A stretch of DNA of 61,452 bases from Gammaproteobacteria bacterium (GTDB taxonomy: Bacteria; Pseudomonadota; Gammaproteobacteria; Ga0077536), in the NCBI GenBank assembly GCA_016191285.1, contig JACPPA010000041.1, positions 1 to 61,452 of the forward strand, read 5' to 3'. A program made the position numbers and the translations under genes. Shown here piece after piece: positions 1 through 61,452 of this stretch (position 1 is the stretch's first letter; the number at the start of each line of letters is the position of its first letter). The notes beneath the pieces were generated by a model. The model made no database searches, was not told where the DNA came from, and was given only the letters and a program-made list of their open reading frames with translations.

Positions 1-46
1 CCATCACGTTATTGCTATGCAAATCAATTCCACAATACAGTGTCAT
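1..46 (-). CDS. IS110-family transposase, N-terminal fragment cut by window edge
   Basis: On the minus strand an ATG at 46-44 opens a frame reading MTLYCGIDLHSNNVM before the window ends. The GIDLHSNN segment is the characteristic N-terminus of IS110-family DEDD recombinases, where the Asp is the first catalytic residue of the RuvC-like domain. A strong Shine-Dalgarno (AAAGGAG) lies about 8 bases upstream, at 54-60 on the minus strand, which supports the start. Only 15 residues are visible, so I cannot tell whether the gene is intact or which subgroup it belongs to. Confidence 0.75.
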   Translation of the reverse strand, partial: MTLYCGIDLHSNNVM

Positions 47-175
47 CGCTCGTCTCCTTTGCTTGGTGGTTCACGAAATCTTTCAACTTCGCATCTACCA
101 CCAATCTTGGGAGACGGCTAATGATTATCAGAGTCGTTGATCTATTGAAGCGCAGATGTATGAGGATGGAGGCCA
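47..175 (-). mobile_element. IS110 5' noncoding end
   Basis: This stretch lies upstream of the IS110 transposase start and holds no gene. It contains a perfect 8-bp inverted repeat (TTGGTGGT at 63-70 with ACCACCAA at 97-104) around a 26-base loop. Some IS110 elements encode their guide (bridge) RNA upstream of the recombinase gene and others downstream, so this stem-loop could belong to such an RNA, but nothing here proves it. The exact element end is not visible; it probably lies before the repeats that begin near 128. Confidence 0.4.
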
Positions 176-251
176 TTCAAGAGAATCAACGACTCTGACC
201 CCTTGAATGACCGTTCAAGAGAATCAACGACTCTGACCCCTTGAATGACCG
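128..251. repeat. 38-bp tandem repeat with an inverted partial copy
   Basis: Two identical 38-bp units lie head to tail at 176-213 and 214-251. Each contains ATCAACGACTCTGA and CCCCTTGAATGACCG. The reverse complement of the first motif (TCAGAGTCGTTGAT) is at 128-141. It is followed by shorter TTGAATG and TTGAACG echoes to about 325. The motif resembles palindromic repeats that accompany REP-associated (Y1) transposases in many proteobacteria; that link is from memory and no such transposase is in the window. Confidence 0.7.
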
Positions 252-309
252 TTGAATGCTTGAATGTTGAATGAACGCAACGCTTCCTACCCCTTGAACG
301 TTGAACGTT

Positions 310-447
310 AACGCCTGCCTTGAACGCTTTAAATCCGTCGGCACCGCGGTGCAGGACGTGATGGCTGGGTTTACCGTTTATGAGGAAGCGCGCCGGCTGG
401 GCCTCGGACGCGAAGTGCCGGCGTTCATGGAGCACAAACGCTTCTAA
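310..447 (+). pseudogene. 3' remnant of an ornithine cyclodeaminase/mu-crystallin family gene
   Basis: One plus-strand frame without a start codon reads RFKSVGTAVQDV, continues through VYEEARRLGLGREV, and ends at TAA 445-447. The pattern FKSVG.A.QD followed by a Tyr-containing helix is typical of the C-terminus of the ornithine cyclodeaminase/mu-crystallin family (about 320 residues), which uses NAD(P)H to reduce or deaminate imino and amino acids. Only about 40 residues survive. The similarity starts right where the TTGAACG repeats end, so the 5' part was probably removed by the mobile DNA on its left. Confidence 0.55.
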
Positions 448-537
448 ACGACCGCGCGCGGCCGGCTCGACTATCCCGCCGCCCTTGGCGCAAGACAATG
501 ACCCAGCAGCGGCTCTAGAATCCCTCGACCAGACACG

Positions 538-1797
538 ATGTCTGATAAGGAGCCGCCCGTGCACGTCGATCAAAAACTAAACGACCCCACTTTCTTCGCG
601 ACCAGCGAATACTATCGCCTGTTCGACCGGATGCGCGTCGAGGATCCCGTGCATTGGACGCAAAGTCCGGATGCGCGCGGCTACTGGTCGGTGTTTCGCC
701 ATGCCGATATCAAGCGGATCTTGAACGAACCGGAACGCTTCAGCTCCGAGCGCGAAGGCGTCATGCCGGTCATCGATCATGCGATGGCGGAAATTGCTGG
801 GGAGGCGATGGGCGTCGGCGAAAATGTGTTGACCATAGATCCCCCCCGCCACGCCGATTTTCGCAAAGTGATGCAGGCGCCGTTCCTGCCCAAGGCACTC
901 GCCGATGGCGAAGTCCGAACCAAGGAACTTATCGGCGAAGTATTCGATCAGTTGCCCGCGCACGGTGAGATCGATCTGGTCAGCGATCTCGCGGTCCGAA
1001 TTCCGATGGCCGTGATTTGCGACATCCTAAAAATACCGCGCGAAGATTGGGAAGAGATGCTCGGCTGGGGCAAGATGGCGATCGGCGGCACCGATCCCGA
1101 ATATCAACAAGGCACCGCCGCCGAAACCGTGAGTCGCGGCTTTCGACTGATGTATGACTACAGCCTGCGCCGCTCGTCCGAGCGCCGGGGCTGTCCGTTT
1201 TCCGATCCGTTCACCTTGCTCGCCAACGCCGCGGTCAACGGTGCCCCGCTGACGCCGTCGCAGGTCGCGCACAACGGCGTGCAACTGATGCTCGCTGGTT
1301 TCGAAACCACGCGCAACGCGTTCTCGGGCGGCGTTCTCGCGTTACTCGAAAATCCGGCGCAGATGGCCTTGCTGCGCGAAGATCCAAAACGCCTGCGCTT
1401 GGGTGTCGAAGAAATCGTACGCTGGTCTGATCCCGTAATCTCGCTGATGCGCGTCGCGACTAGCGATACCGAACTCGGGCAGCACAAGATCCGCGCCGAC
1501 GATCGCCTGCTCTTATGGTTTCCATCGGCCAACCGCGACGAGGAAGTGTTCGAGCGGCCCTATGAATTCGACATCACACGCCATCCGAATTTGCACTTAG
1601 GCTTTGGCGCGGGTCCGCACTTCTGCCTGGGCGGCCCCTTGGCCAAGATCGAAATTCGCCTCGCGATGGAAGAACTGCTCGAACGCTTCGACGGCATCGA
1701 AATCACCGGACCCGTCGAGCGCGTACAATCGAGTTTTGTCGGTGGCCTGAAGCATCTACCGGTTAAGCTTAAGCCACGGGCGCGAACGCTCAACTAG
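538..1797 (+). CDS. Cytochrome P450 (soluble bacterial type)
   Basis: A 419-residue haem monooxygenase. The I-helix oxygen-activation motif AGFETT is at residues 253-258, the ExxR pair lies in EEIVRW, and the Cys-ligand loop FGAGPHFCLGG places the haem thiolate at Cys363. Length and lack of a membrane anchor fit cytosolic class I P450s that receive electrons from a ferredoxin and reductase; neither is encoded nearby, so the partner is elsewhere. The substrate cannot be read from sequence. The ATG at 538 lacks a clear ribosome binding site, but the first residues match the usual N-terminal extension before the A helix. It sits downstream of the truncated ornithine-cyclodeaminase-like remnant. 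Confidence 0.93.
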   Translation: MSDKEPPVHVDQKLNDPTFFATSEYYRLFDRMRVEDPVHWTQSPDARGYWSVFRHADIKRILNEPERFSSEREGVMPVIDHAMAEIAGEAMGVGENVLTIDPPRHADFRKVMQAPFLPKALADGEVRTKELIGEVFDQLPAHGEIDLVSDLAVRIPMAVICDILKIPREDWEEMLGWGKMAIGGTDPEYQQGTAAETVSRGFRLMYDYSLRRSSERRGCPFSDPFTLLANAAVNGAPLTPSQVAHNGVQLMLAGFETTRNAFSGGVLALLENPAQMALLREDPKRLRLGVEEIVRWSDPVISLMRVATSDTELGQHKIRADDRLLLWFPSANRDEEVFERPYEFDITRHPNLHLGFGAGPHFCLGGPLAKIEIRLAMEELLERFDGIEITGPVERVQSSFVGGLKHLPVKLKPRARTLN

Positions 1798-1835
1798 TGT
1801 CCCGCAGGGACTTTCAACTATCGACGCGAAGCGAT

Positions 1836-1897
1836 TGTGGGAGCGACTTTAGCCGCGAAGGGGAACGAAACGATTCGCCGCTGAAGCGGCTCCCACA
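1836..1897. repeat. REP-like palindrome
   Basis: TGTGGGAGCGACTTTAGCCG at 1836-1855 is mirrored by CGGCTGAAGCGGC-type sequence ending TCCCACA at 1897, forming a long imperfect hairpin. The same GTGGGAGCGGC consensus recurs at 26227-26289. This matches the dispersed extragenic palindromes of many gammaproteobacteria. No protein in this stretch is credible. Confidence 0.7.
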
Positions 1898-1996
1898 CGC
1901 TACTCCGAGTAGCGATGTAGCGAAGTTCATTGCGGGGCATCGCACTAAAAGCGTTTTGACATGGCTTCTAACAATCACTATCGATAAGGTCATCGC

Positions 1997-2362
1997 ATGC
2001 CGCGTGCAATCCTCGACGAAGCTCATGTCCACCCAGCCATTCGCGCCAAGGTCGCCGCCCACGAGCAGGCGATTGTCGATGAAGTGCGTTCGGCCGTGGC
2101 CGCACACGCCGTGGTCGTGGTGGGCATGGGGATGAATCCGTTTCCGAAGCGCGCGCGTAAAGCGCTTGATGCAGCGGGTGTCCCGTATACCTACCTTGAA
2201 TTCGGCAATTACTTCAATAACTGGCGACGGCGCACGGCGCTCAAGCTGTGGACTGGCTGGCCAACCTTACCGATGATTTTTATCAAAGGGATATTAATTG
2301 GCGGCGCGGACGATTTGGCGCGGCTGATCGCAAGCGGAGAGTTGCAGAAAATATTGGCTTAA
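1997..2362 (+). CDS. Glutaredoxin-fold protein lacking all cysteines
   Basis: A 121-residue protein with the layout of monothiol glutaredoxins: helical N-terminus, beta strand VVVVGM (39-44), active-site loop, then the cis-proline motif WPTLPMIF and a GGADDL turn that usually contacts glutathione. The loop that should carry CGFS or CPYC reads GMNPFP, with Asn47 in the Cys position, and there is no Cys anywhere. It is therefore unlikely to be a thiol-disulfide oxidoreductase or to ligate a Cys-bound Fe-S cluster. It could be a glutathione-binding, structural or regulatory relative. ATG at 1997 begins shortly after a REP-like palindrome. Confidence 0.75.
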   Translation: MPRAILDEAHVHPAIRAKVAAHEQAIVDEVRSAVAAHAVVVVGMGMNPFPKRARKALDAAGVPYTYLEFGNYFNNWRRRTALKLWTGWPTLPMIFIKGILIGGADDLARLIASGELQKILA

Positions 2363-2408
2363 GGATCCGAATATTTCGCGGCCAACGACTTTTGCCGCGC
2401 GCAATTCT

Positions 2409-3806
2409 TCAAGCGCGGCTCGCTTCAATACACACCACCCGTGTCTTGCTCAAGACCTCCACGCTCGTCACCTGTCCACGCGGAATGAACGCGCAATCGC
2501 CGGCGCGAAGCACGCGGCTCTCACCGTCCAAGGTGATTTTGAGTTCACCCGCCACCACGGCGTTAACAATATCGAGCGCGGTTTTGCGCGCTCCGATAGT
2601 TTCTCCCGGCAGGAATTGCTTGGTTTGCCCGCGGTACCCCGCGATGGCGAGCTTGTGCTGCATGCCGTCCAAGGTTAGCGAACCTTCGCGGTTCGGATCC
2701 CAACGTTCAACTTTCAAATGATGCAGTGTGCGAAAACGCACACTGCGATTACCGCCTTGGAATTGCGCTTCATACAAGGCCGCTTCGGCCCGCTCCAGCA
2801 AGATGGAATCAGCGAATCCACTGGCCGGAATCATCGTCGCTAGACCGAAGCTCGCGCTTAAGAATTTGTCCGGCGCATTGGCGTTCGCGAGCCCGAGTTG
2901 CTGCAATCGGGTGCGGACGCGTTCCGCTAATTGCGGACCGTATTTTTGATCGCTCTCGGGAAACATCAACACGAAGCGATTGCGATCCAGGCGTGCCGCC
3001 ACGTCACCTGGACGACCACCGGATTTACGAAAAACCTCGGCAATCCGCCGGATCGCGGCTTCGTAAGTAATGCGACCGTACGTCTCTTCGAATTTGTCGA
3101 AGGCGTCGAGCGCCACGACGACCAACGTGAGCGGCGCCTCCTGGCGCTGCATGCGCGCCCACTCCCGCTTAAGCACTTGCAGAAATCGCTCGCGATTGAG
3201 CAGACCGGTTTCCGTCTCAAACGGCATGACCCGCTGCAGGACGCCAGCGAGCGACTCAGCTTTACTCCGAGCCACCGACAATTCACCGTTGGTGCTCTCC
3301 AGCGTGCTGCTTAATTGCTGGCGAATTTCGTGGGTGTTCTGCGCATCGAGCCGTAGCCGGCGAATCTCGTCCACGGCTTGCAAGAAGGCGACTTCAGCTT
3401 CCGCACGCGCCTGTTGTTCGCCCGTCAGCTGGGCGTGCGCCGCCAGTCCTTTATAGGGGCCCGTGATCGCCGGCATCGCCAAGGCCAAGACCGCTGCGAG
3501 GAGTGCACCCCAGGTCAGCGCTGCGCCGGTCGCGACTAGTGCGATTACGCCGAGCCCCCAGGTTAGCACTACCACAATCAACACGCAGAAGCTTAAGCTC
3601 GGCTTTCGCGATTCGAAAAAACCGAGCGCGCCATAACCGAATAATTGCAGTGCAAGCCACACCACCGGCCACGGACCCGGAACCGCTTTAATCGCCAGCA
3701 TCCCGGCCACCACGGCCAGACTCGCGCCAAGCGCCGCCTGGACTTTGGTCTCCAATACGATTCGACGAAAAAACGGGAAATCTGGCGAGGCGTCGGGGTG
3801 GTCCAT
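2409..3806 (-). CDS. Membrane GGDEF-like protein with degenerate active site fused to a C-terminal cupin
   Basis: About 465 residues from ATG 3806 (a TTG at 3851 would add 15). Order: about four hydrophobic membrane segments in the first 120 residues, a Glu/Arg-rich coiled coil, a GGDEF-type domain, then a cupin barrel around LRAGDCAFIPRGQVT. The GGDEF half keeps the fold signatures (TGLLNRERFLQVL, ALDAFDKFEETYG), but the GGDEF loop reads ARLDRNRFVLMF. The signature is lost, so diguanylate cyclase activity is improbable. The C-terminal cupin probably binds a small ligand or metal. I infer a membrane sensor or scaffold rather than a c-di-GMP synthase. No clear ribosome binding site supports either start. 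Confidence 0.72.
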   Translation of the reverse strand: MDHPDASPDFPFFRRIVLETKVQAALGASLAVVAGMLAIKAVPGPWPVVWLALQLFGYGALGFFESRKPSLSFCVLIVVVLTWGLGVIALVATGAALTWGALLAAVLALAMPAITGPYKGLAAHAQLTGEQQARAEAEVAFLQAVDEIRRLRLDAQNTHEIRQQLSSTLESTNGELSVARSKAESLAGVLQRVMPFETETGLLNRERFLQVLKREWARMQRQEAPLTLVVVALDAFDKFEETYGRITYEAAIRRIAEVFRKSGGRPGDVAARLDRNRFVLMFPESDQKYGPQLAERVRTRLQQLGLANANAPDKFLSASFGLATMIPASGFADSILLERAEAALYEAQFQGGNRSVRFRTLHHLKVERWDPNREGSLTLDGMQHKLAIAGYRGQTKQFLPGETIGARKTALDIVNAVVAGELKITLDGESRVLRAGDCAFIPRGQVTSVEVLSKTRVVCIEASRA

Positions 3807-4008
3807 TAGGGTGGGTGCATCTTTTAATTGATTTGCCGTAGAGACAATCAAGTTTTAGGCCACAGGGAGCGCACGAACTCGGCTTAAGCGCCCAAGCGTG
3901 CCGGCGGTCACAAACTAGGGGCGAGAACGTGTGACGCAATGCATATAGTGGTGACGCGACACAGGCCACGAAACATCGACCGACGACAGGCTCGATGAAT
4001 TCGGTCGA

Positions 4009-4032
4009 CGCTGTCGTTTGTCGCCGACAGCG
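4009..4032. other. Inverted repeat, 8-bp stem
   Basis: CGCTGTCG at 4009-4016 pairs with CGACAGCG at 4025-4032 around an 8-base loop. It lies just left of a stronger hairpin. The function is unknown; it could be part of a transcription stop or a regulatory RNA between two divergent genes. Confidence 0.45.
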
Positions 4033-4050
4033 CTTGGCAGGGGCAAAACG

Positions 4051-4074
4051 AGCGCCCAGGGAAACCTGGGCGCT
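4051..4074 (-). terminator. Possible Rho-independent terminator or attenuator
   Basis: A perfect 10-bp stem (AGCGCCCAGG with CCTGGGCGCT) closes on a GAAA tetraloop. Read on the minus strand the stem is followed by CGTTTTG, a short U tract; on the plus strand there is no U tract. It would stop leftward transcripts before they reach the GGDEF-cupin gene. As no leftward gene lies directly upstream, attenuation or an RNA role is equally possible. Confidence 0.45.
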
Positions 4075-4374
4075 AAGGTCAGGCAGTACTAAGGGGATTC
4101 GCAAGCAGCTGGCACAAGCTAAGAAACGTTACCGTCGCACGCTGGCACCACCTGTCTGAACGCAGGCGCGTCCGACTGTGGAATCACACCAAGAATCTCG
4201 GCATGCCCCTCTCCACTTCGCGCAACGGAGTTTAAGCAATCGCGGGGATCGAACTATCGCCCAAATTGAGTAGTGCAAGTCGCTAAAGCAACTCCCACGG
4301 TGATCGATGTCGCACCCGGTAACCGCCGTGGCCCAGACCCGATTTACGAGCGCCGATTTATATATACTTTTGCC

Positions 4375-5865
4375 ATGGCCTATCTCCTTACTCTCGACCA
4401 AGGCACGACCAGTTCGCGGGCAGTGGTCTATGACGCACGGTTGACAGTCATCGCCAGTGCGCAACACCCCCTCCCGCAGTACTACCCCGCGCCCGGTTGG
4501 GTGGAACATGATCCGATCGAATTGTGGGGGGGCCAGTACCGCGCCACGCTTGAGGCGCTGGCTGCCGCGCGACTTGCGCTGACGGACATCTCGGCGATTG
4601 GCATCGCCAATCAGCGCGAAACCACCGTGCTGTGGGAACGCCGCAGCGGTCGTCCCCTGCATCGCGCGCTGGTGTGGCAGGACCGGCGTACCACCGAGGC
4701 CTGCGCCAAGCTCCGCGCGCAGGATCTGGAACCCCTGGTCCAACGTAAAACAGGGTTATTAATCGATCCCTACTTCTGCGCCAGTAAACTTCAATGGCTG
4801 CTCGATCACTGTCCTGGGGCGCGAACCGCCGCCCGGCGTGGCGAGCTCGCGTTTGGCACCATCGATACCTGGTTAATTTGGAACCTGACAGCCGGGCGTC
4901 TGCATGTCACGGATGCCAGTAATGCCTCGCGTACCCTGCTTTACAACCTGCACACCGGCGATTGGGACGAAGATTTACTGCGGCTATGGGATATCCCGCG
5001 AGAAATTCTGCCGGCGATCTGTGACTCTTCCGGCGTAGCCGGCAACGCCAACGCGCTGGCTGCCGCGCCGCCGATTGCCGGTATTGCCGGCGATCAACAA
5101 GCGGCATTGTTCGGTCAGGCGTGTTTTAACGTTGGCGAAGCCAAATGTACTTACGGCACCGGCTGTTTCATCCTGCGCCATGCCGGGCGCACCGCGCCGC
5201 TGTCCACTTCGCGGTTGCTGACCACCGTGGCCTGGTCGCGCGGCGGCGTGCTTGAGTATGCGTTGGAAGGCAGTGTGTTCATGGGTGGTGCGTTGGTGCA
5301 ATGGCTGCGGGATGGGCTTGGGATCATCGCGCACGCCGCCGACATTGAAGCCTTGGCGGGATCCGTCCCCGATAGTGATGGCGTGATTTTAGTTCCCGCC
5401 TTCACGGGCTTGGGCGCACCTCATTGGGACCCAACCGCGCGCGGCCTGTTGATCGGCCTGACTCGCGGCACGACCAAGGCGCATATCGCGCGCGCCGCGC
5501 TCGACGCGATCGTGCTCCAGGTCGCCGATGTCTTGGATGCGATGGCGACCGACTCCGCCACCCGCCTGTCCATCTTAAAGGTCGATGGCGGCGCGTCGCG
5601 CGACAATCTGCTGCTCAAACTACAGGCGCAGATCCTTAATTGTGAACTCCACCGACCAGCCGACATCGAAACCACCGCGCGCGGCGCCGCGAGCCTGGCT
5701 GGTCTGGGCATTGGGGTGTGGCCCGACGCGCAATCATTGTTAGCGTTGAGCGACGATGCGGCGCGGTTCATGCCGGACGGCAATTTGGCGGCCGATCTTG
5801 CGCACCGCGCACGCTGGCGCGAGGCCGTCGCACGCGCGCGGGAGTGGGCCATCGAGCGCGCATGA
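4375..5865 (+). CDS. glpK: Glycerol kinase
   Basis: Phosphorylates glycerol to sn-glycerol 3-phosphate with ATP in the cytosol, committing it to glycolysis or lipid synthesis. The 496-residue product begins MAYLLTLDQGTTSSRAVVYD, the phosphate-binding start of FGGY kinases, and carries TYGTGCFIL and the FGGY signature region GLGAPHWDPTARG. The length equals the family norm (about 500). The reading frame is open further upstream, but ATG 4375 gives the canonical N-terminus. The stop overlaps the glpD start by four bases (ATGA), so the two are co-translated. No glpF transporter or glpR repressor is in the window. Confidence 0.96.
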   Translation: MAYLLTLDQGTTSSRAVVYDARLTVIASAQHPLPQYYPAPGWVEHDPIELWGGQYRATLEALAAARLALTDISAIGIANQRETTVLWERRSGRPLHRALVWQDRRTTEACAKLRAQDLEPLVQRKTGLLIDPYFCASKLQWLLDHCPGARTAARRGELAFGTIDTWLIWNLTAGRLHVTDASNASRTLLYNLHTGDWDEDLLRLWDIPREILPAICDSSGVAGNANALAAAPPIAGIAGDQQAALFGQACFNVGEAKCTYGTGCFILRHAGRTAPLSTSRLLTTVAWSRGGVLEYALEGSVFMGGALVQWLRDGLGIIAHAADIEALAGSVPDSDGVILVPAFTGLGAPHWDPTARGLLIGLTRGTTKAHIARAALDAIVLQVADVLDAMATDSATRLSILKVDGGASRDNLLLKLQAQILNCELHRPADIETTARGAASLAGLGIGVWPDAQSLLALSDDAARFMPDGNLAADLAHRARWREAVARAREWAIERA

Positions 5866-7388
5866 AGCGAGAATCGCTACTCGACTACAGCACGACTACC
5901 ACTTTCGATCTCGCCGTCATCGGTGGCGGCGCGACCGGTGCTGGCATCGCCTGGGATGCCGCCTCGCGCGGACTCGCCACGTTGCTGGTTGAGCGCGATG
6001 ATTTTGGCCACGGCACTTCCAGTCGCAGCACCAAACTCATTCATGGCGGTGTGCGCTATTTGGCGCAGGGACGTTTGGGCCTGGTTCGCGAAGCCTTGCA
6101 TGAACGACGCTGGCTCCTCGCGAACGCGGCAACGTACGTGCACCCGCTGACGTTCGCGATTCCGCTCGCTGGCATCGGCCAGACGCTGAAATATCGTGGC
6201 GGCCTCGCGCTCTATGATCTCCTCGCGGGTGGTAGTCCGTTGCCACGGGCATCGCTGCTATCCAACGCTGAACTGGTGCGCGAATTACCTGGCTTACGCG
6301 GCGGTTTCACGCGGGCTGTACGTTACACCGACGCGCAATTCGACGATACGCGGCTGTTGCTTGGCGTGCTGTCGCGCGCCGCGACACACGGCGCGGTGGT
6401 GCTGAATTACACCGCGGCCACGGGCTTCCTTAAACGTACGCCGGGTCAAATTCGCGGGATCCAGGTTCTGGATCGCGAAACTGGCCGAACGCATGAGATT
6501 GCGGCGCGCCTCGTGATCAATGCCGCGGGCCCGGACGTCGACACGGTGGCGCGCTTGGATCAACCGGCCGCCCCACTACAGCTCACCTTAAGTCGCGGCA
6601 GTCATGTGGTGGTCGCCCGAAAGTTTTGGCCGAGTGATTCCGCGCTCTTGATGCCGGATACGCCCGACGGTCGCGTGATGTTTGCGATCCCCTGGCATGA
6701 CCGTGTGCTACTCGGCACCACGGATGTGCCAACCAGCGACAGTGCTGTCCCCCGGCCGAGCAGCGCCGAAGTTGACTTTATTCTCGACATCGCGGCGCGC
6801 TACCTCGCGCAAGCGCCCCGGCGCGCTGATATTTTGTCGACCTTCGCTGGCCTACGCCCGCTCGCGCACGGCGACCGCGGTCCCGCCACCGCCACGACTT
6901 CCCGCGAACATCGAATCACGATTGCCGAATCCGGTTTGGTGTCGATCACGGGCGGCAAATGGACCACCTTTCGCTGCATGGCCGCAGATTGCGTCGACAC
7001 CGCGCTGCGCCACCATGGAGTCGCCGCGCCACCATCCCGCACTGTCAACGATACGATTCCGGATCGGGTCAATCTTTATCCTCCGCGTTTCGCGGATCCC
7101 GCAGCGCCTGACGAGCGTCTGCCGACATTTGATGTAGCGCTGTCGATCGGAGCAACGTGCCAACCGCAAGCGGTGGTGCGCGCAGTACGTGGCGAAATGG
7201 CGCGCCACGTCGAAGACGTCCTCGCTCGCCGCACGCGGATGCTATTTCTGGATGCCCGCGCAGCCATGACGGCGGCACCCGCTGTCGCCGCGATCATTGC
7301 GCGCGAACTCGGTCATTCAAACGCTTGGGAAGCCCGCGAACTGAAATCCTTCGCGGCAGTCGCCGCTACGTTTTTACCGCAACCCTAA
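5862..7388 (+). CDS. glpD: Aerobic glycerol-3-phosphate dehydrogenase
   Basis: FAD-dependent enzyme that oxidises glycerol 3-phosphate to dihydroxyacetone phosphate at the inner membrane and feeds electrons to quinone. It is 508 residues long. The dinucleotide-binding loop VIGGGATGAGIAWDAASRG opens the protein, followed by TKLIHGGVRYL, the conserved FAD-contact segment of GlpD. The C-terminal part has the helical domain typical of the family. The ATG lies inside the glpK stop (ATGA overlap), so kinase and dehydrogenase form a two-gene glycerol catabolic operon. Confidence 0.95.
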   Translation: MKRESLLDYSTTTTFDLAVIGGGATGAGIAWDAASRGLATLLVERDDFGHGTSSRSTKLIHGGVRYLAQGRLGLVREALHERRWLLANAATYVHPLTFAIPLAGIGQTLKYRGGLALYDLLAGGSPLPRASLLSNAELVRELPGLRGGFTRAVRYTDAQFDDTRLLLGVLSRAATHGAVVLNYTAATGFLKRTPGQIRGIQVLDRETGRTHEIAARLVINAAGPDVDTVARLDQPAAPLQLTLSRGSHVVVARKFWPSDSALLMPDTPDGRVMFAIPWHDRVLLGTTDVPTSDSAVPRPSSAEVDFILDIAARYLAQAPRRADILSTFAGLRPLAHGDRGPATATTSREHRITIAESGLVSITGGKWTTFRCMAADCVDTALRHHGVAAPPSRTVNDTIPDRVNLYPPRFADPAAPDERLPTFDVALSIGATCQPQAVVRAVRGEMARHVEDVLARRTRMLFLDARAAMTAAPAVAAIIARELGHSNAWEARELKSFAAVAATFLPQP

Positions 7389-7427
7389 CGTGGCAAGATA
7401 GCGCACCAATTTTCTCGGACGCCTTCC

Positions 7428-8147
7428 ATGGTCAAACGTGCGCCAGCTTCGGCCTCGCGATTCTCCGGCTTTAAACCGGCGACGCTCGAATTTTTGAGTC
7501 GCTTGGCGGTAAATAACAACCGCGAATGGTTTCATGCGCATAAAGACGATTTTGAAACGCACGTGATCACCCCGGCGCTCGACTTCATCGAGGCGATGGC
7601 CGCACCGCTCGGCAAGATTTCACCGCGCTTTCTGTGCATCCCCAAAAAGGTCGGCGGTTCGTTATTTAGAATCTATCGCGATACGCGCTTCGCGCACGAT
7701 AAGCGACCGTACAAAACCAACATCGGCATCCACTTTCGTCACGACGCGTCGCGTGATGTGCACGCTCCCGGCTATTATTTTCATGTCGGCGTCGACGAAT
7801 GCTTTATCGCCTGCGGCATGTGGCATCCGGAACGTCCCGCGTTAAATAAGATTCGACAAGAGATCGTCGATCATCCGGCACGCTGGGGTACGGTCGAGCG
7901 CGCATTGCAGCGCGCCCGCGTGTTTGTACGGTCGGGCGAATCGCTGAAGCGTCTGCCGCCCGATATCGCGGTGCCGGACAATCATCCGTGGTCTGAGGAA
8001 ATCAAGCGCAAGGACTTCATTGTGTTGCGCGCCTTCGAGCCCGGTGCCTTACATGTTTCGGACGTGATCGCATTGACTACGGAAACCTACGCCGCGGCCA
8101 CACCCTTCATGCGTTTTTTGTGCAAGACGCAGGGCGTCGCGTTCTAA
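7428..8147 (+). CDS. DUF2461 (TIGR02453) family protein
   Basis: A 239-residue cytosolic protein of the DUF2461 family, recognised by the N-terminal run FSGFKPATLEFL...NNREWF, the block FRIYRDTRFAHDKRPYKTN and GYYFHVG near the middle. Proteins of this family are widespread in bacteria and fungi; no reaction is established. It follows glpD by 39 bases on the same strand, so it may be read from the same transcript, but nothing ties it to glycerol metabolism. The start ATG at 7428 gives the usual family length. Confidence 0.85.
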   Translation: MVKRAPASASRFSGFKPATLEFLSRLAVNNNREWFHAHKDDFETHVITPALDFIEAMAAPLGKISPRFLCIPKKVGGSLFRIYRDTRFAHDKRPYKTNIGIHFRHDASRDVHAPGYYFHVGVDECFIACGMWHPERPALNKIRQEIVDHPARWGTVERALQRARVFVRSGESLKRLPPDIAVPDNHPWSEEIKRKDFIVLRAFEPGALHVSDVIALTTETYAAATPFMRFLCKTQGVAF

Positions 8148-8168
8148 ACGAGCGTTTGAACTACCGAT

Positions 8169-9074
8169 TTATTGCCATTCGTATTCGCGAAACGCCTTGC
8201 TGATATTGCGTGGGTGCGCGGCGGTCACGCGCCAGGGACGTAGATCCGCGGCCCTGGCTTGCGCCACGGCGTCTTCCAGAAATTGACCCGCGTTGATGCT
8301 TTGTTGAACAGTGGCCTTCAACTTCTCGAGATACGCGCGCTGCGCTTGCAACGCCGCGGGCCACGGTGCGCTGACCGGGCCATGACCGGGCACGATGCGC
8401 ACATAGGACTCCGCGCTCGCATTCGCCATCCAAGTTAGCCAGCCCTCGAGCTTGCCATCGAGCACCGGCAGGCGTTCCATGAAAACCAGATCTCCGGTCC
8501 ACAAGATCTGCGTGACGGAATCGAGGACGGTGAGATCGGCATCGGAGTGCGCTGGGAGCTCCGCCTTCAGGCGTAATTCACGGCCTCCTAAATCAAGCAC
8601 ACGGGTCGCTTCGACAGCAATGGTGGGCACAATCACCGCTGGCTCGGGTGCGCCGGCGAGTTCGCGTGCGAAATCTTTTTTAAAGTAATCCCGGCTTGCG
8701 TCCAAGATCGCCTTCAGCTGGTGGTGCCCGACAAACTTCGGATGGCTATCAAGGAACGCCGCGTTGCCCAGCACATGGTCAAAATGCGCATGCGTATTAA
8801 TGACAAAACAAATCGGACGCGCAGTCCGTGCCGCGATCGCGGCGCGCAGTGCGCGACCGGTCGCCAGGCTTCCTCCTGTATCAATCACCGCCACACAGTG
8901 GGAGCCGACGACGAAGCCGATATTCGCGCTGTCGCCGCGCGCGGGATGATCCAAGCCCACCTGCTGTCCACGATGGACGAAAACGCCGGGCGCGATTTCG
9001 GTTAAGTTAAACGGCGGCGGCGCGGCCACTGCCACCGCGCCAAAGAATAAAGTTAAAAAGAACACCTTCCCCAA
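8169..9074 (-). CDS. Periplasmic metallo-beta-lactamase-fold hydrolase (quinoprotein-relay-type)
   Basis: A 301-residue secreted enzyme. Residues 1-18 form a Sec signal peptide (MGKVFFLTLFFGAVAVAA). The binuclear zinc motif is NTHAHFDH, with the later ligands in PAHSDADLTVLD, WTGDLVF and VPGHGPVS. The overall layout, including SANIGFVVG and IDTGGS, matches the zinc metallohydrolases found beside PQQ-dependent dehydrogenase and cytochrome c relay systems (SoxH-like). No quinoprotein gene is present here, so its true substrate is unknown. Its start lies five bases after the stop of the HD-domain gene, so the two form an operon. Confidence 0.82.
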   Translation of the reverse strand: MGKVFFLTLFFGAVAVAAPPPFNLTEIAPGVFVHRGQQVGLDHPARGDSANIGFVVGSHCVAVIDTGGSLATGRALRAAIAARTARPICFVINTHAHFDHVLGNAAFLDSHPKFVGHHQLKAILDASRDYFKKDFARELAGAPEPAVIVPTIAVEATRVLDLGGRELRLKAELPAHSDADLTVLDSVTQILWTGDLVFMERLPVLDGKLEGWLTWMANASAESYVRIVPGHGPVSAPWPAALQAQRAYLEKLKATVQQSINAGQFLEDAVAQARAADLRPWRVTAAHPRNISKAFREYEWQ

Positions 9075-9079
9075 GCGGC

Positions 9080-9934
9080 TTAGGCGTGACGCGCGATGCG
9101 GTTCGGATACGATTGGCGGGCGCGGGAAAGATTGCTAAAGAGGCTGGCGGTGATTTCACGGCCTTCTTGCGTTTGTTCTAAATATCGCAAGGCATCCACG
9201 ATATACGGTGCGACACTCTGCTCAAAAAAGTACGGATACGCTTCTAATAAGTCGCCCGGCTTGCGATAGCCGGTGTTGGTATTAAAGCCGATCTCCTCGA
9301 ACTCAAAGAAAATCGCCGCGAGTTTGTGCAAATATCGTGGGTCACTTAACTGCCCGATGAGATCCGCGGCCCGGACTAGCCCCGGGTAATCGCCGATTTG
9401 TTGATACCACGCATCGTCCGGGATGGGGAAGCGTGTGCGTTCAATACACTCTTGCACCATCGCGACATTGATAAAGGCGCTCTCGTTACCAAACGCTTCA
9501 CTGACATAGCGTTTACCGCGGTCGACATGGAGCGGCATCAAGGTGGCGTCGCTCGCGCCGTTCGCAAGCCGGGTGGTGTGATTTTGGACGCCGGTCGCAA
9601 TTGTCTCACCTCCATCGTTACCACAAACCCCGCGCACATAACCAATGTCATGACACAGCAGCGCGACGACTACCGACAACCATTCCTCACGCGAGACGTC
9701 GCCGCGCAAAATCTGTTTCCCGAGCAAAATCTGCAACCCCACCACGGTCACGTACACGGTGTGCTCGACGTTATGGTAGAGGGCATCGCTGTCCGCGATG
9801 CGGTGGAAAGCTTCACCCGAAGCATGCACGGCGCTCGCCAGATGGCCCGAGTCGGTGCCACCAAACGAAACGGCAAAGCTTGCGCTCAGACGATTCGCAA
9901 CTTCCGCCGCCAACAATTCGGTTACGTTCAACAT
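9080..9934 (-). CDS. HD-domain metal-dependent phosphohydrolase
   Basis: About 284 residues from ATG 9934. HD-domain features include HNVEHTVYV (first His), CHDIGYV (the HD doublet) and later His and Asp residues in a helical fold. Such domains hydrolyse nucleotides, cyclic nucleotides or related phosphate esters; the spacing resembles eukaryotic cyclic-nucleotide phosphodiesterase-like HD proteins. The frame is open upstream to 10054, but the extra 40 residues are of low complexity and unlike the family. It lies directly upstream of the metallohydrolase gene on the same strand. Confidence 0.72.
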   Translation of the reverse strand: MLNVTELLAAEVANRLSASFAVSFGGTDSGHLASAVHASGEAFHRIADSDALYHNVEHTVYVTVVGLQILLGKQILRGDVSREEWLSVVVALLCHDIGYVRGVCGNDGGETIATGVQNHTTRLANGASDATLMPLHVDRGKRYVSEAFGNESAFINVAMVQECIERTRFPIPDDAWYQQIGDYPGLVRAADLIGQLSDPRYLHKLAAIFFEFEEIGFNTNTGYRKPGDLLEAYPYFFEQSVAPYIVDALRYLEQTQEGREITASLFSNLSRARQSYPNRIARHA

Positions 9935-10291
9935 TAAAGACCAGATCCTCACGCCTACAGGTGCTATTTCGACGCCGCTGATCTCACTGTTCGATAGAGG
10001 CGCCGTAATGGGTATCGGCGCCGACGATCGGAAGTATAGGCGGCGGACGCTCAAAGTGCGGAGGACAACGCCCAGTATTTGTCCAAAAGTTGCTCAATAT
10101 TACGCAAAAAACGGCTGGCCCGGACCGCTTACCCCCGATCCGCCGTGCTTTGCGCACAATCTCGAGCGAATCACAGCTTACGGAGTGCGCGTTAGAATGA
10201 CGTTGCCCCTTTATCGGCGCGCTCCAAGCAGCAAATTAGGAGGCTCGGCATGAATGAGACAAGACTCTAGCGTAGTCGCGGCTACAGCACG
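9935..10291. other. Intergenic region between divergent genes
   Basis: No full gene. Near its right end a perfect Shine-Dalgarno (AGGAGG, 10238-10243) sits six bases before ATG 10250, which opens a six-codon frame (MNETRL) closed by TAG at 10268-10270. That frame is in phase with the glycosyltransferase gene starting at 10292. The rest is presumably the divergent promoter region. Confidence 0.55.
10250..10270 (+). other. Six-codon leader frame, or interrupted native start of the next gene
   Basis: ATG AAT GAG ACA AGA CTC TAG follows an ideal AGGAGG at the right distance. It is exactly 14 codons upstream of, and in frame with, ATG 10292, which itself has no ribosome binding site. Either this is a translated leader that feeds ribosomes to the next gene, or the gene once started here and acquired an amber codon. 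A base-calling error is the third possibility. Confidence 0.5.
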
Positions 10292-12199
10292 ATGAACCGC
10301 GCCGCGACACCCAGTCCCCCGCGGATTTTGCCGCTGGCATTCGCGGGGTTGATCGTGATTTATCTCACGGGTTACCTTGCGTGGTATGGCGGCACGCCGC
10401 TCGGGCGTTACCCGGTGTTGGACGACCGCGAAATCCTGGTATTAGCGAAGCAAATCGCGTCCGGAACCTTACCAGCCGAAGCGTTCTATCGCGCCCCTGG
10501 TTATCCCGCACTGCTCGCGTTGCCGCTGTTGAGTGGGCTCGATCCCATCGCGCTGCCGTGGATCGCGCGATTGATCAACGCGCTCGGCCATTTGACGAGC
10601 ACATGGCTGGTATGGTCCACGGCCGGCTATTTGTGGCCGCGCGCGCGGGCCCAATACGCCGCCGCTGCACTGGTCGGATTCAATCCAGTGCTGCTGCATT
10701 TTTGCGGCGATGCGCTCGACATTACGCTCGGAATTACGCTGATGCTGGCCGGCGTCCACGCGATCGTGCGTGAGCTCACCCTTCGCACCTCGGCGCGCGC
10801 GCCCTGGCTAACCGCGAGTGCCTACCTTGGCCTTGCCGCACTAGTGCGGCCGCAATTGTTAGCGCTGTTGGCCGCGTTACCCGTCATTGCCGCGACGTCC
10901 ACCTCGGCGCGCGGACGTAACGCGTTCGCGAGTTTGCTGCCGGCGTTGCTCGTGCTCATGGTGCTCGGTGCGGTGAACTATCGACTGGCCGGCGATTTTC
11001 GTTTATTGCCTTGGCAAGGCGCTTACAATTTCTGGGCGGCCAATCGGCCGGGCGCGCACGGTCGTTATTTCGAACAGTCGATTCCGATTAATTCGGTCGA
11101 CGAAGCTGCGAACACGGCGCGCCTCGAATCCGAGATTCTCTACCGTCAATCGCATCCGGCCGCGCCTGACGACTATCGCGCGGCGACGGCCTACTGGCAA
11201 ACGCGCACGCTGGATTCGATTCGTGCCGCACCCGTCGCGTGGCTCACCTTACTCGCGCACAAAGCGTACTACCTCGCCAATAACGTCGAGCAATACAACA
11301 ACAAGACCTACGCCTTTCATAAACAACGTTCGCCGTGGTTGCGCTGGAATCCGCTGTGTTGGTCACTACTATTTAGCTTGGGTGCGGCAGGCGCGATCCG
11401 CGGCTGGCAAGTCGCCGGTCTTCGCGCGCTTGTCGTGTGCGGCATGGCGTACGCGGGCGGCGCGCTGCTGTATTTTGTCAGTGACCGGTTTCGCGTGCCG
11501 TTGGTGCCGTTACTCGCGTTGTCAGCGGGCGGCGTGTTCACCGCCACCCCGTGGCCACGCGCCGTAGCCGCCGGCATGGTCGGCTTTGTCGCATTGCTGG
11601 TTAGCTCGATTCCGATTCCCGAACGCGAACAAACCAAGACCGTTATCCAAGACTACATGGCGCTCGCACGCGCCAGCAGTCAGCTCGGTGAAGCGCGCGA
11701 AGCAGTGGGTTACGCCGAACTCGCGCATCGCGTTGACCCAACCCGCCCCGCTGCGCTCGCCCTCCTCTGCGTCACCCGCTTTAACGCCTGGCTGCATGCG
11801 GAGAACGCAGCCCTGACCGATCGCGTTCTCGAGTCGTGGCGCGACGCGTGTGCGCCGGTGGCAAGTTTTTCGCCGGCTGCGAAACGGATTGTGGGCTATA
11901 TCGAGTGGCGCGCAGGACGTAGCGATAACGCCGAGCGCCTATGGCGCGAACTGGTGGTGAGCGGTGGCGAGGAACGCGACACGACACAGGCCTGGCTGTT
12001 ACTAACGGGGTTGTCGAGTGCCGCGCAATTGAGTGCGATCACGGAGCGTGCGCGGGATACGCTCACACCACCGATGTTGTTCGCCCTGGCCTTACGCGGC
12101 GATGACGCCGCGGCGGATCTACTCGTAACACGCTATTCGGTACCCCGACGTGACGCCGAATTCAGTGCGCTGAAACGGCTCTTTGATCCCCGGCATTAA
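10292..12199 (+). CDS. Polytopic glycosyltransferase-like membrane protein (GT-C/ArnT-like)
   Basis: A 635-residue protein with about nine to ten hydrophobic segments in its first two thirds (the first at residues 12-30) and a soluble C-terminal third. The first periplasmic loop holds LDDREILVLA with paired Asp residues and YRAPGYPALLALP, features of GT39/GT83-like enzymes that move sugars from polyprenyl-phosphate donors to lipids or proteins. The C-terminal region (about 450-635) is Ala-rich and helical, compatible with TPR-like repeats. Donor and acceptor are unknown. ATG 10292 has no good ribosome binding site; see the upstream in-frame six-codon leader. Confidence 0.75.
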   Translation: MNRAATPSPPRILPLAFAGLIVIYLTGYLAWYGGTPLGRYPVLDDREILVLAKQIASGTLPAEAFYRAPGYPALLALPLLSGLDPIALPWIARLINALGHLTSTWLVWSTAGYLWPRARAQYAAAALVGFNPVLLHFCGDALDITLGITLMLAGVHAIVRELTLRTSARAPWLTASAYLGLAALVRPQLLALLAALPVIAATSTSARGRNAFASLLPALLVLMVLGAVNYRLAGDFRLLPWQGAYNFWAANRPGAHGRYFEQSIPINSVDEAANTARLESEILYRQSHPAAPDDYRAATAYWQTRTLDSIRAAPVAWLTLLAHKAYYLANNVEQYNNKTYAFHKQRSPWLRWNPLCWSLLFSLGAAGAIRGWQVAGLRALVVCGMAYAGGALLYFVSDRFRVPLVPLLALSAGGVFTATPWPRAVAAGMVGFVALLVSSIPIPEREQTKTVIQDYMALARASSQLGEAREAVGYAELAHRVDPTRPAALALLCVTRFNAWLHAENAALTDRVLESWRDACAPVASFSPAAKRIVGYIEWRAGRSDNAERLWRELVVSGGEERDTTQAWLLLTGLSSAAQLSAITERARDTLTPPMLFALALRGDDAAADLLVTRYSVPRRDAEFSALKRLFDPRH

Positions 12200-12293
12200 A
12201 TAATGAGCTGTAAATACCGACCACCCGAAGTGCGCCGGGACGACGACAGCGCAATCCACCTCGCCTATCGCCACATTAACCTGGTGGGTATTA

Positions 12294-12405
12294 AGGAATC
12301 TCTGCAAAAGGCAGAGATTCCTGCGGCACAGGGATGTGCCGCCATTTTCAATGGTCGCAGACCGTTGAAAATGAAGGAAAACAAAAATCACACTTTTTGT
12401 TTTCC
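12294..12405. repeat. Four abutting perfect hairpins
   Basis: Four inverted repeats follow each other almost without gaps: 12294-12322 (12-bp stem, AGGAATCTCTGC), 12323-12342 (8 bp, GCGGCACA, GGGA loop), 12343-12373 (CATTTTCAA, then GGTC, 14 pairs with one wobble), and 12376-12405 (12 bp, GGAAAACAAAAA). The region lies between convergent genes. The U-rich last hairpin may terminate transcription in either direction, but one would suffice. A structured RNA or a mobile palindrome cassette would explain four in series. Confidence 0.8.
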
Positions 12406-12432
12406 GTACTCTGAAAAGTCCAGGAGGGACGA

Positions 12433-12792
12433 CTATTTTTTCAATATCGAAAGCGGGCTGGCTTGCGCGGAGAAAAACGCCGCAAGGCGATCGATGTCAC
12501 TATCCGTCAGCTGGAGGGCTTGAACTTGCGCGCCCATGATCGCGTTGTTACGTCGACCCGCGCGATAATCGCGGAGGGCGTGCGCCAGGTAATTCGCATG
12601 CTGTCCGGCGAGCACCGGGTATTCTGGCATGATGGGTTTCGCGCCGTTCTCGCCATGACACGCCGTACACGCCGCGAGTTTGTTCTCGAACGGAACCGCG
12701 TCTTCCTTGGCCGCGGCCGCCTCTTCATTAGCACCGGCCGCTGCCGCCGCTAACAAGCCGCACGCAAGAATCATTGGACGCAGTGAAATCAT
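12433..12792 (-). CDS. Small class I cytochrome c
   Basis: A 119-residue periplasmic c-type cytochrome from ATG 12792, which has GGGAGA about nine bases upstream. An upstream ATG at 12840 overlaps the previous gene's stop but would bury the signal peptide. After the signal sequence (MISLRPMILACGLLAAAAAG) comes the haem site CTACHG, then a Met ligand candidate in IMPEYPVLAG. This is the c553/c4-like pattern of electron carriers to terminal oxidases. It is the second gene of a two-cytochrome operon on the minus strand and ends near a tandem hairpin region. Confidence 0.88.
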   Translation of the reverse strand: MISLRPMILACGLLAAAAAGANEEAAAAKEDAVPFENKLAACTACHGENGAKPIMPEYPVLAGQHANYLAHALRDYRAGRRNNAIMGAQVQALQLTDSDIDRLAAFFSAQASPLSILKK

Positions 12793-12836
12793 GTAGAAAT
12801 TCTCCCGGACTTTTTTAGACTTGGACCCGACGGTCC

Positions 12837-13160
12837 TCATTTGCCTTGGCTGGAAACGTATGCGGCGATATCCGCGATCATGTCGTCGCTCAAGTTCGAC
12901 GCATTCGCATGCATCGTATCGTGCTTGCGGCCGCCATCACGATAGGCTTTCAGTGCAGACGCAACGTAGCCTGCCTGCTGACCGCCAATACGCGGCACGT
13001 GGTAAGAGGGATAGACATTAAAATAGCCCTCGATGGCATGACAGCCCATGCAAGTCTCGGCTTCTTTGCGGCCGGCGGCGGCATTTCCGTCCGCACGTGC
13101 CAACGCGGCCGCAGTTATCAGCCCACTCATCAGCAACGCACAAATCATGTGCTTAGTCAT
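12837..13160 (-). CDS. Small class I cytochrome c
   Basis: A 107-residue periplasmic cytochrome c with a Sec signal peptide (about residues 1-23), the haem-binding CMGCH and later PRIGGQQAGYVASAL, the conserved segment of c553-like monohaem proteins. It pairs with the cytochrome gene that follows on the minus strand. Two tandem monohaem genes are often the split equivalent of dihaem cytochrome c4, which passes electrons between the bc1 complex and oxidases; that role is inferred from family and arrangement. Confidence 0.88.
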   Translation of the reverse strand: MTKHMICALLMSGLITAAALARADGNAAAGRKEAETCMGCHAIEGYFNVYPSYHVPRIGGQQAGYVASALKAYRDGGRKHDTMHANASNLSDDMIADIAAYVSSQGK

Positions 13161-13541
13161 TCAATGCTCCCCGCTATGCCCCGAAGGCGAAACGACCTGG
13201 CCCAACCAAATTTAAGGCACTCGGTCCCAGAAGGTTCGGCGCTGAGCGCTCCCCAGGTCACCGCCACAGTGCCGCGCGCATACTACTAAATGAGACTGGG
13301 GCAGGGGAAGTAAGGCGCCATCGCGAAACCTGACTTGTTGCGGGCGACGGAACCAACCGCGTGGGGTCGCGAGAACCCCGCTCACAGCTGACTCAGCAGA
13401 GCGCGCAGCGTGTTCACTGATCGCTCGTTGCGTTCGCCGCCGAAAGTGATTAATGTGCGCCTCGCTAAACATTAATATTTTTTTCAGGTTTAGCCGATAA
13501 TCGCCCGCCCTGTCAGGGTAAATGTACGGAGGTAGAAGCGC
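13161..13541. other. Intergenic region between cytochrome genes and dksA-like gene
   Basis: No gene is evident. It must hold the divergent promoters for the cytochrome pair (leftward) and the DksA-like gene (rightward). A local AT-rich patch (AACATTAATATTTTTTTC, about 13468-13485) is the most likely promoter or regulator-binding area. A Shine-Dalgarno GGAGGT at 13528-13533 serves the next gene. Confidence 0.45.
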
Positions 13542-14474
13542 GTGGCAAAAGCGAAAGCCAAGCCGTCGAAGAAACCAGCGACGCGCGCGGCCGCGCCGGC
13601 CAAGAAGACGGTGGGGGCGAAACGCCCGGTCGCGACAAGTAAGAAACCCGCCCGCGCGGCGCCGAAGAAAAAAGCCGTCACGAAGCCGGCAAAACCGGCG
13701 CCGGCGAAGAAGAAAGCCACCAAGGTCGCACCGAAGGCGCTTGCCACGCCGAAAGTAAAAATCCCGCCGAAAGTAGCTGCCAAACCGGCTCCGACACCAG
13801 TGCACAAAGACAAAGCACCCGTGACGGCTAAGCCAAGCGCGGTGAAGGCCACGAAAGCGCTGGCGAAACCTACTGCAACACCAGTCAAACAGGGATCAAT
13901 TTCCATCAAATCAGCGCCCATTTCGCCACCTGCAGCATCGGTGGCCGATAAAAATCTCGACAAAAAGCTGAAGCCGGACGCAACCAAGAAGTCCGCGACC
14001 GCCAAGATCGCCCCAAAAGCCGAAAGCAAACCTGCGCGGAAGGTGATCAATCTAGACGAAGTAAAGCTCCCGAACGGATATCGCCCTTCGCCCAATGAAG
14101 AATACATGGGCCCGACCCATCTCGCGTATTTCAAACGCAAGTTGCAGAACTGGCGCCAAGAATTGATTGTGGAGTCGCAGGAAACCCTCGAGCACCTGCG
14201 CACCGAAACCCGCGATGTGGGCGACGAGGCTGAGCGGGCGAGTCGCGAGAGCGATAACATCCTTGAACTGCGCACGCGCGATCGCTACCGCAAGCTTTTG
14301 TATAAGATCGATCAAGCCTTGAAACGAATTGAAGACGGGGCGTACGGATTCTGCGAGGAGACGGGCGAAGAAATTGGCTTGGGCCGGCTCGAAGCCCGCC
14401 CGATTGCGACGCTTACAGTGGACGCACAGGAACGACGCGAATTATTTCAACGCCAGTTCCGTGATGACCATTAA
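13542..14474 (+). CDS. dksA: DksA/TraR-family RNA polymerase-binding protein with Lys/Ala/Pro-rich N-terminal tail
   Basis: A 310-residue protein starting at GTG 13542 behind a clear GGAGGT. Residues 1 to about 165 are a Lys/Ala/Pro-rich, histone-H1/AlgP-like tail; the last about 140 residues are DksA. The coiled-coil tip keeps DVGDEA (the DxxDxA motif that reaches into the secondary channel), followed by LELRTRDRYRKL. The zinc finger is degenerate: only one Cys remains (YGFCEETGEEIG), and the positions of the other three hold Thr, Thr and Ala (LTVDAQE). It should still bind RNA polymerase in the stringent response, but without structural zinc. The basic tail may bind nucleic acid. Confidence 0.85.
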   Translation: MAKAKAKPSKKPATRAAAPAKKTVGAKRPVATSKKPARAAPKKKAVTKPAKPAPAKKKATKVAPKALATPKVKIPPKVAAKPAPTPVHKDKAPVTAKPSAVKATKALAKPTATPVKQGSISIKSAPISPPAASVADKNLDKKLKPDATKKSATAKIAPKAESKPARKVINLDEVKLPNGYRPSPNEEYMGPTHLAYFKRKLQNWRQELIVESQETLEHLRTETRDVGDEAERASRESDNILELRTRDRYRKLLYKIDQALKRIEDGAYGFCEETGEEIGLGRLEARPIATLTVDAQERRELFQRQFRDDH

Positions 14475-14680
14475 ACGTTCGCTCTAGAAAAAATAACGAC
14501 CATTAGTCAGGTAGTCATTGTGGTATGCGGACATCTCCGCGTGATCTAACCGCCAGCGGTCGCGGCTCGCTTCAGCGCTCGCGCCATGGAGCGCCGTGTG
14601 CGCGTGGCGGGACGTTCAACCCCCTTGGCAAGGTTCAACTCAGCTGGCGCGCCAAGAGCTGATGCACGATCGGACACGCC

Positions 14681-16093
14681 ATGTCCGGTGAGCAAATTCT
14701 TATCGTCGAAGATCAGCGGGCAGTCGCCGGCGCGCTGAAGATGCGTTTGCGCGGGCTGGGCTACGATGTAAGCGCCATCGCCAAAGACGGGTTTGAAGCG
14801 ATCGAAAAAGCTTCCGAACTAATGCCCGATCTAATTCTAATGGACGTCCGCCTTGGCGACGGGATCGATGGCATCGAGGCGGCCCAGCGCATCCGTTCGC
14901 GACACGACATCCCGGTCATCTACATTTCCGCGCACGTCGATCACAAGCTTCTCGCCCGCGCTCGCGCCACCCGCCCAGCGGGTTTCATCAACAAGCCGTT
15001 TACGACCAAGGATCTCTTAACCGCAATCGATCTCGCCTTACACCGCGAGGCCGATTTCCTCGAGGACCTCGACCTGCATCTTGGACGCGATCCGAGTTCT
15101 AGCGAGCGTCCAAAGGATGGCGTAATCACCGCGGATAGCGACGGTCGCATCGGCTTCATGAACGCCACGGCGGAATCGCTTATCGGCTGGCACCGCCGGC
15201 AGGTGCTCGGTCGCCCGCTTGCCGATCTCGTTTCGGTGCTCTACGACGTGCCGCTGGCGCACGCCACCACCCTCGTCGCCCGCGCACTCGCGAGCGGCGG
15301 CGAAGAGAGTCTCACGCGTCCCGCCAGTGGGCGCTTCAGTAGCGGCAGCGGAATCCAACCGCAAATCGATACGTTGACACCGCTCTATGATTCGCGCGGC
15401 CAGATCTACGGTGTGGCGCTAAAACTTATGGTGGGCCAAAAAACCGAAACGGCGCTCGATACGCAGACGGACCGCGCCCTTGGCAAGGCCCTGGATGCCG
15501 TTCCGCATGGCGTGCTGGTGATCAACGGCGACTTACGGATTCAGTTTTCCAATCGCGCGGCGCGCGATACCGTCGCGCGAAATCGCGGCATCGAATTCCG
15601 CAACGACACCGTCACGGTCTCGGACAAGCAGCTCGACCTGCGGCTACGCGAACTGATCCAGCTCGCGGTCGCCAAAGCCAAGCTGGGGCAAGATCAAGCC
15701 GCCGGTACGATGTTTGTGCGCTCGCCAATGGGCCGCGACCATGTCGAATTAATCGTCGCGCCGGTGCCGGCGCTAGGCCAACCCGAAGCCAGCGTGCGGG
15801 TATTATTGTATTTGTTCGACTCCAACAGTCCGCGGCAAGTTTCCTATGATGTGTTGACCGGACTGTACGGATTAACGCAAACCGAAGCGAAACTAGTCCA
15901 GCTCATGACTAACGGCATGAGTCTGGATGAGGCCGCCGAAGAACTCGAAATTTCGGTAAACACCGCGCGCACCCACTTGAAGCACATCTTTCACAAAACG
16001 GGCATCAATCGACAAACGGAATTGCTGCATCGGATTGAACGCGGACCGGCCGCACTGTTGGTGCGGTTCGACAGCACGCCTAGCGGAAAATAA
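14681..16093 (+). CDS. Response regulator with REC, two PAS-like domains and LuxR-type HTH
   Basis: A 470-residue cytosolic regulator. The receiver domain (1-120) has the acidic pair E10/D11, the phospho-acceptor D55 in LILMDVRLG and the Lys in INKPFTTKD. Two PAS-like segments follow, one around VITADSDGRIGFMNATAE and one around VPHGVLVINGDLRIQFSN. The C-terminus is a LuxR/GerE helix-turn-helix (LTQTEAKLVQLMTNGM, SVNTARTHLKHIFHKTG). REC, PAS and LuxR in one chain is unusual but known. No histidine kinase gene is adjacent, so its partner is unknown. The targets cannot be inferred. Confidence 0.87.
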   Translation: MSGEQILIVEDQRAVAGALKMRLRGLGYDVSAIAKDGFEAIEKASELMPDLILMDVRLGDGIDGIEAAQRIRSRHDIPVIYISAHVDHKLLARARATRPAGFINKPFTTKDLLTAIDLALHREADFLEDLDLHLGRDPSSSERPKDGVITADSDGRIGFMNATAESLIGWHRRQVLGRPLADLVSVLYDVPLAHATTLVARALASGGEESLTRPASGRFSSGSGIQPQIDTLTPLYDSRGQIYGVALKLMVGQKTETALDTQTDRALGKALDAVPHGVLVINGDLRIQFSNRAARDTVARNRGIEFRNDTVTVSDKQLDLRLRELIQLAVAKAKLGQDQAAGTMFVRSPMGRDHVELIVAPVPALGQPEASVRVLLYLFDSNSPRQVSYDVLTGLYGLTQTEAKLVQLMTNGMSLDEAAEELEISVNTARTHLKHIFHKTGINRQTELLHRIERGPAALLVRFDSTPSGK

Positions 16094-16260
16094 ACCCCTT
16101 CCGCCGAGCGCACGCGGGAATCTTTCTCGCCATTGCGACGATCACTTGAACCGGCGCCGCCGGTCGCATAGAACAACAGGCGATGTCATGGCGTAGCGCA
16201 GGACGCGCAACGCGATAGCATGGATGAATCGAACGACTCAATGGATTGAGGAAAATGGAT

Positions 16261-16902
16261 ATGATTTCTACTCTGCGTGCTTCACGACGGCCGTTACCAG
16301 CGCTCGCCGTCCTCCTCTCACTGACCGCCGCGCTCCCGACGTCGGCTGCCACCTTGGTAACCTACGACTTCGAGGACAACGCCGGAATTTTTTCAAATAC
16401 GCCGGAGACCTTGGCACCCCACCTCGGCGCCAGTTCCTGGAGCGACACCAGCGGCACCTTGATTAACGCCAAAGGTAACCCAGCGACGGGCTTCGCCCTC
16501 AGCGCCAAATCATTTAAGGACGGAAATTCGTTCTTAATGACGCTGACCCCGGCGGCAGGTTTCTGCTTAAGCCTGAGTAGCATCGCCTTCGATCAACTCG
16601 CCTCGGCCACTGGGCCGAAACTCTGGACGCTGCGCTTGAATGGCCTCGACGTCGCGCAGGGGACGCCGAGCGCGAGCTTTAAATCCGAGGATGTAGCGCT
16701 GAACGTAACCGCTCACACGAGCCCGCTCGTGGTGACACTGGAAGGGACGGGGGCAAATTCGAATGCCGGCACCTTTAGACTCGACAATGTAGTAATTCGT
16801 GGCGACCTCGCGCCGGTCCCAGTACCGGGCGCCGTTGGTCTGTTCGGATCGGCGTTAGTCGGATTATTCGCCCGGCGGCGCCGGAACAACCCCTTGAAGT
16901 AA
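16261..16902 (+). CDS. Exported protein with VPLPA/PEP-CTERM-like sorting signal
   Basis: A 213-residue protein from ATG 16261, with GAGGA eight bases upstream. An N-terminal signal peptide ends near LPTSAATLV. The body looks like a beta-rich extracellular domain (YDFEDN at the start, LDNVVIRG near the end). The C-terminus is a tripartite sorting tail: VPVPGA, a hydrophobic stretch GLFGSALVGLFA and a basic RRRRN end. Such tails are processed by exosortase/archaeosortase-type systems, usually linked to exopolysaccharide. No exosortase gene is in the window. The domain's ligand or role is unknown. Confidence 0.8.
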   Translation: MISTLRASRRPLPALAVLLSLTAALPTSAATLVTYDFEDNAGIFSNTPETLAPHLGASSWSDTSGTLINAKGNPATGFALSAKSFKDGNSFLMTLTPAAGFCLSLSSIAFDQLASATGPKLWTLRLNGLDVAQGTPSASFKSEDVALNVTAHTSPLVVTLEGTGANSNAGTFRLDNVVIRGDLAPVPVPGAVGLFGSALVGLFARRRRNNPLK

Positions 16903-16960
16903 GGTCACCAGGACCTGCGGCGCGCGGACGGGAACAATATCTTGGACCGCGCGTGTCGCG

Positions 16961-19900
16961 CTACGAAAATCGCCATTCGCGCCACCCGTCGAGGCGCGGG
17001 AAATACAGTCCTAACGCCACCGGCCGGGTATCGAGTGCGCGGATCGCTGCCGCATAGCGCTCGAGTTGGGCGCGATAACGCGTGACTTCAGAATCCATGA
17101 ACACTTCAGGGTCGCCGCCTTCATGGACGCCCGTCTTGAAATCGACTATCCAGCGCACTCCGGCAGGGTCGACAAAAGTTAAATCGAGGACGACGTCTTT
17201 CGCCTGACCTTCGATCCATTGCGTTAAGCGATACTCGCGGCGGCGTTCACGGTGCTCGGCATCAAACAGCCAGCGACCGCGTGCGCTTGCAGCGGTGCGG
17301 CTCAGGGCTTGCGCGACTTGCGCGGCGGCAGTGTCGAGCTCGCCGTCGACCAACCCCAGGCGGCGCAAATGCGCAGTAATAATCGGGCCGAGATCACGAT
17401 TTTCGATAGCGTCAAAATCGTGCGCCGACCCCACCCGTTCGAGCATTAAATGCGTCACCGTGCCAACGTGCTTCGCCGCCGGGCTTGCCCACGCGAATTC
17501 CAATCCCACGTCGCGTGGCGCACGCGGCGCCGGCGAAGCGGCGTGCCCCAGCGCGTTTAAGGCTAATCGCGATCGATATCGGAGCGCAGGTAGCGTCGGG
17601 GCAATCGCGGCGGCGGCCGGTAACGGCGGACAGTGTTCGCGAATGACGGGCCACAGCATCGCCAAATAGCTACCGGGGCGGGGCGCGACATCGGCGGCCG
17701 GCGGCAGCGCAAATAAATGTAGTGCGCGCTTTGCGCGCGTCAGCGCGACATACAACCCGCGATAGGCCTCGGCCGCCAACACCGCCTGTTCTTGCGCACG
17801 GAGGAAATCGTAAAGCGGTTCGCTTTTAACGCCGGCCGGCGGTAATGGCGCAAATAAAATATCGTTGCCGCGCGCCTTGAGGAAAGCCGCCGCCAGCACC
17901 ATCCGCTTCGGTTCGAAACGTACGGTGCGCTGGAGTTCAGGTAATAGCACCACATCGAACTCGAGACCTTTGGCGCGATGAATGGTCATGATCTCGACAG
18001 CTTGCCGTGGCGTGCTCGGCAGTCGCGCAAAATGACGCGAGATAAAAGTCGTGAGTACCCCTTGCGTTAATTCATTGCCGTCGTCTTCGATTTGTATCAG
18101 CAATTCAAAATAGCGCTCGGCGAATCGCCGGTGCGCTGGCGGATCCACGCACGCGGCGCCGTTGAGCGCTTCCCACACGCGCTCGACTAACGCGGCGTAA
18201 CGCACACGACCGCGCCATTCGAGCGCCTGCCGGAGTATTTCACGGGTTGCGCGAAGCCGCGTTTGTTCGTCGCTCGCCAGCCGCGCCACGCGCGACTCGT
18301 CGTGAAGACACTCCCATACCAAATCATCCGGCGCACCCTCCATCAACGTGTGGAGCGAAGTCAGACTGAGACCACACCACGGCGCGCGTAATACCGCCAG
18401 CCACGCGCCGCGATCCGTGGCTGCATAGAGCGCACGCGTCAGGCTCATCAGATCATTGACCACTGGGATTGCCGATAACGGCTCTATTTCATTGGCGCTG
18501 ACCGCAATTCCCGCGGCCAAAAGTTCCGCCGGTAATAATCCGAGGTGATTGCGTCCGCGAACCAAAATCGCCACCGTTGCCGTTGGTTGTTCGTGCCAGG
18601 TGGCTTTGATCACCGCGATGAGTTGCGCCACCTGGGCGGCGCGATCCGCCGCGTCAGCGTGAATGACGACCCCGCTGCCGGGTGCGTCGACGCGAGTCGC
18701 GCTGAACGGATGAAAATCTGGCAAGGGCACCGCACAGCCGCCAAACACTTTAGGCAGCGCCAGGTTGAGCCATGCCAAGACGCGCGGATCTGTGCGGAAA
18801 TTCGCCGACAGGCGCAGTCGAGTCAGCGGCACATTGCCTAATCGAGCGTCGGCGACGGTCCGCATAAAAAGCCCGACCTCCGCATCGCGAAACCGGTAGA
18901 TCGATTGCAGCGGATCGCCGACCAAGAACAATGTACGCCCGTCGTCGCCGGTCCACCCTGCGGTCAGACGTTCAAGCAAGGCGTACTGGATCTGCGAGGT
19001 GTCTTGAAACTCATCCACCAACAAATGGACGATGCTGTAGTCGAGCGTCAACGCGAGATCCGTCGGCTGCTCGGGCGGCCCCAGTGCATTCAGCGCCGCG
19101 AGCGCTACTTCCGAAAAATCGCATTGCCCGCGTTCTGCAGCAATCACGCGCAGCTCGGCGGCAGCGACGCGCAACAACGTGAACATCGCCTGCAGTGCGT
19201 CGTATTGAGTCGTGGAATAAACCGTGGACGGCAGGCGCCGCACCGCGTCCAAGGCGGCTAGCAATGGTGGCCGCGCATTGAGTTCGTCGACCAGTGCGGC
19301 AAACGCCGCTTGAAAGCGCTCGGCGTCGGCGCGCGTTTTAGGTACACCTTGATGTTTGGTCATCTTCTGCCGCGGCGCGCCTTGCTGGGTTAGCAGCAAA
19401 TCGACCAGCGCCTGCCAATCGGCGAGGCTGCCAGGATCGGCCAGCGCCGTCATCAACGGCGACGCCAAACGCTCGATCGCGGCTAATTCGCGCACCACCA
19501 CGCGCTCTAGGATCACCGCCATTTCATCGCGCGAGGGCGGTGTGAGTGCATACGTCAACCACTGATCGCGGCGCGCCAGCATTTCCACGAGCAAAGTCTC
19601 GGCGCGCCGCCAATCACAATCCAAATGCCGTAACACAGCGCTGACGGCGCTCGCCCATGGCGCCTGCGCTTGCTCCAGCTCCAACAACGCACGCCGCGCC
19701 GCCCAGCGATACAACGCCGACGCGTCGTCACGTACCGCGGTGGCGCTCCCCAACCCTGATAGCAACGGCAGCCGACGGACAATCCCCGCGGTTAACGCAT
19801 CGATCGTTTGAATTCGCAGCCGCGCAGGGTTATCGCGCAATTGCCAATTCAACCTCGCATCGAGCGCTAATACCGCACGCGCCAAGACTTGCAACGCGTG

Positions 19901-20158
19901 GCGATGCGGGTCGGGATCATCGGGCAGGCCGGCCAGGATCAAGGCGTCCAGGACGCGGCCACGCATTTCGGCCGCGGCTTTGCGCGTGAACGTGATGGCG
20001 ACCACTTCCTCGGGGGCACTGACCCGTGCGAGCAAAACCAAAATCCGTTGCGTCAGTAGCGCCGTCTTGCCGGAACCTGCCGGGGCTTCGACGATCACGG
20101 ATTGGGTCGGCGACAAGGCCGCTAACCGTGCCGCGGAATCGGCCAGTGGCTCACGCAT
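16961..20158 (-). CDS. AddA/RecB-like UvrD-family helicase-nuclease
   Basis: A 1065-residue superfamily 1A helicase. Walker A APAGSGKTALL places Lys31; helicase motif II is LLVDEFQDTSQIQ; later motifs are IMTIHRAKGLEFDVVLLP and VALTRAKRALHLF. The C-terminus has a RecB/AddA-type nuclease core with IVDFKTG. With the adjacent AddB-like protein it should form a heterodimer that unwinds and resects double-strand breaks for RecA loading. Its ATG lies inside the end of the upstream gene (8-base overlap), indicating coupled translation. It replaces RecBCD in many beta- and gammaproteobacteria; no RecC or RecD gene is nearby. Confidence 0.9.
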   Translation of the reverse strand: MREPLADSAARLAALSPTQSVIVEAPAGSGKTALLTQRILVLLARVSAPEEVVAITFTRKAAAEMRGRVLDALILAGLPDDPDPHRHALQVLARAVLALDARLNWQLRDNPARLRIQTIDALTAGIVRRLPLLSGLGSATAVRDDASALYRWAARRALLELEQAQAPWASAVSAVLRHLDCDWRRAETLLVEMLARRDQWLTYALTPPSRDEMAVILERVVVRELAAIERLASPLMTALADPGSLADWQALVDLLLTQQGAPRQKMTKHQGVPKTRADAERFQAAFAALVDELNARPPLLAALDAVRRLPSTVYSTTQYDALQAMFTLLRVAAAELRVIAAERGQCDFSEVALAALNALGPPEQPTDLALTLDYSIVHLLVDEFQDTSQIQYALLERLTAGWTGDDGRTLFLVGDPLQSIYRFRDAEVGLFMRTVADARLGNVPLTRLRLSANFRTDPRVLAWLNLALPKVFGGCAVPLPDFHPFSATRVDAPGSGVVIHADAADRAAQVAQLIAVIKATWHEQPTATVAILVRGRNHLGLLPAELLAAGIAVSANEIEPLSAIPVVNDLMSLTRALYAATDRGAWLAVLRAPWCGLSLTSLHTLMEGAPDDLVWECLHDESRVARLASDEQTRLRATREILRQALEWRGRVRYAALVERVWEALNGAACVDPPAHRRFAERYFELLIQIEDDGNELTQGVLTTFISRHFARLPSTPRQAVEIMTIHRAKGLEFDVVLLPELQRTVRFEPKRMVLAAAFLKARGNDILFAPLPPAGVKSEPLYDFLRAQEQAVLAAEAYRGLYVALTRAKRALHLFALPPAADVAPRPGSYLAMLWPVIREHCPPLPAAAAIAPTLPALRYRSRLALNALGHAASPAPRAPRDVGLEFAWASPAAKHVGTVTHLMLERVGSAHDFDAIENRDLGPIITAHLRRLGLVDGELDTAAAQVAQALSRTAASARGRWLFDAEHRERRREYRLTQWIEGQAKDVVLDLTFVDPAGVRWIVDFKTGVHEGGDPEVFMDSEVTRYRAQLERYAAAIRALDTRPVALGLYFPRLDGWREWRFS

Positions 20159-22706
20159 CCGGAACCTCGTCGAGCGCCACGGCCGCGTTCACTTCGCTGA
20201 TGCGACACAGCCCTTGCAGATCGCACTGCCGGCAGGTGGCCGCGCCGTCTTTCGGATCGACCTCGGCGCGGCCGGCGCTAAATGCGGTGGCCAGGGCTTC
20301 GAGTTCGACCCGCCAGCGCGCTCGGCGCGCTTCTGCCTCAGCCGGAATCACGGCGCCACCGCGCGCGCGCGCCTTGGGTTCAACGATAAGTTCGCAATTA
20401 CCCGTGCGGACAGCCGCAAAGGCAATCGCGTCACTCGGCGGTTCGGTTAGCGCATACGCCAGCAGCTGCGGTTGCACGGGACGCGGCAGCGCCCATTGCG
20501 ATCGCGCGACGTCGCGGCCGGTTTTGTAATCGATCACGAGTTGACCGCCCGCCTCGAGTCGATCTATGCGATCGACACGCAGATTGAAGTGGAGATTCGC
20601 TAGCGACAGCGTGCGCTCCGCCTCGGTGGCCAACACCGTAAACGGCGCGCGCGCCAAGTCGACCGCGAGCCACTCGCCTACTAACGCGACGAGCCGCGAG
20701 CGCTCGAGCGCGGTTGCTACGGGACTGGCCTGCGCCTGCGCGCGCGCGGCATCGATCGCCGTTTCGATGGCCGCGTTCCTGTGCTCGGCAGTCAGCATTA
20801 TCAAAGCGGCTTGCGAGCCTAACTTTCGCCACAATTCCGCGAGGACTCGATGCAACCATTCGCCATGCGTACGCGCATCGATCCCCAGTTCCGCCATGCG
20901 CTCGGCTTGCACCCTTAGCCGATGCCGCGCGAAGGCCCGGAACGGGCAAGCTGCCTGATCGGTTAGCACCGCGACACCGCCGCGCGGCCTGCTACCAACC
21001 GTCATCGGCACGGGCTGATCGGTGACGTAGTCGAGTGGAATCGCCTTACCGTTACGGTGCGTGTGATCTCTCGGCTCCGTATCCGCGGCCGGTTGCGGCA
21101 AACCCAAGCCGCGATAGGGTCGCTGCGGGATGTCGGCCACCGTGGTGGCAATACTTATCGTAGCCTCACCTGCCACGCCCAATAACGTCATTAATATCGA
21201 ATGCGCGCGGGCCGTGTCGAACTCGCGCTGGGTGCCCGGCACCCCGGCGGCGCGTTGGCTGACATAGGGCAATAAGGGATTCACCTCGACTGCCGCCGGC
21301 CACGCCCCTTCGTGCAAACCAAGTACCCACACATAATCTGGGGCATAGCTCGCGGCATCGGCGAGTGGCAATACTTCTACCGCGTCGCTCGCCGCGGTGC
21401 TCACCAGCGCCAATCGCTCCGTCGCTTCGCGCAACGTGCGCAACGCACTCCCTGCGGTCATCGGCGCCAGCACTAAATCGAGCGTGGCGGTGGCATCAAA
21501 GGTCTGCCGCCACTGATCGAACGCGGCTTGCTCGGACGGGCAGAGCGCCTCTTCGCCGGGCCAGCCGGCGGTGAGTAGAATCTCGTCGAAGTGCGCGAGC
21601 CAGGTTTTGAGCGAAGCGCGACGCCCCGCCGTCACGGCCAGCGCCGCGAGGCGCGCAAACACCGCGGTCAAGCGTGCACATCCGGCGTCCTCTGCGATCT
21701 GCGCCAGCGTGGCGCAGGGAAGTTCATCGCGACCGGTGGCGAGGATCGCCGCCGCGGCGCGGGCGCGGGCGACATGTTCGTGGTTGGCGCCAGCGAGATA
21801 CGGACTGGTGACGAGGGTGGCCGCGACCGCGCGTGGTACTTCGCGCCAGGCAATGAGTAACGCGAGTGCAGCGTCCACCAGCGGCGGACGTGGCGCGCGT
21901 TGCTCGATGCGGAGCACGGGGTTTTCGAACCACAGCCGCGGATTAGTGCCAACGCCGTGACGTAAGGCTTCGCGTTCAAGCGCGGCGGGCACACTCGAAT
22001 CGATATAGGCCAACGCGATCCGTGCCTGCGGTGCGCGCTCACGCGTGGCGCGGGCCCAGTCCACCGCCGCTGCAATTTCATCGCGGCGGTCGGGGAAACT
22101 CAGCGCGCGCGGCAGCGGAAACGTCGCTTGGGGTTCACGTTCAGCACGCGGCGGCAGACAGCGTGTGAGCGCCGGCGACATGGCCCAAAAACCCAGCGCG
22201 AAATCAGTTGCCGAATCACCGTTCACGGGCCTCAAACTCGCCAACGCGCGCGCCCGATCGATGACGCGTAAGCGCGCGCAATGCGCGCGAAATCGCGTCG
22301 ACCAGGCGGCAAACGCTTGGTACTCTGGGGTTAACGGCACGCTAGCGGGCGCGACCCCCCACTCGTGCACCAGCGTCCATGCTTCCTGCGCCACGCGAGC
22401 GAGGCCCGCCACGGAAGTCAGCGCGTCATGTCGTGGTTGTTCATCAATACAGCGCGCCCATAGCGCACGCTCTTGGTTAGCACTTAAGACGAGATCGGCG
22501 CCCGGTGGCTTTACATTGGTTGTTGCAAAGCGTGCGCTTAACCACGCCTCGAGCGGTAGCAGGTCGGGTGCGGGCCATACGCTTATTCCGCGCGCGTGCT
22601 CCGCGACGGCATAGTGGGCGCGCACCGCGCGCGCCAGCCGGGCGGACCCGACGACGCCAGTCGCGCCGTTGGCGAGCGCCGACAAATAACTTGCCTCGGT
22701 GGTCAT
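20151..22706 (-). CDS. AddB-like nuclease subunit (probable DNA repair protein, TIGR03623 type)
   Basis: An 851-residue partner of the AddA-like helicase. The N-terminal helicase-like half has lost Walker A. The C-terminal nuclease has VIDYKTGRD (PD-(D/E)XK core). A four-Cys iron-sulfur staple is formed by ACPFRAFA and the later CRQCDLQGLC (Cx2Cx5C), as in AddB and RecB-family nucleases. ATG 22706 is chosen over a GTG at 22766 because the added residues are not conserved-looking. It is first in the two-gene operon and divergent from a small exported-protein gene. Confidence 0.87.
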   Translation of the reverse strand: MTTEASYLSALANGATGVVGSARLARAVRAHYAVAEHARGISVWPAPDLLPLEAWLSARFATTNVKPPGADLVLSANQERALWARCIDEQPRHDALTSVAGLARVAQEAWTLVHEWGVAPASVPLTPEYQAFAAWSTRFRAHCARLRVIDRARALASLRPVNGDSATDFALGFWAMSPALTRCLPPRAEREPQATFPLPRALSFPDRRDEIAAAVDWARATRERAPQARIALAYIDSSVPAALEREALRHGVGTNPRLWFENPVLRIEQRAPRPPLVDAALALLIAWREVPRAVAATLVTSPYLAGANHEHVARARAAAAILATGRDELPCATLAQIAEDAGCARLTAVFARLAALAVTAGRRASLKTWLAHFDEILLTAGWPGEEALCPSEQAAFDQWRQTFDATATLDLVLAPMTAGSALRTLREATERLALVSTAASDAVEVLPLADAASYAPDYVWVLGLHEGAWPAAVEVNPLLPYVSQRAAGVPGTQREFDTARAHSILMTLLGVAGEATISIATTVADIPQRPYRGLGLPQPAADTEPRDHTHRNGKAIPLDYVTDQPVPMTVGSRPRGGVAVLTDQAACPFRAFARHRLRVQAERMAELGIDARTHGEWLHRVLAELWRKLGSQAALIMLTAEHRNAAIETAIDAARAQAQASPVATALERSRLVALVGEWLAVDLARAPFTVLATEAERTLSLANLHFNLRVDRIDRLEAGGQLVIDYKTGRDVARSQWALPRPVQPQLLAYALTEPPSDAIAFAAVRTGNCELIVEPKARARGGAVIPAEAEARRARWRVELEALATAFSAGRAEVDPKDGAATCRQCDLQGLCRISEVNAAVALDEVPDA

Positions 22707-22752
22707 TCCCGGTATGGTAAGGGAAGTTTCCTGATTGCGAGCACGTCCGGCA

Positions 22753-23265
22753 ATGTTTAGTCGCACTCAACACGTGGTGCAACGGTGGCAATTAATTTCG
22801 CGATTTGCCGTGCTCGCTGCGGCTTTGTTCGTAACCGCCGTCGGTGCGACACAAGTGACCGCGACGCGACTGTACCAATGGCGCGATCCAACCACCGGCA
22901 CCTTGCAGCTCGCCGGTCGTCCACCGGCGTGGTATCGCGGCGAGCAGCCCGGACCACGCGTGCGCGTCTATCAAGCGGGGCGATTACTTGACGATACCGC
23001 GCGTACGGTCGCGCCAACCGCACGCAGCGCGCTGCGCGTGGCCGCGTTTGGCGACGCCGCACCTGCGGGCCCGCGCGACGCACCGGGGCCAGTGGCGAAC
23101 TCACCGGCCATTAACGCCGCGACATCGGGCACACCCGCGACGACCACCAAAATCGCAGAATTCAAAGCGCTGCTCGACGCGTGGGACCGTGAGCAATCCG
23201 CCGCGGCAACCCATCAGATCGACTCTTCGGCGTCAGCTCCCGAGCCGCCGCCACCAACGCGTTAA
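22753..23265 (+). CDS. Exported DUF4124-like protein
   Basis: About 170 residues from ATG 22753. A hydrophobic signal or anchor (ISRFAVLAAALFVTAVG, about residues 15-31) precedes RLYQWRDPTTGTLQLAGRPP, the pattern of DUF4124 domains (a short beta motif with W-D-x-G). The remainder is Ala/Pro/Thr-rich and low in complexity. The function is unknown; DUF4124 proteins are periplasmic or envelope-associated. The last 33 bases overlap, in antisense, the 3' end of the neighbouring kinase gene, so both stop codons lie inside the other gene. Confidence 0.65.
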   Translation: MFSRTQHVVQRWQLISRFAVLAAALFVTAVGATQVTATRLYQWRDPTTGTLQLAGRPPAWYRGEQPGPRVRVYQAGRLLDDTARTVAPTARSALRVAAFGDAAPAGPRDAPGPVANSPAINAATSGTPATTTKIAEFKALLDAWDREQSAAATHQIDSSASAPEPPPPTR

Positions 23266-24654
23266 GCGTTCGACCACACCCACTTGGCGCGGCGCCGTCA
23301 GTTCCGCCAATAAGCGCAACGCCTCATTGTCCGGTTCAATTTGTTGGCCGAGCCGGACATAGGCCTGGGCCCGCAACGCTTCGCCGTGATCGAGCGCTGC
23401 TTCCGCCAACAGTGCGTAGGCGCCAGCCACCGCGCGTATACCGTTACGGGCCGCGACATTGGTAGGGTCCAACTGCAGCACCCGTGAAAAATAGTAATAC
23501 GCATTGTCGCGCGGCGGAGTCGTGAGACGTTGTTCGTTCAAGCTATGTTGCCCGAGCCACACGGCGGCGGCGGCAACGGCCTGGGGATCGAGCGGCGCGG
23601 CCGTGTTTAACGGCGGCACTGCCCGCTGTAAGGCGGCTGTAGTGGCGGCCAACCCAGCCGCATCGCCGGGATCGACGGCGCGCGGCGACGAGTCGAGTTG
23701 GCGTTCGAGGTAGAACAAAACCCCATAGCCAACCAGCGTCAAACCGAGTAATCCGTAGAGCACATAGCGTAACCACCGGTTAGGCAGCGCATCCCAGCGG
23801 ATCTGTGTGACGGCCGTGTTCGCGGACGCCGCCGGCGCCGATGGTGTGACCGACAACGCCCCGCTCGCGCGCAAACTCCGCAGGTAGTGAATAAGCGCCG
23901 CCACATCCTTAAACCGTTCGGACCGCGCTTTCGCCAACATGCGATCGAGCAGCCCTTGATAGACGGCTAGCGGCCGGCTCAAGCGCGGGATCGGCGCCGT
24001 CTTGTGCATATGGATGACGTCGATGACCGATTCCGATTGATACGGCTTTTCGCCGACCAGCATTTCGTAGAGGATGATCCCCAAGGAGTAAATATCGGCC
24101 CGACCATCGACATCGGCGGCCTCCGCCTGTTCGGGGGCCATGTAGTTAGGACTGCCCAGAAACACGCCGGTGGCGGTCAAATCGACATCGGCATAGAGCG
24201 ATTTGGCGATGCCGAAATCGCTCAATAACGGCGTTCCGTCGGCCCGGAATAGAATATTCCCGGGTTTGACATCGCGGTGCACAATGCCCTCGGCATGCGC
24301 GGCGCCGAGACCCTGCGCGACCGCTTCGAGGATGTCCATGGCCCGGGCAGGCGGCAGTGGACCGTCTTGCAGGCGCTGTTTCAAATCGCCGCCGGCGACA
24401 TACTCCATCGAGATGTAAACAAAGTCATCGGTCCGGCCGATATCGAAGATGGTGATGATGTTCGGGTGCTTGAGCGCCGCGAGCAGCTTGCCTTCGTTCA
24501 GGAAGCGACGATAGGCAAGGCGGGAGTCGTTGATAACGGTATCGAGGACTTTCAACACCACTAAACGGCCCAGTACGGATTGCTCAGCCAAATAAGCAGA
24601 CGCCATGCCGCCCTCGGCGATGCATTGCTTGATCTGATAACCCGCGATTTCCAT
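23233..24654 (-). CDS. Membrane-anchored Hanks-type Ser/Thr protein kinase with TPR-like tail
   Basis: A 473-residue kinase. The ATP loop is AEGGMASAY (a Gly-rich variant); Lys35 contacts phosphate; the catalytic loop HRDVKPGN has Asp128; DFG has Asp146; the activation segment ends GSPNYMAPEQ. A juxtamembrane linker leads to one transmembrane helix around residues 296-315 (YVLYGLLGLTLVGYGVLFYL). The C-terminal part has repeats typical of TPR helices (residues about 395-470). All catalytic residues are present, so it should be active. It is encoded alone, without a phosphatase or FHA gene, and divergently from rsd. Confidence 0.93.
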   Translation of the reverse strand: MEIAGYQIKQCIAEGGMASAYLAEQSVLGRLVVLKVLDTVINDSRLAYRRFLNEGKLLAALKHPNIITIFDIGRTDDFVYISMEYVAGGDLKQRLQDGPLPPARAMDILEAVAQGLGAAHAEGIVHRDVKPGNILFRADGTPLLSDFGIAKSLYADVDLTATGVFLGSPNYMAPEQAEAADVDGRADIYSLGIILYEMLVGEKPYQSESVIDVIHMHKTAPIPRLSRPLAVYQGLLDRMLAKARSERFKDVAALIHYLRSLRASGALSVTPSAPAASANTAVTQIRWDALPNRWLRYVLYGLLGLTLVGYGVLFYLERQLDSSPRAVDPGDAAGLAATTAALQRAVPPLNTAAPLDPQAVAAAAVWLGQHSLNEQRLTTPPRDNAYYYFSRVLQLDPTNVAARNGIRAVAGAYALLAEAALDHGEALRAQAYVRLGQQIEPDNEALRLLAELTAPRQVGVVERLTRWWRRLGS

Positions 24655-24902
24655 GCACGGGATTATAGCGAGCGGTAAAGGGGTGTAGTCGGCCTGCCAT
24701 TACAGGATTCACGACACCCCGTTAACAAGGGTGATAAGCGTCGGAATAACACGATCAAGCCGGGCCCGGCGTGCGTTCACGCACGGAGTCCGTTACAGTA
24801 GGGGCGCACTAAATGCAGTTTGAAAATCACCCGCGTCGTACCCCCAATTCGCGCGCGACGCGCGAGCTGGGCACTCACGCTCGACACCTCGGAACTTTCG
24901 GT

Positions 24903-25379
24903 ATGACCAAAGCGGCTAAACCCGTGCACGATCCACGTGCGACATCACGCAAACAGATTGACGATTTGCTCAAACAGCGGCAGCGAATGCTGGTGTTGCT
25001 ATGGGAACTGACGAAGGTTGATCTAAACCGCGTCGACGAAACCATCCAAGACATGCTGGACGAATTTCTGACCATCCTGGTTGACTACATTGCCATCGGC
25101 CACTTCGGTCTTTATCAGCGCATTTCGGATGGCAACGAGCGCCGTAGCCGCGTCATCGACATGGCGAAGGAAATTTATCCGCGCATCGAACGCGCGACCG
25201 AATCCGCCATCGCGTTTAGCGAGCGTTTCGAAGGCGCGAGTGAAAAGACCATGAATACTGATCTTGCCCCGGCGCTCTCGCACCTGGCCGAGCAGATTAC
25301 GACCCGCATTGAACTCGAAGATTTATTGATCTCAGCGGTGCTCGGTACCGATATGCCGGCCAACGCCGCCGCCAATTAG
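24903..25379 (+). CDS. rsd: Rsd/AlgQ-family regulator of sigma-70
   Basis: A 158-residue protein, exactly the length of E. coli Rsd and Pseudomonas AlgQ when started at ATG 24903. The frame is open to 24813 but that extension is atypical. The conserved core LLKQRQRMLVLLWEL then FCQ-like helical region and the IDYIAIGHF segment match the family: a helical bundle that binds region 4 of sigma-70 and shifts RNA polymerase to alternative sigma factors. It stands upstream of rsmE and divergent from the Ser/Thr kinase gene. Confidence 0.86.
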   Translation: MTKAAKPVHDPRATSRKQIDDLLKQRQRMLVLLWELTKVDLNRVDETIQDMLDEFLTILVDYIAIGHFGLYQRISDGNERRSRVIDMAKEIYPRIERATESAIAFSERFEGASEKTMNTDLAPALSHLAEQITTRIELEDLLISAVLGTDMPANAAAN

Positions 25380-25453
25380 CAGCGCGTCGCGTGTTGCCCC
25401 GCGAGCTAGGGGATGATGCGCGACTAGTGCGACATAACCCCGCGGCCGTTCAA

Positions 25454-26179
25454 ATGCCGCGGATTTATGCAACCGTCGCGCTTAGCGTGGGTGCGACAAT
25501 CGAATTACCCAGCGCAAGCGCTCACCATGTGCGCGAAGCACTGCGCTTGCGAGTAGGTGACACGCTCACTGTCTTCAATGGGCATGGCGGCGAATTCCGA
25601 TGTCGCGTGACGACGATCACGCGCCAGACGGTCGCCGTCAGGATTGCGGAATTTACCGCGATCGAGCGTGAATCTCCGCTCACTATCACCCTCGCGCAGG
25701 GGATCTCGCGGGGCGAGAAGATGGATTACACCCTGCAGAAAGCCGTTGAACTGGGAGTAACCCGGCTCGTGCCGCTCACCAGCGCGCGTAGCCAGATCAA
25801 GCTCGACGCTGAACGCGCCGCGCGCCGCATGGAACATTGGCGCGGAATAATCACGCATGCCTGTGCACAATGCGGACGCAATCGCGTGCCAGAAATGCTG
25901 GCGCCGATGACGGTGGCGGAATTTGTCGCGATGGATACGGCCACCACCCGCCTGACCCTCGCGCCGGGATCGGCGACGACGTTAGCGAGCCTCGCCAAGC
26001 CCGAGCTTAGCGCTAGCCTGGTGGTCGGCCCGGAAGGGGGCTTGAGCGCCAACGAACTGACCGTGCTCGAAGCCCATGCGTACCAAGGAGTGCGCCTGGG
26101 ACCGCGCGTGTTGCGCACCGAGACCGCCGCGCTGGTCGCGCTCGCGACCTTGCAGGCTGTCGCCGGCGATCTCTGCTAA
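25454..26179 (+). CDS. rsmE: 16S rRNA m3U1498 methyltransferase
   Basis: A SAM-dependent SPOUT-class enzyme that methylates N3 of U1498 in helix 44 of 16S rRNA. The 241-residue product starts at ATG 25454 (a GTG at 25391 would add 21 residues). The N-terminal PUA-like domain has HHVREALRLRVGD. The knotted SAM site has VVGPEGGLSANE and LGPRVLRTETAALVAL. The substrate-facing segment KMDYTLQKAVELGV is also diagnostic. It follows rsd on the same strand. Confidence 0.95.
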   Translation: MPRIYATVALSVGATIELPSASAHHVREALRLRVGDTLTVFNGHGGEFRCRVTTITRQTVAVRIAEFTAIERESPLTITLAQGISRGEKMDYTLQKAVELGVTRLVPLTSARSQIKLDAERAARRMEHWRGIITHACAQCGRNRVPEMLAPMTVAEFVAMDTATTRLTLAPGSATTLASLAKPELSASLVVGPEGGLSANELTVLEAHAYQGVRLGPRVLRTETAALVALATLQAVAGDLC

Positions 26180-26226
26180 CCCTTGTCCGGTCCCGCACTG
26201 AACTTCACTAATCCAATGGTCAGTGT

Positions 26227-26289
26227 TGTGGGAGCGGCTTTAGCCGCGAATTGGCAGCAGCGAAGATTCGAAGCTCAAAGCGGCTCACA
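26227..26289. repeat. REP-like palindrome
   Basis: TGTGGGAGCGGCTTTAGCCG begins at 26227 and is answered by AAGCGGCTCACA ending at 26289. The element repeats the consensus of the one at 1836-1897. It fills most of the gap between the convergent rsmE and algR and may act as a transcription boundary, as such elements often do. Confidence 0.7.
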
Positions 26290-26332
26290 AGGCACCGCCA
26301 GTAGCCCACGAGTTATGCAGCGGGACAGCGCA

Positions 26333-27073
26333 CTACCCCGATCCTTCGCGCAAACGGCGCCTGACCGCGCTCAGCAGACGACGACTCACCGGCAATTTTT
26401 CGGCCATGTCCCGCAATGCCACCGCGCTATTGCCGAGTGAATCACGCTCCAACGCGACGATGTGCGCGCGGGCCACCAAGGTGTTGCGATGGATGCGCAG
26501 AAATTCGTCGACAAATTCTTCTTCGAGCGCGCGCAAGGAATCTTCAATCAGGAGTTCGCCCGCGGGATGTTTGACCGTGACATAGCCTTGATCTGCTTGC
26601 AGATAACGCACTTCGTTCACTTCCACCAGACGCAGCGAGCCTTTAATAAGCGCGCTGAAGTGTCGACGTTTTCCACCACCGATAGCCGGTGCGGTGCGGC
26701 GCTGCGCGGTGGTTAACAGCACAGCGCGCGTTAGCGCGGTTTGCAAGCGTTCGGAGCGAATTGGTTTCAGCAAGTAATCGACCGCATGCGTTTCGAACGC
26801 GGCGAGCGCATGTTCGTTGTAGGCCGTGGTAAAGATAATCGCCGGCGCTTGCGGCAACCGGCACAAATGTCGCGCGGCTTCCAAGCCATCCATCCCAGGC
26901 ATCCGTATATCGAGCAGAATAACGTCGGGTTGCAGCGTTTCCGCGAGCATGACGGCGTCGATGCCACTTGCGGCTTCCCCCACAACTTCGCCGACCCCGA
27001 GTTCCAGGATCTGGGCGCGCAAACGGGCCCGCGCCAAAGGCTCGTCGTCCGCGATGATCAGACGTGCGCTCAT
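26333..27073 (-). CDS. algR: LytTR response regulator, AlgR-like
   Basis: A 246-residue two-component regulator. The receiver has the acidic DDE at residues 9-11, phospho-acceptor D55 in VILLDIRMPG, and Lys in YLLKPIRSE. The C-terminal LytTR domain (about 140-246) has VRYLQADQGYVTV and FLRIHRNTLVA. This is the AlgR architecture controlling alginate, pili and cyanide genes in pseudomonads; the targets here are unknown. It lies four bases after the sensor gene, its clear partner. Confidence 0.9.
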   Translation of the reverse strand: MSARLIIADDEPLARARLRAQILELGVGEVVGEAASGIDAVMLAETLQPDVILLDIRMPGMDGLEAARHLCRLPQAPAIIFTTAYNEHALAAFETHAVDYLLKPIRSERLQTALTRAVLLTTAQRRTAPAIGGGKRRHFSALIKGSLRLVEVNEVRYLQADQGYVTVKHPAGELLIEDSLRALEEEFVDEFLRIHRNTLVARAHIVALERDSLGNSAVALRDMAEKLPVSRRLLSAVRRRLREGSG

Positions 27074-27077
27074 GTCG

Positions 27078-28244
27078 TCAGGGGTGGACGTGTGGGATTG
27101 AGATCAGCACCCGGTAATCATTCGTCGCGGCGTGGACGATTAGGCGGCCACGCGTGCCAAAATGCGCGGCGAGACGTTGACGGACATTATCCTGCGCCAA
27201 GCGATTGCCACTGTGTTGGGCGGTGTGACCGATTGGGTTCACGATTTCTATCTCCACTTGGCCGTCGCGCAGCGCACCCATCAGGACGATTTCGCCGCCG
27301 GCGGGCGCCGGTTCAATGCCATGATAGATTGCGTTCTCGAGCAAGGGCTGCAGCGTCAACCGGGGAATAGGGGTGGATAGTGGCAGCGTTTCCAAGGCCC
27401 AACGCGTCACCAACCGTGGGCCAAGCCGTAGCGCTTCAATATTCAGATAGCGGCGCGCCAACTCAATTTCTTCAGCAAGCGTTACCAAGGCCGCGGCATC
27501 GCTTAAGCTCGCGCGAAAAAGATCCGCTAAATCTTCTACCGCGCGTTCCGCACGCGCGGGATCGCTCCGCGTAAGGCTGGCAATGGTGTTCATGCAATTA
27601 AAAAAGAAATGCGGGCGAATTCGCGCTTGCAGGGCTTCAACCCGCGCGCGCGCTTCCGACTCGGTTCGCTGCTTCCAATGAAACTGCACATAGAAATAGC
27701 GCAACACCAGCGCCGCCACGATCGCGCTGATGGCTAAACTGCGCAGTGCAAAATCGCCGTGACCGAGCCCGATCGCGGCGTAGTCAACACTTGGCGCAAC
27801 CACTCGCCACGCCAATTCGCAAACCAGCGTCGCGACCAAGAGCACCAAGCCGTAGCTTAAAACCGGGATCGCTGGTTCGGGAAGTTGATTAAGCCAACGA
27901 CGGCTGATGCACAACGCCGCGGCCGCAGATAGCCCAATCAATTGCACGTACAGCGAGAGTAACGCGAGATCATCGAGCGCCAGCGGACTAAAGCCCATGC
28001 GCGCCAACGTCAAGACGAAGACCAGGAGTTCGCCGATCATGACCACGGCGAACACCGCGCGGATCCCACATAGATCGGGCAGAAACAATTCCGATGGAGG
28101 AACGATTGGCTTGGACACACCGCGCACCCGTGCATGACCCCGCGTGTTGACATTGACGCCGCCAGTGTCCCGGCGCGCTTGGTCGACGTCAATCCACCCT
28201 CGTCGCGCGCACCAAAGAAACGCCTTGCGATATACTCTCGCCAT
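27078..28244 (-). CDS. algZ: LytS/AlgZ-type membrane sensor histidine kinase
   Basis: Up to 388 residues from ATG 28244, but GTG 28118 is a credible alternative, since the first 42 residues look non-conserved. About six hydrophobic segments form the N-terminal half. The kinase core is the His_kinase type (pfam06580): RPHFFFNCMNTIASL with the phospho-acceptor His, LQPLLENAIYHGIEP (N box), and a GxGLxN-like tail reading HSGNRLAQDNVRQRL. It is the cognate sensor of the adjacent AlgR-like regulator and is divergent from argH, an arrangement seen in Pseudomonas. Confidence 0.9.
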   Translation of the reverse strand: MARVYRKAFLWCARRGWIDVDQARRDTGGVNVNTRGHARVRGVSKPIVPPSELFLPDLCGIRAVFAVVMIGELLVFVLTLARMGFSPLALDDLALLSLYVQLIGLSAAAALCISRRWLNQLPEPAIPVLSYGLVLLVATLVCELAWRVVAPSVDYAAIGLGHGDFALRSLAISAIVAALVLRYFYVQFHWKQRTESEARARVEALQARIRPHFFFNCMNTIASLTRSDPARAERAVEDLADLFRASLSDAAALVTLAEEIELARRYLNIEALRLGPRLVTRWALETLPLSTPIPRLTLQPLLENAIYHGIEPAPAGGEIVLMGALRDGQVEIEIVNPIGHTAQHSGNRLAQDNVRQRLAAHFGTRGRLIVHAATNDYRVLISIPHVHP

Positions 28245-28247
28245 TAA

Positions 28248-29702
28248 ATGTCGCAGATAAGCTCCATGTCGGACTCCGCCAACACCGTACCCCCCAGTCA
28301 GAAATCGCGGGTGAAAAAACCTGGGGCCGAAAAACCGTGGGCGGGTCGCTTCAGCGGCTCGACCAATGCCTTCGTGGAAGAATTTACGGCCTCGGTTCGT
28401 TTCGATCGGCGGCTATACCCGCAGGATATCGCGGGGTCGATCGCACACGCCACGATGCTCGCCGCCGCCGGCATCTTGACGCCCGCGGAACGCGATCAAA
28501 TCGTGACGGGCCTGGCGGCGATCAAGGTTGACTGCGACGCCGGGACCTTTAAATGGTCGGTCGCGCTCGAAGATGTGCACATGAACATCGAACACGCCTT
28601 GGTCGAACGGGTGGGCGAAGTCGGCAAGAAACTGCACACCGCACGCTCGCGCAACGACCAAGTCGCCACCGATCTCCGGCTCTATCTGCGCGATCAATGC
28701 GATGAGTTGCTTAGGGCGCTGGAGCGTTTGCTGCTCGGCCTAATCGCGCTGGCCGAACGCGAAGCCGCGACCGTCATGCCCGGCTTCACGCATTTGCAGG
28801 CCGCGCAACCCATAACCTTCGGCCATCATGTGTTGGCGTGGTTCGAAATGTTGTTGCGTGATCGCGATCGGCTGCGCGACGCGCGGCGCCGGATCGATGT
28901 GCTCCCACTTGGCGCGGGGGCACTGGCCGGTACGAGCTTCCCGATTCGACGCGAATTGACCGCGCAGCTGCTCGGCTTCGCAGCCATCGCGGAGAATTCG
29001 CTGGATGCGGTCTCCGATCGCGACTTCGCGATCGAGTTCACGGCCGCCGGGGCTTTGATGATGATCCATCTATCGCGAATGGCCGAAGAACTGGTGCTGT
29101 GGAATTCGCAACAGTTCGCGTTCGTGGAAATGGATGACGCATTCTGCACCGGATCGAGCATGATGCCGCAAAAGAAAAATCCCGATGTGCCGGAACTGGT
29201 GCGGGGGAAAACTGGGCGGGTGGTTGGCCACTTGATGAGCTTGCTGACACTGATGAAGGCGCAACCGCTCGCCTACAACAAAGATAATCAAGAGGACAAA
29301 GAACCGGTGTTCGACACGGTCGACACGCTGGCCGCTTGTTTGCGCGCGTTCGGGGATCTCGTACCGACCTTACAAGTGCGCCGCGCACGGCTGCGCGCCG
29401 CGGCCGATGCCGGCTTCACCACGGCCACCGATTTTGCCGATTATCTCGTGCGTCGCGGTGTGCCGTTTCGCGATGCCCATCGTGTCGTCGGCGCCGCGGT
29501 CCGCTTGGCCATTGAACGCGACTGCGATCTAACCGGATTAACCATGGACGACTTCAAGGCCCTGCATCCGGTGATCGCGCACGAGGTGTACGGCGTATTA
29601 GACGTCGATAATGTGGTGGCGGCGCGCGATCATCTGGGCGGTACCGCGCCCAATCAAGTACGCGCGGCCTGTGCGCGGGCGCGCCAGCGGGTTGACGATT
29701 AA
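28248..29702 (+). CDS. argH: Argininosuccinate lyase
   Basis: Splits argininosuccinate to arginine and fumarate, the last step of arginine synthesis. It is 484 residues long and cytosolic, a tetramer of the fumarase/aspartase superfamily. The signature [12 protein letters not shown] carries the catalytic flexible loop Ser; [16 protein letters not shown] and TGSS are also present. The N-terminus reads PWAGRFSG after a low-complexity start. ATG 28266 is an alternative start. A TATACT box lies at 28231-28236. The gene is followed after one base by an AsmA-like gene. Confidence 0.96.
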
Positions 29703-29703
29703 G

Positions 29704-32700
29704 ATGTTGCGTACTCCGCTTCGTGTGTTCGTGCTGATCGTAGGCGTAGTGCTGCTGCTGATCGCCGGCGCGGCGCTGTTTCTCGCCCGCGTTGATCCCA
29801 ACGATTACAAAGCCAGGTTGATCGCCAAGGTTCACGCCGCAACCGGCCGAACCTTGATCCTCGATGAGCCGCTCAAAGTCGCGTTCTGGCCGAAGCTGCA
29901 ACTCGAAACCGGAGCGCTGCAACTTGGCAATGCACCTGGGTTTGGCGATGCGCCAATGCTTGCGGTAAAGAAAGTGCAGGTGGCGGTCGCGACCTGGCCC
30001 TTGCTGTTTAAGCGCGTCGAAATGGATAGCGTGCGGATCAGCGGTCTTACGGTGAATCTCGCCAAGGATGCCGATGGGCGCACCAATTGGGAGGATTTGG
30101 CTAAATCGGATGGAGCGAAGCGCGCGCCAAATCGACCCGCGAGTTTGGCCGCATTTGCCGTCGGCGGCGTTGATATTCAAGACGCAACGGTGAATTGGCG
30201 GGACGCGAGCACTGGCCGCGAACTGCACCTCAATTCGCTTAACGTGCAATCGGGGCCGCTGTCGTTGGGCGCACCGGTGAGGGTGAAACTTACGACCGAT
30301 GTCAACGCCACTAAACCCACACTCGACGGTACCTTTAGCGTGGAGTCCACCATCACTTACGATCTCGCCGCGACGCGTTACGATTTAAAGCCCTTACAAT
30401 TGGCGGCCACGCTACGCGGTAAGTCGCTACCCAACGGCAAGGCCGAGTTGGCCGCGATCAGCGCGGTGACGTTGGCGCTCGAGGCGGGGCGTATCGAGAT
30501 TTCGGAATTAAAAATCACTGGACTCGACACCGCACTGACTGGGGCGTTGACCATCGATCACCTAAGGGACGAGCGCCCCGGCGCGCGCGGCAATATATCG
30601 CTCGAGGGGAAAGATCTCGCGAGCTTGTTCAAGGCCTTGGAAATTCCCGCCGCGACCCAACTCGCGGCGCTTAAAGATCGAAGTTTCGACTTTGCGACCG
30701 AATTCAACGCTGACATGGATACCGGCGTGGTCGGCGTTCCCAAATTCGACGCGCATCTGTTGGGGGCGACCATCAGTGGGGTTTTGGACGGCGAACGTAT
30801 AAACACCAAGAAGCCGAGCGCCAAAGGCCATCTTGGCGCCAAAGGCCCCGACTTGCCGACCCTGTTAATCGTCGCGGCCCAACTGCGCGATGCCGATAGC
30901 AACACCAGTCAAGCCATCGCGCGCGCGTTAGCCGGCGTCAAGGAACGCGCGTTTACGATCGATACCGCGTTCGATATCGATCTCGCCGACGCGCGAATTG
31001 AATTGCCGAATCTAAACGCGCGTTTACTCGGCAACGAGCTGACCGGCGCGATCGCGTCCCGCGGAGGCGCCACCGGCAATCCGGTGTTTCAGGGACAAAT
31101 CGAAGCCAAGGGTCCGGATTTGGCGGCGCTGATAGTCGGGATCGGCGCGCTGCAAGGTATTACCGATGGCGATGTGGCGGCGTTAACCACCGTGCTTAGC
31201 AAACGCAAGGACAAGAGCTTTGCGTTTAAATCCACCCTCGAAGCTGACATGGGCGCCAAACGCATCGCGCTGCCGGCCCTCACCGCGACGCTCTTTGGCA
31301 ATCAACTCAAGGGAACGTTCGCGGCGACGGACTTGAGTTCGAACAAACCGGCGATGAAAGGCGAGATGTCGGCCTCAGGCCCCGATTTACCGGCATTGCT
31401 TGCGATCGGCAGCGGCGTTAGCGGTCAACCAGGACTCGGCAATGTCGCACAAGCACTGGCCGCCGAGGCGGACAAATCGTTTACCTTCGATGCCGTGTTC
31501 GATGCCGATTTGAAGCAAGGCCGGATCGAACTTTCCAAGCTCGCCGCAGCGGCCTTCGGCCTGACGTTTGATGCGGCGTTCGCGGCCGCGAATCTGGAGC
31601 GCGAAGTGGGCAATGTCGACGGCCATATCGCGGTGAGGGGAGTGGCGCTCGGCCCGTTGCTCGGCGCGCTCGGCCAACCTGCGCTCGCGCAATCGATTCA
31701 GTCGATCGGCATCGACGCCGTGCTCAAAGGCAGTCCGCAAAATATCGCGCTCAGCCCGTTTAATGCAGTCGCAAGAATCGGCAGCGGCGGCGCCGTGCCG
31801 GCGGTTGATGTGCGGCTGAGCGCGGGGACCGCGCAAGCCAACCTGATCCAAGAAACGCTCACTATCAAGGATCTCACACTGACCGGTCTCGGCATGAACA
31901 TCACCGGCGCGCTCGACGCCACGAAGATTAAAACCGCGCCGGCGTATTCCGGCAAGCTCAGTGTGCCCACCTTCAATCTGCGCGACGTATTAGCCAAGTT
32001 GAACACACCGATGACGGCGATGGCGGATCCGATGGCGCTGTCGAAAGTGGGCTTCGAGTCCGCGTTCAAAGGCAGCGCCGACAAACTCGAGTTCAGTCGC
32101 TTTCGCTTAGGCGTGGATGACACATCGATCAAAGGCGACCTCACGGTCAATGCCTTCGATGGCCCGGACCTCGCGTTTGACATTGCGATCGATAGTCTGA
32201 ACGTTGACCGTTATCGCGCCCTCGAGAGCGCCAACAAATCGCCGCCCATCACACCCGAATCAGCGGCCGCGGGCGCGGCGCAGCTACCGCTCGAGAGATT
32301 GCGCAAGTTGAAAGCTAAAGGCGCGCTTAAAATCGACGTGCTACGCGTCTCGCGTGCAGCGCTCGCGAACGTCGCCATTGCGCTCGACGCCCACGACGGT
32401 GAAATCACCGTCAATCCCACCGCCGACTTATATCAGGGCAAATACAATGGCGCGATCGCGCTGAACGCCAGGGGCAAGGAGCCGCGATTGACGTTGAACA
32501 CCACGCTCGCGAAAGTCGCGGTGGAACCGCTATTGAAGGATGTGGTCGGCACGAGCGACCTGTCGGGTATGGTTAACTTCGAGGCGAATTTGAGCGCGAA
32601 CGGCAATCGCACCGAGCGCTTGGTAGGCTCGCTCTCGGGCCCCGCCTCGTTCGCGATTCAGAATGGGGTGTTGCGTGGCGTCGATGTGCCGGCGGTGTTG

Positions 32701-33144
32701 CGTGCCGCCGAATTGATGATCGAGAGTAAATCGCCGCGGCCGGTGCCAACCGGCGGCGAGACGGCATTTCAATCGCTCACTGGATCGCTCGATATCAAAA
32801 ACGGGGTGATTTCGAACAAAGATCTGCTACTGGATGGTCTTGGGTTCAAGGTGACGGGCGAGGGCATGCTCGCGAATTTGAACGATATGACCATCAAATA
32901 CGACACGCGGATTTCGGTGGATCAAGGCACCGTGGAACAAAACGCCAAGCGCTATAACCTCGGCGGTTATGTGATCCCGGTGCGCTGTCGCGGGGCGATC
33001 GCCGGCGCCAGCTGTTTGCCGGATCTCGGCGAACTGGCGAAAAACGCCGCCACCAATGCGATCAAAGACCAAGTAAAACGCCAGCTCGAAAAGAAACTGG
33101 GCGGCGGCGCCGGGAAGGCGCTGAAGAATCTATTGAAGTTTTGA
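29704..33144 (+). CDS. AsmA-family envelope protein
   Basis: A 1146-residue protein from ATG 29704, right after the argH stop. The first 27 residues are a membrane anchor (RVFVLIVGVVLLLIAGAALF). The AsmA N-terminal domain follows (VDPNDYKARLIAKVHAATGR, then FWPKLQLETGALQLGNAPGF). The long beta-rich middle is repetitive. The C-terminal AsmA_2 region ends near the stop. AsmA/YhdP proteins are TAM/Vps13-like bridges thought to move phospholipid to the outer membrane. The stop overlaps the next gene's TTG start. Confidence 0.88.
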   Translation: MLRTPLRVFVLIVGVVLLLIAGAALFLARVDPNDYKARLIAKVHAATGRTLILDEPLKVAFWPKLQLETGALQLGNAPGFGDAPMLAVKKVQVAVATWPLLFKRVEMDSVRISGLTVNLAKDADGRTNWEDLAKSDGAKRAPNRPASLAAFAVGGVDIQDATVNWRDASTGRELHLNSLNVQSGPLSLGAPVRVKLTTDVNATKPTLDGTFSVESTITYDLAATRYDLKPLQLAATLRGKSLPNGKAELAAISAVTLALEAGRIEISELKITGLDTALTGALTIDHLRDERPGARGNISLEGKDLASLFKALEIPAATQLAALKDRSFDFATEFNADMDTGVVGVPKFDAHLLGATISGVLDGERINTKKPSAKGHLGAKGPDLPTLLIVAAQLRDADSNTSQAIARALAGVKERAFTIDTAFDIDLADARIELPNLNARLLGNELTGAIASRGGATGNPVFQGQIEAKGPDLAALIVGIGALQGITDGDVAALTTVLSKRKDKSFAFKSTLEADMGAKRIALPALTATLFGNQLKGTFAATDLSSNKPAMKGEMSASGPDLPALLAIGSGVSGQPGLGNVAQALAAEADKSFTFDAVFDADLKQGRIELSKLAAAAFGLTFDAAFAAANLEREVGNVDGHIAVRGVALGPLLGALGQPALAQSIQSIGIDAVLKGSPQNIALSPFNAVARIGSGGAVPAVDVRLSAGTAQANLIQETLTIKDLTLTGLGMNITGALDATKIKTAPAYSGKLSVPTFNLRDVLAKLNTPMTAMADPMALSKVGFESAFKGSADKLEFSRFRLGVDDTSIKGDLTVNAFDGPDLAFDIAIDSLNVDRYRALESANKSPPITPESAAAGAAQLPLERLRKLKAKGALKIDVLRVSRAALANVAIALDAHDGEITVNPTADLYQGKYNGAIALNARGKEPRLTLNTTLAKVAVEPLLKDVVGTSDLSGMVNFEANLSANGNRTERLVGSLSGPASFAIQNGVLRGVDVPAVLRAAELMIESKSPRPVPTGGETAFQSLTGSLDIKNGVISNKDLLLDGLGFKVTGEGMLANLNDMTIKYDTRISVDQGTVEQNAKRYNLGGYVIPVRCRGAIAGASCLPDLGELAKNAATNAIKDQVKRQLEKKLGGGAGKALKNLLKF

Positions 33145-33749
33145 CCCAGTCTCCGCGCGCGCGAGCGCCCAAAATAATTCGCGCGGATTGGCTGGCAGCG
33201 CTCGTAGGCTTGACGCTCTCGATGCTCTCGATTGTCAGTGTCGCGGCCGAGATTGAGCGCGCGGAATTAATCGTCCACACCAACGGCTACCACTACTTAA
33301 TCCGAGCCAAAATCAACGCGCCAATCGCCGCCGTGCGCGCCGTGGTGACCGATTTCGATCGCCTGGCGCGAATTAATGACGATATCGTCTCGAGTCGCGT
33401 GCTTGAACGCTATGATGCCAAGACCTTCAAGCGCCGTCTCCTCCTCAAGCATTGCCTATTGATGTTTTGTTTTGATCTGGATTTCATCGAGCGCGTCGAA
33501 TTTTTACCCAATGGCGATATCACGACGCACATTATCGTGGGTGAAGGAAATTTTCGACGCGGTGAGACCGTCTGGCGCCTGCAAGCCATCGACGCGGCGC
33601 AAACGCAGATGACGATGGAGGCGGATCAAGAGCCCGACTTTTGGATCCCGCCGATTATTGGCCCGCTGCTCATGAAACTTTCGTTCGACGATGAAGTGAT
33701 CGAAACCGCCGTTAAAATCGAGCGCTTGGCGAATGCTGATGTTCAGTGA
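33141..33749 (+). CDS. Exported SRPBCC/START-like lipid-binding protein
   Basis: A 202-residue protein of the SRPBCC (coenzyme Q-binding/START) fold. TTG 33141 overlaps the asmA-like stop, giving coupled translation. A signal sequence spans about residues 17-36 (WLAALVGLTLSMLSIVSVAA). The fold's start IERAELIVHTNGYHYLI and the helix-loop FDRLARINDDIVSSRVLE are typical; the C-terminal helix is FDDEVIETAVKIERLA. It likely binds a hydrophobic ligand, in line with its AsmA-like neighbour's proposed lipid role. No specific ligand is evident. Its end overlaps the mutY start by 17 bases. Confidence 0.7.
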   Translation: MTQSPRARAPKIIRADWLAALVGLTLSMLSIVSVAAEIERAELIVHTNGYHYLIRAKINAPIAAVRAVVTDFDRLARINDDIVSSRVLERYDAKTFKRRLLLKHCLLMFCFDLDFIERVEFLPNGDITTHIIVGEGNFRRGETVWRLQAIDAAQTQMTMEADQEPDFWIPPIIGPLLMKLSFDDEVIETAVKIERLANADVQ

Positions 33750-34791
33750 GCGTTTGTTGCAGTGGTTCGACGGCCACGGACGGCATGATCTGCCGTGGCA
33801 ACATCCGCGCACGCCGTATCAGGTGTGGGTGTCCGAAATCATGCTGCAACAAACCCAGGTAACCACCGTCGTGCCGTTTTTCGAACGCTTTATGGCCCGC
33901 TTCCCTGATCTCGCAGCACTTGCCGCGGCGCCGCTCGACGAAGTGCTGCATCATTGGTCGGGTCTCGGCTACTACGCGCGCGCGCGGAATTTGCGGCGCA
34001 CTGCCATAATTCTGCAACGCGAGCATCACGGCGAATTTCCGCGCAACCTCGAAGCGTTGATCGCGCTGCCTGGGATCGGACGCTCGACGGCCGCCGCGAT
34101 TTTGGCGTTGAGTTTTGAGTTGCGACATCCGATTCTGGATGGCAATGTCAAACGCCTGCTGACGCGCCTCGGCGCGATTTCGGGATGGCCGGAGACGCGC
34201 ACGGTGCAGAAGACCTTATGGGCGCTCGCGGATGCCCTCATGCCACAAACGCGCGTCGCCGACTACACGCAAGCCATCATGGATCTCGGCGCGACGCTTT
34301 GCACGCGCAGTCGTCCGCGCTGCGCGGAATGCCCGGTTCAAAGCAGCTGTGCGGCGTTTGCCGATAACGCCGTCGAGCGTTTTCCAAACCGTCGGCCACC
34401 GCGTCAACTGCCAACCCGCGAGACCACCTTTCTCGTGCTTGAAGATCAGGCGGGCGCGGTCCTGTTGGAACGACGACCCCCGCAAGGGATTTGGGGCGGG
34501 CTGTGGAGCTTTCCTGAGCTTGGCGATCAGGAAGATGCGCGAAGCTGGTGTGCTGGTCAGGGCTTCGTCGCCGACGGTGACGCCCGATCGTTACCTCGCA
34601 TCGAACACACGTTCACGCATTTTCGTTTGATGATCACGCCACAACTCACACGCGTCGCGCGGCGCGGGCTGCGGTCCATGGATTCGGATCGATGGCTTTG
34701 GTATAACAGCGCCACGCCCGCCCACGTGGGTCTCGCCAAACCCGTCGCGATGATCATCAAAGCCTTGCACACGAACAGAACCGGAGTGTGA
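33733..34791 (+). CDS. mutY: Adenine DNA glycosylase
   Basis: Removes adenine mispaired with 8-oxoguanine. It is 352 residues long. The N-terminal helix-hairpin-helix/GPD core has SEIMLQQTQVTTV (catalytic Glu) and the LPGIGRSTAAAIL hairpin with DGNVKRLLTRL. The [4Fe-4S] cluster is the exact Cx6Cx2Cx5C pattern (CTRSRPRCAECPVQSSC). The C-terminal NUDIX-like domain that recognises 8-oxoguanine is present (PQGIWGGLWSFPE, HTFTHFRL). Two in-frame ATGs (33733, 33739) overlap the previous gene. Confidence 0.96.
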   Translation: MLMFSERLLQWFDGHGRHDLPWQHPRTPYQVWVSEIMLQQTQVTTVVPFFERFMARFPDLAALAAAPLDEVLHHWSGLGYYARARNLRRTAIILQREHHGEFPRNLEALIALPGIGRSTAAAILALSFELRHPILDGNVKRLLTRLGAISGWPETRTVQKTLWALADALMPQTRVADYTQAIMDLGATLCTRSRPRCAECPVQSSCAAFADNAVERFPNRRPPRQLPTRETTFLVLEDQAGAVLLERRPPQGIWGGLWSFPELGDQEDARSWCAGQGFVADGDARSLPRIEHTFTHFRLMITPQLTRVARRGLRSMDSDRWLWYNSATPAHVGLAKPVAMIIKALHTNRTGV

Positions 34792-34794
34792 ACC

Positions 34795-35064
34795 GTGAGT
34801 CGACTAGTCCAATGCGTGAAGCTCGGTCGTGAAGCTGAAGGATTGCCCGCCCCACCCTATCCCGGGGAGTTAGGGCGCAGGATCTTCGCGGGGGTCTCCA
34901 AAGAAGCGTGGCAAGGCTGGTTGAAACATCAGACCATGCTGATCAACGAGTATCGCCTCACACCCATCGAGCAGAAAGATCGCAAATTTCTCGAGGGCGA
35001 AATGGAAAAGTATTTTTTTGGCGGGGGCTCGGCAACGCCAGATCAATTCAAACCACCCGCCTAA
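34795..35064 (+). CDS. yggX: YggX-family Fe(II)-trafficking/oxidative damage protection protein
   Basis: An 89-residue cytosolic protein protecting Fe-S clusters from oxidation and linked to MutY in gammaproteobacteria. [15 protein letters not shown] has the conserved Cys, and the rest matches the family ([35 protein letters not shown]). GTG 34795 is four bases after the mutY stop, the usual mutY-yggX operon. Confidence 0.95.
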
Positions 35065-35066
35065 AC

Positions 35067-35825
35067 CTAGCGCGTTACCAACACCCACGCGCCCCACGCA
35101 ATCAACAGCGCCCCGGGTACGGCAGTTGCCCACTGTCCAGGTGGCAACACTCTTTCGAGCAGAATAAATGCACTGATGAGCACCATCGTGCCCACACTCA
35201 TCGCCCCGCCGATGAACATCAACAACATCAACGCCCAGCAACAGCCGAGACAATAAGTCCCATGACCAAGTCCCATGCGCACGGCGCCGAGCGCGCCATC
35301 GCGCCAATGCCCCAGGAGATAGCCGATCGGCGTTTGGCACTGCGTGAGGCACGCGGCCTTGAAGGGCGTTAGTTGATAGAGGCCAGCCGTGATGGCCAGC
35401 CCAGAAGCGAGCACCGGTGCGGTTGAGGAGAGCAATTGCGAGTCCAGTAGCGCGCCACGATGGAGAGCCCATTGCAGCAGCGACGCCAGCACGCCAAACC
35501 CACACCACACCACCAAATAACTCACGCCAAAGAGTACGCCGTCGCGGCTTCGGTGTTCTGCGGCGCCGCGCGCCAGCCGCCAGAACGTGAGGACCACCGG
35601 CAGCACTGCCGGCGTCATCATCGCAATCATCATGACTGCCCACATCAATGACGTGGCGGCGAGATACGGCGCAGTGGCCTGCGGCCGCATCATCGCGAGC
35701 ATGAGATCGAACAGCAGCCCGTGGCCCTGCATGGTCGACATCATGAGTGCCTCTTTAAACAACAGCCGCCACGCCAACATCATCACCAACAGAAACGCGA
35801 GCGCCGAAAGTCCTCGCGAGTTCAC
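35067..35825 (-). CDS. DUF2182 integral membrane protein (predicted metal-binding)
   Basis: About 252 residues from GTG 35825; a TTG at 35921 would add 32 residues and overlap the previous gene by 71 bases. About seven transmembrane helices. Met-rich helices (LLVMMLAWRLL, MWAVMMIAMMTPAVLP) and Cys pairs (AACLTQCQTPIGYLLGHW, GTYCLGCCWALMLL) fit the DUF2182 predicted metal-binding family. It is paired with DUF1326 as usual in proteobacteria. The role is unestablished; copper or another soft metal is suggested by the Met and Cys residues. It converges with yggX with only two bases between the stop codons. Confidence 0.82.
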   Translation of the reverse strand: MNSRGLSALAFLLVMMLAWRLLFKEALMMSTMQGHGLLFDLMLAMMRPQATAPYLAATSLMWAVMMIAMMTPAVLPVVLTFWRLARGAAEHRSRDGVLFGVSYLVVWCGFGVLASLLQWALHRGALLDSQLLSSTAPVLASGLAITAGLYQLTPFKAACLTQCQTPIGYLLGHWRDGALGAVRMGLGHGTYCLGCCWALMLLMFIGGAMSVGTMVLISAFILLERVLPPGQWATAVPGALLIAWGAWVLVTR

Positions 35826-35850
35826 GTGAAGGTTAGATTTGGGCGGCCGC

Positions 35851-36474
35851 TCAAGCGGTCCCAGCCCACGTGAACGGTGCGAAATGCCCGTTCCGCTTAC
35901 CGCTAGTGTCGTCCCAATCAATACCGAAACAGTGGATGATGCTCTTCAACGCGCTCGCTAAATTGAGTCGCTTATTCGCCGGATGAAAGGTGTTATCGAT
36001 GGCGAGGCACTCGCCGCTCGCGACCACGCTCGGAATGCCCTCGACAATCTGTTCGAGGACACCATTAACCTTCACCGCGCGGCGGTTAGCGCCGCGTTCG
36101 AAGACGATGGAGCGTTGCTCGACGCCGCGAAAATCGCTCACGAGCGGCGCAAATCCGGCCAACGGACCGCCCGCCTTGCCGCTACCGATCAGAGCGATTG
36201 CGTTGACTTGCGCAGCCGTCGCTTCGTGGTCGACGATGATCCCCATGATCCATTCACCTTGACTCATGATTGCCTTCGATTGTGCCACCACCACGAAGTT
36301 GACCCCATCAAGACGAGTCGCGCCGAAATGACCTGCGGTAATTGCAAAAGTCATCGCGACCTTACAAAAATCCTCGGTAGCTGGCGTCGTCGCATTTTTC
36401 GTGATGCACGGACACAGAAAAATACAGCTGCAGGCTTCCATGTATTCACCTTCAATCGACCACGTTGTCGCCAT
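35851..36474 (-). CDS. DUF1326 domain protein
   Basis: A 207-residue protein from ATG 36474, with AAGGAA about nine bases upstream. The N-terminal block WSIEGEYMEACSCIFLCPC holds a four-Cys cluster (SC/CPC pattern) that is the family hallmark, likely a metal site. The rest is beta-rich (FAITAGHFGATRLDGVNFVV). DUF1326 and DUF2182 genes occur together widely and may form a metal-dependent membrane system; no activity is established. It is the last core gene before the tRNA-Phe border. Confidence 0.83.
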   Translation of the reverse strand: MATTWSIEGEYMEACSCIFLCPCITKNATTPATEDFCKVAMTFAITAGHFGATRLDGVNFVVVAQSKAIMSQGEWIMGIIVDHEATAAQVNAIALIGSGKAGGPLAGFAPLVSDFRGVEQRSIVFERGANRRAVKVNGVLEQIVEGIPSVVASGECLAIDNTFHPANKRLNLASALKSIIHCFGIDWDDTSGKRNGHFAPFTWAGTA

Positions 36475-36569
36475 GGAAAGTTTCCTTATTTGTGAACAGG
36501 CGACCCGATCATACGCATACAATACGGAGGGTCGACCATCAATTATGCGAGAAAGCGTCCGATTGTAGG

Positions 36570-36598
36570 TTGACGACCCCGAGTTCAGCCGATTTAAT
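36570..36598 (+). promoter_or_regulatory. Sigma-70-type promoter of the tRNA gene
   Basis: TTGACG at 36570-36575 and TTTAAT at 36593-36598 are separated by 17 bases, close to consensus. The discriminator after it is GC-rich (ACGCGCACCTCGCGCG), which is typical of stable-RNA promoters under stringent control. Transcription would start near 36605, about 38 bases before the tRNA. Confidence 0.6.
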
Positions 36599-36642
36599 AC
36601 GCGCACCTCGCGCGGCCTCGCCGCCCCCTAGATTGCCCACCT

Positions 36643-36718
<76 letters not shown>

Positions 36719-36780
36719 TAATCAATGACTTACAACACGCTTCAGCCATCTCAAAAAACTTTGCGTGAATTTTGCGTGAG

Positions 36781-37860
36781 CTAGCTGACGCTTAATCGAC
36801 GCAACACCACCAGTTCTTGTCTCGCGCCGCGATCACACACGGTGTTCGCAGACTCGATCAATCGCGATAACTCTGCCGCCGAATAATGCGTTGTGATACG
36901 TCCGGCACGATGCCCCAACAGATCTTGTCTATCTTCAAAGCTCACCCCGGCCGCGCGGAGGCGTCGACCAAACGTATGCTTCAAATCATGTACGCGCACC
37001 TGTGGTAGCTCCGTTGCCCTCCGTGCTCTCAACCACGCACCATTCAACATTCGCCGAACCGGCTTGCCGCGGTAACTGAACACATGCGTGGAATGTTTTC
37101 CGCGCATACCCTCTGTCACCGAACCAGCGATTCGATTCAGCACCACCAGCCGTTCATCTCCATTCTTCACGAAGTTACCCGGAATGATAAACACCGATGT
37201 ATTCAACATCGGTAGTTTCACCTCCCAAGCCCAACGCAGATTGCAGATTTCGGCATCCCGACATCCGGTATTGACGGCGAACAACGCCATCTGCGCCAAG
37301 TGATCTGGCAAACGCTGAAACAATTTCGTCTGCTCGTCCCAATCAAGCGGGTAGGGTTGGCGCTTGTGGAGATCAGGTAGAAGCTTGATCTTCGGTGCTG
37401 TCGCCAGCCACGTGAGACCGTACTCATCCAACCACTCCGACGCCGCGAGGTTCAACACTCTCCTCACCACCTTCAATCCATGATTGATAGTGCCGACAGC
37501 TACGCCATCCAAGCGCCGTGCATCGATAAAGCCTTGCATCGCACCCATATGAATGCGCTCCAAATGTAGTGAACCAATCCACGGCATCACTTGCTTTAAC
37601 AATCCGATATCGCGCATCAGACTCCGCTTGTGCTGATTCTCCAGCACAAACTTCGCGGCCGCTTGTTCAAAACTCCGACTCGGCCGCACACCATAGACAT
37701 TCGCCTGCCGATCCGTCTCAATCAATCGGGCGACGACGCGTTCTGCTTCAGTGAGTTCACGAGTTTGAGTGCTTTGGCAAACTCGCCGCCCGCCGATACG
37801 TTTATCAAGGTGCCAAGTCCCGCCTCTTTTGACGAGCCCCGGCGTTTTTTTACGTCCCAT
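36781..37860 (-). CDS. int: Tyrosine recombinase (island integrase)
   Basis: A 359-residue site-specific recombinase pointing to the tRNA-Phe att site 62 bases away. The N-terminal arm-binding and SAM-like regions (about 60-170) precede the catalytic domain. The residues are Arg in NTGCRDAEICNLRW, HDLKHTFGRR (a Lys in place of the usual second Arg of HxxRH, as seen in relatives) and LLGHRAGRITTHYS, with His and the nucleophile Tyr. The start overlaps the AlpA-like gene's 3' end by 139 bases. Position and orientation make it the enzyme that inserted this island. Confidence 0.94.
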   Translation of the reverse strand: MGRKKTPGLVKRGGTWHLDKRIGGRRVCQSTQTRELTEAERVVARLIETDRQANVYGVRPSRSFEQAAAKFVLENQHKRSLMRDIGLLKQVMPWIGSLHLERIHMGAMQGFIDARRLDGVAVGTINHGLKVVRRVLNLAASEWLDEYGLTWLATAPKIKLLPDLHKRQPYPLDWDEQTKLFQRLPDHLAQMALFAVNTGCRDAEICNLRWAWEVKLPMLNTSVFIIPGNFVKNGDERLVVLNRIAGSVTEGMRGKHSTHVFSYRGKPVRRMLNGAWLRARRATELPQVRVHDLKHTFGRRLRAAGVSFEDRQDLLGHRAGRITTHYSAAELSRLIESANTVCDRGARQELVVLRRLSVS

Positions 37861-38096
37861 ACCTGTTCTCCTTTCGATTGGCTGGGACGCCCGTTGCGGG
37901 ACTTATAGTGGTCGACCCAGGCGTCCAGTTCAAGGCGGTCGAACGCGATCCCCTGTCGACCAATCGGGATTCCAGTCAGATACGGACGCACCTCTTCGTT
38001 GAATCGATTCCGATCCATGCCGAGGTAACGCGGTGCATCGCGGAAACGCAGGAGTCGTGGCGTAATAGGCAACCGGTCTTTGGCATCGCGATGCAT
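37722..38096 (-). CDS. AlpA/excisionase-like DNA-binding protein
   Basis: A 124-residue protein from ATG 38096. The first half has LLRFRDAPRYLGMDRNRF (winged-helix MerR/AlpA-like) and IPIGRQGIAFDRLELDAWV, typical of small excisionase-like regulators that precede integrases in proteobacterial islands. The second half (WDVKKRRGSSKEAG to the end) is read from DNA that also codes for the integrase N-terminus, in another frame. Such proteins activate integrase transcription or steer excision; that role is inferred from family and place. Confidence 0.72.
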   Translation of the reverse strand: MHRDAKDRLPITPRLLRFRDAPRYLGMDRNRFNEEVRPYLTGIPIGRQGIAFDRLELDAWVDHYKSRNGRPSQSKGEQVWDVKKRRGSSKEAGLGTLINVSAGGEFAKALKLVNSLKQNASSPD

Positions 38097-38215
38097 GGTG
38101 GCGCATCGTGCCGTCGACCATGACCCATTGGAACGTTAAATCGCGCGTTGCCTAGGCGCGATTTCCGCCGGCACACCGCTGCGTGTGCATCAGAAAATTA
38201 ATGTTCTAACTGTTG

Positions 38216-38240
38216 ACCATGTCCAAATAATGGACATGGT
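38216..38240. promoter_or_regulatory. Perfect palindrome upstream of the AlpA-like gene
   Basis: ACCATGTCCA and TGGACATGGT are arranged around AATAA. It lies 120 bases upstream of the AlpA-like start on the opposite strand and has the size of an operator for a dimeric repressor. No regulator is assigned. Confidence 0.55.
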
Positions 38241-38282
38241 GCGTTCACGGATAAACGCTTCGGTGCTAGCGTCCAATTTTCA

Positions 38283-38302
38283 TGATTGTTTTAAAACAAT
38301 CA
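38283..38302. promoter_or_regulatory. Perfect 20-bp palindrome TGATTGTTTTAAAACAATCA
   Basis: A fully self-complementary 20-bp sequence with no loop, suited to bind a dimeric protein. It lies in the repeat-rich left arm of the island. The function is unknown. Confidence 0.5.
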
Positions 38303-38337
38303 GATGTGGAACCCTGTTTATCAGGAAGCTCTACTGT

Positions 38338-38374
38338 TGTGGATGAAAGTTCAGGGCCTAATATTTCATCCACA
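38338..38374. repeat. TGTGGA/TCCACA inverted repeat, copy A
   Basis: TGTGGATGAAA at 38338-38348 pairs with TTTCATCCACA at 38364-38374 across 15 bases. The ends match the reverse of a DnaA box (TGTGGATAA-like) at seven or eight of nine positions. Confidence 0.65.
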
Positions 38375-38519
38375 GGCGGCGCGAAATCACGCGCGATCAA
38401 TTCGTGGTTTTCTCTTGGCGAAATGATGGTTGCTTGAGGGGAACACGGCGGCGGCGAACGCCATGCCGAATCTGGATTAAGCAATCGCACACCAACTTGC
38501 ACTCGAGGTGATGCCCAGC

Positions 38520-38558
38520 CTGTGGACAAATTATTACTTAGTAATATTTTGTCCACAG
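38520..38558. repeat. TGTGGA/TCCACA inverted repeat, copy B
   Basis: CTGTGGACAAATTATTAC pairs with GTAATATTTTGTCCACAG (one mismatch, AT-rich loop). The unit is preceded by CAGC and resembles copy C 198 bases further on. Confidence 0.7.
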
Positions 38559-38717
38559 CTGCTAAGTCAGCGCTTCAATAGCTTGAACTATTTATTTGTG
38601 AGACCGCGAAATTCGACGCGTTTCAGCTGTCGGGGCGACTTCCCCATTTTTGCGTTCGTTTGAGAATACGGATATCGCCCCGGTCCGCGATTCGTCCCGC
38701 CGGAAGCGGTTTTCAGC

Positions 38718-38756
38718 CTGTGGACAAATTATTTACCGTAAATAATTCTTCCACAG
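38718..38756. repeat. TGTGGA/TCCACA inverted repeat, copy C
   Basis: CTGTGGACAAATTATTTA pairs with TAAATAATTCTTCCACAG around CCG (two mismatches). The left arm is identical to copy B over the first 16 bases. The common tail after B and C suggests a duplicated unit. Confidence 0.7.
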
Positions 38757-38908
38757 AACTTAAGGGGGTACTTCAATAACGTGAATCAGTGGTTTGTCAG
38801 CATGCGAAAATCTTTATTTTTCGTATACCAGGAAAACTTCCCAATTTCAAAGCAAACAGTATTTGCTGCGGCTATGATGTCGGCGCTCGACGACCGTATC
38901 GCCCGCGA

Positions 38909-39835
38909 TCACCGATTTAGGTAAATCGCGGTCACACTTTCCCGCTCGTGTCCGAGCTCCCGACTGATGGTGAGTCGCGCCTCGTGGTCGAGACTTTTCT
39001 GTTCGCGCGTCAATGTCTTTGATTGTGGTCCACCAGCCGCGGGTGACTGCCAACCAGTCAATTCGAGATAGCGTTGTTGCGCATAGGCATGGCGAAGGCC
39101 GTGAAGTTTGGATAAACCGGCACGGCTGGTGTTGCCCTCATAGACGCGCAGTTGTTCGATGTAGTTTCGGTTTGCGGGAATGAGTGAGCCGCGACCCGCC
39201 AGTTGATGCGCACGGTTGAGAACATCACGTTGTTGGGGTGTTCGTATCGGAAGCTCGCGTGCCTTGCCGCCCTTGGTCCAGGTGTCTTTGAGGACTAACG
39301 TGTCCCCTCGGTCAGCGTAGCTCGGCATGAATTTGATGGCTTCTTCACGGCGGAGGCCAAAGGCTTGCTGCAGTTCAAGACTCATTCGTACATAAAGGTC
39401 ACGGAGGTTGCTAAGAACATCGGTCGCAATCGTTTTTGCTTTGTTCTCATCGCTGACAAATTGGCGATGCGGAATGCCGTAGCGATCATTGGTACGTTCG
39501 ATGACATTTTGGCGATTAACCTTCCTGGCCCACCAGCGCAAGGCCGCCATCCGATTCTTGAGGGTGGCGACTGCGAGCTTCTCGTCGCGCCAACGCTTAA
39601 GCAACGCGTCGACATGTTTGGGTTTAAGCGAATGGCTATCCATCTGGCGAAACCCAAGTTCTTGGAGCTGGTTCGCGATGAGGTCGAGTATCCAGCGGCG
39701 CTGTGCTTGGGTCGCATAGCTCCCATCGCGGTTGTGGTCACAGAGTTCTTTCAGTTGGAATTTGAGATCGTTCACGTGTTCCTGCATTTCGGGTAAGTGT
39801 TGATGATCTCCCAAGGGCCGTAACCACTTGAGCAT
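38909..39835 (-). CDS. Second integrase-like tyrosine recombinase
   Basis: A 308-residue protein with a SAM-like N-terminal domain (LKPKHVDALLKRWRDEKL) and a catalytic half with Arg in FGLRREEAIKF, HGLRHAYAQQRY (complete HxxRH) and LGHERESVTAIYLNR (His, Tyr). It belongs to the shorter integrase family (phage_int_SAM_2/Integrase_1 type) found in proteobacterial integrative elements, with a role beyond the main integrase that is not clear. ATG 39835 follows the hairpin-rich leader. A full catalytic set means it may act on its own sites. Confidence 0.82.
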   Translation of the reverse strand: MLKWLRPLGDHQHLPEMQEHVNDLKFQLKELCDHNRDGSYATQAQRRWILDLIANQLQELGFRQMDSHSLKPKHVDALLKRWRDEKLAVATLKNRMAALRWWARKVNRQNVIERTNDRYGIPHRQFVSDENKAKTIATDVLSNLRDLYVRMSLELQQAFGLRREEAIKFMPSYADRGDTLVLKDTWTKGGKARELPIRTPQQRDVLNRAHQLAGRGSLIPANRNYIEQLRVYEGNTSRAGLSKLHGLRHAYAQQRYLELTGWQSPAAGGPQSKTLTREQKSLDHEARLTISRELGHERESVTAIYLNR

Positions 39836-39849
39836 GCGTTAGCGTGAAT

Positions 39850-39985
39850 AGATCGGGGACACGACGCCCCAAGACCTCAAGATGCCGGTCTCCGGCAGTG
39901 CGGACTGTCCTCGTGGAGGAAGTCACCGCACCAGTCCAACGAGCCCATTGCGGGCTTACCCTTCGCGGTGCGAAGCACCGAATAG
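39850..39985 (-). ncRNA. Candidate structured RNA leader upstream of second integrase
   Basis: At least six hairpins crowd into about 130 bases: GCCGG/CCGGC (39884-39896); TCCTC/GAGGA (39908-39920); GTGCGG/CCGCAC (39898-39903 with 39926-39931), crossing with GGACTG/CAGTCC (39902-39907 with 39932-39937); AGCCC/GGGCT (39942-39956); and two competing stems, CTTCGC/GCGAAG (39961-39975) and CGGTGC/GCACCG (39966-39980). The pattern, with crossing and mutually exclusive pairings, resembles a regulatory RNA. An RNA class called int-alpA has been described near such genes, but I cannot compare the models here. Confidence 0.5.
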
Positions 39986-40579
39986 CGGTCGGGTGAAATT
40001 CCCCGCCGTTCACGAACACATTTCAATTCACCCTCGACCTGAGCACACGAGTTCATTGAAACGACTTAGCAGATACGGAATGAACGTTTCATATCATTCA
40101 TCCCAGACAACGACCCACATTCTTTCGAATGCCGCATTTCTTGAAGATCTTTGAAATGCCTTGTTTGCCACGATTAGCGTCGTGGCCACGCATGGTTTCG
40201 GATGGGAAAGACATTACTGCAACCACCCAATCAACGCTGCAATAAACCTGTACGCGATGTGCGCGATTTATTTTTGATGAATTAAAATCAAACAGACACG
40301 CTGCGCGATTTCGCGCAACCGAGTTCAGTACGTGAATAAAATTAAGAAATCCTGTCCGAATCGGACGTCATACTTAGACGGTACTGCGAATGAAGCCGGC
40401 GAAAGCCTTTATGGCGCTTCAGGATTCCGTCCTCGTCCCTACCGCGGACGGTAGGGACGAGGACGGCCTTCGGGGTAGTCAAACGCAATGCTGATCACGT
40501 GGCGCTGAACCGCGCTCACGCTGGTGACGTGAATCAATAACCCACTTAGAATATCGGCTCGTAAGGTATCGCAAGGACG
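39986..40579. other. Gene-free region left of the IS91 fossil
   Basis: No credible gene in about 590 bases. It holds several inverted repeats: GCCACGA/TCGTGGC at 40167-40186 and a long perfect hairpin at 40427-40466. AT-rich stretches around 40270-40360 contrast with GC-rich flanks. It could contain promoters or an origin-like segment of the island, but nothing identifies it. Confidence 0.5.
40427..40466. terminator. Perfect 18-bp stem-loop
   Basis: CCGTCCTCGTCCCTACCG at 40427-40444 and its exact complement at 40449-40466 enclose CGGA. It has no U tract on either strand, so intrinsic termination is not assured. It lies about 110 bases before the IS91 fossil and could be the hairpin found near the ends of rolling-circle elements. 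Confidence 0.45.
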
Positions 40580-40581
40580 CC

Positions 40582-40838
40582 GTCGCTGGGACTGCGCGTG
40601 CGGGCGAGTATGCCCGTCACCGTCCCGACCAGACGCTCCTGTATCAACTCGTTGAGCAATACTACCCAGCTTTCGTAGAACACCTGGCGGCGCGTCAGCG
40701 GACGTTGCCGACGCATGTGTAGTGCGAGTTCGAAGACTATCTGACGTTCGGCCGTTTGGAGCACGGCTTCTTGAGAGTGCGCTGCGTGGACTGTCATGCC
40801 GAGAGACTCGTGGCATGCAACTGTAAGCAGCGTGAAAA
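40582..40838 (+). pseudogene. IS91-family transposase fossil (N-terminal part)
   Basis: One plus frame, without a start, reads YARHRPDQTLLYQLVEQYYP and, after an internal TAG, EFEDYLTFGRLEHGFLRVRC then VDCHAERLVACNCKQ. The end corresponds to the zinc-binding Cys region of IS91/IS801 transposases, where CxxC and CK patterns precede the HUH domain. The in-frame stop and the loss of everything after CK mean it is not functional. It lies just left of the catabolic cargo, so a past rolling-circle event may have brought or flanked it. Confidence 0.65.
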
Positions 40839-40876
40839 AGGACGGTTAATTTTCTATACCAGCGCGCGATCTGGCT

Positions 40877-41887
40877 TCAAGGCAGCAACAGGATCTTTCC
40901 GATGTGCGCGCTGCTTTCAAGGAGCGCGTGGGCTTGTGAAGCCTCCGCAAGCGGGATGGCGGCGTGGGTGACGGCGCGAAGCTGGCCGGTGCCAAACAAG
41001 GGCCACGCCTTCTCCTCGAGCGCACGGCACAAGGCCCCCTTTTCCTGGATGGAGCAAGAGCGCAAGCTCGAGCCGGTGACGGTGAGCCGGTTGAGCACGA
41101 TCTGCTTCAGGTCCATTTCGGCGGCGCTGCCACCAATCAACCCCACGAACACCAGGCGTCCCGACCGCTTGAGAAGCCTCAGTTCGCGCTCCACGTAAGG
41201 CGCGCCAACGAGATCAAGAATGACATCGACGCCCTGGCCACTGGTGGCCGCCAGTGCAGCGTCGCAGAAGTCGTCGGTGCGGTAATTGATCGCGATGTCA
41301 GCGCCAAGATCCACGCATGCGGCGCACTTCGCTTCGCTGCCGGCGGTCGCCATTACCGTGGCGCCGAAGGCTTTGCCCAACATGATCGTCGTGACTCCGA
41401 CGCCGCTGGAGCCGCCCTGCACAAGCAGCACTTCGCCCGCCTTCAGTTGTGCTCGATCGATCACGTTGGTCCACACCGTGCAGAAAGTCTCGGGCAGTCC
41501 TGCGGCGTCGATCAGCGAAACGTTGGGTGGCACGGCCATGCACTGCGCTTCCGGAGCGACGGCGTACTCCGCATATCCTTCGCCGATCAGCAGTGCACAG
41601 ACAGGGTCGCCTATCCGCCACCGAACGACCCCATCACCCACAGAGGCGATCGTGCCCGACACCTCCAGGCCGGGCACGGCAGCAGGTGCTCCGGGTGGCA
41701 TCGGATAAGTACCTTGACGTTGCATCACGTCGGCGCGATTGACCCCTGCTGCGGTGACCTTGATGAGAACTTCGCCGGCCCGCGGAACCGGAATTGGCCG
41801 CCACGCTGGCACGAGCACTTCCACACCGCCGGGCTCTCGAATCTCGACGACTTGCATGGAGCCGCTGTGGGTAAAGGGATGCGTCAT
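40877..41887 (-). CDS. NAD(P)H:quinone oxidoreductase-like zinc-less MDR enzyme
   Basis: A 336-residue medium-chain reductase, PIG3/QOR-like. ATG 41887 overlaps the amidohydrolase stop (TGATG). The catalytic N-terminal region has VTAAGVNRADVMQRQG; the NADP-binding loop is VQGGSSGVGVTTIMLG; LDLVGAPYVERELRLLKRSGR is the standard Rossmann follow-on. The Cys ligands of zinc MDR enzymes are absent. It likely reduces a quinone or enone intermediate and is co-transcribed with the upstream amidohydrolase. Confidence 0.88.
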   Translation of the reverse strand: MTHPFTHSGSMQVVEIREPGGVEVLVPAWRPIPVPRAGEVLIKVTAAGVNRADVMQRQGTYPMPPGAPAAVPGLEVSGTIASVGDGVVRWRIGDPVCALLIGEGYAEYAVAPEAQCMAVPPNVSLIDAAGLPETFCTVWTNVIDRAQLKAGEVLLVQGGSSGVGVTTIMLGKAFGATVMATAGSEAKCAACVDLGADIAINYRTDDFCDAALAATSGQGVDVILDLVGAPYVERELRLLKRSGRLVFVGLIGGSAAEMDLKQIVLNRLTVTGSSLRSCSIQEKGALCRALEEKAWPLFGTGQLRAVTHAAIPLAEASQAHALLESSAHIGKILLLP

Positions 41888-42951
41888 CAGTCCAACCCGA
41901 GCCGGTAGACCCGCTGCGCGGTTCCGTTGTAGAGCGCCGTCTTCTCGCTGGCGCTGGCGCCTGCGGTGATGCGTTTGAAGGTATTCCACAGGGTGGTGTA
42001 TCCGGTCCCGAGTTTCTCGACCGGAAAGTTGCTTTCGAACATGCAGCGCTCCGCGCCGAACAGTTCAATACAGGTTTCGACGTACGGTCGCCAGTAGGTG
42101 GCGAGCGTGAGCGAGTCGGGAGGGGCCTCGAGCGCGAGGTAGTCGTAGGCAGCCAGCCGCAGGACCAAGCCACCTATCTTCACTGACACGTTGGGATTCG
42201 CGGCGACCTGGGTCATCGAAGCTCGCCACGTCGAGAAGACTTCATCGCGCCGGCCCGTGTACCTGCCGTAGCCCAAGGGCATGCCCGCGTGCACGAGAGC
42301 GATCCCGAGATCGGGAAAGGAATGGGCGAGGTCGGCCACTTCCGCCAGTTGTGAGTGGTATGCCAACGCATCGAACGACAGGCCCAGAGCCTGCAGGCAC
42401 GAGATGCCGGCGCGGAAGATGGGATCGCCAAGCATTCCAGGGGACGGGTTAGTGTGGCTGTTACCGATGACGGGGTCGGCGTCCCATCCAGTGGCATACC
42501 GCACCCCGCGGAAGCGGCCTCCGCCGGCGGCCACGTGGGCCTCGAGTACCGGCTCGGCCCGGGTGCCAAGCGTCAGGTCGACAAACCCGACGATGCCAGC
42601 GGCGATGCGCGTCGGGCCATACATCCCGCTCGCGCTCATGGCAGCAATACCGTTGACGAACTCCGTTTCCCCCACCGGGCGCATCTCGATCGGGCCGGTC
42701 GCTCGATACATCGCGAGGCATTCGTTGAAGACCGTCGCCACGATGTTGTGCCCGCCGCTCAGATCGGCCACGAAGTCATCGATCAGGTATCGGTTGTTCG
42801 GCGCATCCCAGACATGATGGTGTGTGTCGACGATCGGGAGATCCGGTTCGAGCGCCGCCTCGACCGGCTGCTTGCTCAACCACTCCGCACTGGGCGGGAA
42901 GAAGCGGCCGAATTGCCCATGCCCTTGCGGTCGACTCACAAAAACACCCAT
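41887..42951 (-). CDS. Amidohydrolase family 2 (TIM-barrel) protein
   Basis: A 354-residue protein beginning after GAGGAGA. IVDTHHHVWD gives the first metal-binding His pair; later segments (FRGVRYATGWD, ALVHAGMPLGYGR, MFESNFPVEKLG) match amidohydrolase_2 enzymes, which hydrolyse lactones or decarboxylate cyclic acids such as resorcylate or aminocarboxymuconate. Which reaction occurs here is not determinable. It is first in a two-gene minus-strand operon with the quinone oxidoreductase and divergent from the OYE gene. Confidence 0.87.
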   Translation of the reverse strand: MGVFVSRPQGHGQFGRFFPPSAEWLSKQPVEAALEPDLPIVDTHHHVWDAPNNRYLIDDFVADLSGGHNIVATVFNECLAMYRATGPIEMRPVGETEFVNGIAAMSASGMYGPTRIAAGIVGFVDLTLGTRAEPVLEAHVAAGGGRFRGVRYATGWDADPVIGNSHTNPSPGMLGDPIFRAGISCLQALGLSFDALAYHSQLAEVADLAHSFPDLGIALVHAGMPLGYGRYTGRRDEVFSTWRASMTQVAANPNVSVKIGGLVLRLAAYDYLALEAPPDSLTLATYWRPYVETCIELFGAERCMFESNFPVEKLGTGYTTLWNTFKRITAGASASEKTALYNGTAQRVYRLGLD

Positions 42952-43289
42952 GCAGTTGTCTCCTCGGTTTTGCGGTCAGCCATCAATCCGGCCGACGCTC
43001 TGCATCAATGAGAGCAGAAAATCGGCGGCATGGTTCGCGGCGATGGGTTTGGGCGAGGAATATCAAGAGTGTGATGCGCGCCTCAGATTGCAGAACGCGA
43101 AACCTCGGCGATGCGCGTCGTTCTCCCAGTCGACGCATCACATCCGTGATGTTCAGCCGTGACATGGGTATTCCTCATGTGGAACGCTGGTGGTGGACTC
43201 AATCATTCAATAGAGTTTCTGGGTTCATCCGCGTCATGCCGCCTCCCGATCAGGGCCTGACTGCACGCCTTCGCTATTGGAGAAATCTC
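42952..43289. other. Divergent promoter region between amidohydrolase and OYE genes
   Basis: No gene. It serves two divergent cargo transcripts. GAGGAGA for the amidohydrolase and TTGGAGAAA before the OYE ATG are the visible signals. An inverted GCGTCG...CGACGC motif (about 43117-43137) could bind a regulator; none is encoded adjacent. Confidence 0.4.
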
Positions 43290-44459
43290 ATGAGCAGCCT
43301 GCTTTTTGTACCGATGGAACTGCGAGGTGTCAAGCTGAGAAACCGCATTGTTCTGCCGCCCATGCTCACTTACCAGGCACAGAACGGATGTGTGAATGAC
43401 TGGCACCTGATCCACTACGGCAAATACGCGATCGGCGGGGTAGGGCTGGTATTCATGGAGTCGACCAAGGTCGATCCGCGCGGTTGCACGACGCCAAACG
43501 ATCTTGGTCTTTGGAAGGACGAGTTCATCGGTCCGTTGCAGCGGATCACTGCATTTCTGAAGTCTCATGGTGCAGCAGCAGGAATCCAGTTGGGCCACTC
43601 CGGCCGCAAGGCGCGCAACTCCCTGCCATGGAACGGACGCGGCCCGCTGGACAGTCACCCCGGTGTCGATCGCGGGGAAGCGTGGGATCTCATTGCGCCG
43701 AGTGCCATCGCCCACAACGCACAGTCGTCGGTGCCACACGCCATGACCATGGACGAGATTCATGAGCAGGTTGAAGCGTGGGGACAGGCGGCGGAGCGTG
43801 CCGATCGTGCCGGATTCGATGTGCTCGAGGTGCATGGGGCGCACGGCTACTTGCTGCATCAATTTCTGTCGGCCCAGTCCAACCAGCGTGAAGATAGTTA
43901 TGGGGGTTCGTTGGAGAACCGGATGCGCTTTGCGGTCGATGTGGTGGAACGAATCCGCCAATCCTGGCCCGTGGAGAAGCCTCTCTTCTTCCGGGTGTCT
44001 GCAGTGGACGAGACCGGATGGAGCATCGCGGACAGCGTCGAGCTCGCGCGGGTGTTGAAGACATGCGGCGTCGACGTTTTCGACTGCAGTTCGGGCGGCA
44101 TGTCCGCGACCCGCAATCCATTGGAAACCGGACAACCGCCTCGCTACGGCTATCAGGTTCCTTACGCAGCCGAGATTCGGAAGGGGGCGGGCATTCAGAC
44201 CATGGCCGTCGGCCTGATCATTCACAGCGATCAGGCAGAAGAGATTCTGACCAGCGGCGCTGCAGATCTCGTTGCCATTGGTCGGGAGATGCTTCACAAC
44301 CCCAACTGGCCGCTCGACGCTGCAGAGAAGCTTGGAGATGCAACGCCTTACACGATGCTCCCGAACTCGTATGGGTACTGGCTTGGCAAGCGCACGCAGT
44401 CGGGATTCGGCGGACGCCCTTCAACCTGGCAGGTCGGGATCGAGCATGACGAAGGGTGA
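43290..44459 (+). CDS. Old Yellow Enzyme-family NADH:flavin oxidoreductase
   Basis: A 389-residue FMN-dependent TIM-barrel ene-reductase. ATG 43290 has GGAGAAA nearby. The family signatures are LRNRIVLPPMLTYQ, GIQLGHSGRKA and the catalytic His pair in EVHGAHGYLLHQFLS, then DSYGGSLENRMRF. The YqjM-type redox Cys near the N-terminus is replaced (PPMLTY). It lacks the extra [4Fe-4S]/FAD domain of dienoyl-CoA reductase. It probably reduces a conjugated enone or unsaturated acid in the cargo pathway. Confidence 0.91.
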   Translation: MSSLLFVPMELRGVKLRNRIVLPPMLTYQAQNGCVNDWHLIHYGKYAIGGVGLVFMESTKVDPRGCTTPNDLGLWKDEFIGPLQRITAFLKSHGAAAGIQLGHSGRKARNSLPWNGRGPLDSHPGVDRGEAWDLIAPSAIAHNAQSSVPHAMTMDEIHEQVEAWGQAAERADRAGFDVLEVHGAHGYLLHQFLSAQSNQREDSYGGSLENRMRFAVDVVERIRQSWPVEKPLFFRVSAVDETGWSIADSVELARVLKTCGVDVFDCSSGGMSATRNPLETGQPPRYGYQVPYAAEIRKGAGIQTMAVGLIIHSDQAEEILTSGAADLVAIGREMLHNPNWPLDAAEKLGDATPYTMLPNSYGYWLGKRTQSGFGGRPSTWQVGIEHDEG

Positions 44460-44546
44460 GGCCGTGGATGGACTCGTGATCAATGCTCTAAACATGCGGC
44501 GTGTGCTCAAGCGCCTTCTCACAGTGCAACCTTGGATGGAGAAGAC

Positions 44547-45356
44547 ATGAAGATATGGCATCAGAGCTTTACCGATCTCGACAGGCTGCCAGGCTACGCC
44601 GGCATGCTCGCTGAGCTCGGCCGACGGATCTGTTCGGCGGGCACCGTCGTGGATCTTCATGGAGTGCGACCGGACACCTATCCGCCAGGCGTCGCGCCGG
44701 TCGATGTGGGTGGGTACCGCTGGGTTCTGGAGATGATTCAGTTTCAGATCGTCGAGAACTGCATTCTCGCGGAGCGCGAGGGCTACGATGCGGTCGCAAT
44801 CAGTTGCTTCGTCGATCCAGGTCTGGAACTGGTTCGCAGTCTGGTGGACATCCCTGTCGTGAGTTCGCTGGAAACGGCGCTTCTCGTGTCGTCCACCATC
44901 GGACGCCGGCCCGGGCTTCTGACGCTGGACGACTCGATGGTGCGAATGATCGAGCGATTGGTCGGCGACTACGGCTTTCGCGAACGCCTGGTCGGTATCG
45001 ACCACCTCCAGCCACCCCTCACCGAACTTGACCTGGACAAGGGGTTCAACGGCTCGGCAGAGCTCGTCGAGACGTTCCGTGCGAATGCACGTCGGCTGAT
45101 TGCCAAAGGTGCTGATGTGCTGATTCCCGCGGAAGGTGTCTTGAATTCGCTCATGGTGCGCAATGCGCTGGAGGAAGTCGACGGCGTTCCGGTGCTGGAC
45201 TCGTACGGCGCAGTATTGGCCATGGCCGAAATGCTCGTACATCTGAGAGAACGGGCCGGGCTGCGCGTGAGTCGATCCGGAGCCTACTCGAGGCCACCGG
45301 CGTCCACCGTAGAACATATTCGCGCGGTAACGGCACGGACACTTCAGTGCGCGTGA
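44547..45356 (+). CDS. Asp/Glu/hydantoin racemase-family protein
   Basis: A 269-residue protein from ATG 44547, with GGAGAAG before it. It has the two-lobed fold with AISCFVDPG (the first catalytic Cys) and PVVSSLETALLV, but the second conserved Cys, usually in an xxGC loop, is replaced in VLIPAEGVLNSLM. With one Cys it may act as an isomerase (compare maleate isomerase) or decarboxylase rather than a racemase. It follows the OYE gene by about 90 bases. Confidence 0.78.
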   Translation: MKIWHQSFTDLDRLPGYAGMLAELGRRICSAGTVVDLHGVRPDTYPPGVAPVDVGGYRWVLEMIQFQIVENCILAEREGYDAVAISCFVDPGLELVRSLVDIPVVSSLETALLVSSTIGRRPGLLTLDDSMVRMIERLVGDYGFRERLVGIDHLQPPLTELDLDKGFNGSAELVETFRANARRLIAKGADVLIPAEGVLNSLMVRNALEEVDGVPVLDSYGAVLAMAEMLVHLRERAGLRVSRSGAYSRPPASTVEHIRAVTARTLQCA

Positions 45357-45433
45357 CCATCTGAGATCTCGATCGCGGCACGCGTGACAACCTTGCAGTA
45401 CATCCATTCAAATTGACGTTCACGGAGTAAGCA

Positions 45434-46519
45434 ATGCGCAGAGAAAAAATCCGGGTCGGCATTGTCGGCACCGGCAGTTGGACACAGTACGGCCATCTTC
45501 CCGCACTGCAATTGCTCGACGAGTTCGAAATATTTGCGATAGCGGGCCGCAAGAAGGAAAAAGCGAAAGAGATTGCGAGGAAATTTAATATCCCGCATGC
45601 CTTCGATGACGAGCAAGCGATCGTCAATCATCCTAATATCGATCTTGTCGTGATCCTGACACCGGCCCTCGACCATGCGCGGCTCGCCAGAACTGTGATT
45701 GCTGCGCGCAAGGATGTCTATAGCGAATGGCCGCTTTCGACTACGACGACCGAATCAGAAGAGTTGTTGGCCCTGGCCGAAGCCAAAGGCGTTCGGCATA
45801 TCGTTGGCCTACAACGCCGCTTCGGCCCGAGCGCGCGCTATATGCGAGACTTGGTCAAGCAAGGGTATGTAGGGCAAATGCGTTCCGCTCGCATGACCGT
45901 CAGCGTGGATGCTTTCCCGCCTGTCATGCCGGCCATCTATTCGTGGAGTTTCGATGTCGCGAACTTCGCCAACACAGTTTCCGTTTATGTGGGCCATTTT
46001 GGAGATGTGCTGTTTAACGCCGTTGGGTTCCCGGAAGCGCTGACTGCAATCGTCAAGAATCAGTATCCCGTTATCACCATTCCGGAAACGGGGGAGAAGG
46101 TTCCCACTGTCCGACCGGATGCGGTGATGGCAATCGGCACTTTAGAAAACGGCTCACTATTCTCGATCCAGATCGAAGGCGCCCAGCGCCATCGTACTGG
46201 TCTTCAAATCGACATCACCGGCACGGAGGGAGTTTTGCGCATAACAAATGCGCGTGCCTTCGAAAACAAGGACGATAATATCGTCGAAGGCGTGAATGGC
46301 GATGGAGACACTTTATCCCCCCTTCCCGTGCCGGCCGAATATCGGCCGCTTGTCAACTCTGGCTTGGACGTCAGCCAGCAAGACGTGGCGTATCTCTACT
46401 CGGCTTATGCGCGAGACAGAAACAACGGGACATCGGAAGCCAGCAACTTTAAGGACGCTGTTAAAGAACATCGAGTAATCGATCAGATGTTTCAAACGTC
46501 TGAGGCCGTATTCGTATAA
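45434..46519 (+). CDS. Gfo/Idh/MocA-family oxidoreductase
   Basis: A 361-residue NAD(P)-dependent dehydrogenase. The Rossmann start KIRVGIVGTGSWTQYGHLPA has the GxGxx(A/G) pattern; SEWPLSTTT is the usual EKP-like motif variant. The family oxidises sugars, inositols and related polyols or reduces imines; the C-terminal alpha/beta domain sets the substrate. DNA of this gene is slightly AT-richer than its neighbours, a hint of separate acquisition. A GGAGTAA lies before ATG 45434. Confidence 0.88.
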   Translation: MRREKIRVGIVGTGSWTQYGHLPALQLLDEFEIFAIAGRKKEKAKEIARKFNIPHAFDDEQAIVNHPNIDLVVILTPALDHARLARTVIAARKDVYSEWPLSTTTTESEELLALAEAKGVRHIVGLQRRFGPSARYMRDLVKQGYVGQMRSARMTVSVDAFPPVMPAIYSWSFDVANFANTVSVYVGHFGDVLFNAVGFPEALTAIVKNQYPVITIPETGEKVPTVRPDAVMAIGTLENGSLFSIQIEGAQRHRTGLQIDITGTEGVLRITNARAFENKDDNIVEGVNGDGDTLSPLPVPAEYRPLVNSGLDVSQQDVAYLYSAYARDRNNGTSEASNFKDAVKEHRVIDQMFQTSEAVFV

Positions 46520-46692
46520 GGAACTACAGGGCCGGCTAGGTTTGACGCGTTCGTCTTTTTCATCGTGCTCGGTTCACTTGGGCCAACGGCACTACACGCC
46601 CTAATCCACCATCGCGCATATCTAATTCTTTGACCCACTTATAGTCCGTACATTGAAATATCTTCAATCAGCGACTAACTGCGCAAGTTGGG
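46520..46692. other. AT-rich gap between Gfo/Idh gene and hypothetical ORF
   Basis: About 170 bases without coding character. It is locally AT-rich and lies between convergent genes, so transcription ends are expected here, but no good terminator hairpin is visible. Confidence 0.4.
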
Positions 46693-46932
46693 TTAATTTT
46701 TCCAATTGTGTTCACGGCGACTTAATGCGCGCAAGCCTAACGTCTGCTTGAGAGATTTCTGGAGCGCCTTTCGCAGCAACTCTTCATCGATGAGATCGAT
46801 CGCAGAATGCAACGCACCGAAATCAAGACCATGCCGTTGGACTGTTTCGAGCTGGACGGTGACAGGCCGCCCAACGCTTTTATGTTTCGGCGCCAGGCTC
46901 CGAACGGCGACCCGAATGATCGGGAGCGGCAT
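46693..46932 (-). CDS. Small hypothetical protein
   Basis: A 79-residue frame (ATG 46932), downstream of and overlapping by 53 bases the GST gene in another frame. The sequence LHSAIDLIDEELLRKALQKS has the composition of a real helical protein, but I recognise no family. It could be a short gene of its own, or the remnant of a C-terminal extension after a frameshift. There is no clear ribosome binding site. Confidence 0.35.
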   Translation of the reverse strand: MPLPIIRVAVRSLAPKHKSVGRPVTVQLETVQRHGLDFGALHSAIDLIDEELLRKALQKSLKQTLGLRALSRREHNWKN

Positions 46933-47602
46933 CCATTACGCGCCGCCGCCAAGCCATTATTCGAGGCATCTTTGACGTCGCCTCGACGACTTCGCGCGTG
47001 CACAGCAAAGCGTTGAGTTGCGGGACTACTGAGAGATCCGCAATGGAAAGGTGACTTCCGACGAGCCATCCGCCGTCACCGACCAGCCCATCGATGGCAT
47101 GCAAATGACGCTCAGCGTCGCGCACCACCTGATCGACGGGTTTCCTGCCAAGGCCCTGCGCCGTTGTCATCGCCTTGGCTGCTTTCTCGACAAAATCAGC
47201 AACTTGGTGCTCCGGAACACTGGGCATCGTTGCCGCAAAGCTGGGTACGAGCGGGAGGAGGTTGTGCCGCCAGGCAAGCCGCATCTCAATCTCGTAGAGA
47301 TAAAGACTCTCGTCTGCCCAGTCCTCGATAACGTGCGCCAGCGCCCGGTCACGCGTTGCATTCGGTAGAACCGTGGGATCAGGCGCGATTCGTTCGAGAT
47401 ATTCGGCGATGTCGGTCGAATCCCAAACCTTGGTGCCGTCATGGTCGATAGCCGGAAACTTCCCAATAGGACTGACATCGCGGTAGTCGGCAACGGCAGC
47501 CCGAGGGACATCGATGAGGCGGTACGGTAGCGCCTTATAACCCAGTAGCCGTCGAATTTTCTCGCAAAAGGGCGACGTCGGGAATTGGTACAGCGTGATC
47601 AT
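46880..47602 (-). CDS. Glutathione S-transferase-family protein
   Basis: A 240-residue thioredoxin-fold GST from ATG 47602, four bases after the flavoprotein stop. ITLYQFPTSPFCEKIRRLL holds the glutathione-activating region (Ser/Cys near SPFC), KFPAIDHDGTKVWDSTDIAEYL is the GSH-binding block, and the C-terminal helical domain has GSHLSIADLSVVPQLNAL. The C-terminus beyond RIMAWRRRV is atypical. It may isomerise a maleyl-type intermediate, as maleylpyruvate isomerases do, or detoxify. It is operonic with the flavoprotein. Confidence 0.85.
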   Translation of the reverse strand: MITLYQFPTSPFCEKIRRLLGYKALPYRLIDVPRAAVADYRDVSPIGKFPAIDHDGTKVWDSTDIAEYLERIAPDPTVLPNATRDRALAHVIEDWADESLYLYEIEMRLAWRHNLLPLVPSFAATMPSVPEHQVADFVEKAAKAMTTAQGLGRKPVDQVVRDAERHLHAIDGLVGDGGWLVGSHLSIADLSVVPQLNALLCTREVVEATSKMPRIMAWRRRVMDAAPDHSGRRSEPGAET

Positions 47603-47606
47603 GCGT

Positions 47607-49139
47607 TCAGCCTTTCCGTGCGACCGCGCTCGCGGCGTGGCGCCCCGCGCGACGGCCAAACGTCACGCCACGTAACACCGAGGTCGCACCAATATAGTTG
47701 CCGTAGATTATGCCCATCGTTTCACCCGCGGCATAAAGGCCAGGGATAAGGGCGCCGCTGGTGCGGACAACCTCCCCGTCTTTGGTGGTCTTGAGACCTC
47801 CGCAGGTAAACGTCACTGAGGAAATAATTGGGAAACAACCAAATGGGCCCTTCATGAGGGGACGCGCCCAGTTCGATTTCGGTGGAACCAAGCCTTCCGT
47901 GGAGAAGCCATCCATTACGGTCGTCCAATCGAACGGCTCTCCCCGGTTGTACGCCTCCACCGCTGCTGCATCGTCGCGGCGATAGGCAAAGGCCCTCGAC
48001 TGCGAACAGGCGTTGTTGAATATACGCACCGTCGCTTCCAGTGCGTCGACTGGCAGCCCGACCTTGCTAGCGAGTTCCGCGATGCTGTTTGCCTGCAACG
48101 GTTGCTGATCGCTACGGATCATCCGCCGCCATGCAGGAACATCGTCGATTGAGGCGTCATAGACGAAATACCCGATCCCGTCCGGTTGGCGATTTATCTG
48201 TCGGCAGTGTTCTTCGAGAAATCCGAGAGGATCGGCGGGTGCCTCATCCATGAAGCGCTCACCACGGGCGTTGACGACAATGCCGAACGGATAGGCGCCC
48301 ACTAGAGCCTCAGAAACACTCGATCGCGGATCAATTGGTTGACGATGGCATTCGGCAAAATCACCGGCGGGTGCCGCGCCGATGTCGAGCGCGAGACGGA
48401 TACCTTCTCCCTTGTTGTACCAGCCACCCGTCGCGACTGGCCGCGTGTAACGCATGGTGGTCCCCAAATATTGCGCCAGCATTGCCGGATTGCCTTCGAA
48501 TCCGCCACAGGCAAGGATCGTTTTTTTGGCTCGGACACGCATGCTACCCTCCTGGCTGTGGACCGCGTGCACGCCGGCAACACCGAGATCCTCATCGAGA
48601 AGGAACTGAATGGCGGTCATTTCATAAAGAATGTTGGCGCCCTTGCGTTCGATGATTGGAGCCAGTGTTTCGATCAGCGCTTCGCCGCCGCCGTATATGC
48701 CGATCAGGGGTGCCGGGAAGATGAAAGGATATTCCATCACGCGAAACCGGACGCCATGGCCTTCGAGCCATTTCAGCGTGGGCGGTACGCTGGATGCAAA
48801 CGCGTCAAGAACGTCTGGATCGAGATAGGGGAGCGTGCGCAGGAGAGAGGACCAAGTCTCGCGAGGTTGGGCAGACTCGGCAATTTGTGCCGGCGTTATA
48901 TGGTAACCGGCCTGTGCAGCATAGCCTTCCACAAAATCATCCGATATCTGAAAGTTGGGCGCTACTCCGCCCTTAAGTCGCAGCAGTGCTTCTGTCCAAC
49001 GTGTATTTCCGCCACGATGCGCAATGGGCGAGCGCTCCAAAACGATGACGGAAGCCCCGGACTCGAGTGCGGCAAGTGCGCTCGTAAGGCCCGCCGCGCC
49101 ACATCCTACGACAAGCACATCGCACTCATTTTCAACCAT
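47607..49139 (-). CDS. FAD-dependent dehydrogenase, tricarballylate dehydrogenase/fumarate reductase-like
   Basis: A 510-residue flavoprotein. CDVLVVGCGAAGLTSALAAL is the dinucleotide fold; a GGNTRWTEALLRL region, GIYGGGEALIETLAP and the C-terminal GGLKTTKDGEV...GLYAAGE are the FAD_binding_2 layout. The closest described relatives are TcuA-type tricarballylate dehydrogenases and 3-ketosteroid or fumarate-reductase subunits that add or remove C=C beside a carboxyl. A good ribosome binding site (GAGAGG) precedes ATG 49139. Divergent from the ALDH gene. Confidence 0.87.
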   Translation of the reverse strand: MVENECDVLVVGCGAAGLTSALAALESGASVIVLERSPIAHRGGNTRWTEALLRLKGGVAPNFQISDDFVEGYAAQAGYHITPAQIAESAQPRETWSSLLRTLPYLDPDVLDAFASSVPPTLKWLEGHGVRFRVMEYPFIFPAPLIGIYGGGEALIETLAPIIERKGANILYEMTAIQFLLDEDLGVAGVHAVHSQEGSMRVRAKKTILACGGFEGNPAMLAQYLGTTMRYTRPVATGGWYNKGEGIRLALDIGAAPAGDFAECHRQPIDPRSSVSEALVGAYPFGIVVNARGERFMDEAPADPLGFLEEHCRQINRQPDGIGYFVYDASIDDVPAWRRMIRSDQQPLQANSIAELASKVGLPVDALEATVRIFNNACSQSRAFAYRRDDAAAVEAYNRGEPFDWTTVMDGFSTEGLVPPKSNWARPLMKGPFGCFPIISSVTFTCGGLKTTKDGEVVRTSGALIPGLYAAGETMGIIYGNYIGATSVLRGVTFGRRAGRHAASAVARKG

Positions 49140-49441
49140 GGTCTACCTCTCTATTTTTTTCATCGTACGAAAGCACAAGCCAATAGAAATAACGGCCAAA
49201 ATTGTCAGTGCAGCGCTACGAATGTCCGCCACTTAGTTTGCGAATAATGCACCGCTGCGTGGCGCGTTCCACTGTGCTCGCGGAAATACTACATATGTGA
49301 TGATTGGCGACCCCGGCCGGAGGATCCGGGTATAGGCATCACGGTTGTAATATCTCGCACCCGCGCCCGCTAATAGCGAGACGGAGCGCGCGGCAAGGCA
49401 ATAGTATCGAACGCATATGTCGCAACGAGGGGCGTGACTAG
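49140..49441. other. Divergent regulatory region between flavoprotein and ALDH genes
   Basis: No gene. The promoters for the leftward flavoprotein-GST operon and the rightward ALDH-to-lyase operon must lie here. ACATATGT near 49292-49299 is a palindrome, and AGGGGCGTGACTAG lies just before the ALDH ATG. Likely binding site(s) for the IclR-family regulator encoded in this cluster. Confidence 0.45.
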
Positions 49442-50878
49442 ATGACTATTCAACGGCTGGAACATTTCATCAACGGTGTCACTTCACCGCCTGCGAGCGG
49501 CGCATACGTGGAGGGTTTCAACCCCGCGAGTGGCGCGGTGATCTCGCACGTCGCGCGCGGCACTGCCAACGACGTCGATGCTGCGGTCGCCGCCGCGAAA
49601 GCCGCTCTGCCGGCCTGGCGCGATATGCGCCCGATCGCGCGCGGACGCATCCTGACGGAAATGGCGCGTGCCATCCGCGCTCACGCGGATGAGCTTGCCG
49701 CGATTGAGCGGCGTGAGACTGGCAAGGCCGTCGCTCAGGCACGCGGTGAGATCGAGGGTGTTGCGCTGTACTTCGAGTTCTATGGCGGACTCGCGACTGC
49801 ACTCCAGGGCGAGCAGATTAACCTCGGTAACGGCTATCACAGCTACACGCGCCGCGAGCCCTACGGTGTGATCGCGGCGATCCTGCCCTGGAACGCGCCG
49901 CTGAATCAGGCAGCGAGAGCGTGCTCGCCCGCGCTCGCGGCCGGCAACACGGTTATTGCAAAGCCTTCGGAGGCGACCTCCGGCTCCGTACTGGAACTCG
50001 CTCGCATCGCGGTGCAGGAGTGCGGTTTGCCCAAGGGCGTTTTCAATGTCGTCACGGGGCTAGGTAAGGAAGTCGGGGAGCCACTGGTGGCGCATCGCGA
50101 TGTGCGCAAAGTCGCCTTTACGGGTTCCGTCCGTGCTGGTCGCGAGGTTGGGCGTGTGGCCGCCGAGCGCATCCTGCCGTTAACGTTAGAGTTGGGTGGC
50201 AAGAGCCCCGATATCGTTTTCGCCGACGCTGATCTAACACTGGCTGCGCCGGGAGTAGTCCGCGGTTTTCTAATGAATGCGGGCCAAGTCTGCCTGGCGG
50301 GTACGCGTATCCTCGTGGAACGCTCCATTCACGATACGTTGGTAAACATGCTGGCGGAGAGTATGCGCACGATGCGCGCCGGCAGCGGAGACGCCGAAAT
50401 TGGACCCATGACTACGCGGGGACAGTACGAGAAAGTCCAGGAGTACTACGAGATTGCTAGGGCTGAGGGCGCTACTGCGATGATTGGCGGCGCCTTGCCG
50501 GACCCGCATGGTCTCGACGGCGGCTGGTATGTCTCGCCCACGCTCTACGCCGGCGTGACGAACCACATGCGTATCGCGCGGGAGGAGATTTTCGGTCCCG
50601 TGGCGTGCGTGATCCCGTTCGCTACGGAGGCGGAGGCGATCGAAATCGCCAACGACACCGAATACGGTCTCGGCGCGGGACTATGGACCCGCGACCTCGC
50701 GCGTGCTCACCGGGTGGCGGCGCAGCTCGACGCCGGACAAATCTATGTCAACGAGTACCTCGCCGGCGGCGTTGAGACGCCGCTCGGCGGATACAAATCC
50801 AGCGGCTACGGCCGCGAAAAAGGTCTCGAAGCGCTGCATCACTACACGCACGTTAAGTGCGTCACGATCAAGCTGTAG
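49442..50878 (+). CDS. NAD(P)-dependent aldehyde dehydrogenase
   Basis: A 478-residue enzyme of the betaine-aldehyde/gamma-aminobutyraldehyde dehydrogenase type. Catalytic Glu is in LELGGKSP and the nucleophile Cys in NAGQVCLAGT; PWNAPLNQAARACSPALAAG is the cofactor segment. It oxidises an aldehyde to a carboxylate and could supply the acid that the CoA genes activate. First gene of the plus-strand operon. Confidence 0.93.
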   Translation: MTIQRLEHFINGVTSPPASGAYVEGFNPASGAVISHVARGTANDVDAAVAAAKAALPAWRDMRPIARGRILTEMARAIRAHADELAAIERRETGKAVAQARGEIEGVALYFEFYGGLATALQGEQINLGNGYHSYTRREPYGVIAAILPWNAPLNQAARACSPALAAGNTVIAKPSEATSGSVLELARIAVQECGLPKGVFNVVTGLGKEVGEPLVAHRDVRKVAFTGSVRAGREVGRVAAERILPLTLELGGKSPDIVFADADLTLAAPGVVRGFLMNAGQVCLAGTRILVERSIHDTLVNMLAESMRTMRAGSGDAEIGPMTTRGQYEKVQEYYEIARAEGATAMIGGALPDPHGLDGGWYVSPTLYAGVTNHMRIAREEIFGPVACVIPFATEAEAIEIANDTEYGLGAGLWTRDLARAHRVAAQLDAGQIYVNEYLAGGVETPLGGYKSSGYGREKGLEALHHYTHVKCVTIKL

Positions 50879-50961
50879 TGGGTGGGCGTGGGCGACGCCC
50901 GACCATCTAATGAAACGCTGCCTTTTGCAGAGATTCCCCAACCGCGACAAAGGATAATCAC

Positions 50962-51828
50962 ATGGCCGAATTGCGCCCCCGTCGTTCCGTTTTGTACATG
51001 CCAGCCGCTAACGAGCGTGCGCTGCAAAAGGCGAAAGGGGTGGCAGCAGACGCGCTCATCTTTGACTTGGAAGATGCGGTCGCTCCCGATTCCAAAGAGG
51101 CTGCGCGTGCCAATGCAGTCGCGGCGGCCTCTTCGCGTGAGTACGGCAGGAAGGAAATCACCATTCGCTGCAACAGCCTGAGCACGCCGTGGGGCGCCGA
51201 TGACATCGCGGCGGCTGCTCAAAGCCGCGCGGTGGCGGTGGTCATTCCAAAGGTCAATAACGTTGCCGACGTCGCTGCCGTATCAGCTGCGCTGGACAGA
51301 GGTGGCGCACCCGCTGGCATGACCATTTGGGCAATGATCGAAACACCAGAAGCCATCTTCAACGTGCGCAGCATTGCCGCACATGCACGCGTGAACGTAT
51401 TGGTGATGGGAACCAATGATCTCGCCAAAGAATTGCGTGCAAAACAAGTCCCAGGTCGGCACCCGCTTGTCCCGCACTTGTCGACGGCCCTTCTGGCAGC
51501 ACGCGAAGGACACAAAGTAATTCTTGATGGCGTGTACAACGACATCAAGAACAACAATGGATTCCTTGCTGAGTGCGCGCAAGGCGCCGAGATGGGCTTT
51601 GACGGCAAGCCCTTGATTCACCCCGACCAAGTGGTGGGCGCAAATGAAACGTGGGCGCCAAGTGACGCCGAAGTAGAACACGCACGTCGCGTGATTGCTG
51701 CTTTTGACGAAGCGCTCGCGGCTGGCAAGGGTGTTGTGCAGATCGATGGCCGCATGATTGAGAACTTGCATGTCGACAACGCCCGTCGGGTCATTGCGAT
51801 CGCCACGGCGATTGCATCAATGCAGTGA
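50962..51828 (+). CDS. CitE/HpcH-type CoA-ester lyase (1 of 3)
   Basis: A 288-residue TIM-barrel protein of the HpcH/HpaI aldolase (CitE) family. RSVLYMPAANERAL opens it, LIFDLEDAVAPDSK has the metal-binding Glu/Asp, and GFDGKPLIHPDQV is the conserved end. Relatives are citramalyl-CoA, malyl-CoA or HMG-CoA-type lyases. Its AAAGGAT ribosome site lies eight bases before ATG. It is one of three such enzymes in this cluster. Confidence 0.9.
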   Translation: MAELRPRRSVLYMPAANERALQKAKGVAADALIFDLEDAVAPDSKEAARANAVAAASSREYGRKEITIRCNSLSTPWGADDIAAAAQSRAVAVVIPKVNNVADVAAVSAALDRGGAPAGMTIWAMIETPEAIFNVRSIAAHARVNVLVMGTNDLAKELRAKQVPGRHPLVPHLSTALLAAREGHKVILDGVYNDIKNNNGFLAECAQGAEMGFDGKPLIHPDQVVGANETWAPSDAEVEHARRVIAAFDEALAAGKGVVQIDGRMIENLHVDNARRVIAIATAIASMQ

Positions 51829-51933
51829 CCGCAAAGGGCAATGCATCACGTACATGTTGGTTTTCTGCGCCCCCTCGCTCCGACCGACGATTTTGCGCAT
51901 AGTCTCAGCACGTCACACGACAAGCAGAGAAAA

Positions 51934-52443
51934 ATGAGCCAGGACATCATTGCGCGCGCCAAGCCCCGTGAAAAGGGCCACTGGTACGAGGATTTCAAGC
52001 TTGGTCGCGAATTTGTGCATCATTGGGGGCGCACGATCTCGCAGGCCGAGAACGCGCTCTTTACGACCCTCACGCTGCACTTCAATCCGCAATACACGAA
52101 TGTCGAAGTCGCAAGAGCCATGGGCCACCCCGACACGCCGGTCAACCCGCTGATGGTGTTCAACACTGTCTTCGGTCTGTCCGTTCAGGATCTGAGCGAG
52201 CACGGCACGGCGTTTCTGGGCGTCAACGAGCTTTCGTTCGCCCAGCCCTTCTATCCCGGCGACACGGTGTTTGCGCGCTCCACGGTGATCGAACGGCGGC
52301 TGTCTTCCAGCAAGCAAGGCATGGGGATCGTGGGCTGGCACACCAAAGGGTTCAACCAGCGCGGCGAACTGGTCTGCGAGTTCAAGCGCTCCAATCTTGT
52401 TTTCCTGCGCGACCCCGGCGCGGCGAAGGAAGCGACGCGATGA
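51934..52443 (+). CDS. MaoC-family (hotdog) hydratase/dehydratase
   Basis: A 169-residue protein from ATG 51934; the frame is open further up. WYEDFKLGREFVHHWGRTIS is the first MaoC hotdog strand-helix, VFGLSVQDLSEHGTAFLGV the middle helix and YPGDTVFARSTVIERR the end. It is similar to the first half of the mesaconyl-CoA hydratase (beta-methylmalyl-CoA dehydratase) in length and motif. It likely adds water to an enoyl-type CoA ester. Its stop overlaps the next ATG. Confidence 0.85.
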   Translation: MSQDIIARAKPREKGHWYEDFKLGREFVHHWGRTISQAENALFTTLTLHFNPQYTNVEVARAMGHPDTPVNPLMVFNTVFGLSVQDLSEHGTAFLGVNELSFAQPFYPGDTVFARSTVIERRLSSSKQGMGIVGWHTKGFNQRGELVCEFKRSNLVFLRDPGAAKEATR

Positions 52444-53597
52444 CGGCTTCGTACATGACCGAAGAGCGGCGCATGATTCAGGCGCAGGCGCGCGAGTTCA
52501 CGCTGCGGGAGGTGCTGCCGGTTGCGAATAAGCTCGATCCCGAGAAGGGCGACATCCCGATGGCGCTCCGCGAGAAGATGGCCGCGATGGGCTACTTCGG
52601 AATCCTCATCGACGAGGAATACGGCGGCCTGGGCCTTGGCGTGTTCGAATACTGTCTGGTGACCGAGGAGCTGGCGCGTGGCTGGATGAGCGTCGCCTCG
52701 ATCATCGCGCGCGCCAACAACCTGCCCGGCATCGAGAGGCTGTCGAAGGAACGGCAGAGGGAAATCATGCCTAAGGTGGCGCGCGGCGAATGGTTGGGCG
52801 CGTTCGCGATGTCGGAGCCGAACGCGGGTTCCGACATCAGCAACATCTCGTGCCGCGCGCGGCGTGACGGCGACAGCTGGGTCATTCACGGCAACAAATA
52901 TTGGTGCACTTTTGCGGATGGCGCGGATTACCTCGTGGTGCTCGCCCGGACCAGTCCGCCCCCGCCAGGCAAGAAGCACAAAGGCCTATCGGCTTTCATG
53001 ATTCCGAAAAAGCGCGGCGAGCTGCCGCCGGGGATCCACGGTGCACCAATCCCCAAGATCGGCTATTACGGCTGGAAAACGTGGGAACTCGCGTTCGACG
53101 AGTGCCGAGTGCCTGCAGACGCGATGCTCGGCGACGAAGGTGAAGGCTTCTATCTCGCGACGCAAGGGTTAGAGAAGGCACGTGCGCATACCGCGGCACG
53201 CGCGATCGGCCTTGCGCGCGGCGCACTGGAGGATTCGATTGCTTACGCCAACACGCGTGAGCAATTCGGCTCGGCCATCGGCAAGTTCCAGGCGATCCGC
53301 TTCAAGATCGCGCAGATGGCCACCGAAGTCGAGGCTGCGCGCCAACTCAACTATTTTGTCTGCACGCAGATCGACAGCGGCGGGCGCTGCGATCTCGAAG
53401 CGTCGATGACCAAGCTGTTTGCCACCGAAATGGCCGAGCGCGTGACCAGCGAGGGCCTACAGATCCACGGCGGCGCGGGCTACACAACCCTACATGCCGC
53501 CGAGCGCTATTGGCGAGACGCGCGGCTGACCAAGATTTTCGAGGGCACCTCCGAGATCCAGCTCAAGATCATCTCGGATCGGCTGCTCGGCAAATAA
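52440..53597 (+). CDS. Acyl-CoA dehydrogenase
   Basis: A 385-residue FAD enzyme that makes the alpha,beta double bond of an acyl-CoA. ATG 52440 overlaps the MaoC stop (ATGA). Signatures: YGGLGLGVFEYCLVTEEL, AFAMSEPNAGSDISNI (FAD contact) and ANTREQFGSAIGKFQAIRF; the catalytic base Glu is in IFEGTSEIQL. It could be a methylsuccinyl-CoA or glutaryl-CoA-type enzyme, but no motif settles the substrate. It is the desaturation step in the cluster. Confidence 0.93.
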   Translation: MTASYMTEERRMIQAQAREFTLREVLPVANKLDPEKGDIPMALREKMAAMGYFGILIDEEYGGLGLGVFEYCLVTEELARGWMSVASIIARANNLPGIERLSKERQREIMPKVARGEWLGAFAMSEPNAGSDISNISCRARRDGDSWVIHGNKYWCTFADGADYLVVLARTSPPPPGKKHKGLSAFMIPKKRGELPPGIHGAPIPKIGYYGWKTWELAFDECRVPADAMLGDEGEGFYLATQGLEKARAHTAARAIGLARGALEDSIAYANTREQFGSAIGKFQAIRFKIAQMATEVEAARQLNYFVCTQIDSGGRCDLEASMTKLFATEMAERVTSEGLQIHGGAGYTTLHAAERYWRDARLTKIFEGTSEIQLKIISDRLLGK

Positions 53598-53607
53598 GGA
53601 ATAACCC

Positions 53608-54096
53608 ATGAAACTGAGCGAACTGAGCGGCCTGACGGGGCAGGACAACTACTTCGAGGACTTCGTCGTCGGCGACGTGATGAAGCATGTCCGCAGCAAG
53701 ACTCTGGAACCTCTCGAGCAGGTCATGATCACCAATCTAGTGATGAACACGGCTTCGGGCCACTTCGACGAGGAAGTGATGAAATCGCATCCTGCTGGCA
53801 AGCGGTTGTCGTTCGGCGGCGTGAACATTGCGATGTTCATCGGCATGGCGAGTCAGGACACGGCCGAGAATGCCATCGCCGAACTAGGGATGGACAGAAT
53901 TCGACTACAAGGACCGGTATTCCATGGCGACACGCTCACGGCCTATACCGAGGTTCTGGAAATCAAGCCATCGGAACGCGAAGACGCGGGAATCGTGCGC
54001 TTCAAGCACTATGGTACGAAGCAGGATGGCAGCATCGTTTTTGAGGGTGAGCGTACTGTTCTGATCAAGCGGCGCTCGCACTGGGGCACGCGATGA
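53608..54096 (+). CDS. Second MaoC-family hydratase
   Basis: A 162-residue hotdog protein: YFEDFVVGDVMKHVRSKTLE, GVNIAMFIGMASQDTAENAI and QGPVFHGDTLTAYTEVLE. It resembles the second half of the mesaconyl-CoA hydratase, so together with the first MaoC protein it may form a split two-domain enzyme. Its stop overlaps the CaiB start by four bases. Both hydratases occur in CoA pathways for C5 branched dicarboxylates. Confidence 0.83.
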   Translation: MKLSELSGLTGQDNYFEDFVVGDVMKHVRSKTLEPLEQVMITNLVMNTASGHFDEEVMKSHPAGKRLSFGGVNIAMFIGMASQDTAENAIAELGMDRIRLQGPVFHGDTLTAYTEVLEIKPSEREDAGIVRFKHYGTKQDGSIVFEGERTVLIKRRSHWGTR

Positions 54097-55319
54097 CTAC
54101 CGGCACGGGTTTTGGCGCGCTCGACGGCATTCGAGTCATTGACTTCACGCAGATGCTTGCCGGCCCGTTCTGCACTCAACTGCTTGCGGACCAGGGTGCA
54201 GAGGTCATCAAGGTCGAGCCGGTCGAGGGCGAGGACAGCCGCCGCGCCGGCCCGTTTCGCCCGGAAGACGAGTTGCAAGCCTTCGGGGGATATTTCGCTT
54301 CGGTAAACCGCAACAAGCGGTCGATCGGCATCAACCTAAAGGATCCGCAGGCGCGGGAGGTTGTGCTGCTGCTCGTGGAATCCGCGCAGGTCGTCGTCGA
54401 AAACTATCGCGCCGGCGTGATGGACCGCCTTGGGCTCTCGTTTGAGACACTACGCGAGAGAAATCCCAAGTTGGTCTACGCGGCGATTCGCGGCTTCGGC
54501 GATCCGCGTACCGGCAAGAGTCCCTACCACGATTGGCCGGCATTCGATGTTGTCGCGCAGGCCATGGGCGGGCTTATGCAGATCAACGGCCCCGACCGTC
54601 ATACGCCGCTCAAGGTCGGACCCGGCGTTGGTGACCTCTATCCGGCCACCCTTTGCGCTTTCGGGATCACTTCGGCGCTGTTGCGGGCAGAGCGCACTGG
54701 ACGCGGTCAGTTCGTGGACGTTTCGATGCTGGACGCCGTACTGGCGCTATGTGAACGCACAGTTCATCAGCATTCATTCCAGGATCTGATTCCGCATCCG
54801 GAGGGCAATCGGCACCCGCTTCTCGCTCCGTTTGGCCTCTTCAAGGCTAAGGACGGGTTCGTGACCCTGGCCGCGCACTCCGATGCATGGTGGGTAAAGC
54901 TGTGCGGCCTGATTGGTCGCGCCGACCTTGTCAGCGATCCGAGAACTGCCACTGCGCAGGCTCGCGTGGCGAATCGCGACTATGTGTACGAGCAGCTCGA
55001 GCTCTACACGGCCGCGCACACCAAGAACGAAATAGCGGCCGTTCTGGGCGGCACCATCCCGTTCGGTCCGGTGAACAACGTAGCCGAGATAATGGCCGAT
55101 CCGCATTTCACCGCGCGTTCGATGATCGTGGAAGTGGAGCACCCGGGCTTGGATCGGCTGATCGCCATCGCAGGCATCCCCGTCAAGATGACCGAGACAC
55201 CGGGTCGCATCGAGCGCCGCGCGCCACTCGTGGGCGAACACACGGACGATATCCTCGCCGAGATCGGCATCGACGCCACGCGCGTTGCGCAACTCAGAAA
55301 GCAACACGCCGTGAGCTGA
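54093..55319 (+). CDS. CaiB/BaiF-family CoA-transferase
   Basis: A 408-residue class III CoA-transferase that moves CoA from a donor thioester (often succinyl-CoA) to a carboxylic acid. LDGIRVIDFTQMLAGPFCTQ begins the fold; VDVSMLDAVLAL has the catalytic Asp of the family. It is the probable activation step for the pathway's acid. The gene is translationally coupled to the second MaoC gene. Confidence 0.93.
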   Translation: MTTGTGFGALDGIRVIDFTQMLAGPFCTQLLADQGAEVIKVEPVEGEDSRRAGPFRPEDELQAFGGYFASVNRNKRSIGINLKDPQAREVVLLLVESAQVVVENYRAGVMDRLGLSFETLRERNPKLVYAAIRGFGDPRTGKSPYHDWPAFDVVAQAMGGLMQINGPDRHTPLKVGPGVGDLYPATLCAFGITSALLRAERTGRGQFVDVSMLDAVLALCERTVHQHSFQDLIPHPEGNRHPLLAPFGLFKAKDGFVTLAAHSDAWWVKLCGLIGRADLVSDPRTATAQARVANRDYVYEQLELYTAAHTKNEIAAVLGGTIPFGPVNNVAEIMADPHFTARSMIVEVEHPGLDRLIAIAGIPVKMTETPGRIERRAPLVGEHTDDILAEIGIDATRVAQLRKQHAVS

Positions 55320-55352
55320 CCGCTCCGGCGTGAGTTAATTAAAGGTACCCAT

Positions 55353-56273
55353 ATGTCGCACACCCGTCCCCGCCGCGCACGTCGCGTGCAGCTTTCAACG
55401 CCCGGTTCGTCCGAGAAGATGATGGCCAAGGCCGCCGCGAGCGATGCCGATCACGTCTTTCTCGATCTCGAAGACGCCGTCGCGCCGAACCAGAAGGTCG
55501 CCTCGCGCAAGAAGATAGTCGAAGCGCTCAACACGCTCGACTGGGGCACGAAGGTTCGCTGCGTGCGCATTAACGACCTATCGACCGAGTACGCCTACGA
55601 GGACATCATCGAAGTGGTCGAAGGCGCTGGGCACAACCTGGACACCATCATGATGACTAAGGTGACGAGCGCAGCCGATATCCTGTTTGCCGATCGGCTG
55701 CTGTCGATGATGGAGAAGAAGCTCAAGCTGGGGCGCCGGATCGGATTGGAGGCGCTGATCGAGGAAGTCGAGGGCATGCAGAACATCGATTCGATCGCGC
55801 GCGCGACCGACCGCCTCGAGTGCCTGGTTTTCGGCATGGGAGATTTCTCAGCCTCCATGGGCATAAGTTTGGATGCCGTGATCGGCAGCAACGACGACTA
55901 CCCCGGCGACATGTGGCACTACGCGCGCTTTCGTCTCGTGATCGCCTGTCGCGCGGCCGGTCTTGATCCGGTTGACGGACCCTATGCGGATTTCAGCAAT
56001 GTGGACGGCTATCGTGAGGAATGTCGGCGCGCCGGGACCTTGGGCTGCGTGGGCAAATGGGCGATTCATCCGAGCCAGATCGCAATCGCGCGCGAGGCCT
56101 TCAGCCCCACAGTCGCCAAGGTGGCGGAAGCGCGCCGGTTGGTCCAGGCCTATGCGGCGGCCGAGGCCGAAGGTTCCGGCGCGATCAAGGTCGATGGCGT
56201 GATGGTCGACGTGGCCACGATCCGGCTGCTGCGCAACGGCATTCTCAGCAAGGCCGAGCTCTACGGCATGTAA
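55353..56273 (+). CDS. Malyl-CoA/beta-methylmalyl-CoA-type lyase (2 of 3)
   Basis: A 306-residue HpcH/HpaI-fold lyase of the Mcl group. RVQLSTPGSSEKMMAKAA, HVFLDLEDAVAPNQK (metal site), FGMGDFSASMG and KWAIHPSQIAIA are the diagnostic blocks. Mcl enzymes split malyl-CoA to glyoxylate and acetyl-CoA, beta-methylmalyl-CoA to glyoxylate and propionyl-CoA, or citramalyl-CoA to pyruvate and acetyl-CoA; which applies is unknown. AAAGG lies before ATG 55353. Confidence 0.92.
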   Translation: MSHTRPRRARRVQLSTPGSSEKMMAKAAASDADHVFLDLEDAVAPNQKVASRKKIVEALNTLDWGTKVRCVRINDLSTEYAYEDIIEVVEGAGHNLDTIMMTKVTSAADILFADRLLSMMEKKLKLGRRIGLEALIEEVEGMQNIDSIARATDRLECLVFGMGDFSASMGISLDAVIGSNDDYPGDMWHYARFRLVIACRAAGLDPVDGPYADFSNVDGYREECRRAGTLGCVGKWAIHPSQIAIAREAFSPTVAKVAEARRLVQAYAAAEAEGSGAIKVDGVMVDVATIRLLRNGILSKAELYGM

Positions 56274-56288
56274 GGAAGGAGCACTGCG

Positions 56289-57116
56289 GTGGTCAAGAAG
56301 GCCGACAAAGCAGCGCCCTCATCGGCAGGGCGCGCGGCTTTGCGTGAACTCGATGGCGTCATCAAATCGGCCAAGCGTGTGCTCGAACTCTTCGAGCATT
56401 TTGCGGAATGCCGCCGGCCGTTGTCGGTCATGGATGTCGTCAGGGGCTTGGACTATCCGCAATCGAGCGCGTCGGCACTGCTCAAGAGTCTCAAGAAGCT
56501 GGGCTATCTCGACTACGACCGATACGCGCGAGTGTACGTGCCGACGCTAAGAGTCGCGTTGTTCGGCGGCTGGGTTCAAGATCAGTTGTTCAGTCAGACC
56601 AGCCTGTCACATCTAATCGATGAACTCTATGCCGCGAGCGGCGCGCAGGCGGTCGTACTGGGCATGCAGAACGACATCTATGTGCAGTACATCCACCTGG
56701 TGCAGTCGCCGCGGCAGGAGGTTCCGGCCTGGTACATCAAGCCAGGATCGCTGCGTCCGTTGTGTCGCTCCGCCACCGGCCGCATCCTGTTGAGCCGAAA
56801 ATCTGACGTCGAGGTGCAGCAGTTGCTGTGGCGCGTGAATGCCGAGGAGGAGCCGCACTTACGAATGAACGTGAACGATCTGCTCAAGGAGCTCGAGCAC
56901 ATCCGGCGCGAGGGTTACGCGTACACCGAAGGCACGGTCAATCCGCACGCCGGCGTGATCGCGGTCGAGATGCCGACACCACCGAGCCAGCCACCGATGG
57001 CGCTGGGGATCGGCGGAAAGGTCGCGACGCTGCGCACCGAGCGCGACCACTATCTTTCGCTGTTGCGCCAGGCACTACAGCCGTACCTTGCGCGCACGGC
57101 CTCAAAGACCTCATGA
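56289..57116 (+). CDS. IclR-family transcriptional regulator
   Basis: A 275-residue regulator from GTG 56289, with AAGGAG about eight bases before it. The N-terminal winged helix has VIKSAKRVLELFEHFAE and the recognition helix YPQSSASALLKSLKKLGYL. The C-terminal effector domain has GSLRPLCRSATGRILLSRKS. IclR proteins usually bind a pathway acid or its CoA ester and control the divergent and downstream catabolic genes; here it is embedded in the operon, which suggests control of this cluster. Confidence 0.92.
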   Translation: MVKKADKAAPSSAGRAALRELDGVIKSAKRVLELFEHFAECRRPLSVMDVVRGLDYPQSSASALLKSLKKLGYLDYDRYARVYVPTLRVALFGGWVQDQLFSQTSLSHLIDELYAASGAQAVVLGMQNDIYVQYIHLVQSPRQEVPAWYIKPGSLRPLCRSATGRILLSRKSDVEVQQLLWRVNAEEEPHLRMNVNDLLKELEHIRREGYAYTEGTVNPHAGVIAVEMPTPPSQPPMALGIGGKVATLRTERDHYLSLLRQALQPYLARTASKTS

Positions 57117-57218
57117 GCAGTCCGTCGGTCTGTCCAACGGTCGGGGCGCCGCCGCCCACGACCCCGCGTTTCGGCCTATACCACCGCCGGGCGCCTCGCT
57201 CGCGCCTGCTGGGAGGCG

Positions 57219-58103
57219 ATGACTGACATGATGACTGACGCCGAATTCGAGACCGCGATCGCGGAGCTGCAGGGTTGGGTGGGCCGCGAGCGGGTGGTGG
57301 AAGATGAGATAGGCCTCTCCGCCGCGCGCCGTATCGCGGGGATGCTGGATTTAGATCCGACCTCATTTATGGCAGGCACGGTTTTGCCCTCGCACTGGTT
57401 CACGATGTTCTTCCCGGATATCGCGAGGCAGCGCGACATTGGCCCGGACGGCCACGCGAATAAGGGCGTGTTCCTCCCGCCGATCCCATTACCGCGCCGC
57501 ATGGGTGCCGGCCGACGCGTGAAGATCGACGGCGCGCTCCGCATCGGCGAGACGGCGATCAAACGCGCGATCGTCGCCGGCATCGTGCCGAAGTTGGGTC
57601 GCACCGGGCGTATGGCAGTACTAACCATGCGCCATGTAATCGAGACGCGCGGCCAGGTCGTTGCGGTCGACGAACTCGACGCGATTTATCGGGAGGCGCC
57701 GCCGTCGGGCCAGGCCAGTCCGCAGACGCCGCCCGTACCCGCGCCGGACAACGCTGCCTATGTGGAGAGGGTGCTACTTTCCTCAACGCTTGTGTTCCGC
57801 TATTCGTCCGTTACCTGGAACGCGCATCGCATCCATTACGACGCGGATTACGCGCGCTCCGAAGAAGGCTATCCCGCCACCGTCCAGAATGGAGGTCTGA
57901 CGATGCAGCTGTTGCTCGATACCGCGCTTAAGCGCGCGCCCGGCCGGCTCACAGGCTTCACGGCGCGGCTCGCCCGTCCGCTCTGGATCGGCGAGACGGT
58001 GACGTTATGCAGCGCTGCGCCGACGGGCGGAAAAATGGAATGCTGGGCGGCGGACAAGGATGGTTATCTTTGCGCGAGGATGGATTTGGAGTTTGCGGCA
58101 TGA
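57219..58103 (+). CDS. HTD2/FAS1-like dehydratase (mesaconyl-C4-CoA hydratase type)
   Basis: A 294-residue double-hotdog protein. The N-terminal FAS1-like domain (LDLDPTSFMAGTVLPSHWFT) and the C-terminal MaoC domain (SSVTWNAHRIHYDADYARSE, YPATVQNGGLTMQLLLD) are the HTD2/mesaconyl-C4-CoA hydratase architecture of the Chloroflexus 3-hydroxypropionate cycle. The HxxHYD catalytic pair is visible (HRIHYD). Hydration of a mesaconyl- or 3-methylfumaryl-type CoA ester is inferred. It overlaps the next gene (ATGA). Confidence 0.85.
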   Translation: MTDMMTDAEFETAIAELQGWVGRERVVEDEIGLSAARRIAGMLDLDPTSFMAGTVLPSHWFTMFFPDIARQRDIGPDGHANKGVFLPPIPLPRRMGAGRRVKIDGALRIGETAIKRAIVAGIVPKLGRTGRMAVLTMRHVIETRGQVVAVDELDAIYREAPPSGQASPQTPPVPAPDNAAYVERVLLSSTLVFRYSSVTWNAHRIHYDADYARSEEGYPATVQNGGLTMQLLLDTALKRAPGRLTGFTARLARPLWIGETVTLCSAAPTGGKMECWAADKDGYLCARMDLEFAA

Positions 58104-58969
58104 CCCGCGCCGCGCCCGCGACCTGGCGGTCGCTGATGTTCGTACCAGCCACGGGCGAGAAATTCATTGCCAAGGCCCATACGCGCGGCGCGGATGTGAT
58201 CATCCTCGACCTAGAGGATTCCGTTCCGCCCGGCGAGAAGCGGGCCGCCCGCGCGGCCCTGACCGCGGCGGCGGCCACGGTCGGTCAAGCTGGCGCGGAG
58301 GTCGCCGTCCGAATCAACCGACCTCTCGAGCATGCCGTACTAGACATCGCGGCAGCAGTGAAGCCCGCCGTAGGCACCCTGGTGCTGCCGAAGGTGATGG
58401 GACCGGAGCATGTCCACCTTCTGTCGGAAGTCGTCGCCGCGCATGAAGCAGCGCAGGGTATGGAGATCGGGCATACGCGCTTCGTCGCAGTGGTCGAGAC
58501 GCCGGATGCACTTGCGCTCCTCCCAGCGATTGCCATGGCAGACCCGCGCGTCGTCGCGCTCGGCCTCGGCGTCGAGGACCTGGCGACTGAAATCGAGGCC
58601 ATCCCCAGCGCCGACATGATTTACCACTTTGCGATGATGGTGGTGACGGCGGCGCGGGCCGCACGCATCCAACCTATGGGATCGGTCGGCCCCTTCGCGG
58701 ATTTCTCCGATCTCGCCGCCTATCGCGCATCGCTGAAGCGGTCGCGCGCGTTGGGCTTTGCGTGCCAAGCCTGCATCCATCCCGCGCAGGTGCCCATCAT
58801 CAATGACGAATACGGGCCATCGCCGACGGAGGTGGAGCACGCGAGGGGGCTCATCGCGGCCTTTGACGTGGCAATCGCCGACGGAAAGGGGGCGGTCGCC
58901 TTCGAAGGCGCGATGATCGATCTACCGGTAGTGGAGCGGGCGCGGCGGCTGCTCGCGCGGGCAAGGTAG
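58100..58969 (+). CDS. CitE-like CoA-ester lyase (3 of 3)
   Basis: A 289-residue HpcH/HpaI-fold protein. RSLMFVPATGEKFIAKA, VIILDLEDSVPPGEK (metal residues) and CQACIHPAQVPIIN are the CitE hallmarks. ATG 58100 overlaps the hydratase stop, so it is coupled. It is closer in pattern to the first lyase than to the Mcl-like one. It may act on the citramalyl- or related CoA made by the hydratase before it. Confidence 0.9.
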   Translation: MTRAAPATWRSLMFVPATGEKFIAKAHTRGADVIILDLEDSVPPGEKRAARAALTAAAATVGQAGAEVAVRINRPLEHAVLDIAAAVKPAVGTLVLPKVMGPEHVHLLSEVVAAHEAAQGMEIGHTRFVAVVETPDALALLPAIAMADPRVVALGLGVEDLATEIEAIPSADMIYHFAMMVVTAARAARIQPMGSVGPFADFSDLAAYRASLKRSRALGFACQACIHPAQVPIINDEYGPSPTEVEHARGLIAAFDVAIADGKGAVAFEGAMIDLPVVERARRLLARAR

Positions 58970-59074
58970 GCCGTTACCTCCACCGCTTCCTGGCCGCCGG
59001 AAACTGTCCTTCGACGTCAGATGGCTCCACTACTGACAACCGACCCACTTTTCGCTCTGTCGCGCAATCACGAT

Positions 59075-59389
59075 TCAAGCAACGACCTCCAATCCGCGCT
59101 TCTGCACTAGGTGTAATAATTTAAGCGCTGTGCCTGTGGGACGCTTCTGGCCAACCTCCCATTTTTGCACGGTCGAGACGCTCGTATTCAACAGCGCGGC
59201 AAAGACAGCTTGGCTGACATGCGAGGCTTCGCGGATACGTTTGATTTGCGCCGGGCGCAGCGGCCCGACCGGCGCGATACTCAGCGTATCGAACTCGCGC
59301 ATCGTGACTTGGTCGATGGCACCTGCATCAAACAGACCCTTCGCGGTTGCGTGCACAGCGGCCAGAATCTTCGACTGTTTCTTAGGCAT
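59075..59389 (-). CDS. HigA/XRE-type antitoxin
   Basis: A 104-residue protein with a C-terminal helix-turn-helix (VSQAVFAALLNTSVSTVQKWEVGQ), preceded by a region (FDTLSIAPVGPLRPAQIKRI) that is common in HigA-like antitoxins (COG2944 type). Its ATG overlaps the toxin's end by eight bases. It should neutralise the toxin and repress the operon through the palindrome near 59787. Confidence 0.87.
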   Translation of the reverse strand: MPKKQSKILAAVHATAKGLFDAGAIDQVTMREFDTLSIAPVGPLRPAQIKRIREASHVSQAVFAALLNTSVSTVQKWEVGQKRPTGTALKLLHLVQKRGLEVVA

Positions 59390-59756
59390 CGTAATTCACC
59401 TCGATCAATTCATCTGCCTTGAGCGCATTAACAAGCGCCGCCGCCGACATCGTTAGCAAAGTGGCCGCCAATTTCTTCAACGCAGCTTCCTCATCGCTAT
59501 CGATGTTGCTGCGTTCGTTCTTGGCGAAGCCGTACACGAAAAACCAGAGATTGTTCTTGTTCGTTGCGACCAACGTACGAAAACCACCGCGCTTGCCTTG
59601 ACCCTGTCGAGCGATCCGCTTTTTGAAAAGATGACCGCCGAACTCAGCTTCAAAGAGCCCATTCTTCATCTCTTTGACAGCCTCAAGCAAAGCCACGTCC
59701 CCCAACCCATGTTTGCGCGCCCAACGATTAAACCAGAGGGTCTTGTAAACGACCAA
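59382..59756 (-). CDS. RelE/HigB-like mRNA-interferase toxin
   Basis: A 124-residue protein of the COG4737 toxin family. KTLWFNRWARKHGL, GHLFKKRIARQGQGKRGGFR and TNKNNLWFFVYGFAKNERSN are the diagnostic blocks. TTG 59756 is the start by alignment pattern and has a TGAGGT ribosome site eight bases before it. Toxin-first order is usual in HigBA-like pairs. Such pairs keep islands in the host; this one sits 180 bases from the right att site. Confidence 0.88.
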   Translation of the reverse strand: MVVYKTLWFNRWARKHGLGDVALLEAVKEMKNGLFEAEFGGHLFKKRIARQGQGKRGGFRTLVATNKNNLWFFVYGFAKNERSNIDSDEEAALKKLAATLLTMSAAALVNALKADELIEVNYDA

Positions 59757-59775
59757 GAACGAACCTCAGATACGG

Positions 59776-59798
59776 TATATAGCACTTAGTGCAATATA
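59776..59798. promoter_or_regulatory. Toxin-antitoxin operator palindrome
   Basis: TATATAGCACT and AGTGCAATATA flank a central T (one mismatch). It lies 20-40 bases upstream of the toxin start, where the promoter must be, and is the likely site for the antitoxin's repression. Confidence 0.6.
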
Positions 59799-59937
59799 GA
59801 ACAGAAAAGCGGATACAACTACGGCGTGCGTGAATTTTGCGTAGATCAGCGCTGCAAGGTCCTGCATTGTTGGGCACTTCATGCAACGGGCGCCCCAATA
59901 ACTATTTGAAAATAAAGGATTCACTTCGAATCCGGTT

Positions 59938-59981
<44 letters not shown>

Positions 59982-60059
59982 ATACTTAGGTGGTCCGCTA
60001 ACTATCCATGTAGTCACCGTGTAGTCATCTAAATAGCGCGCCATGTAAGAGGATCAAAA

Positions 60060-60125
60060 TGAGGAACCATTTGATGTATATAGGGTTTGGTACCACCCAC
60101 ACCCCAACATCAGAGAGGTTCCTCA
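60060..60125 (+). other. Leader hairpin over the IS630 transposase ribosome site
   Basis: TGAGGAACC at 60060-60068 pairs exactly with GGTTCCTCA at 60117-60125, and TGATGT with ACATCA inside, making a long interrupted hairpin. The GAGAGG ribosome site of the transposase (ATG 60129) falls in the stem. A transposon leader that hides its own ribosome site limits expression from read-through transcripts; that purpose is inferred. Confidence 0.55.
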
Positions 60126-60128
60126 GCG

Positions 60129-61169
60129 ATGAGCATACAAGGTCAAATACCGCGCTGCCAACGGCGGCGGTTGCAACGGATATTACGTAAGACGCGTTGT
60201 CGAATCACCACACTGCGCTGTCGGGTGTTGCTGCTATTGCACGAAGGCCAGAGCGTGGCGGCAGTCGCCGCGTGTGTTGATTGCGTACGCGCGACGGGGT
60301 ACCGGACGGTGTATCGCTATGAGGCGTTGGGCGAGGACAGCGTGATTGACCAACGGACGTTACGCGCACCGGCTAAAGTCACGCCGGTCCTTGAGCAGCG
60401 GCTGTTGAGTTACCTCGACGAATCACCCCAGCAGTATGGTTGGCACCGCAGTGGTTGGACAGCTGAGTTACTGTCACGGCAATTGCCAGGCGACACGCAG
60501 GTGCGGCTCTCGGGGAGTAGCATCCGCCGCGTGTTGCGCGGCTTGGACTGTCGACGCGGTCGGCCACGACCCGGCTTGCAGATCCCCCTCAAGGGCCGAC
60601 GCAAAGTCCTGGAAAATATCGCGCGAGTGGTGGCACGCGCGAGTGCCGAGGAAGAAGTCTTTTATCAAGATGAGGCGGATGTACACCTTAACCCGAAGAT
60701 GAGAATGGCCTACATGCGGCGCGGCCAACAGTTGGTCGTGCTGACCCCGGGCAAGAACGTTAAACGTTATCTCTTCGGGATCTTGAATGCCCGCACCGGT
60801 CGTGTCATTCACGGGATCAGTGACACCAAGAACTCGGCCGCCTTTGTCGAGTCCCTGAAATATTTACAGGTGGCTTATCGCCGCGCCCGTGTGCTGCACC
60901 TCGTGCTCGACAATTACATCATCCATAAATCCGGCATCGTCCAGCGTTACCTGGCGATGGCGACGAACCGAATCAAATTACATTTTCTGCCGCCGTACTC
61001 GCCCAATGACAACCCCATCGAGCGACTGTGGAAGCAACTGCATGACCACGTCACGCGAAATCATCGCCATACCACCATCGACTCGTTGATCCCGGATGTG
61101 GACGTGTTTCTCAAACATGCTCAGCCTTTCCCCGGCACTCAAGTATCAACCTTACGCCTCGCCGCGTGA
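60129..61169 (+). CDS. IS630-family transposase
   Basis: A 346-residue transposase of the Tc1/mariner-related IS630 family. The N-terminal helix-turn-helix (LHEGQSVAAVAACVDCVRATGYRT-like region) binds the ends, and the C-terminal DDE core is intact: YQDEADVHLNP, LVLDNYIIHKS and FLPPYSPNDNPIERLWKQL. ATG 60129 is preceded by a hairpin that overlaps its ribosome binding site. The element lies 150 bases beyond the right island border; its terminal repeats were not resolved. Confidence 0.9.
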   Translation: MSIQGQIPRCQRRRLQRILRKTRCRITTLRCRVLLLLHEGQSVAAVAACVDCVRATGYRTVYRYEALGEDSVIDQRTLRAPAKVTPVLEQRLLSYLDESPQQYGWHRSGWTAELLSRQLPGDTQVRLSGSSIRRVLRGLDCRRGRPRPGLQIPLKGRRKVLENIARVVARASAEEEVFYQDEADVHLNPKMRMAYMRRGQQLVVLTPGKNVKRYLFGILNARTGRVIHGISDTKNSAAFVESLKYLQVAYRRARVLHLVLDNYIIHKSGIVQRYLAMATNRIKLHFLPPYSPNDNPIERLWKQLHDHVTRNHRHTTIDSLIPDVDVFLKHAQPFPGTQVSTLRLAA

Positions 61170-61452
61170 CAATGTCTCCGGTACATGGCGGCCTATTTAG
61201 AAGAATTCCACCTGCGAAGAGCACGCGCGATGTCGCGGTGGTTAAGGAGTAGAGATAAAAATCAGCCGAAGCTTTTTCTGAATCATCGCGGTGTGGATAT
61301 ACTCGCTCCCCACGTCAGCCACGGTGGTCACGTTCGAAGAAATTGGAATAATTGGGGCGCGACAATCATCTTGTCCGGTTCAGCGACAATCATGATGGCC
61401 GGTGGTGAGGAGTCGGAGGCGGCGTAGCCGCCGGAGACGACGAACCACCGGC
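61170..61452. other. Region right of IS630, with GC-rich hairpin at the window edge
   Basis: No certain gene; an 80-residue frame (61185-61427) has no family match. The last 55 bases form a large hairpin: GCCGGTGGT at 61398-61406 with ACCACCGGC at 61444-61452, and GGCGGC/GCCGCC inside (61418-61432). Such arms are common at insertion-sequence ends. The window stops here, so it cannot be assigned. Confidence 0.45.

Follow-up and report, generated by a model that had tools for sequence, protein, structure and literature searches.

The region at positions 12294–12405 of the window (the whole 61,452-nt stretch of DNA analysed here, contig JACPPA010000041.1 of a gammaproteobacterial genome, assembly GCA_016191285.1) raises the question of why several long hairpins follow one another, almost without spacers, between two convergent genes. 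A first-pass annotation, made from the sequence alone, had proposed that this array could either be a palindrome cassette belonging to a mobile element or form a small structured RNA. The best explanation, to which we assign a probability of about 0.65, unites the two proposals, as the array would be part of an IS5-type MITE carrying a conserved, predicted CsrA-binding RNA. The features of the window to which we refer are as follows:

10292–12199, + strand: gene for a 635-aa protein whose glycosyltransferase-family and TPR matches are weak and fall below their cut-offs
12291–12294, + strand: TTAA, the four bases outside the left end, as left target-site duplication (YTAR)
12295–12430, + strand: assembled part of the element (136 nt of about 151); the right 15-nt end is absent (junction 12430/12431)
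12295–12309, + strand: left terminal inverted repeat, 15 nt, resembling the ends of IS5-family elements of the same genome
12295–12321, + strand: hairpin 1, 11 pairs (12 counting the flanking A12294–T12322), loop 12306–12310
12323–12342, + strand: hairpin 2, 8 pairs, loop GGGA at 12331–12334, includes ACAGGGAUGU
12343–12373, + strand: hairpin 3, 14 pairs, stem strongly covarying
12376–12405, + strand: hairpin 4, 12 pairs, conserved top AAAA-YCRCR-UUUU
12409–12430, + strand: hairpin 5, 5′ part, CAGGAG in the loop region
12433–12840, − strand: cytochrome c gene, 135 aa (PF00034), its stop codon 2 bp right of the assembled element
50912–50936, − strand: probable solo remnant of hairpin 1 (3 mismatches, 0 expected; 11.5 bits, E 0.07)

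The arm-pairing check confirmed four adjoining hairpins with spacers of 0, 0 and 2 bases, and the stems of 12, 8, 14 and 12 pairs described earlier were recovered at these coordinates. The description of all four as perfect holds for hairpins 1 (arms 12294–12305/12311–12322, 12 nt), 2 (12323–12330/12335–12342, 8 nt) and 4 (12376–12387/12394–12405, 12 nt), the arms of which are 100% complementary, but not strictly for hairpin 3 (12343–12356/12360–12373, 14 nt, 93%), which contains one T-G wobble. Likewise, the four hairpins are present, but a fifth, partial one (12409–12430), comprising in this copy only the 5′ arm, the loop and part of the 3′ arm, had been missed. The predicted RNA fold of positions 12280–12420 has an energy of −71.6 kcal/mol, compared with −32.7 ± 3.7 for 200 dinucleotide shuffles (z −10.5), none of which was as stable (0/200). 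The ORFs at 10292–12199 (+) and 12433–12840 (−) are indeed convergent around the element. The Rfam search at the gathering score gave nothing for the hairpin region and only a tRNA in the whole window, and in four loci there was one match, below its cut-off, to anti-hemB at L163 (21 of 49.5 bits, E 0.35).

Screening of the own genome (5.1 Mb, 60 contigs) revealed about 85 copies of a five-hairpin element. The 14-nt core of hairpin 5 was found at 85 sites (37 + 48) and the right end at 82 sites, each with at most one mismatch, and the respective controls (a reversed pattern for the hairpin-5 core) gave 0 sites. A sequence search of this genome yielded 106 matches, 40 with E < 1e-40 (40 of 130 candidates scored); the weaker matches were largely hairpins that match themselves on the opposite strand. 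Altogether, 89 own-genome rows were gathered, a few of which (e.g., L077 and L107) are doubtful as copies. Both ends were recognised in 49 rows, the left end was unrecognised in 26, the right end in 12, and neither was recognised in two. The intact element is about 151–152 nt long in 30 of the 49 two-ended copies and, at about 151 nt, has room for no more than 50 codons. It consists of hairpins 1, 2, 3, 4 and then 5, with the right end as a palindrome, and is bounded by 15-nt imperfect inverted repeats (GGAANCTCTGCAAAA and GGAANCTCTGAATAA); hairpin 1 is formed by the left end and its inverted copy, and in intact copies the right terminal repeat sits in the 3′ arm of hairpin 5. Equal outer 4-mers flank 38 of the 49 two-ended copies and conform to YTAR in 36 of these 38, one duplication being TGAG, not YTAR.

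Several variants of the element were also distinguished. Nine short forms of 80–88 nt have both ends, and those inspected retain hairpins 1, 2 and 5 or a hybrid; three forms (L044, L059 and L080) begin at hairpin 4, L106 is a single hairpin, and longer forms contain an additional module with the hairpin GCCTCAGGATGAGGC. At one locus (L011, G000:C49), two right ends lie in inverted orientation 207 bp apart, which represents a composite or nested insertion. Furthermore, the own genome harbors a second, REP-like repeat (GTGGGAGCNGCTTTAGCNGCGA), found in the window at 1837–1858, 26228–26249 and 1875–1896. By a loose match, 6 of 87 element copies (L006, L051, L062, L069, L079 and, doubtfully, L011) seem to abut the TTAG/CTAA of this repeat, a YTAR site.

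The absence of the right end from the window copy is shared with other copies, as 27 of the 89 own rows are one-ended (11 without the right and 16 without the left end) and break at nearly the same place. These 27 copies, whether of the 151- or the 152-nt subfamily, retain 139–142 nt when the 4-nt duplication is counted in, any excess over 140 nt being flank bases that match by chance; for L076, the script returned 154 because it tolerates mismatches, and the sequence itself gives 141. The distance of the break from the intact end is constant and that from the missing end is variable. Moreover, the contigs of L004 and L017 stop at the same points as the one-ended copies, and L065 restarts hairpin 5 at 140. 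An assembly graph with k = 141 would leave such a pattern of breaks at about 140 nt. As the break tracks the distance from the intact end, it speaks for an assembly artefact rather than biological loss, and the one-ended copies, including that of the window, are probably such artefacts; we think that about 19 nt (the 15-nt end plus the duplication) are missing at 12430/12431. A biological process removing exactly one terminal repeat would also let 27 of 89 rows break at nearly one place, but it is very improbable, because the constant remainder in both subfamilies follows the intact end, contigs end at the same points and the nine short forms are still two-ended; for the 27 copies we have rejected it. 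Five rows have odd left ends off the 140-nt rule (L049, L077, L082, L098 and L099), and in two of them, L049 and L098, the left part was lost at places matching neither this rule nor a recognised short form. The case cautions that k-mer assembly may truncate repeats of this size at one end.

What could have dispersed the element is suggested by two insertion sequences (ISs) of the same genome. One, of 1,158 bp, has TTAG on both sides, ends GGAACGTCTGAACAAG and GGAACTTCTGCATAAG, and a 317-aa transposase ORF of the IS5 family (NF033581, 337.3 bits at a cut-off of 140; PF01609 and PF05598). The other (L119, G000:C48:11000-13500), of 1,191 bp, has CTAA on both sides and ends GGAAGCTCTGCAAAAG and GGAAGGTCTGAAAAGC, and its transposase reading frame is split between two frames. 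A further locus, L118 (C38:3396), was rejected as an autonomous IS, since it is a lone end beside an ORF that reads like a sulfate transporter. A search by sequence for a solved structure of the transposase gave none at E ≤ 0.01. Similar ISs with ends like those of the local MITE occur in four other genomes (G155, G327, G115 and G287), and in G287, GGAAACGCTGA (CGCTG) takes the place of the usual CTCTGA/CTCTG in the IS and the MITE alike. The equal 4-mers around the foreign ISs are CTAA, TTAA and CTAG in G155 and most G287 loci, and depart from YTAR in G327 (ATAA), in G115 (TAAG) and at L347 (CAAG); 5 of the 14 foreign IS loci examined (L365, L343, L346, L348 and L349) have no pair or chance pairs only.

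A YTAR motif is described for IS5 duplications (PMC10359306). Because IS5-family ISs with matching ends share its genome, the element is almost certainly a MITE of the IS5 type: terminal repeats, target duplications, many copies and a like-ended partner are all present, and both the 4-bp YTAR duplication and the IS5-family transposase of the partner place it with the IS5 group. The earlier idea of a palindrome cassette of a mobile element is thus directly supported. An IS5-family transposase would recognise the about 15-bp ends and move the non-autonomous element in trans, with insertion at YTAR and a 4-bp duplication. Only 10 of 30 host genomes yielded a relative of the own transposase, so that in many hosts the mover may be another one or may be gone.

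To describe the distribution of the family, a covariance model built from 31 own copies was applied with a threshold of E ≤ 1e-5. Of 369 class genomes, 67 contained the family (the own genome is one of them), corresponding to 51 of 274 genera; a DNA search among relatives was positive in 17 of 58 genomes, again including the own one. Three single-contig genomes contain 130, 81 and 36 matches (150 candidates scored each). A search of other genomes for copies, which the first-pass annotation had advised, thus showed the array to be anything but a sequence found once with no conservation. In a cross-genome set of 70 copies (69 foreign, 1 own), equal outer 4-mers were found in 44/70, compared with 0/70 in the shifted control, and YTAR stands on both sides in 36/70. 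In one single-contig genome (G054), we also observed tandem arrays with a unit of about 124 nt (L123 and L124; G054:C1:2568800-2570200 and 13600-14900).

A 20-base pattern of hairpin 2 was present in at least 115 stretches, and the matches listed include Microbulbifer, Halomonas cupida, Saccharospirillum, Sedimenticola, Pseudohongiella, Ca. Tenderia, Lysobacteraceae and many MAGs. Also among the matches listed were L234, L290 and L300 (Klebsiella pneumoniae MAG), L298 (Clostridia MAG), as well as L241 and others labelled as Deltaproteobacteria MAG. For such labels of other groups, mislabelled or mixed bins are likelier than transfer. One pattern or sequence tried against viral contigs gave 0 matches, and the phage, plasmid and E. 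coli collections, each searched with one sequence or pattern, gave no match. Among the listed titles and abstract beginnings of open-licence PMC papers, none describes the element or a CsrA-binding MITE.

The conservation of the fold was analyzed using an alignment of 74 rows, 66 of them distinct, drawn from 30 genomes including the own one. In this alignment, which was fitted to the model and so leans towards its fold, 54 of the 58 stem pairs changed on both sides, 97.5% of cells are paired, and the covariation score is 0.507 versus 0.063–0.089 for slid controls and 0.139 for shuffles. The stems thus covary, as had been proposed for checking. Within the own genome alone, 12 of 59 pairs changed on both sides and 96.2% of cells pair, much of the change being due to two subfamilies. 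The length of the element is also nearly constant, with 151 nt in 31, 152 nt in 21 and 153 nt in nine of 70 copies and other lengths in nine.

Mismatched stem pairs carry information on the strand. Counted once per genome (4 of the 74 rows, partial or overlapping, were dropped), G-U outnumbers A-C by 71 to 23, and by 52 to 23 (p 0.001) when types fixed in at least eight genomes are left out; in the three internal stems the counts are 36 and 12, or 36 and 6 without pair 39/64, which involves the invariant A of hairpin 2 treated below and was excluded post hoc. This excess speaks for the + strand, whether as RNA or as single-stranded DNA. The hairpin core is, moreover, found between quite different ends: in G044 (L040) the same core lies between GAGGGTGTCGC ends and in G153 (L401, L406, L409 and L412) between CAGGGTGTTGAAAA ends, with no clear YTAR duplication in the copies of these two genomes. 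A core kept while the ends change is hard to reconcile with hairpins that serve one transposase only. Judging by stem covariation and loop conservation, the element very probably encodes a structured RNA under selection, and the earlier notion of a small structured RNA gains support from the same features. A structure model would then be at hand for an abundant repeat without an Rfam match at threshold. The top of hairpin 4, AAAA-YCRCR-UUUU, is also well conserved (window 12376–12405, alignment columns 125–140) and, to our knowledge, matches no known motif.

A candidate partner of this RNA is suggested by the loops. ACAGGGAUGU of hairpin 2 matches the CsrA/RsmE consensus [A/U]CANGGANG[U/A] as given for RsmE in PMC6849547. 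Across the family, CANGGANG (C-A-N-G-G-A-N-G) is present in hairpin 2 in 65/70 copies from 27/30 genomes, compared with 0/70 on the minus strand. The A of this motif is present in 70/70 copies, facing T in 51 copies, C in 12, G in five and A in two; an A fixed opposite a varying base would be retained for itself, not for pairing, and such behaviour is what a consensus containing a free N calls for. In hairpin 5, A(N)GGA was found in 69/70 copies, the CsrB-type form CAGGA(U/A/C)G in 46/70, CANGGANG in 14/70 and the strict 10-nt RsmE form in only 11/70. Elsewhere, A(N)GGA occurs in 0/70 copies in hairpins 1 and 4 and in 6/70 in hairpin 3, so that GGA in a loop in the CsrA form, as in sRNAs of the CsrB/RsmZ type, characterises hairpins 2 and 5. 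It should be stressed that the 70 copies were selected from the highest-scoring matches to a model itself derived from own copies, and that their loop conservation is somewhat selected, because such a model favours like loops.

The E. coli CsrA SELEX consensus is RUACARGGAUGU and the CsrB repeat CAGGA(U/A/C)G, and the E. coli SELEX ligands as described mostly have no more than four contiguous pairs (PMC7652899). The stems of the element, of 8–14 pairs, are longer than those typical ligands; C. jejuni CsrA is reported to have chosen loops at the end of long stems (PMC6692469). The own genome contains one CsrA match, the ORF of which is intact by eye. A CsrA match was found in 61/67 host genomes and 257/302 non-hosts, and we rejected this co-occurrence as proof of a link, since most of the class has CsrA and hosts and non-hosts are not separated. 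We also rejected the idea that loops would degenerate in hosts without a CsrA match: in 16 weaker rows from six such genomes, GGA is present by eye in hairpin 2 in 12/16 and in hairpin 5 in 14/16, and in G153, a draft of this kind, CACAGGGA occurs in 6/10 rows. These genomes are mostly incomplete drafts, and the GGA found in them therefore proves little. On balance, the conserved loops favour the RNA of the element as a putative CsrA ligand.

Comparison with known systems shows both affinities and differences. With bacterial IS-derived MITEs, as portrayed in PMC10969869 and PMC2229807, the element shares small size, many copies, inverted ends, target duplications, a mostly intergenic position, a like-ended IS in the genome and a predicted stable folded transcript; it differs in its five separate abutting hairpins, the covariation across many genera and two loops with a protein-type motif. 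The bacterial repeat transcripts treated by Delihas (PMC2229807) form an end-to-end stem-loop, except for CIR, which has two arms. CIR of Caulobacter and Brucella resembles the element in that the folded repeat presents a regulator motif, GANTC, in one of its loops (PMC2229807), but that motif is one of a DNA methylase and the table of PMC2229807 gives no terminal inverted repeats for CIR. REP/BIME sequences are likewise palindromic, intergenic and present in many copies; REPs are linked to REP-associated tyrosine transposases (PMC2817692), whereas the ends, duplications and partner of the element are all of the IS5 family.

GGA in hairpin loops and the CAGGAUG and ACANGGAUGU forms are shared with CsrB and RsmX-Y-Z. 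CsrB has 22 GGA sequences and regulated transcription (PMC7652899), whereas in the element two sites are conserved, the ends are those of a transposon and a single genome can contain up to 130 matches; a simple sigma-70 consensus scan of a single copy (L155) recognised no promoter. If the prediction holds, the element would function as a ligand in the CsrB/RsmZ manner, but as it has two conserved sites and no recognised promoter, and as CsrA binding is predicted only, we set the element apart from the CsrB/RsmZ sRNA class.

The copies are unevenly placed with respect to genes. Among two-ended own copies that have equal 4-mers and sufficiently long flanks, the empty site lies inside an ORF (at least 120 codons, stop to stop) in 14/37, compared with 258/321 YTAR sites and 1825/2000 random points of the window. 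Insertions outside genes are strongly favoured or retained. An orientation bias as a sign of read-through function was considered and rejected, none being clear with the crude ORF caller used: among 87 own copies, 16 are co-directional, 22 anti-directional, 22 convergent, 14 divergent and 13 unclear, and among 70 foreign copies the respective numbers are 15, 16, 15, 19 and 5. The copy-to-gene distances of this count are unreliable, because the ORFs were cut at the element.

The hairpins could also be explained by the mobility of the element alone. In an ordinary selfish MITE, they would serve transposition at the DNA level, as a cruciform or single strand, with template switching correcting the arms. 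Such correction likewise yields double changes, both ends are palindromes of the terminal repeat, the G-U excess of the + strand also fits single-stranded DNA, there is no clear preference in orientation to genes, and no transcript is known. Nevertheless, we regard this explanation as unlikely, since arm correction predicts neither two kept GGA loops amid varying stems, nor a fixed A opposite a free base, nor a near-constant length across genera, and since in G044 and G153 the same hairpin cores are bounded by very different ends.

Two further explanations, both of which we consider improbable, accept an RNA but give it a role without CsrA. According to one, read-through RNA would act in a NEMIS-like manner at gene ends, as a terminator or as an mRNA stabiliser or RNase III substrate. 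The depletion inside ORFs, the stems of 8–14 pairs and the terminator-like sites at hairpin 2 on the + strand and hairpin 4 on the − strand are consistent with it; but these sites are near the shuffle expectation (2 vs. 1.2 ± 1.0 in the region, and 1 vs. 0.6 ± 0.8 in a second scan, of copy L155), convergent gene ends are not clearly enriched (22/74 classified own and 15/65 foreign copies), and the CANGGANG pattern is left unexplained. According to the other, the GGA loops would be meant for a different partner, for instance the ribosome, for which they would be a Shine-Dalgarno-like bait, or an RNA-binding protein that recognises the hairpin-4 loop as well. That loop, YCRCR, is indeed conserved without being a CsrA motif, and drafts lacking a CsrA match keep GGA in most rows; the conserved positions are nonetheless those of the CsrA/RsmE consensus, of which the ribosome would not need the C, the A and the final G.

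We therefore return to the IS5-type MITE with a predicted CsrA-binding RNA, in which mobility and structure are well supported and binding by CsrA is what we infer from the loops. The element would be transcribed by read-through or from a promoter of a type not recognised here, and CsrA would bind hairpins of the transcript. Any effect on the host or on the element itself might then take one of two forms: dozens of copies would tie up CsrA, as CsrB/RsmZ do, or, alternatively to such a sponge, CsrA would be brought to transcripts beside the insertions.

Somewhat more tentatively, at slightly below even odds, the family may represent class-wide mobile RNAs that parasitise or rewire the Csr/Rsm system, combining a predicted CsrA-binding core, the fold and loops of which are preserved, with exchangeable ends (of the GGAANCTCTG type, GAGGGTGTCGC or CAGGGTGTTGAAAA) and spreading sites by dozens. 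If this is true, transposable elements supply an entire bacterial class with ready-made sites for a global RNA-binding regulator, which would offer a route for Csr regulons to grow and to differ between species or, alternatively, a route for a selfish element to act on its host through RNA.
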